A DNA stretch of 45,139 nt from Halorhodospira sp. (lineage in GTDB: Bacteria; Pseudomonadota; Gammaproteobacteria; Nitrococcales; Halorhodospiraceae): NCBI GenBank assembly GCA_007121755.1, contig SKJZ01000202.1:1-45139 (forward strand). Direction: 5' to 3'. A model generated the notes under the pieces. The model saw only the letters and a list, made by a program, of their open reading frames with translations, did not search any database and had not been told where the DNA came from. Every line of letters starts with the position of its first letter. Within the stretch, counting starts at the first letter, position 1. The translations under genes were made by a program, and so were the position numbers. This document shows, piece after piece, positions 1-45,139 of this stretch.

Positions 1-1256
1 ACCTGGCCACCATTCTCTTCCAACGCGCGGACGATATGTTCCCGCTCGCACGCACGCAAGTGCTCGACAAGGTCCGTCGAACCCGAACCGTTCACGTTGC
101 CTTCGGCGTTAGTTCCAGCGCAGGCGCCGGACGCGAAATCCTCGAACAAGTCCGCCGGGCCGATGGTATCTCTTTCGGCAAGGATACAGGCCCGCTCCAA
201 CATGTGACGCAGTTCACGCAGATTGCCTGGCCATGCGTGCTCCAACAGCGCACTGCGCGCGGCGGGCGCGAGTGTCTTATGTCCGCCCCCCTGGCCGGAA
301 CACTCCTCGAGAAACCGGTCGGCAAAAAAAAGGATGTCCTCCGGCCGCTCCCGCAGCGGCGGAATACGCACCTGCACGGTGTTGATCCGATAGTACAGGT
401 CCTCTCTGAATTCACCGTCGCGCACCATTTCCTGTAAATCCCTATGGGTCGCAGAGAGTACGATCACATTCACCGGTGTGGGCGCCTCGGCGCCCACACG
501 GACGATCTCGCGCTCCTGGATCGCACGTAGGAGTTTCACCTGCATTGTCGGCGACATGTCGCCGATCTCGTCGAGAAAGAGCGTCCCGCCTTCGGCCCGC
601 TCGAAGACGCCGCGCCGGGCGTGCGTAGCCCCCGTGAAGGCGCCCCGCTCGTGGCCGAATAGCTCGGCCTCCAGCAGGCTTTCGGTGAAAGCGCCGCAGT
701 TCACGGCAATGAACGGGCGACCGGGCCCTCCGGGCGCGCTATCATGCAGCAGACGCGCCACATGCTCCTTGCCCACCCCCGACTCACCCACCACCAAAGC
801 GTCGACCTGAGCGGCGGCGATTTTCGCCACCATGGCGCCCACCCGCTTCATAACCGGGGCGATACCCAGGGTTACCGAGGAGCACTCCCGGCTGGCGGGG
901 CCAGGGGCAAGGGTGCGCACCTTCTCCACCAACTCATCGAGATCGAAGGGCTTCACCACGTAGTCGGCGGCCCCCTCCTTGAGGAGCCGCACCGCCCGCT
1001 CCACTGACGCGTACGCGGTGATAAAGACAAACGGCGTGCCGGCCTCCACTGCAGACTCCCGGAACAGGGATTCGCCGTCGCCGTCGGGAAGCCTGATGTC
1101 GCTGATGACCACCGCGTACCGCTCTCCAATGAGTGCCGCCTTCGCCTCACCGAGCGAACCGTACCAATCGACTTGATAGCCTTCCAGCGTGAATCGGTCG
1201 TGGAGCGACTCACCCATGATGGCGTCGTCCTCCACCAAGCAGATCGACTGCGTCAT
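1..1256 (-). CDS. arxR: Sigma54-dependent response regulator, NtrC/AioR type (ArxR-like); 3' end truncated by window edge
   Basis: Absent from the ORF track because it runs off the window. Reading the minus strand from ATG at 1256 gives MTQSICLVEDDAIMGESLHDRF...VVISDIRLPDGDG..FITAYAS..KEGAADYVVKPFD (receiver), then GESGVGKE (Walker A), GAFTGA, GGTLFLDEIGDM, FREDLYYRINTVQVRIPPLRERPEDI and WPGNLREL. The stop of the kinase gene overlaps this ATG (ATGA). Confidence 0.88.
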   Translation of the reverse strand, partial: MTQSICLVEDDAIMGESLHDRFTLEGYQVDWYGSLGEAKAALIGERYAVVISDIRLPDGDGESLFRESAVEAGTPFVFITAYASVERAVRLLKEGAADYVVKPFDLDELVEKVRTLAPGPASRECSSVTLGIAPVMKRVGAMVAKIAAAQVDALVVGESGVGKEHVARLLHDSAPGGPGRPFIAVNCGAFTESLLEAELFGHERGAFTGATHARRGVFERAEGGTLFLDEIGDMSPTMQVKLLRAIQEREIVRVGAEAPTPVNVIVLSATHRDLQEMVRDGEFREDLYYRINTVQVRIPPLRERPEDILFFADRFLEECSGQGGGHKTLAPAARSALLEHAWPGNLRELRHMLERACILAERDTIGPADLFEDFASGACAGTNAEGNVNGSGSTDLVEHLRACEREHIVRALEENGGQ

Positions 1257-2722
1257 GTTTGTTTCCGCTCCCCGCGGTCAGCGGCCTGTTCCGGCGCTAC
1301 CGGCAAGGTAACGCGAAAGCACGTGTCACCCGGACGGCTATCCACCGAGATCCCGCCACCGAGTTGCTCGACCAGTTGATACGTCACCCAAAGCCCCAAG
1401 CCGGTTCCGCTGCCGCCGGTATCGGCAAAGGGCTCAAAAAGACGGTCTTTCTGGCTCTCTGAAATGTGGCCGCCGTCGTTGCTCACCTCCAGCACCAACT
1501 CATCACCGGTAAAGGCGGCGCGCATTGTGACCTCTCCGCCACTGTCCGCGGCCCGGACAGCGTTGAGCAAGAGATTGATCAGAATCTGCCTCACCGGCGT
1601 CGCCGGTACCGACACCGCCTCCGGCAGGTCCACCCGCCAGTCCAACTGAATGGAGCGCTGGCGGAGATCGTGATCCACCAACATTCTCACATCCTGGACG
1701 TCGCTCCGGGTGAGCGGATCCTTGGTAATTCGCGCCTCGACCAGCAAGGCGCCGACAATGTCACGAATCTGCAGCAACCCGCGCTCGATAAGCGACATCG
1801 TTCTCTGCGTGAAGGGATCGGTGTCCGCATGCCGCCGATAGGTATTTACCGCATTCAGCATGCCGCCCAGCGGATTGTTGATTTCATGCGCGATCCCCGC
1901 CGACAACCGGCCGATGGCCGCAAGGCGGTCAGAACGCACCACTTGCCGTTCCAGATCCTGCTTCTGCTCCAACTCCAACAGCATGGCCGCGAACCGCTCG
2001 TAGAGGCGCGCCACCTCGTCTCGCCCCTCCGGCGGGGGCATGGCGGCGGCCAATTCGCCGGGGGAGTGGCGTCCAACGGCTTCGATATAGTGTGTCAACC
2101 GAATCAGCGGCTGGGCCACGCGCCACCCCATCCACCAGCCCAACGGCAACAGGGCCGCGAGAACCGCCAATGTCGCCACCACCACTTGGATCAGGCCGGC
2201 GTGAAAACGGTCGAAAAAGCCGGGCCGGTCGTAACGCATGAGCACCGTCCCCAAGCGCGCGCCGTCCATTGCCACCGGGATCAACAACCACCACCCGGTA
2301 TCGTCGCGCAGCCTCCCCGCGGCCTCTTCCCGCACAAGCTTGGCCAGGGTCTCCAGCGTGCCGCCGTCATCGTCGCCGACCCCCAGCATGGTTTGCACCC
2401 GGAACCGTTCTGGATCGCTGGAGACGTACACCAGCGCGCGCCGGTCGAGCACGATAATAGTGGACGGGCGGCGGTGCTCCTCCATGGCGGCTTCCATCGG
2501 AGTGTTCACCACTTCCCACGCCCGCCACAAATCGTCCCGAAGCATCACCGGCGCGAGGCTTTCCGCGAGAACGCGGCCCAAGCTCTCCCCGTGCTCGCTG
2601 AGTTCGCGCTCAGCGTCCCGCCAAGCGTGTCCTAGCGCCGCAGCTGAGATGGTAACGGCGGTGACGACTACCACCAACACGATTTGCAACGGCACCTTGG
2701 TCCGATAGTTCAGACCCTTCAC
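1253..2722 (-). CDS. arxS: Membrane sensor histidine kinase (ArxS/AioS-like)
   Basis: 489 aa; N-terminal TM, periplasmic segment, second TM/HAMP-like region, HisKA GRLSAGIAHEINNPLGGML, HATPase GGSGTGLGLWVTYQLVEQLGG. Sits between the PhnD-like protein and the sigma54 regulator with overlapping ends. Confidence 0.88.
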   Translation of the reverse strand: MKGLNYRTKVPLQIVLVVVVTAVTISAAALGHAWRDAERELSEHGESLGRVLAESLAPVMLRDDLWRAWEVVNTPMEAAMEEHRRPSTIIVLDRRALVYVSSDPERFRVQTMLGVGDDDGGTLETLAKLVREEAAGRLRDDTGWWLLIPVAMDGARLGTVLMRYDRPGFFDRFHAGLIQVVVATLAVLAALLPLGWWMGWRVAQPLIRLTHYIEAVGRHSPGELAAAMPPPEGRDEVARLYERFAAMLLELEQKQDLERQVVRSDRLAAIGRLSAGIAHEINNPLGGMLNAVNTYRRHADTDPFTQRTMSLIERGLLQIRDIVGALLVEARITKDPLTRSDVQDVRMLVDHDLRQRSIQLDWRVDLPEAVSVPATPVRQILINLLLNAVRAADSGGEVTMRAAFTGDELVLEVSNDGGHISESQKDRLFEPFADTGGSGTGLGLWVTYQLVEQLGGGISVDSRPGDTCFRVTLPVAPEQAADRGERKQT

Positions 2723-3615
2723 CGCCGCGCTGCCTCCACGCGGGCCGTCATCCGCCGGATGTCATCGTAGTCGGACCCGTCCGCCTCGCCGAACCCGTCC
2801 AAGTTCAGTCCGTCCAGGATCCGGCGCCCCTCTTCGTCGTCCTCCATGCCGGTGAGCGCCTCTCGGAACGCCTTGAACGTCTGTTTATCCAGGCCCGCGG
2901 CCGCGACCAGAGGAGGAAAACCGAAGGCAGGGGAGCGTTCCACAATATGGAGCCTGCGGACCAAATCCGGCTCATGGCGTTCCAACGTTTCATAAACGTA
3001 CCCGTCCACGGCACCGCCGTCAGCCAACCCCACGGCCACCGCGTGGATCACCTTGCGGTGGCTCCAGGTAAAAAAGGTGCGCGAGAAAAAGGTGTCGGGG
3101 TCATGTCCGCCCTCCATCAGCCGGTAGGTCGGATAGAGCCACCCCGAATTCGAGTCGGGGTCCGCAAAGGCGAAGACACCACCCTCCAGTGACTCCAGGC
3201 CATTCGTTGGCGCGCCGGCGATAATGTATGAACGGTAGAGCGGCTTCCCGCGGTACAGCGGACTCGCCACGAGGCGCAGTTCGGCGGCGTGAACGACGTA
3301 GGGATACCCGCAAAGCCACGCCGCGTCGAGTCCCCCGGCCCGCAGGAGGTTGACGATCTCTTCGTAACTGGTCCGGCGCAACATCTCTACCGGCCGTTGC
3401 AGCCGCGTCTCCAGATCTTCCCGCCAACCCCGCAGCAACTGGATCCGCTCATCAAGGATAACCGGCGTAAGCCCGAGCTTGAAAGGCGCCCGGGGAGGGG
3501 ATCCGCGGTCCGGCGCGGCCGATGGAGCTGATAACCCCGTCAGCAACACGGCGGCGGCCATTCGCTTCAGAAGCTGCCTCCGACTCAACGTTACGCTCAA
3601 GTAACCTCCCGCCAC
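2719..3615 (-). CDS. arxX: PhnD-family periplasmic binding protein (ArxX/AioX-like arsenite sensor)
   Basis: 298 aa; Tat-like N-terminus SRRQLLKRMAAAVLLTGLSA; PhnD-type fold cues (KLGLTPVILDERIQLLRGWREDLETRLQRPVEML, DPDSNSGWLYPTYRLM). Overlaps the kinase start. The true start could be downstream (TTG codons near 3600/3588). Confidence 0.8.
   Translation of the reverse strand: MAGGYLSVTLSRRQLLKRMAAAVLLTGLSAPSAAPDRGSPPRAPFKLGLTPVILDERIQLLRGWREDLETRLQRPVEMLRRTSYEEIVNLLRAGGLDAAWLCGYPYVVHAAELRLVASPLYRGKPLYRSYIIAGAPTNGLESLEGGVFAFADPDSNSGWLYPTYRLMEGGHDPDTFFSRTFFTWSHRKVIHAVAVGLADGGAVDGYVYETLERHEPDLVRRLHIVERSPAFGFPPLVAAAGLDKQTFKAFREALTGMEDDEEGRRILDGLNLDGFGEADGSDYDDIRRMTARVEAARR
3590..3605. promoter_or_regulatory. 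Candidate ArxR upstream activating site 1 (GTTAC-GCTCAA-GTAAC)
   Basis: Perfect 5-bp inverted repeat with 6-bp spacer; same architecture as 3633-3648; about 174 bp upstream of the predicted sigma54 start site. Confidence 0.55.
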
Positions 3616-3632
3616 GTAACTCCAGTCTATAC

Positions 3633-3648
3633 GTTACCGGCCCGTAAC
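3633..3648. promoter_or_regulatory. Candidate ArxR upstream activating site 2 (GTTAC-CGGCCC-GTAAC)
   Basis: Perfect 5-bp inverted repeat with 6-bp spacer, centre 43 bp from site 1 (about 4 helical turns). An extra GTAAC half-site is at 3616-3620. Confidence 0.6.
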
Positions 3649-3743
3649 ATGCAAACAGTTTTGAGGGCCGCTCTCCTTGGGCATATTGCCACACCACAAC
3701 GACTTAAGTGGGGCAGGCTGCCACACACTGGAAGCCCTCTAAA

Positions 3744-3759
3744 TGGCATGTGCCTTGCT
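3744..3759 (+). promoter_or_regulatory. Sigma54 (RpoN) -24/-12 promoter of the arx operon
   Basis: TGGCATG-TGCC-TTGCT fits TGGCAYR-N4-TTGCW at every position, with correct GG/GC spacing; located between the UAS-like palindromes and arxB'. Confidence 0.85.
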
Positions 3760-3780
3760 TTATGTGGCAGAGCGCCGCAG

Positions 3781-3805
3781 CAAGCCAGACGTTATGCCTG
3801 GCTTG
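3781..3805 (+). other. Stem-loop in the predicted 5' leader of the arx transcript
   Basis: CAAGCCAG-ACGTTATGC-CTGGCTTG: perfect 8-bp stem, 9-nt loop, between predicted TSS (~3771) and the arxB' ATG at 3878. Confidence 0.55.
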
Positions 3806-3877
3806 AAACCGTGCGACCACAACTACAAAACGGCGCGATAGCAGCACGACCTCAGGTCGGCTGGCCAGGAGGAGAGG

Positions 3878-5158
3878 ATGGAAGAGAACAGCCCGGCAGC
3901 CCGGGCGTATCGGCCGTTGCGCACCGATGTCGCCGCAGTCACCTTCGTAACCGAGGGCTGCCTGCCGGTGCGCTCACCTCTCTCGGATTGTGCATCGTGC
4001 GCCGAGGCGTGCCCCGTGGGCGCGCTTACCGTGGGGTGGCGGGGACCCTCTCTCGCGGATGGATGCCTGCATTGCGGGCGTTGCGCGGCGGCATGCCCGA
4101 CAGGCGCCATCCGCGTCGCCGGTTTTCCTCGCTTGGCGCTTCCGGATCTTCAAGCGGCTCGTGCCGAAGACGGGCCGCTTGAGGTCGACTGCTGGCGCGT
4201 TCCCCGTGAACGCTCGCCGGCCGGCGCACTTCGTGTCCCCTGTCTCGGTGGCCTCGACGCTGGCACCCTGGCCGCCCTGCACGCCCGCCACCCCGCCGGA
4301 GTCGTCCTGCTGGACCGCGGCTGGTGCGGCGGCTGTCCGGCCGGGGGACGCCCTCCGCTCCAAGAAGAGGCAGTAACGGCCGCCGCCGGCGCACTGGTCG
4401 CGGCGGGCGCCGATCCTGAACACGCGCCGCGCATTGAACACCGGCCACTGCCCGGACAGTCCGCCCGGCCCGAGATACCCGACGCGATGGCGGAACGCGC
4501 CGTCAGCCGCCGGGGACTCTTTCGCCACTTGGCTGGCCGCGCCGCCGCAACCGCCGAACAGTGGCAGGACGGGGCCGGCGAGGGTCCGGCGCCCGGCGGA
4601 CTCGCCCAGCCGCTGCGCGCCCTCCCCAGAGAGCGTCTGGTGGCCGCGCTCCGCCGTATCACGTCAGCCGGCATTCCCGCCGAGGCCTCGCCGGCCGCGC
4701 GGATGAACAGTGATCTCTGCGCCAACCACCGGATCTGCGCCTCTCTTTGCCCCACCGGAGCGCTGCGTGGTGTCGAGGACGGCGACGGCGCCGGCCTCGA
4801 CTTCGATCCGGCGACCTGCATCGGCTGTGAGCTGTGCAGCCGTGTCTGCCCTGAAGGCGCGCTGCAAATCGGGCGCGCGGGCGGCCAAAGCGTTCTTCAC
4901 CCGCTGACCCGCCACAGCGTGGCGCGATGCAGCGATTGCGGGCGCCCCTTCACCGCCGGTGAAGGGCGCGACCGCTGCCCCAACTGCCGTAAAGATCAAG
5001 AGCTTTTGACCGGAGGCGTCTACGAGGCGCTCTTCGGCCATCCCCCCGAAGCCGTGGGTTCCGGCACTCCTGCCGGCACTGCGGCCCCGGGTCCACAAGA
5101 GGCGTTCCACGCCAATATGTCGAGAGGGAAGGAGGCATTCCATGACCGACGTTCTTAA
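3878..5158 (+). CDS. arxB': Multi-cluster 4Fe-4S ferredoxin-type protein (ArxB'-like) with C-terminal zinc-ribbon-like motif
   Basis: 426 aa; CASCAEACPVG, CLHCGRCAAACPTG, CANHRICASLCPTG, CIGCELCSRVCPEG; C-terminal CSDCGRPF..CPNC. Strong RBS (aggaggagagg). Overlaps arxA. Confidence 0.82.
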   Translation: MEENSPAARAYRPLRTDVAAVTFVTEGCLPVRSPLSDCASCAEACPVGALTVGWRGPSLADGCLHCGRCAAACPTGAIRVAGFPRLALPDLQAARAEDGPLEVDCWRVPRERSPAGALRVPCLGGLDAGTLAALHARHPAGVVLLDRGWCGGCPAGGRPPLQEEAVTAAAGALVAAGADPEHAPRIEHRPLPGQSARPEIPDAMAERAVSRRGLFRHLAGRAAATAEQWQDGAGEGPAPGGLAQPLRALPRERLVAALRRITSAGIPAEASPAARMNSDLCANHRICASLCPTGALRGVEDGDGAGLDFDPATCIGCELCSRVCPEGALQIGRAGGQSVLHPLTRHSVARCSDCGRPFTAGEGRDRCPNCRKDQELLTGGVYEALFGHPPEAVGSGTPAGTAAPGPQEAFHANMSRGKEAFHDRRS

Positions 5159-7646
5159 CGCCAAGTTCACCCGGAGGCGCTTTCTACAGGCTTCCGGCGC
5201 CACGGGAGCCGCGGCCGCCGGCACTGCCGGTATCGGCAAGCTGGTCGGCTTCTCCGCCGCTGGCGCATCATCCCGGGAGGCGCGCGCCGCTAGCCGCGGG
5301 CAAACCACGGTTACCAAGAATATATGCGCCCAATGTCCGGCCCGTTGTGGCATCGACGTCTACACCACCAACGGCCGCGTGCATGCAATCTATGGCGATA
5401 CCGGCAACCCCATCGCCAACGGCAAGCTCTGCCCGAAGGGCCACCTCGGCACTTACTTCCTCTACGACCCCGATCGTTTCAAGGGGCCAATGAAGCGCAC
5501 CAACCCGAGCAAGGGTCGTAACGAGGATCCCGGCTTCGTACCAATTTCATGGGACGAGGCCCTGAACACCGTCGCGGAGCGGATCAACCGCCTGCGTGAG
5601 AACGGCGAGGCCCACCGCTTCGCCCACTTCTATGGCCGCGGCTGGGGCTCCTCCGACGCCGGCCTCTACGGCGACTTCGGCAAGCTTATCGGGACGCCGA
5701 ATTCGGCCATAGGCCACGCCTCCATGTGCGCCGAGGGCTCCAAGCGCGCCAAGGCGGCCACCGACGGCAACAATTCGTACAACTCCTACGACTACGCGAA
5801 TACCAACTACATCCTCAACTTCGGCGCGTCGTTCCTAGAGGCGTTCCGCCCCTACAACTACCTGATGCAGATGTGGGGCCACATGCGCAGCAAGAGCCCG
5901 ATGACGCGGACCACCGCGGTCGACGTGCGCATGAACCCGACATTGGCCGCCGCCGACCGCGCGGTGATGGTCAAGCCCGGCACCGACGGCGCCATGGCGT
6001 TGGCCATCGCCCACGTCATTCTCGTTGAAGAGCTGTGGAACAAGGACTTCGTCGGCGATTTCCGTGACGGCCGCAACCGTTTCCGCACCGGACAGCGCGT
6101 CCCGGCCGGCAGCTTCGATGAGAAGTGGACCTACGGACTTGTCGAGTGGTGGAACGCCGAACTCAAGGATCGCACCCCCGAGTGGGCCGAGGGCGTCTGC
6201 GGAGTCTCCGCCGACCAGATCACCGCGGTCGCCCGGGAGTTCGGCACCACCCGCCCCGCGATGGCCATTATGGAGCGTGGGCCGACCGCGCACACCAACG
6301 GCGTCTACAACGGCATGGCTATCCATGCGCTGAATGCGCTGTCCGGCTGCATGTACGCCGAGGGCGGGCTCTTCTATCAGATGGGACCGTCTTACGGGGG
6401 GCTGCCCGCCAACTCCGACGACTACATGGACAACATCTCCCGGGAGATGCAGGGCAGGCATCCGCGCATCGACATGGCGGGCACGGACCGGTGGCCGATG
6501 AGCGGCCATATGATGCAGGAGACGGCGAAGAACCATAACGCCGGCGATCCCTACAAGCTCGACACGGCAATGTTCTTCTACACCAACCCGATCTGGACGG
6601 CGCCCGACACCGCCGAGTGGGAGAAGATGATGGCGGAGATTTTCGTCATCGACACTTCCCCCTTCCCCGGCGAGACGGCGATGTTCGCCGACCTGATCCT
6701 GCCGGACCACACCTACTTGGAGCGGCTGCAGGACTCACCGACCTATCCGTTCGAGGGTTGGCCGATGGCGGCTCTGCGGGTGCCGGCGGTCGATCCGATC
6801 TACGACACCAAGCACTTTGGCGACACCCTGATCGAGATCGGCAAGCGAATCAACGGACCGATCGGCGATTTCTACCGTGAACTCGACAACGTTGAGAACT
6901 GCCTGCGCCACCGGGCGGCCGGCTTCAGCGACGATCCGGGCGACAACGGCGTCAGGGACTTTGAAACCTGGAAGGAGAAGGGAGTGTGGTACCGCAAGCC
7001 GTACCACTGGAAGCAGCACCGCGGTGTCTTTTACGAGTGGGACGGTGACGGCTACAACAAAGTCATGACCGAGGAGGAGGTCGGCGAGAAGCTGCTGAAG
7101 ACTGGATCGGGCAAGTTCGAGTTCAAATCGAGCTTCCTGGAGGGCAACGCCGGCTACATCACCGGTGAACTCGGTGTCTCCCGCAACCGCGTTGGCTATC
7201 CGCAGTGGCTTGAGCCGCGGCACACCGGTGGGGACCGGCCGCTGCACTTCATTACGCCGAAGGTGCCGATGACCGCGGAGGGGCGCAGCGGCAACATCCC
7301 GCACGCCATCGCGCAGATGCAGCCGATGGTCGGCGGCAACCAGACCACCTTCCTGGAAATCCATCCGCAGACCGCGCGCGCGCGCGGCATCCGGGACGGA
7401 GACCGGGTGAAGATCACCTCGGATCTGGGGAGCATCTACGCCTACGCGCGTTACATGCCGTCCAACCGGCCGGACGCCATCGTCCTGCCGTACGAGCACG
7501 GCCACTGGGCGCAAGGGCGCTGGGCAACGGCGCAGGAGCGCAGCGTCAACCCCGGCAACCCCAGCGACATCACCGCGAACATCTCCGACCCGATCTCAGG
7601 GCTTGCCTGTTACTACACCGGCAAAGTCGACCTGGAACGGGCCTGA
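5142..7646 (+). CDS. arxA: Molybdopterin oxidoreductase catalytic subunit, ArxA-type respiratory arsenite oxidase
   Basis: 834 aa; Tat motif TRRRFLQASG; CAQCPARCGID..GKLCPKGH 4Fe-4S motif; HFYGRGWGSSD (GRGWG at 5634-5648); C-terminal molydopterin-dinucleotide-binding-like region (ARGIRDGDRVKITSDLGSI). Gene order B'-A-B-C-D. Confidence 0.85.
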   Translation: MTDVLNAKFTRRRFLQASGATGAAAAGTAGIGKLVGFSAAGASSREARAASRGQTTVTKNICAQCPARCGIDVYTTNGRVHAIYGDTGNPIANGKLCPKGHLGTYFLYDPDRFKGPMKRTNPSKGRNEDPGFVPISWDEALNTVAERINRLRENGEAHRFAHFYGRGWGSSDAGLYGDFGKLIGTPNSAIGHASMCAEGSKRAKAATDGNNSYNSYDYANTNYILNFGASFLEAFRPYNYLMQMWGHMRSKSPMTRTTAVDVRMNPTLAAADRAVMVKPGTDGAMALAIAHVILVEELWNKDFVGDFRDGRNRFRTGQRVPAGSFDEKWTYGLVEWWNAELKDRTPEWAEGVCGVSADQITAVAREFGTTRPAMAIMERGPTAHTNGVYNGMAIHALNALSGCMYAEGGLFYQMGPSYGGLPANSDDYMDNISREMQGRHPRIDMAGTDRWPMSGHMMQETAKNHNAGDPYKLDTAMFFYTNPIWTAPDTAEWEKMMAEIFVIDTSPFPGETAMFADLILPDHTYLERLQDSPTYPFEGWPMAALRVPAVDPIYDTKHFGDTLIEIGKRINGPIGDFYRELDNVENCLRHRAAGFSDDPGDNGVRDFETWKEKGVWYRKPYHWKQHRGVFYEWDGDGYNKVMTEEEVGEKLLKTGSGKFEFKSSFLEGNAGYITGELGVSRNRVGYPQWLEPRHTGGDRPLHFITPKVPMTAEGRSGNIPHAIAQMQPMVGGNQTTFLEIHPQTARARGIRDGDRVKITSDLGSIYAYARYMPSNRPDAIVLPYEHGHWAQGRWATAQERSVNPGNPSDITANISDPISGLACYYTGKVDLERA

Positions 7647-7674
7647 CCCCCGGACTGAAAGGAGTATTTGAGCT

Positions 7675-8427
7675 ATGGCTAAATGGGGAATGGTCATCGA
7701 CCTTGACAAGTGCACCGGGTGCCAGGCGTGCACCACCGCGTGCTCCATGGAGAACAACACGCTGCCGGGCGAAAACTGGCAGGACGTCCTCTACTACCAC
7801 GAAGGCGAGTATCCGAGCGCGCAGATGAAGTGGCTGCCGCGTCCTTGCATGCAGTGTGAGGAGCCGTCGTGCGTCCACGTCTGCCCGACCCGGGCCACCT
7901 ACAAGGACGACGAGGCCGGCGGCATCGTCTTTATCGACTGGAACAAGTGCATCGGCTGCAAGTACTGCATGATCGCCTGCCCGTATGGGGTTAGGTTTTA
8001 CGCTGACGAGCAGCCGCTGGTGGAGCCCGACCTGAAGGCCGCATTCCCTGGCGAGGACGGGCAACTCTGGAGCCCGCCGTACCAGGGGCCGCAGGAGGAT
8101 TGGAGCCGGGGCATCGGCATCCAGCCCAAGGGCGTCGTCTCCAAGTGCACCTTCTGTCACCACAAGGTCAGCCAAGCGCCGGCCGGAACGCCCGATCTTG
8201 ATGAGGACGATCCGGATCTCAAGGAGTACGTGCCGGCGTGCGTGCGCACCTGCCCGCCCAAGGCCCGCTACTTCGGCGACTTGGACAACCCCGAGAGCAA
8301 TGTTAACAAGCTCATCGGTAACAAGCGGGGCGTCCGGTTGAAAGATGAGACCGGCAACCGTCCGCAGGTCTACTACTTGGGCGCCGGCGCGAACATTCCC
8401 GCATTCCAGCGCCGTCAGCGTTCCTGA
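7675..8427 (+). CDS. arxB: 4Fe-4S electron transfer subunit (ArxB-like, DmsB/NrfC family)
   Basis: 250 aa; CTGCQACTTACSMENN, CMQCEEPSCVHVCPTRAT, CIGCKYCMIACPYGVR, CTFCHHKV..CVRTCPPKARYFGD: four cysteine clusters. Confidence 0.9.
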   Translation: MAKWGMVIDLDKCTGCQACTTACSMENNTLPGENWQDVLYYHEGEYPSAQMKWLPRPCMQCEEPSCVHVCPTRATYKDDEAGGIVFIDWNKCIGCKYCMIACPYGVRFYADEQPLVEPDLKAAFPGEDGQLWSPPYQGPQEDWSRGIGIQPKGVVSKCTFCHHKVSQAPAGTPDLDEDDPDLKEYVPACVRTCPPKARYFGDLDNPESNVNKLIGNKRGVRLKDETGNRPQVYYLGAGANIPAFQRRQRS

Positions 8428-8443
8428 AAGGGGGTGAGGAACC

Positions 8444-9643
8444 ATGACCGACAATAACGTTATGAAAGGCTCCGCCGGCACCGGTCTCTTGGTGCTGTCC
8501 TTGTTGGTAATGGTGGCGGGCTTCGGCTATGCCGCCATGAACATGGCGGCCCACGGCCACGCCGCGTTCAACACCGACGCCAACGTCGCATGGGGTCAAC
8601 CCATTTCGACCTATCTGTACTTCGCGCTGGCCTCCTCCGGCCTCGGGCTGCTCGCGGCGGTGCCGCTGGTATTCAAGGTCAAGGAGTACTATCCGGTGGC
8701 GAAGCGCTGCATCTTCCTCGCCTTCATCATCCTGATCTCCGGTATGGCCGTCCTGGCCATGGAACTCGGCCACACCTTCCGGATGATCTGGGCGCTGCCC
8801 TTCGGGATGCAGGTGCAGTCGGCGATGTTCTGGATGGGTGTCCTCTACGCTCTGGATCTGCTCTTTTTGCTCTGGAAGTTCCAGCGCATGGAAGGTCGGG
8901 ACTGGGACAGCAAGACGACCTTGCAGATCGGCATCGCCTCCTTCCTCGGCGTGCTGCTGGCCAGCGGTAATTTGGCGCTGATCTTCGGCATGATGAGCAT
9001 GCGGCCGTTCTGGTTCGATCCGTCGCTGCCCATCTACTTCTACCTGACCGGTATCGCCAGCGGCATGGCCGCGTTGGTCTTCTACACCTATCTCGCCTAC
9101 GGCTTCGATCGGGGGAAGATGCCGGCGGCGCTCAGGCAACTTATGGAAGGCGGCCTGCCGAAGCTTTTCGTCACACTGCTCGGAATCACGTTCCTGTTCA
9201 TTATGGTGCGAATGATCACGGGTCTGTACGCCAACGCCCCGGAGATCAATCTGGTCTGGTCGGACTATATCCTCGCCTCGCCGGTCTACCACATATCGCT
9301 GTGGGGCGGCATCCTGCTGCCGTTCCTGCTGCTGCTCTCCCCGACACTACGGGTGCAGCCGGCGGTACAGGTCGCGTGCGCCGTCCTGGTCTTCGGCGGA
9401 CTGTTCGCGGAGCGCTACTTCTTCGTGGTCGGCGGCCAGGTGATCCCGCTGTTCAAGGGCACCTGGGCCTGGGACATCTCCCAGTACGCCCCGTCGGCAA
9501 CGGAGTGGAGCCTGACGTTCATGGGCGCGGCGATGATCTTCGTGCTCTACGTCCTGGGCGAGAAGATGTTCAACCTCTCCGACAGCCCGGCCGACACCCC
9601 GTCAGGTGCGTCGCAACCGGCGGGCGCCAAGGCTACTGCGTAG
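8444..9643 (+). CDS. arxC: NrfD/PsrC-family polytopic membrane quinone-interacting subunit (ArxC-like)
   Basis: 399 aa; many hydrophobic helices; directly downstream of the FeS subunit, as in CISM-type oxidoreductases. Confidence 0.85.
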   Translation: MTDNNVMKGSAGTGLLVLSLLVMVAGFGYAAMNMAAHGHAAFNTDANVAWGQPISTYLYFALASSGLGLLAAVPLVFKVKEYYPVAKRCIFLAFIILISGMAVLAMELGHTFRMIWALPFGMQVQSAMFWMGVLYALDLLFLLWKFQRMEGRDWDSKTTLQIGIASFLGVLLASGNLALIFGMMSMRPFWFDPSLPIYFYLTGIASGMAALVFYTYLAYGFDRGKMPAALRQLMEGGLPKLFVTLLGITFLFIMVRMITGLYANAPEINLVWSDYILASPVYHISLWGGILLPFLLLLSPTLRVQPAVQVACAVLVFGGLFAERYFFVVGGQVIPLFKGTWAWDISQYAPSATEWSLTFMGAAMIFVLYVLGEKMFNLSDSPADTPSGASQPAGAKATA

Positions 9644-9673
9644 CCACGGCGCACTTGTAACGTAGTATGGTCG

Positions 9674-9703
9674 AAGGGCCGGGTACACCCGGCCCTTCTT
9701 TTG
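9674..9703 (+). terminator. Rho-independent terminator between arxC and arxD
   Basis: AAGGGCCGGG-TACA-CCCGGCCCTT followed by CTTTTG; perfect 10-bp stem. Confidence 0.85.
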
Positions 9704-9756
9704 TCCGGCTCGCGCACGGACCGGAACATCCGTACCAGCAGAGCGGAGCAGAACCG

Positions 9757-10701
9757 ATGAATCGTAACGAACAGCCGTCCGTACCCGACCCGGCGGAGTT
9801 GGACCTCCGCGCCGAACTTCACCTCTGCCTAGGCCGCGCCTTCCTGCCGCCGTCGGAGCCGGAACTGGAACAAGCGCTGGTGGAGGCGCTGCCCCACGAC
9901 CTGCGTGCGCTCAATGAAGCCCTCGGCTACACCGCCGAAAGCAATCCCGAACGGTTCGCCGCCTCGGCCCGTAAGGCATCCACTCAACCCGAGGGCTTGA
10001 TGCGCCTCTACAGCCGTCTCTTTCTAGCGCCGCCGTTCCCCGCGGCTATCAATGCCGGCATCCATCTAGACGGTTCCTTGATGGGCGCCAGCGTGGTCGG
10101 CATGGAGGATTTCTACTTCCGTCACGGTCTGGAGAAGGATCGGGAGTTCAAGGATCTTCCCGACCATCTGGCGCTGCAACTCCAGTTCGTCGCGTACCTG
10201 CTGGAACTGGCCGCCGAGGCACTGCGAGCCGGTGAGGACGAGAAGGCCGCGGAACTCTTGACCGAAACCGCTGCCTTTGAGCAACAGTATATGAAGCGGT
10301 GGCTGCCCCTGCTGATCACCGACATGGAGAAGGCCGAGGCCGAATACGAGGTGCCGGCGGCCTATCGGTACCTGGCAGTGATGGCCCTCGATGCGGTGGC
10401 GTGCGACCTCGAGGCGTGGGGTCGCTGGCCCGGACGCTCCAGTATCACCGAAAGCGCCGAAGCCGATCAGGAGCCGGCAGGACGTCCGGCGGCGGCATCC
10501 GGCGAACGCGCCGCCTGCCGTTGTTGTGGCAATGAGTACCTGCCGGCGGCCGAATTGGCGCAAATGGTCCAAGCCCTTGAGGCGCGCGGGTTGAGCACTG
10601 AACACTTGACCGTCTGCCCTGATTGCAGCGCCGCCGAGATGGGGCTGTCGCCTACCGGGCTCAAGCTTCCGGATGCGGTACGCCGACAGACTGAAAGGTA
10701 A
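9757..10701 (+). CDS. arxD: TorD/DmsD-family maturation chaperone (ArxD-like) with C-terminal zinc-ribbon-like extension
   Basis: ORF track start 9667 precedes/overlaps the terminator; ATG 9757 follows an RBS-like gagcggag. Body has TorD-like features (LYSRLFLAPPFPAAINAGIHLDGSLMG...DLPDHLALQLQFVAYLLELAAEAL); C-terminus CRCCGNEY...CPDCSAAEMG. Confidence 0.78.
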   Translation: MNRNEQPSVPDPAELDLRAELHLCLGRAFLPPSEPELEQALVEALPHDLRALNEALGYTAESNPERFAASARKASTQPEGLMRLYSRLFLAPPFPAAINAGIHLDGSLMGASVVGMEDFYFRHGLEKDREFKDLPDHLALQLQFVAYLLELAAEALRAGEDEKAAELLTETAAFEQQYMKRWLPLLITDMEKAEAEYEVPAAYRYLAVMALDAVACDLEAWGRWPGRSSITESAEADQEPAGRPAAASGERAACRCCGNEYLPAAELAQMVQALEARGLSTEHLTVCPDCSAAEMGLSPTGLKLPDAVRRQTER

Positions 10702-10717
10702 CCACGGCTGGCCCCTC

Positions 10718-11272
10718 ATGCGCCGTCGCGCCCTTACTCCACGACACCTGTTGGCCGCCGCGGTGGTAGCCGCGTTCTGTTGGCAACCCGCCGTAGCGGG
10801 CTTATCCATTGAGGAGTACCTTCCGCCCCAGGAGGAAGGTCTGGACGAAGAGACCCGGCTCCAACGCATGCGGGAGATCGAACAAGAGCGTGAGGAGGCG
10901 CGGCGCCGGGCTGAGGAGCGGGAGCGGCAACTGGAGGAGGACCGGCGGCGGCGGCAGGCCGAATTGGAAGCATTGCCGCCGGGACATCGTGCCTTGTTGG
11001 AGCACTGCGTCGCATGTCACGAGGAACGCGCTCTGCGCCGCACCGGCCGCTCCCGTATCGGCTGGCGCGGCGTCGTTTGGCGCATGGAGATGTTCCAGGG
11101 GGTCGATCTATCCCGAGATGAGCGCCGCTTGATCGTGCGATACTTGGCGGAGGAACACCCTCCCACCGCAGGCCGTATAGCCCGGGAGACCGCAATGGCG
11201 GTTGCCGCGCCGGCGGCCGTCTTTGGTGGTGTTGCCTTCTGGTTGCTCTACCGGCGCAGGAGTCGCAAATGA
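10718..11272 (+). CDS. Membrane-anchored monoheme c-type cytochrome with charged coiled-coil region
   Basis: From ATG 10718: signal peptide (LLAAAVVAAFCWQPAVAG), long E/R-rich coiled coil (QRMREIEQEREEARRRAEERERQLEEDRRRRQAELEAL), CVACH heme motif (11006-11020), WRMEMF methionine candidate ligand, C-terminal TM (AVAAPAAVFGGVAFWLLYRRRSRK). Confidence 0.7.
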   Translation: MRRRALTPRHLLAAAVVAAFCWQPAVAGLSIEEYLPPQEEGLDEETRLQRMREIEQEREEARRRAEERERQLEEDRRRRQAELEALPPGHRALLEHCVACHEERALRRTGRSRIGWRGVVWRMEMFQGVDLSRDERRLIVRYLAEEHPPTAGRIARETAMAVAAPAAVFGGVAFWLLYRRRSRK

Positions 11273-11739
11273 AGATCCGCAAGAACACGGTCGTCTCTGC
11301 CGATTACACGCTCACCACGGAGGGCGGTATCCGCCTCACCGGCAGCGACAGCGAGGGACCGATGGTCTACCTCCACGGCCACCAGCAGGTATTGGACGCC
11401 TTGGAAGACGCACTGGAGGGCGCGGAGCCGAACGAGACACGGTACGTCACCGTTTCGCCCGAAGATGGCTATGGAGAACACGACCCTCGTCTGGTCTTCA
11501 CCGCCCCAAGGGAGAATCTCCCCGATGAACCACTGCGGGAAGGCATGCTGCTGCGGACCACCGAACACGACGGACGCAGCTTCCCGTTACAGGTCGTCGA
11601 AGTCAGCGACGACGGGGCCGCCGTGCTCGACGGCAACCACCCGCTGGCGGGGAAGACGCTCCATTTCGAGATCCAGGTCACCGACGTACGGCCGGCCTCG
11701 TTGGAAGAGGTCCAGCGGCGCCGTGTCACGGAGAACTAA
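11269..11739 (+). CDS. SlyD-like FKBP-type peptidyl-prolyl cis-trans isomerase
   Basis: 156 aa; VSADYTLTTEGG, LHGHQQVLDALEDALEGAEPNETRYVTVSPEDGYGEHDPRLV, DGNHPLAGKTLHFEIQVTDVRPAS typical of the SlyD family. ATGA overlap with the cytochrome stop. Confidence 0.88.
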   Translation: MKIRKNTVVSADYTLTTEGGIRLTGSDSEGPMVYLHGHQQVLDALEDALEGAEPNETRYVTVSPEDGYGEHDPRLVFTAPRENLPDEPLREGMLLRTTEHDGRSFPLQVVEVSDDGAAVLDGNHPLAGKTLHFEIQVTDVRPASLEEVQRRRVTEN

Positions 11740-12404
11740 CTGCTGCTCAAGACTTCCGCCAACCAGGCGTCGATGGCCGCGATCTCTTCCATGCAGACCG
11801 CGTGTTCCATTGGATATTCGCGCCACGCCACTTGGTGACCGAGCCCTTGCAGACAGTCGCGGGCGGCTCGACCCAATTGCAGCGGCACCACCGGATCGTA
11901 ACTCCCGTGGGCCATAAAGATCGGGAGCGTATGGCGGGCGGCGCCCTCGGCGTCGGCACCGCCCGCCAGTGGCGGCAACCAGCAGGAGAGGCCTATCACC
12001 CCTGCCAAGCGCCGGGGATACCGCTGCACCACATGGAGCGCCGTCGCACCGCCTTGGGAGAAACCGGCAACGATCACGCGTTCGGGCGGGACGCCGCGGG
12101 AGTTTTCGTTGTCGATCAGCCGCCGGACCAGTCCTTCGGACTCACGCAGACCCGCCTCGTCGGACGGGGCCGCGCCGCTGAGATCCTTGATGTCGAACCA
12201 GCCGCGCATGGGCATGCCGCCATTCAGCGTGATCGGGCGTACCGGCGCGTGCGGGAAGATGAAACGGACGCCCCGCGCACCGGACCGACGCAGTTCACCG
12301 ACCACTGGCTCAAAGTCGTGGCCATCGGCGCCAAGGCCGTGGAGCCAGATCACACTGGCCGTTACTTGGCCGCCGGTCACAATTTCAACTGGCGCTTCGT
12401 CCAT
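11736..12404 (-). CDS. Alpha/beta hydrolase, carboxylesterase/phospholipase family
   Basis: 222 aa; VIWLHGLGADGHDF, GFSQGGATAL nucleophile elbow, AHGSYDPVVP, EYPMEHAVCMEEI. Confidence 0.88.
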   Translation of the reverse strand: MDEAPVEIVTGGQVTASVIWLHGLGADGHDFEPVVGELRRSGARGVRFIFPHAPVRPITLNGGMPMRGWFDIKDLSGAAPSDEAGLRESEGLVRRLIDNENSRGVPPERVIVAGFSQGGATALHVVQRYPRRLAGVIGLSCWLPPLAGGADAEGAARHTLPIFMAHGSYDPVVPLQLGRAARDCLQGLGHQVAWREYPMEHAVCMEEIAAIDAWLAEVLSSS

Positions 12405-12469
12405 ACCGTCCTCTATACCCGAGAATTTAAGCGGTTATAATCTACCGCCTTGAACGAGGCAATGCTGCC

Positions 12470-12583
12470 ATGCATCGAATCGCCGCTCTAGCCATTATGC
12501 TAACCCTGCTTGCCGCGGGATGCGGGCAGACCGGAGATCTTTATCTCCCGCCACCCCCCGAAGAAGAGGAAAACGACTCGTAA
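12470..12583 (+). CDS. lptM: LptM/YifL-like small lipoprotein
   Basis: Not in ORF track (37 aa): MHRIAALAIMLTLLAAGCGQTGDLYLPPPPEEEENDS; lipobox LAAGC then GQTGDLYLP, characteristic of LptM; immediately upstream of lysA. Confidence 0.85.
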   Translation: MHRIAALAIMLTLLAAGCGQTGDLYLPPPPEEEENDS

Positions 12584-12585
12584 TC

Positions 12586-13839
12586 ATGGCTGAATCCGGT
12601 TTCCATCGCGAAGGTGAAGATCTCTACGCCGAGGGGGTGCCGCTGCAGGAGATTGCGGACCGTTTCGGAACCCCTTGCTACGTCTACTCGCGGGGGGCTA
12701 TCCAGGCACGCTGGGAAAGGTACCGTCAAGCGCTCGGCTCTCAGGGCACGTTGTGCTATGCAGTCAAGGCGAACAGCAATCTTGCCGTTCTCGGTATTCT
12801 CGCTCAAGTAGGCGCCAGCTTTGACATCGTCTCCGCCGGTGAGTTAGCGCGTGTTCTGCGGGCCGGCGGTGACGCTGGCCGGGTGACGTTCTCTGGGGTC
12901 GGCAAAGGTACTCAGGAGATCCGGCGCGCGCTGCTGGCCGGGATTCGCTGCTTTAACGTCGAATCGGGCCAGGAGTTGGAGCGGATCGACCGCATCGCCG
13001 GAGAGGTCGGCGTCAAGGCGACTGTCGCAATACGGATCAACCCCGATGTGGAGGCCGGGACCCACCCTCATATCACGACCGGCGTTGAGGCGAGCAAGTT
13101 CGGGGTACCCCTCGAGGAGGCGGAATCGCTCATTACCGGCGCCGAAAAGTACCGCAACGTGCGGGTACAGGGGTTGGCGTTCCATATAGGCTCGCAGCTC
13201 ACCTCTGTGGCGCCCGTCGCCGAGGCGGCCTCGCGCGTCGCCGCCCTTTACGGCCGCCTGCGGGCCGCGGGTGTGCCGCTGGACCACGTGGACGCGGGTG
13301 GCGGCCTCGGTATCCGTTACGCCGACGAAACCCCGCCGACTCCTAAAGAGCACGTAGAGGCGGTCGCTACCGCCTTCGCTGGCATGGAGCCCCGCCTCTT
13401 TCTGGAGCCTGGGCGCGCTATCGTCGGGGAGGCCGGCGTCCTGCTGACCCGGATCGAGTACTTGAAGAGCCACGGCACGCGGCGCTTCGCAGTGGTGGAC
13501 GCGGGGATGAACGATCACCTCCGGCCAGCCCTCTACGACGCATGGCATGAGATCGAGGCCGTCGGCACCACGCGGCGTTCCGCGGACGCCGTAGACATTG
13601 TTGGGCCGGTTTGTGAATCCGCCGATTCGTTGGGCAAGGACCGTTACCTTGAGGTAACACCCGGGAGCGTGTTGGCAATCTACGCCGCCGGGGCCTACGG
13701 TTTTGTCATGGCCTCGCATTACAACAGCCGGCCGCGGCCCGCCGAGATCATCGTCGACGGCCAGCACGCCCACCTCGTCCGGCGGCGTGAGACGGTCGAC
13801 GACTTGCTGCGCGGCGAGTCGCTACTGCCGCGGGGGTAG
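12586..13839 (+). CDS. lysA: Diaminopimelate decarboxylase
   Basis: MAESGFHREGEDLYAEGVPLQEIADRFGTPCYVYS; CYAVKANSN PLP lysine motif; LEPGRAIVGEAG. Start moved from 12520 to ATG 12586. Confidence 0.95.
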   Translation: MAESGFHREGEDLYAEGVPLQEIADRFGTPCYVYSRGAIQARWERYRQALGSQGTLCYAVKANSNLAVLGILAQVGASFDIVSAGELARVLRAGGDAGRVTFSGVGKGTQEIRRALLAGIRCFNVESGQELERIDRIAGEVGVKATVAIRINPDVEAGTHPHITTGVEASKFGVPLEEAESLITGAEKYRNVRVQGLAFHIGSQLTSVAPVAEAASRVAALYGRLRAAGVPLDHVDAGGGLGIRYADETPPTPKEHVEAVATAFAGMEPRLFLEPGRAIVGEAGVLLTRIEYLKSHGTRRFAVVDAGMNDHLRPALYDAWHEIEAVGTTRRSADAVDIVGPVCESADSLGKDRYLEVTPGSVLAIYAAGAYGFVMASHYNSRPRPAEIIVDGQHAHLVRRRETVDDLLRGESLLPRG

Positions 13840-13844
13840 GCGCC

Positions 13845-14672
13845 GTGCGCTTCACCAAGATGGAAGGGCTGGGCAATGACTTCGTGGTCATTGACGCCGT
13901 CCGCCAGGAAATCGCTTTGACGCCGGAGCGGATACGCTGTCTGGCCGACCGCCGCCGGGGCGTCGGCTGCGACCAAGTATTGATGGTCGCCCCTGCATCC
14001 CATTTGGGGGCCGACTTCCGTTATCGGATCTTCAATGCGGACGGTACCGAGGTGGAACACTGCGGCAACGGGATTCGCTGCCTCGCCCGCTTCATCCGTG
14101 AGGAGGGGCTCTCATCAGCCGGCCGTCTGCGTATCGAGACAGAGGGGCGGGTCACCGAGGTCGAGACGCAACCCGACGGGCATGTCGCCGTCGACATGGG
14201 GCGTCCCGAGTTAGAGCCGCCCCGGATTCCCTTCAACGCACCGGCTCGTGAAAACCGCTACCGCCTCCATACCTCCAGCGGGGAGGTGCGAATCGCCGCC
14301 GTCTCCATGGGCAACCCCCACGCCGTGCTCTTTGTTGACGACGTGCAGAGCGCTCCGGTGGCGGCCCTAGGACCCGAGATCGAACGCCACACGCGGTTTC
14401 CAGCCGGAACGAACGTTGGCTTCATGCAAGTGCTCGATCGGGGGCGGATCCGGCTGCGGGTTTTCGAGCGGGGGGTGGGCGAGACCCCGGCGTGCGGCAC
14501 CGGGGCTTGCGCCGCAGTGGTGGCTGGCCGCCTGGCGGACCGCCTCGACCCGAAGGTCAAGGTGGAACTGCCCGGCGGCGAACTCGTGATAAACTGGCGC
14601 GGCGAAGGGAGGCCCGTATGGATGGTGGGGCCGGGCCGTACCGTATTCCGGGGGGAGATCGACCTGACGTGA
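13845..14672 (+). CDS. dapF: Diaminopimelate epimerase (GTG start)
   Basis: RFTKMEGLGNDFVVIDA, EVEHCGNGIRCLARF, ETPACGTGACAAVVAG. Confidence 0.95.
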   Translation: MRFTKMEGLGNDFVVIDAVRQEIALTPERIRCLADRRRGVGCDQVLMVAPASHLGADFRYRIFNADGTEVEHCGNGIRCLARFIREEGLSSAGRLRIETEGRVTEVETQPDGHVAVDMGRPELEPPRIPFNAPARENRYRLHTSSGEVRIAAVSMGNPHAVLFVDDVQSAPVAALGPEIERHTRFPAGTNVGFMQVLDRGRIRLRVFERGVGETPACGTGACAAVVAGRLADRLDPKVKVELPGGELVINWRGEGRPVWMVGPGRTVFRGEIDLT

Positions 14673-15367
14673 CCGATCACGCCGCGCAACAGACCGAACT
14701 CTATAACGTGGACGAAGAGGCGGTATCCGCCTACCTGTCCGACCATCCCGATCTACTCCTGCGGCGGCCCGAGTTGCTCTCGGCGATCGAGTTGCAGCAT
14801 GAATGTGGCGATGCCCGCTCGCTAATCGAACACCAGGTCGGCGTTCTTCGTGAACAGAACACGGTTCTGCAGCGGCGGCTGAATGAACTGCTGGCGGTGG
14901 CCCGCCACAACGACGGCACCGCCGAGCGCCTGCACCGGCTGACCCTCGAGCTCCTGAACGCGGACGATCTTCACGAAGCCGTGGAGACTCTTAAGGCCGG
15001 GCTGCACGAAGGCTTTCAGGCCGACGCGGTGGGTGTAATCCTGGTGGGAGCCGTCGGCGGCGATCCCCTGCCCGAGGTGGTGACTTACGACGACGCCCGG
15101 CTCCGCGCGCTGGCCGGCGTCCTGGATGAAGGGGTGCCGTTTTGCGGGGTCATTACCGACGCCCAACGCCGCATTGTCTTCGACCAGGCGGCCGACCGAG
15201 TCGCCTCGGCGACCTTGATCCCCCTTGTCGACCGGCGGCACTACGGTGTTCTGGGCATTGGCAGTGACAATCCCGATCGCTTTCACACCGGCCAAGGCAC
15301 TGTCTTTCTGCGGCGGCTCGGCGCCATTGCCGCCCGCGTGGTCAGCCGCCACCTCGGCGACGGCTGA
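14669..15367 (+). CDS. DUF484 family protein (GTG start overlapping dapF stop)
   Basis: In-frame GTG 14669; VTDHAAQQTELYNVDEEAVSAYLSDHPDLLLRRPELL; conserved dapF-DUF484-xerC order. Confidence 0.88.
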   Translation: MTDHAAQQTELYNVDEEAVSAYLSDHPDLLLRRPELLSAIELQHECGDARSLIEHQVGVLREQNTVLQRRLNELLAVARHNDGTAERLHRLTLELLNADDLHEAVETLKAGLHEGFQADAVGVILVGAVGGDPLPEVVTYDDARLRALAGVLDEGVPFCGVITDAQRRIVFDQAADRVASATLIPLVDRRHYGVLGIGSDNPDRFHTGQGTVFLRRLGAIAARVVSRHLGDG

Positions 15368-15373
15368 CCCGCC

Positions 15374-16297
15374 GTGCCCGACGAGGCCTGGATCCAACGG
15401 TTCGACCGCCACCTGGCCTCGGAGCGGCGCCTAGCCGAGTTGACCCGCCGCGGCTACCTCCTCGACTTACACGCCCTCACGGAGTTCATGCGTCGGGAGG
15501 GGGTCGCCGACTGGTCGCGGCTCACTACCCACCACATTCGGCGCTTTGTCGGCGCAGGCAGGCGGGCTGGCCTCGCCTCCCGGACGTTGAGCCGGCGGCT
15601 GTCGGCGATACGGACATTTTACGGGTATTTGATCCGGGAAGGCGCCGCCGCCGCCAACCCGGCTGCCGACGTCCGCCCCCCCAAGGGGGAGCGACGCCTG
15701 CCTAAGACGCTCGATCCGGACGAGATGGCCGCCCTGCTTGACGGCAACGACCACGGCGACCCGATACTGGTCCGCGACAACGCGCTGTTCGAGCTGATCT
15801 ACTCCAGCGGCTTGCGGCTTGCGGAATCAGTGGCGCTGAACCTCTCAGACGTAGACCGCCACGAAGGCGTCGTCCGCGTTCTCGGCAAGGGCGCCAAGGA
15901 ACGGGTGGTGCCTGTCGGCGGTAAGGCGCTGGGGCGGTTGGCGGAGTGGCTCAGTCTGCGGGGCCGCATCGCTTCCAGCGAGGAGCAGGCGCTGTTCGTC
16001 GGCCGTGGCGGGAAACGGCTGTCACCTCGCGCCGTCCAGCAGCGGCTACGCCAGCTCGCCGAACGGAGAGGGGTAGGCAGGCGGGTCAACCCCCACGCGC
16101 TGCGCCACTCTTTCGCCACCCACCTGCTGGAGTCGAGCGGTGAGCTGCGGGCGGTACAGGAGCTTTTGGGCCACGCCGACGTCAGCACCACCCAGGTCTA
16201 TACTCACCTCGACTTTCAACACTTGGCGCACGTCTACGATAAGGCCCACCCGCGGGCGCGCAGAAAAGGCGGCGATCGGGGAGGGACGAGCGAGTAG
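15374..16297 (+). CDS. xerC: Tyrosine recombinase XerC (GTG start)
   Basis: [76 protein letters not shown]. Confidence 0.95.
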
Positions 16298-16350
16298 CCC
16301 CCCGCCTCAGGTACAATGCTCCGTTTGAACAGATTGAGAGGCTGACACCT

Positions 16351-16908
16351 TTGGAACCGCTGCACGGTACCACGATCCTCGCCGCCCAACGGAACGGCCA
16401 AACGGCCCTGGGTGGTGACGGTCAGGTAACTCTCGGGCATACCGTACTCAAGGGAAACGCCCGCAAGGTGCGGAGGCTCTATCACGACCGCGTGCTGGCC
16501 GGCTTCGCCGGCGCCACCGCCGACGCCTTCACGCTCTTCGAGCGTTTCGAAGGACAGCTCGAGAAACACCGCGGTCACTTGGCACGCTCGGCCGTGGAGT
16601 TGGCCAAGGAGTGGCGTTCCGATCGCGTGCTGCGCCGCCTGGAGGCGCTGCTGGTCGTCGCCGACTGCAGCACTCTGTTGACCCTCTCCGGCAACGGCGA
16701 CGTCATCGAGCCCGAGCACGACTTCATGGCCGTCGGATCCGGCGGTCCCTATGCACAGGCGGCCGCCCGGGCGCTGATGGCCAACACCGAACTCTCCGCG
16801 GTGGAGGTGGTGAACCGAGCGTTGACTATCGCCGGCGAGATCTGCGTCTACACCAACGGGAACATCACCGTGGAAACACTCTTCGACGAAAAAGAGGAGG
16901 CAAGCTAG
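16351..16908 (+). CDS. hslV: ATP-dependent protease proteolytic subunit HslV (TTG start)
   Basis: [26 protein letters not shown]-terminal threonine protease motif; [14 protein letters not shown]. Confidence 0.95.
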
Positions 16909-16910
16909 GG

Positions 16911-18236
16911 ATGTCCCAGATGACTCCCCGGGAAATCGTCCTGGAGCTCGACAAGCACATCGTCGGACAGGCGGAGGCCAAGCGGGCTGTGGCCGTCGCG
17001 CTGCGCAACCGGTGGCGGCGGATGCAGGTCGACGAGCCGCTGCGCAGCGAGATCACCCCCAAAAACATCCTCATGATCGGACCCACCGGCGTCGGCAAAA
17101 CCGAAATCGCACGGCGGCTGGCCAGGCTCGCCCGCGCTCCGTTTATCAAAGTGGAAGCGACCAAGTTCACCGAGGTCGGCTACGTCGGCCGCGACGTCGA
17201 ATCGATTGTGCGGGATCTGACGGATCTGTCCATCAAACTCGTGCGTGAAGAGGCGATGGCGTCTGTGGAAACTCAGGCCGAGGCAGCCGCCGAAGAGCGG
17301 CTGCTCGATACCCTCTTGCCCGGCAGAGGCGGCGACACCGATCCGGAAGCGTCTGGCAGCGGCACCCGTGAGAAGTTTCGAGAGAAGCTGCGCCGCGGGG
17401 CGCTGGATCAACGGGAGATCGAGATCGAGGTCCGCGCCTCCGGTCCTGGGGTCGACATTATGGCCCCGGCCGGCATGGAGGATATGACCAACCAACTACG
17501 CGGCCTCTTTCAAAATCTCGGGGGCGAGCGGACCAAACGGCGTAAGCTCCCCATCAGCGAGGCGCGGCGTGTGCTTCGCGACGAGGAGGCCGCCAAGCTC
17601 GTCAACGAGGAGGAGATCAAAAGCGACGCCATCTTCCGCGTGGAGCATCACGGCATTGTCTTTATCGATGAACTCGACAAGGTCACCCGGCGCGCCGAGC
17701 AGGGCAGCGGCGGCGATATCTCCCGGGAAGGCGTCCAGCGTGACCTGCTGCCGCTGGTGGAGGGATGCACCGTCTCCACCCGCCACGGGATGGTGCGTAC
17801 CGACCACATTCTTTTTATCGCTTCCGGCGCATTCCACCTGTCCAAGCCGTCCGATTTGATCCCGGAGCTGCAGGGACGATTGCCGATTCGCGTGGAGCTG
17901 GACGCATTGGGCGCCGAGGAGTTCGTACGCATCCTTACCGAGCCCGACAGCTCTCTGGTCACCCAGTACCAAGCCTTGATGCTGACGGAAGGGGTGGAGT
18001 TGAAGCTGCACGACGACGCGGTCCGGCGCATCGCAGAGGTGGCGTGGCAGGTGAACGAGCGCACGGAGAATATCGGCGCCCGCCGTCTGCATACGGTAAT
18101 GGAGCGCCTATTGGAGAGCCTCTCCTTCGAGGCCGCCGATCGTGGCGGGCAAGTACTGGACGTCGATGCCGAGTACGTCGACACGCAACTGGCCGGACTC
18201 GCCGACGACGAGGATCTAAGCCGGTACATCCTGTAA
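16911..18236 (+). CDS. hslU: ATP-dependent protease ATPase subunit HslU
   Basis: [52 protein letters not shown]; start moved from 16611 to 16911. Confidence 0.95.
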
Positions 18237-18257
18237 GCGGCGGAAACCCCAACAACT

Positions 18258-18626
18258 ATGCCAAAACCTACCGAGATCAAACTGCATAAAGCGTCCCGTG
18301 TACTCGAGGTCACCTTCGACGACGGGGCGAATTTCAATCTTCCCTGCGAGTTTTTGCGGGTTCACTCCCCCTCCGCCGAGGTCACCGGCCACGGACCGGG
18401 GCAGGAAGTGCTGCAAACCGGCAAGGAAGATGTGAATATCAATGAACTGGAACCGGTGGGGAATTACGCCGTCCGTTTGGTATTCGATGACGGGCACGAC
18501 ACCGGCCTCTTCTCCTGGGAGTACCTCTACGATCTGGGGAGCAACCGGGAGACCTATTGGGATCGCTACCTGGAGCGGCTGAAGGAGGCCGGGTACCAGC
18601 GACGACCCCCCGACGAGGAGCGCTGA
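18258..18626 (+). CDS. DUF971 family protein
   Basis: 122 aa; PTEIKLHKASRVLEVTFDDGANFNLPCEFLRVHSPSAEVTGH; conserved neighbour of hslVU/ubiE. Confidence 0.88.
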   Translation: MPKPTEIKLHKASRVLEVTFDDGANFNLPCEFLRVHSPSAEVTGHGPGQEVLQTGKEDVNINELEPVGNYAVRLVFDDGHDTGLFSWEYLYDLGSNRETYWDRYLERLKEAGYQRRPPDEER

Positions 18627-18629
18627 GCA

Positions 18630-19379
18630 GTGAGCCGCAAGGAGACCACACACTTCGGCTACCGGCAGGTTCCTCTCCACGAGAAGGCGCGGAGGGTCGC
18701 CTCGGTCTTCGATTCAGTGGCGGGCCGGTACGACCTGATGAACGACCTGATGTCCGCCGGTCTGCACCGGGCGTGGAAGCGGCTCGCGATCAATCAGGCG
18801 CTGCTCCGGCGTGGCCACGAGGTGCTCGACCTGGCGGGGGGAACCGGAGACCTCGCCTCGCTCGCATTGCGGCGGGTCGGCGACAAAGGGCGCGTAGTGC
18901 TCTCCGATATCAACGGCTCCATGCTGTCGAGGGGGCGCGACCGATTGCTGGACGAAGGCTGGTCCGGGAACATCGACTTCGTACGTTGCAATGCTGAGGC
19001 GCTGCCCTTCCCCGACCGCAGTTTCGACCGCGTCACGATCGGTTTCGGGCTGCGCAATGTGACCCATAAGAGTGCCGCACTGGCCGAGATGCGTCGCATC
19101 CTGCGGCCGGGTGGCCGGGCCATGATCCTCGAGTTCTCCCATCTCTATGTCCCCGCGCTCAAGCCCCTGTACGATCTGTACTCATTCCGCGTACTGCCTT
19201 GGATGGGCAGTGTGGTCGCCGGCGACAGCGAGAGCTACCGCTACCTGGCCGAGTCCATTCGCATGCACCCCGATGCGCCCACATTGGCACGAATGATGTC
19301 CGATGTCGGGTTCGAGGACTGCGATTACACACCACTGACCGCGGGAGTGGCCGCCATCCATGTGGGACAGGTTTACTGA
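18630..19379 (+). CDS. ubiE: Ubiquinone/menaquinone methyltransferase UbiE (GTG start)
   Basis: [57 protein letters not shown]. Confidence 0.95.
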
Positions 19380-19887
19380 CACCTTCCTGCTGCCCGCGGA
19401 ACATGCGGTTAACACGGCGCTACGCGTTCAGCCGCGTGCGTTGGTGCTGCTCGAGCCGTTGGCCGGAAAGGCAATCCTGATTGAGCTGGACGGTCTTCCT
19501 CCGGTCATTGCGGTCTTTCGAACCACCGGCATCGCCCTCCGCTTTCCATCGGAGACGACCAGCGGCGAGGTCGACGCCGGGGTGAGCGGAACCTGGTCCG
19601 ATCTCAGCGCGCTCCTGAGCCGCGACAAAGGGGCGGCGCGGCAATTCCGTGTGCGCGGAGATGTCCACGCCGTCAACCACCTTTGGCGCTTGTTGGAATC
19701 GCTGTGGCCCGATTTGAGCGGACCGCTGGCCGCCACAGTAGAGGCCGGCCGATGTGTTGGCGAGGGGTGGCGCGTGTTGCCTCCACCCGAACAGGTGGCC
19801 GCGTTCGTTGACGGCGTGGATCGGCTGCGCGCGGACGCCGACCGTCTAGAGGCCCGTATCCGGCGACTGGAGCGCGGCGCCGCATGA
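19360..19887 (+). CDS. ubiJ: UbiJ, SCP2-domain accessory factor of ubiquinone biosynthesis
   Basis: Between ubiE and ubiB; 175 aa SCP2-like N-terminus and charged C-terminal helix. Confidence 0.85.
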
Positions 19888-21551
19888 TTCGCATCGGTCA
19901 CCTCTTCCGGCTGACCCGGATCCAGTGGGTCATGCTCCGCCACGGCATGGACGACATAGTCCTCGCCTTGCCCCTCTTCCGTCCGCTGCGCTTTCTTGTG
20001 GTCTTCATGCCGTGGCGGTGGGCGCGCCGCTATCCGCCGCGCGGCGTGCGCATCCGCCGGGCCTTGGAGGATCTCGGACCGATCTTCGTCAAGTTCGGGC
20101 AGATCCTGTCAACGCGGCGCGACCTGCTGCCCGGCGATATCGTCGACGAACTCTCCCGCCTCCAAGACCGGGTGCCGCCGTTTTCGGGTGAGGAAGCGCG
20201 CTCCATCGTCGCGCGCAGCTACGGGGCCTCGCTGGAGACTGTCTTTCAACACTTCGAGACCGAGCCGATGGCCTCGGCGTCGATCGCCCAGGTCCACGCG
20301 GCCACTCTCTTGGACGGCACCAGTGTGGTGGTCAAGGTGGTAAGGCCGGGCATCGGTAGCGTGATCCAGCGTGACCTCGGTCTATTATACGCCGCCGCCC
20401 ACCTGGCCGAACGGTACATTCCCGAGGCGCACCGCCTCCACCCAGTGCATATCATCCGGGAGTTCGATAAGACGATTCACGATGAACTCGACCTGTTGCG
20501 GGAGGCGGCCAACGGCTCCCTGCTGCGGCGCAACTTCATCGAATCCGACCTGCTCTACGTCCCGGCTGTCTACTGGCGGCATACCGGCCGGGATGTAATG
20601 GTGCAGGAGCGCATCCACGGCATCCAGGTCAACGACGTCGAGACCCTGCGCCGGCACGGCATCAACCTAAAAGTCCTTGCCGAACGTGGGGTGGAGATCT
20701 TCTTCACCCAGGTCTTCCGGGACAGCTTCTTCCACGCCGATATGCACCCCGGCAACGTCTTCGTCGACCCGGACCGGCCCGGAGACCTTCCCCGCTACAT
20801 CGGTGTTGATTTTGGGATCATGGGCACGCTGGCGCCGGTGGACCACCACTACCTCGCCGCCAACTTCCTCGCCTTTTTCAATCGGGATTACCGGCGCGTC
20901 GCCGAGCTCCATGTTGAGTCGGGCTGGGTTCCCGCCGGCACGCGGGTCGATGAGTTCGAATCAGCGATCCGAACCGTGTGCGAACCGATCTTCGAGCGCC
21001 CCCTTCACGAGATCTCGTTCGGGGCGCTGCTCTTGCGCCTCTTTCAGACCGGGCGGCGTTTCAATATGGAGGTCCAGCCACAACTTGTCTTGCTGCAAAA
21101 GACGCTGCTCAACGTGGAGGGGCTCGGGCGGCAGCTCTACCCCGATCTCGACCTCTGGGCCACCGCCAAGCCGTTTCTGGAACGGTGGATGCGCGAACAA
21201 GTCGGAGTCCGCGGCGTCCTGAAGAAGATCCGGAGACAGCTTCCCGAATGGAGCGAGCGCCTTCCCGATCTGCCCAACCGCCTCGACCACGGCCTGGAGG
21301 ATTTGGCCGCCGCCCGGATCGAGCTGCAGCGCCAAGCGGAAGAGATGGCGCGCCTGCGCACAGAGATGCGCCGGGCCAATCGCCGCACCGTCGCGGGCAT
21401 CGTAGCAGCCGCGCTGCTGATAACCGGCTCCCTCATCCTGGGGGCCGAGCCGCCGGCCAGGGCTGGAGATATCCCCTGGTACGGCTGGGCCCTGGGCGCC
21501 GCTACCGCGGCGGCGCTGCTGACCGCCGTCACGCCTTCGCGGCGCGGATAA
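19884..21551 (+). CDS. ubiB: UbiB atypical kinase/ATPase
   Basis: [60 protein letters not shown]-terminal TM pair. Confidence 0.95.
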
Positions 21552-21559
21552 CGCGCCGC

Positions 21560-22126
21560 TCAGCTGTATCTTCGATGAGGCGCCGGCCGCTGCAGCGCGG
21601 CCTCCACGTCGGCGGCAACCTCCACGCCCTCCAGATACTCAATGAGCGTCAGCGCGAAATCCATCGCCGTCCCCGGCCCCCGGGAGGTGACGATGTTTCC
21701 GTCCACCACCACCGGCTGATCCTCCGGCTCGATCCCCTTCGCTTCCAGATGCCCGGGATAGGCCGTGGCTCGGCGCCCCTGAAGGACCCCTGCCGCGGCC
21801 AGCACCCGCGGAGCCGCGCAAACCGCCGCCAACAGGTGCCCGTCTCGATCGTAATCGCGCGCCAGATCCAATATTCGCGGATCACTCTCCAGCTTCTCCG
21901 CACCGGCGGCACCGCCTGGGAAGACGATCCCGTCGAACGGCTCGCCGGCGACCGTAGCGAACAGTTGATCCGGCACAAAAACCACCCCGCGGCTCGCCCG
22001 CACCGGGCCTTCGGCCAAACCGGCGGTGACCACATCGACCTCGGCGCGGCGCAGCAAATCGACGACGGTAACCGCCTCCAACTCCTCGATGCCGTCCACC
22101 AACGGAACCATCACTCGCTTACCCAT
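21560..22126 (-). CDS. DJ-1/PfpI (YajL-like) family protein
   Basis: 188 aa; MGKRVMVPLVDGIEELEAVTVVDLLRRAEVDV; AAVCAAPRVLAAAGVLQGRRATAYPG. Confidence 0.9.
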   Translation of the reverse strand: MGKRVMVPLVDGIEELEAVTVVDLLRRAEVDVVTAGLAEGPVRASRGVVFVPDQLFATVAGEPFDGIVFPGGAAGAEKLESDPRILDLARDYDRDGHLLAAVCAAPRVLAAAGVLQGRRATAYPGHLEAKGIEPEDQPVVVDGNIVTSRGPGTAMDFALTLIEYLEGVEVAADVEAALQRPAPHRRYS

Positions 22127-22983
22127 TGCGACACCTCCTTCAAGATCGGCGGCTGCGCGACGCGGCTGGCCGGGACGAGCCGGACGCCTTGCCGCTTCAA
22201 CCGCGGAAGCTCCCGCTCCAACACCTCCAGCGTCTCCGGATACGGGTGGCCGATGGCCACTGCCGCTCCCCAGCGGCGCGCCTGGACCACCAACGACTCC
22301 AGCTGACGCCGGATCTCCTCAGGTTCCCGGCTACTATCGAGAAAGACGTGACGCCGCGCGTGCCCCAAGCCGTGCTCAGCTGCAATATTCAACGCCACGG
22401 ACCGTGCCGAGGTCCGGCTGTCGATAAAGTAGAACCCTCCGGCGGTACGCAACTCGTCCATCACCCACGCCATATGCCCCGGATGCCGGGTGAGTAGGCT
22501 CCCCATATGGTTGTTGACACCACGGGCGTGGGGGATGTTTCGCAACGCCCGGCGCAACTCGCGGCGCACCTGGCTCTCGTCCATATCCAGGGTTAAAGCA
22601 CCCGGCCCCGGATCGAGGCCGTTCTTGGCCTGCATCGGCATGTGCAGCATCACCTCCCGGCCGGAAGCGGCGGCCTCCTCGGCCAACCGCCTACCGTAAG
22701 GCGTGTGTGGCAACACCGCCACCGTGACGGCGCCGGGGAGGGCAAGGGTGCGGCGTCCGGCCTTCAGGTCATCCCCCAGGTCGTCGATGATCACGACGGC
22801 TTCGGCCACCGCCGGAACCATCGGCGGCGGGGTTAACCACGGGTAGGCGGACGCCGGCCGCTGATCGTTGCCGGCCCAACCGATTCCAAAGGGCGCCGCG
22901 GCAAAGGCTGCCAACAAAGCCCACCATAATGCGCTGGGCCGGCGGCCAACGTTTGCGGCGGCGCTAGTCGCGGCGGAAGACAT
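22111..22983 (-). CDS. Divergent polysaccharide deacetylase (YibQ-like)
   Basis: 290 aa; AVVIIDDLGDDL, LALPGAVTVAVLPHTPYGRRLAEEAAASGREVMLHMPMQ, GVNNHMGSLLT. Confidence 0.88.
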   Translation of the reverse strand: MSSAATSAAANVGRRPSALWWALLAAFAAAPFGIGWAGNDQRPASAYPWLTPPPMVPAVAEAVVIIDDLGDDLKAGRRTLALPGAVTVAVLPHTPYGRRLAEEAAASGREVMLHMPMQAKNGLDPGPGALTLDMDESQVRRELRRALRNIPHARGVNNHMGSLLTRHPGHMAWVMDELRTAGGFYFIDSRTSARSVALNIAAEHGLGHARRHVFLDSSREPEEIRRQLESLVVQARRWGAAVAIGHPYPETLEVLERELPRLKRQGVRLVPASRVAQPPILKEVSQWVSE

Positions 22984-24250
22984 GGACCCCTTTGAGCAGA
23001 TTCAGCGCCGCGAACAGGGCGTAATCCTCGCGGGCCAACGCTGCGGCGGAGGGTATTTCGTCGCCGTGTTCCGCATCGTCCTCGCGCTCCAAATGGCGCT
23101 CCAGATCGGCTTCCATCACCCGCGACTCATCCTCCACCTTGGTCAATTGAAGCACCTCCAGCTCGATATCCGGCGCAATCCCCTCCGCCTGGATCGGCCG
23201 GCCTAAAGGCGTATAGTAGCGGGCCGTGGTCAGCTTCATGGCCGAACCGTCCTGAAGCTGCATGACGTTCTGGACCGACCCCTTGCCGAAGGTGGCTTGC
23301 CCCATCAACACAGCGCGGCCGTGGTCCTGCAACGCGCCAGCCACGATCTCGGAACCGGAAGCGGAGCCACGGTTGACCAGAACCACCATGGGCGTGCCGT
23401 ACGCGAGATCGATCGGTGCCGCCTCGAAATCGAGACGTGCGCCATCCACACGGCCCTCGGTGTAGACGATCTTGCCTCCGGCAAGGAACACATCGGCCAC
23501 GCCCACTGCGGTATTGAGCACGCCGCCGGGGTTGTTCCGGAGATCCAAAATAAGGCCGTTTAGCGCACCGTCGGCCTCCTGTTGCAATTCTTCCAGGGCC
23601 GCGCGCAAATCACCGGCCGTTCGCTCCTGGAACTGGCTGATGCGGATATAGGCGTATCCCGGCTCCAGCGTACGGTAGCGGACGCTCTGCACCTGGATCA
23701 CTGCCCGCTCAAGGGTGATGCTCAACGGCCGATCCGCCCCTTCGCGGACGATGGTCAGTTCGATGCTGGATCCCGGTTCGCCGCGCAGCTTCTTGACCGC
23801 GTCGCTCAAGTTCATGCCCTTCACCGGACTGCCATCGAGGCGGGTGATCAGATCGCCGGGAAGGATTCCGGCACGGCTCGCGGGCGTGTCGTCGATGGGA
23901 GCGATCACCTTGATGAAGCCGTCCTCCATGCCGACTTCCAAACCCAATCCGCCGAATTCACCACGCGTCCCTGCCTGCAGTTCAGCATAGGCTTCGGGGT
24001 CGAGGTAGTCGGAGTGGGGGTCGAGCTCCGAAAGCATCCCGCGCACCGCGGCCCGGAAAAGCTCTGCGTCGTCGATTTCCTCGACATAATCCCGTTTGAT
24101 TCGCCCGTAAACCTCGGTGAGCAGCCGCAACTCCTGCAGCGGCAACTCGTCTGCCTCGGCCGGGGTCCCCGGCGCGGCCACGACAGCGGCCGGTGGAAAA
24201 CAGAAAACGGCGATCAGAACGGCCGCGGATAGTATGGTATTCAGTTTCAT
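22964..24250 (-). CDS. S41-family C-terminal processing peptidase (CtpA/Prc-like) with PDZ domain
   Basis: MKLNTILSAAVLIAVFC signal; PDZ (FGGLGLEVGMEDGFIKVIAPIDDTPASRAGILPGDLI); NRGSASGSEIVAGALQDHGRAVLMGQATFGKGSVQ. Start moved from 24295 to 24250. Confidence 0.92.
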   Translation of the reverse strand: MKLNTILSAAVLIAVFCFPPAAVVAAPGTPAEADELPLQELRLLTEVYGRIKRDYVEEIDDAELFRAAVRGMLSELDPHSDYLDPEAYAELQAGTRGEFGGLGLEVGMEDGFIKVIAPIDDTPASRAGILPGDLITRLDGSPVKGMNLSDAVKKLRGEPGSSIELTIVREGADRPLSITLERAVIQVQSVRYRTLEPGYAYIRISQFQERTAGDLRAALEELQQEADGALNGLILDLRNNPGGVLNTAVGVADVFLAGGKIVYTEGRVDGARLDFEAAPIDLAYGTPMVVLVNRGSASGSEIVAGALQDHGRAVLMGQATFGKGSVQNVMQLQDGSAMKLTTARYYTPLGRPIQAEGIAPDIELEVLQLTKVEDESRVMEADLERHLEREDDAEHGDEIPSAAALAREDYALFAALNLLKGVHVFRRD

Positions 24251-24282
24251 GATCTCTCCAGACCAACGGGGCTTGAGCGCGA

Positions 24283-25473
24283 TCACCGCAGCCAAGCCAT
24301 AGGATTCCGGGGCAGCTCCCCTTCGCGGATTTCGAAGTAGAGCCCTGGCTCGGTCCGGGTGCCGCTACTGCCGACGGTCGCGACCACCTCGCCGCCATCG
24401 ACCCAGTCCCCCAAATCGACATAGAGCGCGTCGTTATGTCCGTAAAGTGTTAGATACCCATCTCCATGGTCAATGATGACCAGCAGCCCCAAACCGCGCA
24501 ACCAGTCGCTGAACACGACCCGTCCGGCAGCTACGCTGCGCACCCGCGCACCCGCTTCGGCGGCCACCACGATTCCCGTTCGCTGCAGGTCACCCTTCTT
24601 CTTGCTGCCGAAACGGGCCTCCACCGTGCCCTCGACAGGCCACGGCAGCCGGCCGCGCGCAGCCGCAAGGGTCTCGACGGCCGCGAACTCGTCCGGAATG
24701 TCCTCCAGGCGCGTTCGCAACCGGTCGAGCAACGCCTCCTGGGCGGCGACATCCTCGTGCAGCTGTTCCTCGGCCGCCAGGCGCTCTTCGATACGCTCGG
24801 CCAACCGCTCCTGTTCTAGGCGCCGCTCACGGCGCCTGCGCTCGAGTTCACCACGCTCCCGAGCAACCAACTCCTCCAACTCTTCTAGACGTTCCTGCTC
24901 GCGGCGCAACTCCGCACGCAGGTCGGCGAGCACCCGGAGTTCCCCTAACGCGATCCCGATGCGCTCGGTACGGGCTTCACGGAAGTAGTCGTGGTAGACC
25001 AGCAGGCGCTGGGTAACGGCTGGGTCGCGGCCGGCTAAGATGAGCCGCAGCCGCCCCTCGCCACCGGCCATATACGCCTCTTGCAACTGGACCGCCAACG
25101 CTTCTTTGTGGTCCTGTAGCCGTGCCGATTCGGCATCGTATTCGCTCTGTAAACGCGTCACCCGCTCACGCACCGCGGCCCTGTCGCGGCGCACCCGTTC
25201 CAACCGTTGAGCGGTCTCTCCTACCCGGCGGTCCAACTCAGCCAAACTCTCCCCTAGCCGGTCGCGGGTGCGGCGGTCCTCGCGCACCTCCGCTTGAATC
25301 GCCTGGAGCTGCTCCCGCAGCTCCCGTAGCTCCGCGCGCTGTTGCTCGTACTCCGCAAAGGCTGGCGGCCACCCCGACAAACCGGCTAGCATGCACAGTG
25401 ACAACGTCGCCGGCCGCCATACCCTTCGCCACATTGTGCTGTCGTATCGATCCACGAGACGGAACCACGCCAT
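24283..25473 (-). CDS. envC: Murein hydrolase activator EnvC-like (coiled coil plus M23 domain)
   Basis: 396 aa; signal peptide, long coiled coils, C-terminal IDHGDGYLTLYGHNDALYVDLGDWVDGGEVVATVGSSG..PGLYFEIREG. Confidence 0.9.
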   Translation of the reverse strand: MAWFRLVDRYDSTMWRRVWRPATLSLCMLAGLSGWPPAFAEYEQQRAELRELREQLQAIQAEVREDRRTRDRLGESLAELDRRVGETAQRLERVRRDRAAVRERVTRLQSEYDAESARLQDHKEALAVQLQEAYMAGGEGRLRLILAGRDPAVTQRLLVYHDYFREARTERIGIALGELRVLADLRAELRREQERLEELEELVARERGELERRRRERRLEQERLAERIEERLAAEEQLHEDVAAQEALLDRLRTRLEDIPDEFAAVETLAAARGRLPWPVEGTVEARFGSKKKGDLQRTGIVVAAEAGARVRSVAAGRVVFSDWLRGLGLLVIIDHGDGYLTLYGHNDALYVDLGDWVDGGEVVATVGSSGTRTEPGLYFEIREGELPRNPMAWLR

Positions 25474-25636
25474 ATAACGGCCTCGCCGGCGGCAGAGGGC
25501 GACTGCAAAAGCCCTATCTTACTACTCCGGGACCCCATCGTCGGGAGTGCGGTCGCCCCGCCTGCAGCCGGGGTGCGCCGCTGGTATCATGCCGCCTTCT
25601 TCACCAGGTGTGGAATCTTCGACACAGGGGCGCTCC

Positions 25637-26080
25637 ATGCAGGAACTTTGGGAATTCGCCGTCAATAATTGGGGGCTAGTACTCGCCTTCATTTTAGTTA
25701 CCGGCTGGTGGATCGGCATGGAGTGGTTCCATGCCGCCAGTGGCGTGAAGGTGGTGGACTGTGAATCCGCCACCCGCCTTTATAATTCGGAGTCTGCCCG
25801 ATTCATCGACACGCGTCCGGGGGCGGAGCACCGCAAGGGGCACTTGCCCGAGGCGTTCAGCATGCCGGAGGCGGAGTTCGATCAACTGATCACCAAACTA
25901 CAGCGCGAATGCGACAGCGGCCAGCCGCTGATTGTTTATGATCCCGACGGCGCGTTGGCGGGCAGGGTGGCCCGCAAGCTTCGCAAGCAGGGTTTCGAGA
26001 AGGTTTATAGGCTTAAGGGTGGATTGAAGGCGTGGGTCGGCGCCGGCTATCCGGTGGAAGGTCGAAAAGGCAAAGCTTAG
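25637..26080 (+). CDS. Membrane-anchored rhodanese-domain protein (YibN-like)
   Basis: ATG 25637: MQELWEFAVNNWGLVLAFILVTGWWIG TM then rhodanese domain (FIDTRPGAEHRKGHLPEAFSMP). The canonical Cys position reads LIVYDPDG, i.e. no Cys there. Confidence 0.86.
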   Translation: MQELWEFAVNNWGLVLAFILVTGWWIGMEWFHAASGVKVVDCESATRLYNSESARFIDTRPGAEHRKGHLPEAFSMPEAEFDQLITKLQRECDSGQPLIVYDPDGALAGRVARKLRKQGFEKVYRLKGGLKAWVGAGYPVEGRKGKA

Positions 26081-26087
26081 GTGCGAA

Positions 26088-26612
26088 ATGGCTGACGAAC
26101 AGAACAATACGCAGGGCAACAACGGGAACGCCGCGGCGCCCGGAACGGCGCAGCAGAGCCTTCAGATCGTGAAGGTCTACTTGAAGGATGTCTCCTTCGA
26201 GGCGCCGGAGACTCCGGGGGCATTCCGCGGTGAGTGGCGGCCTGAAGTCAATGTCGAGCTGGGCAGTGCGGCAAGACGGATCGACGACTCGTCGTACGAA
26301 GTCGCATTGACCTCAACGGTGACCGCCAAGAACGGCGAAGTCACCGCATACGTTTGCGAGGTCAAACAGGCCGGGATTTTCCGCATCACTGGCTTCAACG
26401 AAGGAGATATCAATACAGTGCTGGGGGCGTATTGCCCCGCGCAGCTCTTCCCCTTTCTTAGGGAGGAGATCAGCGATCTCGTCGTCAAGGGCGGATTCCC
26501 GCAGCTACTGTTGGCGCCAGTGAATTTCGAGGCGCTGTACCTGCAACAGCAACGGAAGCAGCAGGAAGGAGGCGCGGGAGCCGGGCAGCCGGCGGATGCC
26601 GGAGAGCAGTGA
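26088..26612 (+). CDS. secB: Protein-export chaperone SecB
   Basis: LQIVKVYLKDVSFEAPETP; EVALTSTVTAKNGEVTAYVCEVKQAGIF; LREEISDLVVKGGFPQLLLAPVNFEALY. Confidence 0.96.
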   Translation: MADEQNNTQGNNGNAAAPGTAQQSLQIVKVYLKDVSFEAPETPGAFRGEWRPEVNVELGSAARRIDDSSYEVALTSTVTAKNGEVTAYVCEVKQAGIFRITGFNEGDINTVLGAYCPAQLFPFLREEISDLVVKGGFPQLLLAPVNFEALYLQQQRKQQEGGAGAGQPADAGEQ

Positions 26613-27637
26613 GCGGACCGGTGGGGCACACCGTGTCTTCCATCGCCGTGCTTGGTGCCGGCGCTTGGGGTACCGCGCTGGCCATGGTGCTCGGCTCGCG
26701 GGGGCACGATATCCGGCTGTGGAGCTACAAACCGGACCACGCCCGGCTGCTCGCCGAACAGCGTGCGAATCCGCCGCTACTGCCCGGCTGCGCGCTGCCG
26801 GAGAGCGTCCGCCCCACCTCCGATCTGGACGACGCCGTTGCCGACGCGGCATGGGTATTGGTCGTTGTCCCTAGCAGCGCGTTCGGCGCGGTGGTCGAGC
26901 GGCTGGCCGGCAAGCCGCCGCGGCGGCTTGCGTGGGCGACCAAGGGGTTGGATGCCGACTCCGGGGGGCTGCTGCATCAGGTGGTAGAGCGGCACCTCTC
27001 TCCGGTGCCCCGTATGGCTGTGGTATCCGGACCCAGCTTTGCTGCCGAAGTGGCCCGCGGTCTTCCCACCGCCGTTACCGTTGCGGCCAACGACGCCGGC
27101 TTTGGTCAGGAGATTGCGGAAGCGTTTCATAGTGAGCGGTTCCGCGCTTATACCAGCGACGATGTCGTCGGCGTTGAGTTGGGCGGCGCGGTAAAGAATG
27201 TCCTCGCCATTGCGACCGGCGTCAGCGATGGGCTCGGCCTCGGCGCCAACGCCCGCGCCGCCTTGGTGACGCGGGGCCTGGCGGAGATCACCCGGCTCGG
27301 ACGCGTTCTCGGCGCTGATCCACTGACTTTCATGGGGCTGGCCGGGGTCGGCGACCTGCTGCTGACCTGTACCGACGACCAATCACGGAACCGCCGGTTC
27401 GGCTTGGCCCTGGGGCGGGGCCAGGGCGTCGAAGAGGCGTTGCGCTCCATCGGCAGCACGGTGGAGGGGGTCAGGACCGCCGCCGAGTTGCATGCATTGG
27501 CGACGGCCCACAGCGTGGATATGCCCATCTGCGATACGGTACACCGGCGGCTGCGGGGGGAGATCGATACGGAGCGGGCGGTACACTCGCTGTTGCTGCG
27601 GGAGCCGCGCGCGGAAGTCGACCGCGGCCGCTGCTAG
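26609..27637 (+). CDS. gpsA: NAD(P)-dependent glycerol-3-phosphate dehydrogenase
   Basis: IAVLGAGAWGTALAMVL; SGPSFAAEVARGLPTAVTVA; GAVKNVLAIATGVSDGLGLGANARAALVTRGLAE. Confidence 0.96.
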   Translation: MSGPVGHTVSSIAVLGAGAWGTALAMVLGSRGHDIRLWSYKPDHARLLAEQRANPPLLPGCALPESVRPTSDLDDAVADAAWVLVVVPSSAFGAVVERLAGKPPRRLAWATKGLDADSGGLLHQVVERHLSPVPRMAVVSGPSFAAEVARGLPTAVTVAANDAGFGQEIAEAFHSERFRAYTSDDVVGVELGGAVKNVLAIATGVSDGLGLGANARAALVTRGLAEITRLGRVLGADPLTFMGLAGVGDLLLTCTDDQSRNRRFGLALGRGQGVEEALRSIGSTVEGVRTAAELHALATAHSVDMPICDTVHRRLRGEIDTERAVHSLLLREPRAEVDRGRC

Positions 27638-29082
27638 CCCGTCCCCGGCGCGCCGCCGGACTGCCGGCCCTCATCCATGCCCAGGGCCTGTATCTTGCGC
27701 GTCAACGTGTTCCGCCCCCAACCCAACAGGCGGGCGGCTTCATGGCGGCGCCCTCCCGAGGCCGCCAGCGCAGCCTCGATCATCGTGCGCTCGACGATTG
27801 GCTGCGCACGTTCCATCAGCCGCTCCTCGCCCGACGCCAGCGCGGCCTGCGCCCAACGGGCCAGGGCCAAGCGCCAATCCCCCCCGGCAACCGCCTCTCC
27901 GCGGCCGCCGTCCGGTGATTCGCGCTGCAATTCAGGCGGCAGATCGGCCGTGAGAACCTCCTGACCGCTCGCCATCACGGTAAGCCAACGGCATACATTC
28001 TCCAGTTGGCGGACATTTCCCGGCCACGGCTGTGCGGCGAGGCGGCGTTCCACCTCCTGGCGAAGCGCCTTCGGTTCAACGTTCAACTCCCGGGCAGCGC
28101 AGGCAAGGAAATGCCGGGCCAGCGTCGGGATATCCTCGCGCCGTTCCCGCAGTGGCGGCAGGTGGACCCGGATGACGTTGAGGCGGTGGAAGAGGTCTTC
28201 GCGAAACCGTCCCTCCGACACTTGGCGCTCCAAGTCCTGGTGGGTCGCGGCAATGATGCGCACGTCGACCCGTGTTGGCGAGTGGGCGCCGACCCGATAG
28301 AACTCACCGTCAGCGAGGACGCGCAGCAGCCTGGTCTGCAGGTCGTGGGGCATGTCCCCGATCTCGTCGAGAAAGAGGGTTCCGCCATCCGCCTGCTCAA
28401 AACGGCCCTGGCGCGCCTGGTGCGCGCCAGTGAATGCGCCTCTCTCGTGGCCGAATAACTCCGACTCCATCAAATCACGCGGAATCGCCGCCATATTCAA
28501 CGCGATAAAGGGACCGCCGGCGCGCGGGCTGTGGCGGTGGAGCGCCTGGCCGACCAACTCCTTGCCGGTACCGGATTCACCGCTGATCAGGACCGTAACG
28601 CCGGAGCGGGAGAGCCGCCCGACCGCGCGGAAGACCTCCTGCATGGCCGGTGCCTCACCGATAAGGTCGGGCACGTCCAATTCCTGCGGTGTATCCAACT
28701 CGCTCGGCCGCAGCGACTCCAGCGCGCGCCCGACCAATTGAACCGCGTCGTTGACGTCGAACGGCTTGGGGAGGTACTCGAAGGCGCCGCCTCCGTAGGC
28801 GGCAACCGCGGCGTCCATATCCGAATGCGCGGTCATGACGATAACCGGCAGCTGTGGGCGTTCGTGCTGCAAGTCTCCCAACAGCGCCAAGCCATCTCTA
28901 CCGGGCATACGGATGTCCGTTAGCAATACGTCCGGCTCCGTCTCTTCCAGCGCCGAGACAACGCCGGCGACATTCTGGAAGCAAGTGACTTGATACCCCG
29001 CACGCTCGAGTGCCTTGGTCAACACCCATCTGATCGACCGATCGTCATCGACGACCCAGACCAGTGGCCGCTCTTCAGCCAT
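27634..29082 (-). CDS. glnG: Nitrogen regulation response regulator NtrC (GlnG)
   Basis: VWVVDDDRSIRWVLTKALERAGY; GESGTGKELVGQALHRHSPR; GAFTGA; C-terminal Fis-type HTH; directly downstream of ntrB and glnA. Confidence 0.95.
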   Translation of the reverse strand: MAEERPLVWVVDDDRSIRWVLTKALERAGYQVTCFQNVAGVVSALEETEPDVLLTDIRMPGRDGLALLGDLQHERPQLPVIVMTAHSDMDAAVAAYGGGAFEYLPKPFDVNDAVQLVGRALESLRPSELDTPQELDVPDLIGEAPAMQEVFRAVGRLSRSGVTVLISGESGTGKELVGQALHRHSPRAGGPFIALNMAAIPRDLMESELFGHERGAFTGAHQARQGRFEQADGGTLFLDEIGDMPHDLQTRLLRVLADGEFYRVGAHSPTRVDVRIIAATHQDLERQVSEGRFREDLFHRLNVIRVHLPPLRERREDIPTLARHFLACAARELNVEPKALRQEVERRLAAQPWPGNVRQLENVCRWLTVMASGQEVLTADLPPELQRESPDGGRGEAVAGGDWRLALARWAQAALASGEERLMERAQPIVERTMIEAALAASGGRRHEAARLLGWGRNTLTRKIQALGMDEGRQSGGAPGTG

Positions 29083-30121
29083 TGATCACCTCCACCGGAA
29101 GCCAGACCGTAAATACCGTTCGCCCCGGCTCACTATTACACTCGATCAGGCCCCCGCAGCGGCCGACCAGATTCTGGGCGATGGGGAGCCCCAATCCGCT
29201 GCCTTCCGGGCGGGTCGTCACCATCGGATAGAAGATATCTTCCTGGCGGTCGGGCGGGATGCCCGGACCGTCGTCGATCACGTCGATACGCGCGACCAGG
29301 CGGTGCAACCGGTCGGCGATAGTGAATTGGCGCTGCGTGCGCGTGCGCAGCGCCACCGCCCCCTTGGGACCAGCCGCTTGGCGGGCGTTACGCGCCAGGT
29401 TGAGGACCGCCTGCACCAAGTGGTCGCGTTCCGCCGTCACTGGCGGGATGCTGGGATCGTAGTCGCGGCCTACCGGGGCGCCGCCCGATTCCGCCTCCAC
29501 CAATGCCCGAACCCTCTCCAGGACTTCGTGAAGGTTGATCTGTTCGCGCGCCGGGGCGCCGCTGGGGCCCAGTAAAGAGTCCACCAATTGGCGCAGCCGG
29601 TCGGCCTCGGCAATGATCACACGCGTATACTCGTGGAGTTCGTCCCGCGCCAACTCCTCCTGCAGAAGCTGGGCTGCGCCCCGCAGCCCGCCCAACGGAT
29701 TCTTGATTTCATGGGCTAGGCCGCGGATCAGTTCCCGAATGGCGCGACTCTGGGTAAGGAGTTGCTGCTCCCGCGTGATGCGGGCGTGGCGGTCGACCTC
29801 GGCCAGTTCCAGGAGGACATTGCCGTCCGCCAACGGGGTTACGGTTGCGTCGACGACCACATCCCGACCCGCCCCAATAGACATACGGCGTTCCCGCTCG
29901 GTATAGGCCCGCCCCGTGCGCCGTGATTCGCCGATCAGGATATGGAGCAACGCCGCCTCCGGGGCGAACTCCTTCGGCCGCTGGTTGGTAGCTTGGCGGG
30001 CGCTGACCAGGAACAGCGTCTCCGCCGCATGGTTCAGCTTCACCACCCGGTCGTCGGCATCGAGCAGCAGCACCGCTGTGTGAAGGTGGTCCGAGAGGCC
30101 CTCGGTGGTTACGTTAGCCAT
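29075..30121 (-). CDS. glnL: Nitrogen regulation sensor kinase NtrB (GlnL)
   Basis: PAS-like N-terminus; IRGLAHEIKNPLGGLRGAAQLL H-box; GSGLGLPIAQNLVGRCGGLIE. Confidence 0.94.
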   Translation of the reverse strand: MANVTTEGLSDHLHTAVLLLDADDRVVKLNHAAETLFLVSARQATNQRPKEFAPEAALLHILIGESRRTGRAYTERERRMSIGAGRDVVVDATVTPLADGNVLLELAEVDRHARITREQQLLTQSRAIRELIRGLAHEIKNPLGGLRGAAQLLQEELARDELHEYTRVIIAEADRLRQLVDSLLGPSGAPAREQINLHEVLERVRALVEAESGGAPVGRDYDPSIPPVTAERDHLVQAVLNLARNARQAAGPKGAVALRTRTQRQFTIADRLHRLVARIDVIDDGPGIPPDRQEDIFYPMVTTRPEGSGLGLPIAQNLVGRCGGLIECNSEPGRTVFTVWLPVEVING

Positions 30122-30151
30122 CGGCTTGGAACTGCTTCATCGGGCAATGGA

Positions 30152-30168
30152 TGCACCATTATGGTGCA
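30152..30168. promoter_or_regulatory. NtrC box upstream of ntrB
   Basis: TGCAC-CATTATG-GTGCA, full palindromic 17-bp NtrC-type site (TGCAC-N7-GTGCA), 31 bp from the ntrB start. Confidence 0.8.
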
Positions 30169-30193
30169 AAAAAGGGGGCCCGTGAGGCCCCCT
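30168..30193 (-). terminator. Rho-independent terminator of glnA
   Basis: Minus-strand GGGGGCC-TCACG-GGCCCCC followed by a T6 run; about 33 bp after the glnA stop. Confidence 0.85.
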
Positions 30194-30225
30194 CGCTGTC
30201 CGCTCCGTTCAGACCGTATCGCCTC

Positions 30226-31641
30226 TCATACGCTGTAGTACATGTCGAACTCGACCGGATGGGTGGTCATCCGCAGGCGGGTGACTTCCTCCGTCTTGAG
30301 GGCGATATAGGCGTCGATCAGATCGTCGGTGAAGACACCGCCCTGCTTCAGGAAATCTCTGTCTCCATCCAGCGCCTCCAGCGCCTCATCCAGCTGAAAT
30401 GCGACCTTCGGAATATCCTTCTCCTCCTCTGGCGGCAGATCGTAGAGATCCTTGTCCATTGCCTCGCCCGGATGGATCTTGTTACGGATACCGTCCAGAC
30501 CGGCCATGAGCATCGACGCGAAGACGAAGTACGGGTTGCCGGTGGGATCAGGGAAACGGACCTCAATCCGCCGCCCCTTCGGATTGGTCACGTACGGCAC
30601 CCGCACCGAGGCTGAACGGTTACGGGCCGAGTAGGCCAGCAACACTGGCGCTTCGAAGCCCGGCACCAGGCGCTTGTAGCTGTTGGTGGATGCATTGGCG
30701 AAGGCGTTAATGGCCTTCGCGTGCTTGATGATGCCGCCGATATAGTAGAGCGCCTCCTCGGAGAGCCCACCATACTGATCGCCGCTGAAGATGTTCTTGC
30801 CACCCTTGGAGACGGACTGGTGGACGTGCATACCGTTACCGTTATCCCCCACCAGCGGCTTCGGCATAAAGGTGGCGGTCTTGCCGTAAGCGTGGGCGAC
30901 GTTGTGGACCACATACTTCAGGGTCTGAATCTCATCGGCCTTCTTCACAAGGGTGTTGGCCTGGACGCCGATTTCACACTGCCCGGCGGTGGCGACCTCG
31001 TGGTGGTGGACCTCGGGAACCAGTCCCATCTCCTCCATGGCCTGGCACATCGCGGCCCGTATATCGTGGAGGGAGTCAACCGGCGGTACCGGGAAGTAAC
31101 CCCCTTTCACGCCCGGGCGATGCCCCATGTTGCCATCGGGGTATACGCGCTCGGAATTCCAGCCCGCTTCCTCCGAGTCGATCTTATAGAAGGTGCCGCT
31201 CATATCGGCGCCCCAACGGACATCGTCGAAGACGAAGAACTCCGGCTCCGGACCGAACAGGGCGCTATCGCCGATACCGGTGGATGCCAAATAGGCCTCC
31301 GCGCGGCGGGCGGCGGAACGGGGATCGCGCTCGTAGCCCTGCAAGGTGGTCGGTTCGAGGATGTCGCAGGTGAGCTTGATCGTCGGTTCGTCGTAGAACG
31401 GGTCGAGGGTCGCCGAGTCGGGATCGGGCAGCATGATCATGTCCGACTCCTGAATCCCCTTCCAGCCTTGTATCGACGAACCGTCGAACATCGTGCCGTG
31501 TTCGAACAATTCTTCGTCCACCTGGCTGATCGGCATGGTGACGTGCATCTCCTTGCCCCGAGTATCGGTGAAGCGGAGATCGACAAACTTGACGTCCTCC
31601 TCTTTAATAAGTTTCAGGACATCGTCTGTGGTGCGAGCCAT
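30226..31641 (-). CDS. glnA: Glutamine synthetase, type I
   Basis: [81 protein letters not shown]. Start trimmed from 31776. Confidence 0.97.
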
Positions 31642-31692
31642 GGATTGAACCTCCAAATCAAAATGTCTTTCCCAGTGGGCCGCCCCTCTATA

Positions 31693-31708
31693 AGCAGCAA
31701 CCATGCCA
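31693..31708 (-). promoter_or_regulatory. Sigma54 promoter of glnA
   Basis: Minus strand TGGCATG-GTTG-CTGCT: one mismatch to TGGCAYR-N4-TTGCW, GG/GC spacing preserved; 52 bp upstream of the glnA ATG. Confidence 0.78.
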
Positions 31709-31771
31709 AGTGGTGGCCCCCTTACGATACGCGATGTGACGGCGGTCGGTAGCCCAGGGGGCGGCGGATGC

Positions 31772-31788
31772 CGCACCGATACAGTGCA
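31772..31788. promoter_or_regulatory. NtrC enhancer site (proximal) of glnA
   Basis: CGCAC-CGATACA-GTGCA, one mismatch to TGCAC-N7-GTGCA. Confidence 0.7.
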
Positions 31789-31803
31789 GCCGCGCCGTGA
31801 TAA

Positions 31804-31820
31804 TGCACCATTACGGTGCA
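31804..31820. promoter_or_regulatory. NtrC enhancer site (distal) of glnA
   Basis: TGCAC-CATTACG-GTGCA full match; 32 bp centre-to-centre from the proximal site. Confidence 0.8.
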
Positions 31821-32047
31821 GCCCCGCCTACGCGAACCCATATGGTTGTCTCATCCCGCCCCTCTTCCGTTGCGATAACCTCGTGGCCGTGGACCCTGCA
31901 CCATGCCGGAATATCGCGCAGCGCGCCCGGGTCGGTGACCAGGATCTCCAATTCCTCGCCGGGCGCAAGCTGGTTAACACGAGCCTGCGTCCGGATGACC
32001 GGCATCGGGCAGAGTAAACCGCGGACATCGAGGCAGTGGGCAGCCAT
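31811..32047 (-). CDS. TusA/SirA-like sulfur carrier protein
   Basis: [63 protein letters not shown] motif. Start placed at 32047, overlapping the upstream PP-loop gene stop. Confidence 0.88.
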
Positions 32048-33096
32048 CAGGCGCCTACGTACCAATCGGCGGAGACGGCGGACGTGGGCAGCGGCGGCAC
32101 GTCCATTTCCCGCGTCACGCCATCCACGTCCGTTACCGACACCCGCACCCGATCCGCCGCGCGGCCGGACGAGAAACGGGCGGCCAAACGCGCCGCCAGG
32201 AGAAGGTCGTCCTCGTCCGTTTCGCCGTCCACCAGGGTCAATGGCCCCCCGTGGCTGACCGTGCGCAAGTGAGTAAACCGCTTTCGGTAGCCCTCAAGGA
32301 AACGTGTCTCCCCCTCCTCGCGAGCGATCACCAACTTAAAGTGAGGCCGCGGACGGAGGTGGCGACCGACCTTGAGCAGCATGATGTCGTCCATGTCGTA
32401 TTGGCGCGCGCCGCGGGACCGCCATAGATCGGAGAGTTTGGCGGAATAGGCGGCATCGGTCAGGAAACAGCAGCCGCCGGCCGGCTGCGCCCACTCCTCG
32501 AAACCGAACGCGCGCGCCAGCGCCATCTGCGGCTTACGGGAGCGGCCATTGAAATCGTAGAGGCGCTCTCGGTCGACCCAACCGGCGCGCTCCGGATACG
32601 TCTCGGGCAGCAGCTTGGCCGAGAGCGGGCGCAGCAGCAGGTCTTCCGCCCCGGACTCGCGCTGGATGATCGGCATATCTTGCCGTTTTTGGGATTTCGG
32701 CCTCTGTCCCACCACCTCACCGGTGATTAGGAAGTCGAAGTTGTTTTCCCGCATCCACTCCAACGCCTTGCGCACCATAAAGCCCTTACAGTCGAGGCAG
32801 GGATTGAGATTGGAGCCGTAGCCATGCTTGGGATTGGTCAGTACCTCCTTGTACTCATCGACCACCTCGATCATGTGCAGCGGGACGCCAAGCATCTCGG
32901 CAACCCATAGGGCGTTGTTGCGCTTGGGCCGTTTCTGATCCCGTTGCCGGATGGCGTGGGTGTGGCCCTCGACGCAGAAGCCGGTGAAGAAATTGATGCC
33001 CTCGACCTCAACGCCCTGCTCCTGGATGACGCGCACCGCCAGCATGGAATCGAGGCCACCGGAGATTAATGCGGCCGCCCGCGGTTTCTCTTTCAT
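32047..33096 (-). CDS. PP-loop ATPase, ThiI/MnmA-related tRNA thiolation-like protein
   Basis: 349 aa; AALISGGLDSMLAVRVIQEQG PP-loop; NPCLDCKGFM and AGGCCFLTD cysteine motifs; coupled to a TusA-like gene. Confidence 0.82.
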   Translation of the reverse strand: MKEKPRAAALISGGLDSMLAVRVIQEQGVEVEGINFFTGFCVEGHTHAIRQRDQKRPKRNNALWVAEMLGVPLHMIEVVDEYKEVLTNPKHGYGSNLNPCLDCKGFMVRKALEWMRENNFDFLITGEVVGQRPKSQKRQDMPIIQRESGAEDLLLRPLSAKLLPETYPERAGWVDRERLYDFNGRSRKPQMALARAFGFEEWAQPAGGCCFLTDAAYSAKLSDLWRSRGARQYDMDDIMLLKVGRHLRPRPHFKLVIAREEGETRFLEGYRKRFTHLRTVSHGGPLTLVDGETDEDDLLLAARLAARFSSGRAADRVRVSVTDVDGVTREMDVPPLPTSAVSADWYVGA

Positions 33097-33272
33097 AAAT
33101 GCTCAGGGGAGTTCAACTGGATTGGCGATTGTAACAAAAGGGGCTCTCCGGTTACGTGGCGGCTTCTTCGTGCATAGCGGGCCTCTGGACCGATATACTG
33201 CGCCGCTTGGTACCGAAAGGTGTGTCGGCACAGACCGGCCGCCCAATAACGCCGCAGTGAGAGGAGAAAGGC

Positions 33273-34184
33273 GTGTCGCAGCGGCCCCTGGACTTTCAAC
33301 AACTTATCCTCGCCCTCCAGCGGTATTGGGCCGAAAGCGGCTGCGTGGTGCTGCAGCCGCTCGATATGGAAGTGGGTGCCGGAACCTTTCATCCGGCTAC
33401 CTTTCTTAGGGCTATCGGCCCCGAACCGTGGCATGCGGCGTACGTGCAACCCTCCCGGCGGCCGACCGACGGGCGGTACGGCGAGAATCCCAACCGGCTT
33501 CAGCACTACTACCAGTTTCAAGTGGTGCTCAAGCCCTCTCCCGACGACTTCCAAAATCGCTACCTGCGATCGCTGGAACATATCGGCATCGATCCGTTGG
33601 TCCACGACATTCGGTTTGTCGAGGACGATTGGGAGTCTCCCACGCTCGGCGCCTGGGGGCTGGGCTGGGAAGTCTGGTTGAACGGGATGGAGATCACCCA
33701 GTTCACCTATTTTCAGCAAGTCGGGGGGCTCGACTGCCGGCCCGTGATGGGGGAGATTACGTACGGTCTCGAACGCATCGCCATGTACATCCAGGACGTG
33801 GAGAGCGTCTTTGATCTGGTTTGGAGCCATACCGACGCCGGACCGGTCCGCTACGGCGACGTTTTTCTGCAGAACGAACGCGAACAGTCGATATACAACT
33901 TCGAGTTCGCCCCGGTAGCGTGGCTTCGGGAGGCGTTCACCCACTACGAGTTGGAGTGCCGGAAACTGGTGGAGGGGGGGCTCCCTCTCCCGGCGTATGA
34001 GCAGGTGCTCAAAGCCTCCCACACTTTTAATCTACTGGACGCCCGGGGCGCGATTTCAGTGACCGAGCGGCAGGGTTACATTCTCCGGGTGCGTGACTTG
34101 GCCCGCGCGGTGGCCGTGGCGTACTACGAAACTCGCGAGGCCCTCGGCTTTCCGTTGGCACAAGAGGAGAAGGGTCTTGGTTGA
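33273..34184 (+). CDS. glyQ: Glycyl-tRNA synthetase alpha subunit
   Basis: [70 protein letters not shown]. Confidence 0.97.
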
Positions 34185-36264
34185 TCGCGAAGCGCTGCTG
34201 GTCGAGATCGGGACCGCCGAACTGCCTCCCAAGGCGCTTCGACGCCTGATGGAGGCGCTTCGGGACGGTCTCCATAGCGAGCTCGCCGGCGCCCGGCTTG
34301 AACCGGGTAACGCCCGCGGCTTCGCGACACCGCGGCGCCTCGCCGTATTCATCGACGGGGTCCGGCGGCGACAGCCCAACCAAGCCGTGGAGCGGCTCGG
34401 TCCAAAAGTCGAAGCCGCTTACGGCGACGGAGGGGAGCCCAAACCCGCCGCGACCGGATTCGCCCGGTCATGCGGGGTGGCGCTCGAAGAGTTGGCGATC
34501 GTGGAGACCGACAAGGGACGGCGCCTGGGTTGGCGCGGCACCCAGGAGGGGCGGCCAGCGCATGAGTTAGTGCCGGGCTGTGTCGAAGCGGCCCTGAGTC
34601 GGCTGCCTATTCCTAAACGGATGCGGTGGGGATCCGGCGAGGTACAGTTTATTCGCCCTGTTTACTGGGTTGTGCTGCTGCTTGGCGACCAAGTCGTCGA
34701 AGGTGACATCCTTGGAATTCCCGCTGGGCGGGTGACATTCGGGCACCGTTTTCACGCCCCCGGGGGGCTCGAGCTGGCGCGGCCGGAGCAGTATGCGGAG
34801 ACGCTGGCGGAGCACGGATATGTGATCGCCGACTTCGACCAAAGGCGCTGCCGGGTGGAAGCGGAAGTCGAGCGGGCCGCGGCGGCGGCCGGCGGAACGC
34901 CCATGTCCGATGAAGAGTTGGCCGACGAGGTGACCGCGTTGGTCGAGTGGCCGGTCGGGCTACACGGCGGTTTCGATCCCGCCTTTCTTCGCGTACCCGC
35001 CGAGGCGCTGATCTCCAGCATGCGGGGACATCAGCGCTGTTTTCCCGTCCGCGATTCTCAGGGCCGGCTGTTACCGGCGTTTGTCGCCGTAGCGAATATT
35101 GAGAGCCGCCTCCCCGACGAGGTAAGGCGTGGTAATGAGCGAGTGATTCGGCCCCGACTTGCCGACGCTGAGTTTTTCTGGAATCAGGACCGCAAGATAC
35201 CGTTGGACCGTCATTTGGAGGGGTTGCGGGACATGGTGTTCCACCGGCGTCTTGGCAGCCTTTATCAGCGTAGCACCCGCATCGGGGCGCTGGCCGGGCG
35301 GTGGGCGGTTCCGTTAGGTGGCGACGATGGCGCCGCGGAGCGAGCCGGTTGGCTTTGCAAATGCGACCTGCTGACCGAGATGGTGGGTGAGTTTCCCGAG
35401 CTTCAAGGCGTCATGGGCGGTTACTACGCGCACGAGTCGGGTGAACCGGAACGGGTCGCGGCCGCCGTTTCCGAACACTATAGGCCTGCGTTCGCCGGGG
35501 ATGAACTTCCCGCCTCGCCTGAGGGGATCGCCGTCACGGTGGCTGATCGCGCCGATTTGCTGGTTGGGATATTTTCCGCCGACGGTCCGCCAACCGGGGA
35601 CAAGGATCCGTTCGCGCTGCGGCGGGCCGCATTGGGGCTGTTACGGTGTTTGATCGAGGGGCGGCGCGATGTCGACCTTCGGGAGCTTTTTCTGTCGGCC
35701 GCGATGCTTTACGAGGAGCAGGGCATCGGAGCCACAAGCAGCGTCGAGCCGGTGTTGGAGTTCTGCCGGGAGAGGCTGCGGCACTATTACTTCGAGCAGG
35801 GCGTAAAGCCCGAAGTGTTCGATGCTGTTGCCGCCCTTGGCGGGTCTCACCCTTTCGACTTCCACCTACGCGTAACCGCCTGTCAGGATTTCCACGCTAA
35901 GGACGACGCCCTTGCGCTGGCTTCCGCACACAAGCGGATTAGCAATATCCTGCGCAAGGCCGGTAGTGTCGACGATACCGGCCCCGGTGACATCAATGTC
36001 GAAGGGGAAGAGGCGGAGGTTTCTCTTGCCTTATCTCTTCGCGAAGCGTGGGCCGAGGCGGAGCCGGCCATTGCCCGGCGCGACTACGGCGCAGCCCTCG
36101 CCCGGCTGGCCCGCCTTCGGCCCGCTGTCGATCGGTTCTTCGATGACGTCCTGGTCATGGCGGAGGACGATGCGGTGCGGCAACGGCGGCTTCGACTGCT
36201 AGCTGCGCTTCGGCAGGCGTTCAACGGGGTGGCGGATATCTCCCGGTTACCGGTGAACAGGTAG
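34177..36264 (+). CDS. glyS: Glycyl-tRNA synthetase beta subunit (TTG start inferred)
   Basis: [19 protein letters not shown]; in-frame TTG at 34177 preceded by gaggagaaggg; track start 34093 lies inside glyQ. Confidence 0.94.
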
Positions 36265-36270
36265 GCGGCC

Positions 36271-36816
36271 ATGCCTTTGGTAGTCTTGGATCGGGATGGC
36301 GTCATCAACGAGGACTCACCGAACTATATTCGTTCGGCCGAGGAGTGGATTCCGATCCCCGGCAGCCTCGAGGCGATTGGCAGGTTGACCCGCGAGGGCT
36401 GGATTGTAGCGGTAGCCACCAACCAGTCCGGGATCGGGCGGGGTTACTACGACGAGCGTACCCTGGCCGCGATCCATGCGAAGATGGAGGACGCGGTCGC
36501 CGACCACGGTGGACGGATTGAGTTGATCGCACACTGCCCCCACGCCCCCGAAGTCGGATGCACCTGCCGCAAGCCGGAACCCGGTCTTCTTCGGCGAATC
36601 TCCACGCGGCTCGCTGTTCCGCTCACTCGGGTACCCGTTATTGGCGATGCCCCACGCGATTTGGAAGCGGCGAGGCGGGTCGGCGCGCGCCCGATCCTCG
36701 TACTCACCGGTAAGGGGCGGGAGACACTGCAGGGCGGTGTCGAGGGTGTCGAGGTCTTTGAAAACCTGCACGCGGCGGTGGACGTTTTGTGCGCGGGGGG
36801 CACAAATGCGGTTTAG
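36271..36816 (+). CDS. gmhB: D-glycero-beta-D-manno-heptose-1,7-bisphosphate 7-phosphatase
   Basis: VVLDRDGVINEDSPNYIRSAEEW; ATNQSGIGRGYY; CPHAPEVGCTCRKPEPG. Confidence 0.94.
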   Translation: MPLVVLDRDGVINEDSPNYIRSAEEWIPIPGSLEAIGRLTREGWIVAVATNQSGIGRGYYDERTLAAIHAKMEDAVADHGGRIELIAHCPHAPEVGCTCRKPEPGLLRRISTRLAVPLTRVPVIGDAPRDLEAARRVGARPILVLTGKGRETLQGGVEGVEVFENLHAAVDVLCAGGTNAV

Positions 36817-37549
36817 AAACACCGCATTTCAATGGCTTGGAAGCATCCTGCACTTCTCGCTCATGGTGGTCACGCTGCCCCCATGGACTGTCGTCAGCCT
36901 ATTGGTCTACCCGTTTCCCTATCCCTTTCGCTACGCGGTGATTACCAGCTGGGTCCATGTTGTGATCTGGAGCGCCGAACTTCTGTGCGGGCTGCGCGCG
37001 CAAGTTGAGGGGGAGGAGAACATTCCAGAAGAGACCGCCGTTATCATGGCCAAACACCAATCGGCCTGGGAGACGTTGGCTCTGCTTCGCTGGTTTTCGC
37101 CGCAGACGTGGGTATTGAAGCGTGAGTTGCTGGTTATTCCTTTCTTCGGGTGGGGTCTTCGTTTGCTCGAACCGATCGCTATCGACCGGGGTGCGGGCGT
37201 GAATGCGCGGCAGCAAGTAATTAAACAGGGAATCGAACGACTGCAGGCGGGACGGTGGGTGGTGGTCTTTCCTGAAGGGACGCGTGTCCCTCCCGGTCAG
37301 CGCGGCAAGTACCGTAGTGGTGGGGCGTCGCTCGCTATCGCGGCCGGCTGTCCGGTGGTGCCGGTAGCACACAATGCCGGAGAGTATTGGCCCCGCCGCA
37401 GCCTTTTGCGGCATCCCGGCACCATTCGGGTTGTCATCGGTAAGCCGATCGCCACCGAGGGACGCCGCGCGGACGAGGTGACCGCGGAGGTGGAGGCGTG
37501 GATCGAGGCGCGCATGGCCGAGATCTCAGTGGGGAGGACTGCCGCGTAA
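36806..37549 (+). CDS. 1-acyl-sn-glycerol-3-phosphate acyltransferase (PlsC family)
   Basis: MAKHQSAWETLAL (H-x4-E/D-like motif), FPEGTRVPPG; start trimmed from 36641 to ATG 36806. Confidence 0.88.
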   Translation: MRFRNTAFQWLGSILHFSLMVVTLPPWTVVSLLVYPFPYPFRYAVITSWVHVVIWSAELLCGLRAQVEGEENIPEETAVIMAKHQSAWETLALLRWFSPQTWVLKRELLVIPFFGWGLRLLEPIAIDRGAGVNARQQVIKQGIERLQAGRWVVVFPEGTRVPPGQRGKYRSGGASLAIAAGCPVVPVAHNAGEYWPRRSLLRHPGTIRVVIGKPIATEGRRADEVTAEVEAWIEARMAEISVGRTAA

Positions 37550-37582
37550 GCGGGCTTGCACCGCTTGCCGCCGTGTTTGTCG

Positions 37583-40270
<2,688 letters not shown>

Positions 40271-40284
<14 letters not shown>

Positions 40285-41326
40285 GGTGGGCCCGTCCGCC
40301 GATGAGCCGGTGGATCCTTGCGGACGGGGTATCCGCCAAGGGAAGATCACGGAGATCGATTGCAGTGACGTGAGCTTGGATATTGTAGCCGGCCATGACC
40401 CGCCATACCGCGGTCAGGTGAGCGGTATCCAACTCCGCGGGAAGATCATCGACCAGGAGTAGTGGGGGCGGTTCATGCTCCATCCAGACCTCCACTTCCG
40501 CCAATAAGAGGGCGATGATTGCAAGTTTTTGCTGACCGCGGGACAGGATGTCGCGGGCCGGCCGGCCGTCTGACTGGATCAATAGATCTGCGCGATGTGG
40601 CCCGTTCCGGCTGAAGCCGACCTCCCAGTCCGCCGGCGCGCTCTCTTCAAACACATCGGACCACGCGGCGGCGCTTCCCGTACCCCGTTGATAGCGAATA
40701 GCTAACGGAAGCGATGGAAGCCAACTTTCCATCAATCGATTCCAACGGGTCTCCAGCCGATGGAAAAAACGCATCCGGTTCGCCTCTAAACGCTCGGCCG
40801 ACTCCGCTAACGTCTCCGTCCACACCACCGCGGCACGGGTGTCCGCCTGCCGAATTGCCGCGTTGCGTTGTTGCAGTGCCTGTTGGTAGCGGTGGGCTAT
40901 CGCGTGGTGATCACGTTCCACGTGGAACGCGCCCCAATCCAGGAAGGAGCGGCGGATAGCCGGACCATCGAGTAGCAGCCGCTGATGCTCCGTCGTGATC
41001 AATTGGACCGGCAGGCGTTCGGCCAAACGGGAACGGCCGCGGATATCCGTGCCGTTCAAGCGTAGACGCGTCGCGCCTGGACGCCGCTCCACTCCCAGTT
41101 GGTGGCCGGCGTGCCGACCGGCAACCCAGGCCCGCTCGCTACCTTTTTGGATGACGCGATCGAGGTTGTTGGTCCGAAAGGACTTGGCGCGGGAGAGAAA
41201 GTGGATCGCCTCCAAGAGGCTGGTCTTTCCGGCGCCATTGTCGCCGAGCCAGACATTGAAGCCGGCGGCGGGTTGTACGTCCAGTGGTTCAAGGTTCCGA
41301 AAACCCTGTAGACGCAGACACTCCAT
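40271..41326 (-). CDS. recF: DNA replication/repair protein RecF
   Basis: LRLQGFRNLEPLDVQPAAGFNVWLGDNGAGKTSLLEAIHFLS; ILSRGQQKLAIIALLLAE; LLLVDDLPAELD. Confidence 0.96.
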
Positions 41327-41329
41327 GCC

Positions 41330-42430
41330 CTAAAGGCGCATCGGCATGACTACGTAGCGCGCGCTCTCATCCCCCTCGCCATAGAGCAATCCACTGCTAT
41401 TCGAATCGGTAAGAATAACTTCGACTCTGTCGGCCTCGATTGCTCCCAATGCATCCATCAGATAGTTGGCGTTGAAACCGAGCTCAATTTTCGGGCCGCC
41501 GTACTCAATCTCAAGCTCCTCTTCCGCCTCCTCTTGCTCCGGGTTGTGTGAACCGACACTGAGCCGATCGTCCTCGGCCTGAAACCGAACGCCGCGGTAC
41601 TTTTCATTGGAAAGTATGTAGACGCGGCTTAGAGCCTGTCGAAGAGACTGCCGATCCACCAGCAGCCGCTTATCGCCGCCCTCCGGTATCACCCGTTGGT
41701 AGTCCGGAAAGCGGCCGTCGATGAGCTTCGATGTCAGCCGGATGTCGCCGAGCTGAACGCGGATGTGGTTATCGGCGAACTCGATAGTTGTGGTGTCGTC
41801 ATCGTCACCGAGCAGCCGCAGCAACTCCTGCACCCCTTTTCGCGGGACAATGACTTGTCGCGAACCCTCGATCGCGCCGCCGGTATGCGCTTCCGCGATC
41901 GCCAAGCGGTGTCCATCGGTGGCAACCGTGCGAGTTCCGTCGGTACTGAGCTCGAACAGCAAGCCGTTCAGATAGTAGCGAACATCGTGTTGGGCCATGG
42001 AGAAGTGTGTCCGCTCTATCAACTGCCGAAGTTGATCCCGCGGCAAAGTGACCGTTTCCACCTCCCCTATCGACTCCACCTCAGGGAACTCGGCAGCCGA
42101 TAGCGTCGCCAAGGTGAAGCGACTGCGACCTGAGCGAAGCACCGCCCGTTCCTTTTCGATAGCAACCGTGATGGTGGCGCCCTCGGGCAGATTGCGGCAG
42201 ATATCCAACCACTTCCGTGCCGGGAGAGTCGTTGTACCGGTCGCGACGACATCACAAGGAACGTGGGCAACCAGCTCGACTTCGAGATCAGTAGTGGTCA
42301 GTCGTAGGCCAGACTCTTCGACCTGTACGCGGACATTGCCCAGCACCGGCAAGGTCTGGCGGCGCTCGACGACTCCGATCAAAGAGTGCAGCGGGCCCAG
42401 AAGGGTTTCACGAGTCGCCTCGAAACGCAT
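41330..42430 (-). CDS. dnaN: DNA polymerase III beta sliding clamp
   Basis: MRFEATRETLLGPLHSLIGVVERRQTLPVLGNVRV; C-terminal YVVMPMRL. Confidence 0.97.
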   Translation of the reverse strand: MRFEATRETLLGPLHSLIGVVERRQTLPVLGNVRVQVEESGLRLTTTDLEVELVAHVPCDVVATGTTTLPARKWLDICRNLPEGATITVAIEKERAVLRSGRSRFTLATLSAAEFPEVESIGEVETVTLPRDQLRQLIERTHFSMAQHDVRYYLNGLLFELSTDGTRTVATDGHRLAIAEAHTGGAIEGSRQVIVPRKGVQELLRLLGDDDDTTTIEFADNHIRVQLGDIRLTSKLIDGRFPDYQRVIPEGGDKRLLVDRQSLRQALSRVYILSNEKYRGVRFQAEDDRLSVGSHNPEQEEAEEELEIEYGGPKIELGFNANYLMDALGAIEADRVEVILTDSNSSGLLYGEGDESARYVVMPMRL

Positions 42431-42642
42431 AGTTACCCTCTTCTTTGTATTAAGGGTCTATATAAGACCATCTGTTATTACTACTGGACGTCCAAAAGGT
42501 GGATGTCGAGGTTAACATGTTGTTGTAGCGCCAATATTTGGCAATAGTAACGTCCCTGGAAAACGGTGGCGAGCTTGTGGACAGATTGGGGGGAACTCGT
42601 CCGCTGCTCTAGCCTTCACACTTCATCCACAGGTTATCTAGC
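42431..42642. other. Candidate oriC/dnaN promoter region (AT-rich dnaN-dnaA intergenic)
   Basis: Locally AT-rich (TATTAAGGGTCTATATAAGACC...); DnaA-box-like TCATCCACA (42623-42631) and reverse-strand CTGTCCACA (42588-42596). Confidence 0.35.
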
Positions 42643-43974
42643 TTATGTGCTAAGGGTTCGTAACAGGTTGTCATAGTCCTCACTGATCCGGGCATCGGTC
42701 TCGATCAGTTCGCGGACCTTGCGGCAAGCGTGGAGCACGGTGGTATGGTCCCGTCCTCCGAACGCGTCGCCAATTTCCGGGAGCGAATGGGTGGTCAACT
42801 CCTTGGCGAGATGCATCGCCAACTGGCGCGGCCGAGTGATGGAGCGGTTGCGCCGCTTCGAGAGTAGGTCACCGACTCGTATTTTATAGTAAGCGGCGAC
42901 AGTCTTTTGGATGTTATCAATCGTCACAAGCTTTTGCTGCAGGGCCAGAAGATCGCGCAGCGCCTCCTTGGTGAACTCCAGGTCTATCTTGCGGCCGGTG
43001 AATTGCGCGTTGGCAGCGATGCGGCGCAGAGCGCCCTCGAGTTCGCGGACGTTGGAGCGGATCCGCTTGGCCACGAAGAAGGCGACCTCATCGGGAAGGT
43101 CGATGCCGCTACGGTCGGCCTTGCTCTTTAGTATGGCGACGCGGGTCTCGAGCTCGGGCGGCTCGATCGCAACGGTCAAACCCCACCCGAAACGCGATTT
43201 GAGGCGCTCCTCGAGACCGTTTACCTCCTTTGGGTAACGGTCGCAGGTCATGATGACCTGCTGGCCGCCCTCAAGAAGCGCGTTGAAGGTATGGAAGAAC
43301 TCCTCTTGTGAGCGCTCCTTGCCAGCGAAGAACTGGATATCATCGATCAATAGGGCGTCGAGATTGCGGTAGTGGCGTTTGAAATCGTCGATGGAGTTGT
43401 GTTGCAAAGCCTTGACCATCTCGGCGACGAAGCGCTCGGAGTGGAGATAGACGACCTTGGCGTTTGGGCGGGCCGCGAGCGTGGCATTGCCTACGGCGTG
43501 CATCAGGTGGGTCTTGCCGAGTCCGACACCCCCGTAAATAAACAACGGGTTGTAGGCGATACCTGGGTTTTCCGCTACTTGCATACTCGCAGCCCGGGCG
43601 AGTTGGTTTGATTTACCTTCGACGAAGGTGTCGAAGGTAAACCGGGGATTGAGGTTGTGCTGCGCGGTGCGTGGCTCCGGCGCACGGGCGGATTGTTGAC
43701 TGGCGACAGGGTTGGGTTCCGTGGGTATGTTGGAACTGCCGACCTCGAATTGGAGGTCGGGCGGGTCATCGGGACGGACTGCGGCGAGGAGTTCCCGAAT
43801 GCGGTCTCCGAAGTGGTCGCGCACCCAATCGAGCACAAAGCGGTTGGGTGCTAGTAGTCGGACGGTGTCGGGCGTCTCATGGGCGTGCAGCGGGCGCACC
43901 CAAGTGTTCAACTGCTGGTCCGGGACCTCGCGCTCCAGTTGCCGTAGGCAGTGGCTCCACAGAGAGTCTTGCAT
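42643..43974 (-). CDS. dnaA: Chromosomal replication initiator DnaA
   Basis: [87 protein letters not shown]-type DNA-binding domain. Confidence 0.98.
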
Positions 43975-44069
43975 TGGGTGCGACTACCTCATGCGAATTG
44001 GTTGTGTAGTTTCCCGTGAACGCGGGCGATCCCGGGGCGGGAAGACCAGTCTAATGAGGTCTTGGAAGG

Positions 44070-44078
44070 TTATCCACA
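44070..44078 (+). promoter_or_regulatory. Consensus DnaA box in the dnaA-rpmH intergenic region
   Basis: Exact TTATCCACA. Confidence 0.65.
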
Positions 44079-44184
44079 GGGCCAGAGAGGGCGATTGACA
44101 GGCGCGGCGGCGCCGAGTAGATTCGCCGCCTCGAAGAACCGTCCGGGCCGTCGTGGACCGGGCGCGGCCAGAGAAAAGTGAGCT

Positions 44185-44319
44185 ATGAAACGGACCTATC
44201 AGCCCAGCACTATTAAACGTAGTCGTACGCACGGTTTTCGCGCCCGGATGGCTTCGCGATCCGGGCGGGATGTGTTGAAGCGCCGCCGGGCAAAGGGGCG
44301 TCATCGACTCTGCCCGTAA
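44185..44319 (+). CDS. rpmH: 50S ribosomal protein L34
   Basis: Not in ORF track (44 aa): [44 protein letters not shown]. Confidence 0.97.
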
Positions 44320-44338
44320 GCGCCGCCGACCTGACGCT

Positions 44339-44710
44339 GTGACCGGGACGGCGCGCTTTGGGCGTGACTGCCGGTTACGGCGGCCGGCGGAATTTAAACG
44401 GACGCTCAGGCAGCCCGGCGATGTTCTGCAGGACCGCTATTTTAAAGTCGCGGTGCGCGAGAATCACTGCAGCGGGGCGCGGTTAGGTATGACGGTTCCG
44501 AAACGGATCCTGAAGCGGGCGGTCGACCGGAACCGCGTTAAGCGGATTATTCGCGAGAGTTTTCGCCTCCATCAATCGCGGCTGCCGGCGGTGGACGTTG
44601 TCGTCGGTGTCCGCCAGGCGGTCCGCGGTAGTCTTGATTCAAGGCAGTTGCGGAGCAGCCTCGAAGTGATTTGGCGCCGGCTGGAAGCTTATCCATGCGG
44701 ATCGCCCTGA
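44339..44710 (+). CDS. rnpA: Ribonuclease P protein component (GTG start)
   Basis: [33 protein letters not shown] motif; between rpmH and yidD. Confidence 0.95.
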
Positions 44711-44922
44711 TCGCGCTGGTCAAGGGCTACCAGTACGCGGTTAGTCCCTTGATCGGTCCACGCTGCCGCTTCGTACCGACATGCTCCCAATACGCGGTTG
44801 ACGCCCTGGAACGGCACGGTGTATGGCGGGGCGGCTGGTTAGCCATGAGGCGGGTCGCGCGATGCCATCCGTTCTGCGCGGGGGGTTACGACCCTGTGCC
44901 CGATGATCGTTCCCGGGAGTAA
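44695..44922 (+). CDS. yidD: Membrane protein insertion efficiency factor YidD
   Basis: [42 protein letters not shown]; start trimmed to ATG 44695. Confidence 0.96.
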
Positions 44923-44928
44923 ACCCAG

Positions 44929-45139
44929 ATGGAAAATCAACGACCTTTCTTCCTTGTAGCTATCGTTCTGTTGGCGGTGCTGCTCTACTTCTCCTGGGAG
45001 CACGAACAACGTGTGGTCCCCGATGACGTGCCCGAGGAGACCGTAGAGGAGGATCGGGAACGGCCCGAAGAGCCGCCCGAAGTTGCCGCTCCGGCGGAGC
45101 CCGATGTCGCTGACGATCCCGCTGCTCGTGAACCGGTTG
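44929..45139 (+). CDS. yidC: Membrane protein insertase YidC (5' part, truncated by window edge)
   Basis: MENQRPFFLVAIVLLAVLLYFSWEHEQRVVPDDVPEETVEED; rnpA-yidD-yidC order. Not in ORF track because no stop in window. Confidence 0.9.
   Translation, partial: MENQRPFFLVAIVLLAVLLYFSWEHEQRVVPDDVPEETVEEDRERPEEPPEVAAPAEPDVADDPAAREPV

Follow-up and report, generated by a model that had tools for sequence, protein, structure and literature searches.

A complete Arx-type locus with its own putative arsenic sensor and a predicted ArxR operator in a Halorhodospira-family gammaproteobacterium

The window, i.e. the whole stretch of DNA analysed here, is an entire contig of 45,139 bp that carries an arxB'-arxA-arxB-arxC-arxD operon on its forward strand (3878–10701), with all five ORFs intact and in the canonical order. 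The first gene, arxB' (also called arxB2; 3878–5158), encodes a ferredoxin-like 4Fe-4S protein with 4Fe-4S ferredoxin domains at each end, followed by arxA (5142–7646) for the catalytic molybdopterin subunit of 834 aa with a twin-arginine signal and an Fe4S4 domain, arxB (7675–8427) for a multi-cluster 4Fe-4S electron-transfer subunit, arxC (8444–9643) for an NrfD-type membrane subunit (PF03916) and arxD (9667–10701) for a TorD/NarJ-like chaperone (PF02613) whose start may plausibly be an internal ATG near 9757. A preliminary description had recognised this span as an Arx-type B'-A-B-C-D operon, with a ferredoxin gene ahead of arxA and FeS, NrfD-like and TorD-like genes behind it. The intact ORFs, their order and their Pfam and NCBIfam domains confirm this, and the locus extends further on both sides: the span so described omits the divergent arxX-arxS-arxR genes and the downstream cytochrome and FKBP genes.

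The three divergent genes lie on the reverse strand and encode a periplasmic oxyanion-binding protein of the PhnD-like family (arxX, 2719–3615; PF12974), a HAMP sensor histidine kinase (arxS, 1253–2722) and a sigma-54-dependent response regulator with a receiver and an AAA+ domain containing GAFTGA (arxR, 3–1256; 418 aa). The C-terminus of the latter is missing because the contig start cuts the gene. On the forward strand, the operon is followed by a gene for a monohaem c-type cytochrome (10673–11272; haem motif CVACH) with a signal-like N-terminus and a C-terminal membrane anchor, which may plausibly start at an ATG near 10718, and by a gene for a SlyD-like FKBP peptidyl-prolyl isomerase (11269–11739). 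Among 61 relatives' loci, 24 have the FKBP gene after arxD, and in nearly all of these 24 the ArxA is near that of the window. The cytochrome gene does not qualify as a fixed arx component: present after arx in 12/61 loci, it is an optional neighbour. Elsewhere in the window, a gyrB-recF-dnaN-dnaA run occupies 37583–43974, which puts the arx locus about 33 kb from dnaA.

The ORFs of arxX and arxB' are separated by a gap of 262 bp. Upstream of arxB', a sigma-54 −24/−12 promoter-like site (TGGCATGTGCCTTGCT; 3744–3759, forward strand) is the top-scoring match of its kind in the whole window. When one mismatch is allowed, the strict pattern TGGCACNNNNNTTGC was found once across the window versus three expected, i.e. 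it is not rarer than chance, so that the credibility of the site comes from where it lies, how it ranks by score and the fact that it recurs in relatives rather than from pattern rarity. Still further upstream lie two 16-bp palindromes of the form GTTAC-N6-GTAAC, 43 bp apart, which we propose as ArxR operators: GTTACGCTCAAGTAAC at 3590–3605 and GTTACCGGCCCGTAAC at 3633–3648. As the former falls in the first codons of the called arxX ORF, the true start of arxX is probably further inside than the call at 3615. A GAFTGA-containing AAA+ regulator, an RpoN promoter and an upstream palindrome, the features that mark XSR-type sigma-54 regulation, are all found together here. The same palindrome occurs exactly a third time (GTTACCTTGAGGTAAC) inside lysA (13643–13658) and once more on contig C144 of the same genome; both of these copies may be there by chance.

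The identity of the catalytic subunit could be assessed in several ways. ArxA carries the Tat motif RRRFLQ (the TAT_signal Pfam match is weak, just below its cut-off) and the motif HFYGRGWGSS at about residues 162–171, in agreement with the Tat-signalled molybdopterin oxidoreductase of the preliminary description, and keeps the 4Fe-4S cysteines C62/C65/C69/C97 as well as the Mo-ligand cysteine C196. XGRGWG as opposed to (R/K)GRY has been given as the discriminator between ArxA and ArrA by Ospino et al. (PMC6549141). The same distinction, also drawn in the preliminary description, holds up in our alignment: of the 91 rows that were scored as ArxA, 90 have GRGWG and the remaining one is a mis-sorted non-ArxA fragment, versus GRY in 9/9 ArrA rows, and the window protein has GRGWG at that place. 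The nearest solved structure is that of ArrA, in which R165, H189, C193 and K198 are substrate- or Mo-binding positions; these align with R166, H192, C196 and K201 of the window ArxA. The lysine at residue 201 (window about 5742–5744) is kept in the window's group, and about half of the ArxA proteins have Ile, Val, Met or Glu at the equivalent position.

Profile scores and trees point the same way. Against the NCBIfam ArrA model the window ArxA reaches 454 bits (cut-off, 1600), and an ArrA identity is rejected by this score, by GRGWG in the place of GRY and by the trees. Similarly, TtrA and PhsA are rejected with scores far under their cut-offs, as is AioA, whose model TIGR02693 gave no match to the window protein among 24 families and whose partner is the Rieske protein AioB instead of the 4Fe-4S protein ArxB. 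A tree of 59 rows unites the ArxA rows in a single clade separate from seven ArrA-side rows, and a 27-row maximum-likelihood tree supports the ArxA/ArrA split at 100/100 and groups the window, its sister species and three Thioalkalivibrio at 99/100. The 834-aa protein is hence placed inside the ArxA clade, one of two outcomes on which the preliminary description had made its reading depend. The clade was anchored by named loci of Thioalkalivibrio, Halomonas, Ectothiorhodospira, Aromatoleum and Sulfuricella skB26, with MLHE-1 and PHS-1 left out; these anchors are described arx carriers or close relatives thereof (PMC6549141, PMC8877833). The window ArxA is 92% identical to the protein of a same-genus sister, and a dN/dS of ~0.085 between the two indicates purifying selection on arxA; together with a gene order, arxB'ABCD, that is repeated across dozens of loci, this argues that the feature is not due to chance. 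With tree, motif, gene order and regulators in agreement, and with arxABC in order and arxB2, arxD and arxXSR nearby, as defines membership of the ArxA group, it is well supported that the window holds a complete Arx-type locus and an ordinary member of the Arx family.

The defining Arx locus is arxRSX-arxB2ABCD of Alkalilimnicola ehrlichii MLHE-1, which belongs to group 1 of Ospino et al. 2019 (PMC6549141). As judged from its published description (PMC6549141), it resembles the window in gene set, gene order and divergent regulators; both represent the haloalkaliphilic gammaproteobacterial branch and a chemotrophic, nitrate-linked setting, and the window differs in its additional cytochrome c and FKBP genes. 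The nearest named ArxA proteins, with 78–82% identity, come from haloalkaliphilic Thioalkalivibrio (loci L025, L027 and L028), which share the operators and the sigma-54 promoter of the window, whereas their ArxS and ArxX are 43–44% and 48–52% identical, respectively, and the ArxC of L025 is only 46% identical. A putative Halorhodospira halophila from the same family has the same arxB'ABCD order, yet its ArxA is only 66% identical and lies elsewhere in the tree, and, unlike the window's host, it is a phototroph without arxXSR and without the palindrome.

What the enzyme may do for its host can be read from the genome to which the window belongs (G000; 82% complete, 2.2 Mb, 279 contigs) and from that of the same-genus sister (G001; 81% complete). 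The former carries aa3 and cbb3 oxidases, RuBisCO and a NapA in two fragments, which is full length in the sister; cytochrome oxidases and RuBisCO likewise occur in both genomes. These genes support a coupling to nitrate or oxygen, and the likeliest use of Arx, judged from gene content, would be As(III)-driven respiration of nitrate or oxygen by a chemolithoautotroph. The sister is the metagenome-assembled genome labelled Halorhodospira sp. isolate CSSed162cmB_289, from a series of isolates that turn up next to Thioalkalivibrio among the matches, which suggests that the host originates from soda-lake sediment. A second large molybdopterin enzyme of the host (L125 463–3351, contig C42) comes nearest to thiosulfate/tetrathionate-type models and is possibly SoeA-like; a SoeABC-like enzyme has been proposed for aerobic arsenite oxidation in Thioalkalivibrio (PMC6620896).

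We consider it highly probable that the window encodes a complete respiratory arsenite oxidase with its own arsenic sensor, working along the following lines. ArxD would mature ArxA, which would be exported to the periplasm via Tat and oxidise As(III) at its Mo centre on the periplasmic side. Electrons would travel via the ArxB clusters to ArxC in the membrane and on to the quinone pool, from where they could reach NapA (nitrate) or the aa3/cbb3 oxidases and support RuBisCO-based CO2 fixation, with the cytochrome encoded downstream as a possible side outlet. On the regulatory side, ArxX would bind an arsenic oxyanion and ArxS would phosphorylate ArxR, which would then bind the GTTAC-N6-GTAAC pair as an enhancer and activate the sigma-54 promoter at 3744–3759. 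Gene content, phylogeny, motifs, promoter elements and co-occurrence with arxXSR were computed here, and we infer catalytic direction, electron route, acceptors and ArxR binding. Arsenite oxidation has been demonstrated in four arx gammaproteobacteria including MLHE-1, plus strain M52 (PMC6549141). Counting against this reading, Thioalkalivibrio jannaschii exposed aerobically to arsenite upregulates arxB2 and not arxABC (PMC6620896), most arx-bearing Ectothiorhodospira did not grow on arsenite (PMC8877833), and an Acr3 efflux gene was not found in the 82% of the host genome that is covered.

The preliminary description had also suggested coupling to anaerobic or photosynthetic electron flow, of which the respiratory part, to nitrate or oxygen, fits the NapA, aa3 and cbb3 genes and the photosynthetic part does not hold. 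A coupling in which electrons from As(III) enter a purple-bacterial reaction centre, like that of Ectothiorhodospira PHS-1, would not be out of place in a family with phototrophs such as H. halophila SL1, a reported arsenite oxidiser (PMC6549141). However, no reaction-centre genes (PF00124) were found in either the host (82% complete) or its sister (81%), where the same search retrieves two in the putative H. halophila (G002), and the window ArxA falls outside the H. halophila lineage, which together leave photosynthetic coupling very improbable. arx genes in the Halorhodospira family do not, then, imply arsenite-driven photosynthesis, and a non-phototrophic genus of this family joins those bacteria for which arsenite respiration is possible in principle.

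The complex might instead run in reverse as a respiratory arsenate reductase. ArxA sits on ArrA's branch and, according to a review, is bidirectional in vitro (PMC7533571), which also counts against the preferred arsenite oxidase. Still, GRGWG rather than GRY, the placement in the ArxA clade and a genome equipped for oxygen and nitrate respiration and with RuBisCO make the reductive direction unlikely. Slimmer yet are the prospects of a main substrate other than As(III), such as a thioarsenic, antimony or sulfur species: polysulfide/thiosulfate and menaquinone-related relatives do rank next after ArrA by score, but the XSR regulation is of the type that senses arsenic oxyanions (PMC5908839), and the window ArxA is nested within the ArxA of arsenite oxidisers.

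Within the family, the history of ArxA appears to be one of exchange. Three genera of the Halorhodospira family have ArxA proteins from three parts of the tree, and monophyly of ArxA among four family members was rejected by the AU test. Downstream of arx, the window (11269–13839) and a further family member (G004, L015 14666–17385) share the neighbourhood FKBP, alpha/beta hydrolase (reverse strand) and lysA even though their ArxA proteins belong to different parts of the tree, suggesting that arx genes have been exchanged at a fixed chromosomal site.

What the analysis adds to the known Arx system is mainly a sharpened prediction of how it is regulated. The one proposed ArxR site that we found in a search of the literature outside subscription journals is the partial gtaacaattcaagc of MLHE-1 (PMC5908839), and the role of ArxRS was still without experimental demonstration as of 2019 (PMC6683785). 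The palindromes of the window are most likely, as judged from sequence, the ArxR operator, akin to the site footprinted for AioR: the aioXSR-aioBA system has a homologous three-component regulation and an RpoN promoter, and the sequence protected by AioR in Agrobacterium, GTTCGGATTTCCGAAC, forms a 16-bp palindrome shaped like the window boxes (PMC5335332), with the half-site GTTCG versus GTTAC. AioA itself, unlike the window ArxA, belongs to a different superfamily branch and has a Rieske partner.

In 1.75 Mb of fetched DNA, which includes overlapping loci, a spacer of 6 separates the half-sites in 92 cases, and all other spacer lengths between 0 and 15 together account for only two. Among the 46 loci that contain arxX and reach far enough upstream, at least one exact box precedes the operon in 39 and two boxes do so in 26, mostly 42–43 bp apart from start to start and otherwise mainly 33 bp; the palindrome is found in none of the 17 loci judged to lack arxX. 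The association of box and arxX has a Fisher p of 3e-10, although the loci are related and this is not a true independent-sample probability. Five of the seven exceptions are Rhodobacterales-type loci (L038, L044, L078, L102 and L155), in which ArxR is without GAFTGA, the loop used by sigma-54 activators, and the operons are without the palindrome; of the other two, one has boxes with one mismatch each and one (L090) has a rearranged operon. A box pair 33 bp apart also occurs in a genome of the same order without an ArxA match (G025; L173 about 5052–12008), between arxX/arxS/arxR-like genes and an AioBA-like operon, whose genes we take from their translations to encode a Rieske AioB and, after it, an AioA-like protein.

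GTTAC-N6-GTAAC, usually paired with 42–43 or 33 bp between starts, thus quite likely serves sigma-54-type ArxR in general as its operator. The palindrome has been retained at arx loci across many families, is absent without arxXSR (Halomonas, Nitrincola, H. halophila) or without GAFTGA (Rhodobacterales) and is common to an XSR-linked aio operon, and it could be used to predict arsenite-regulated genes from sequence alone. With such an operator, a short DNA fragment is enough to test the role of ArxRS, and the arx loci controlled by ArxXSR can be predicted.

Copies of the palindrome are also seen in other settings. Azoarcus/Aromatoleum arx loci have an extra exact palindrome within arxB', the position of which hardly varies between them (L083 5279, L086 7284, L089 7281, L092 7290, L094 7281 and L096 7279). 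Finally, plasmid pAZKH of Azoarcus sp. KH32C (L157 1–8862) encodes a distant molybdopterin enzyme with 27% identity to ArxA, together with divergent genes for PhnD-like, kinase and sigma-54 regulator proteins and one GTTAC-N6-GTAAC palindrome.
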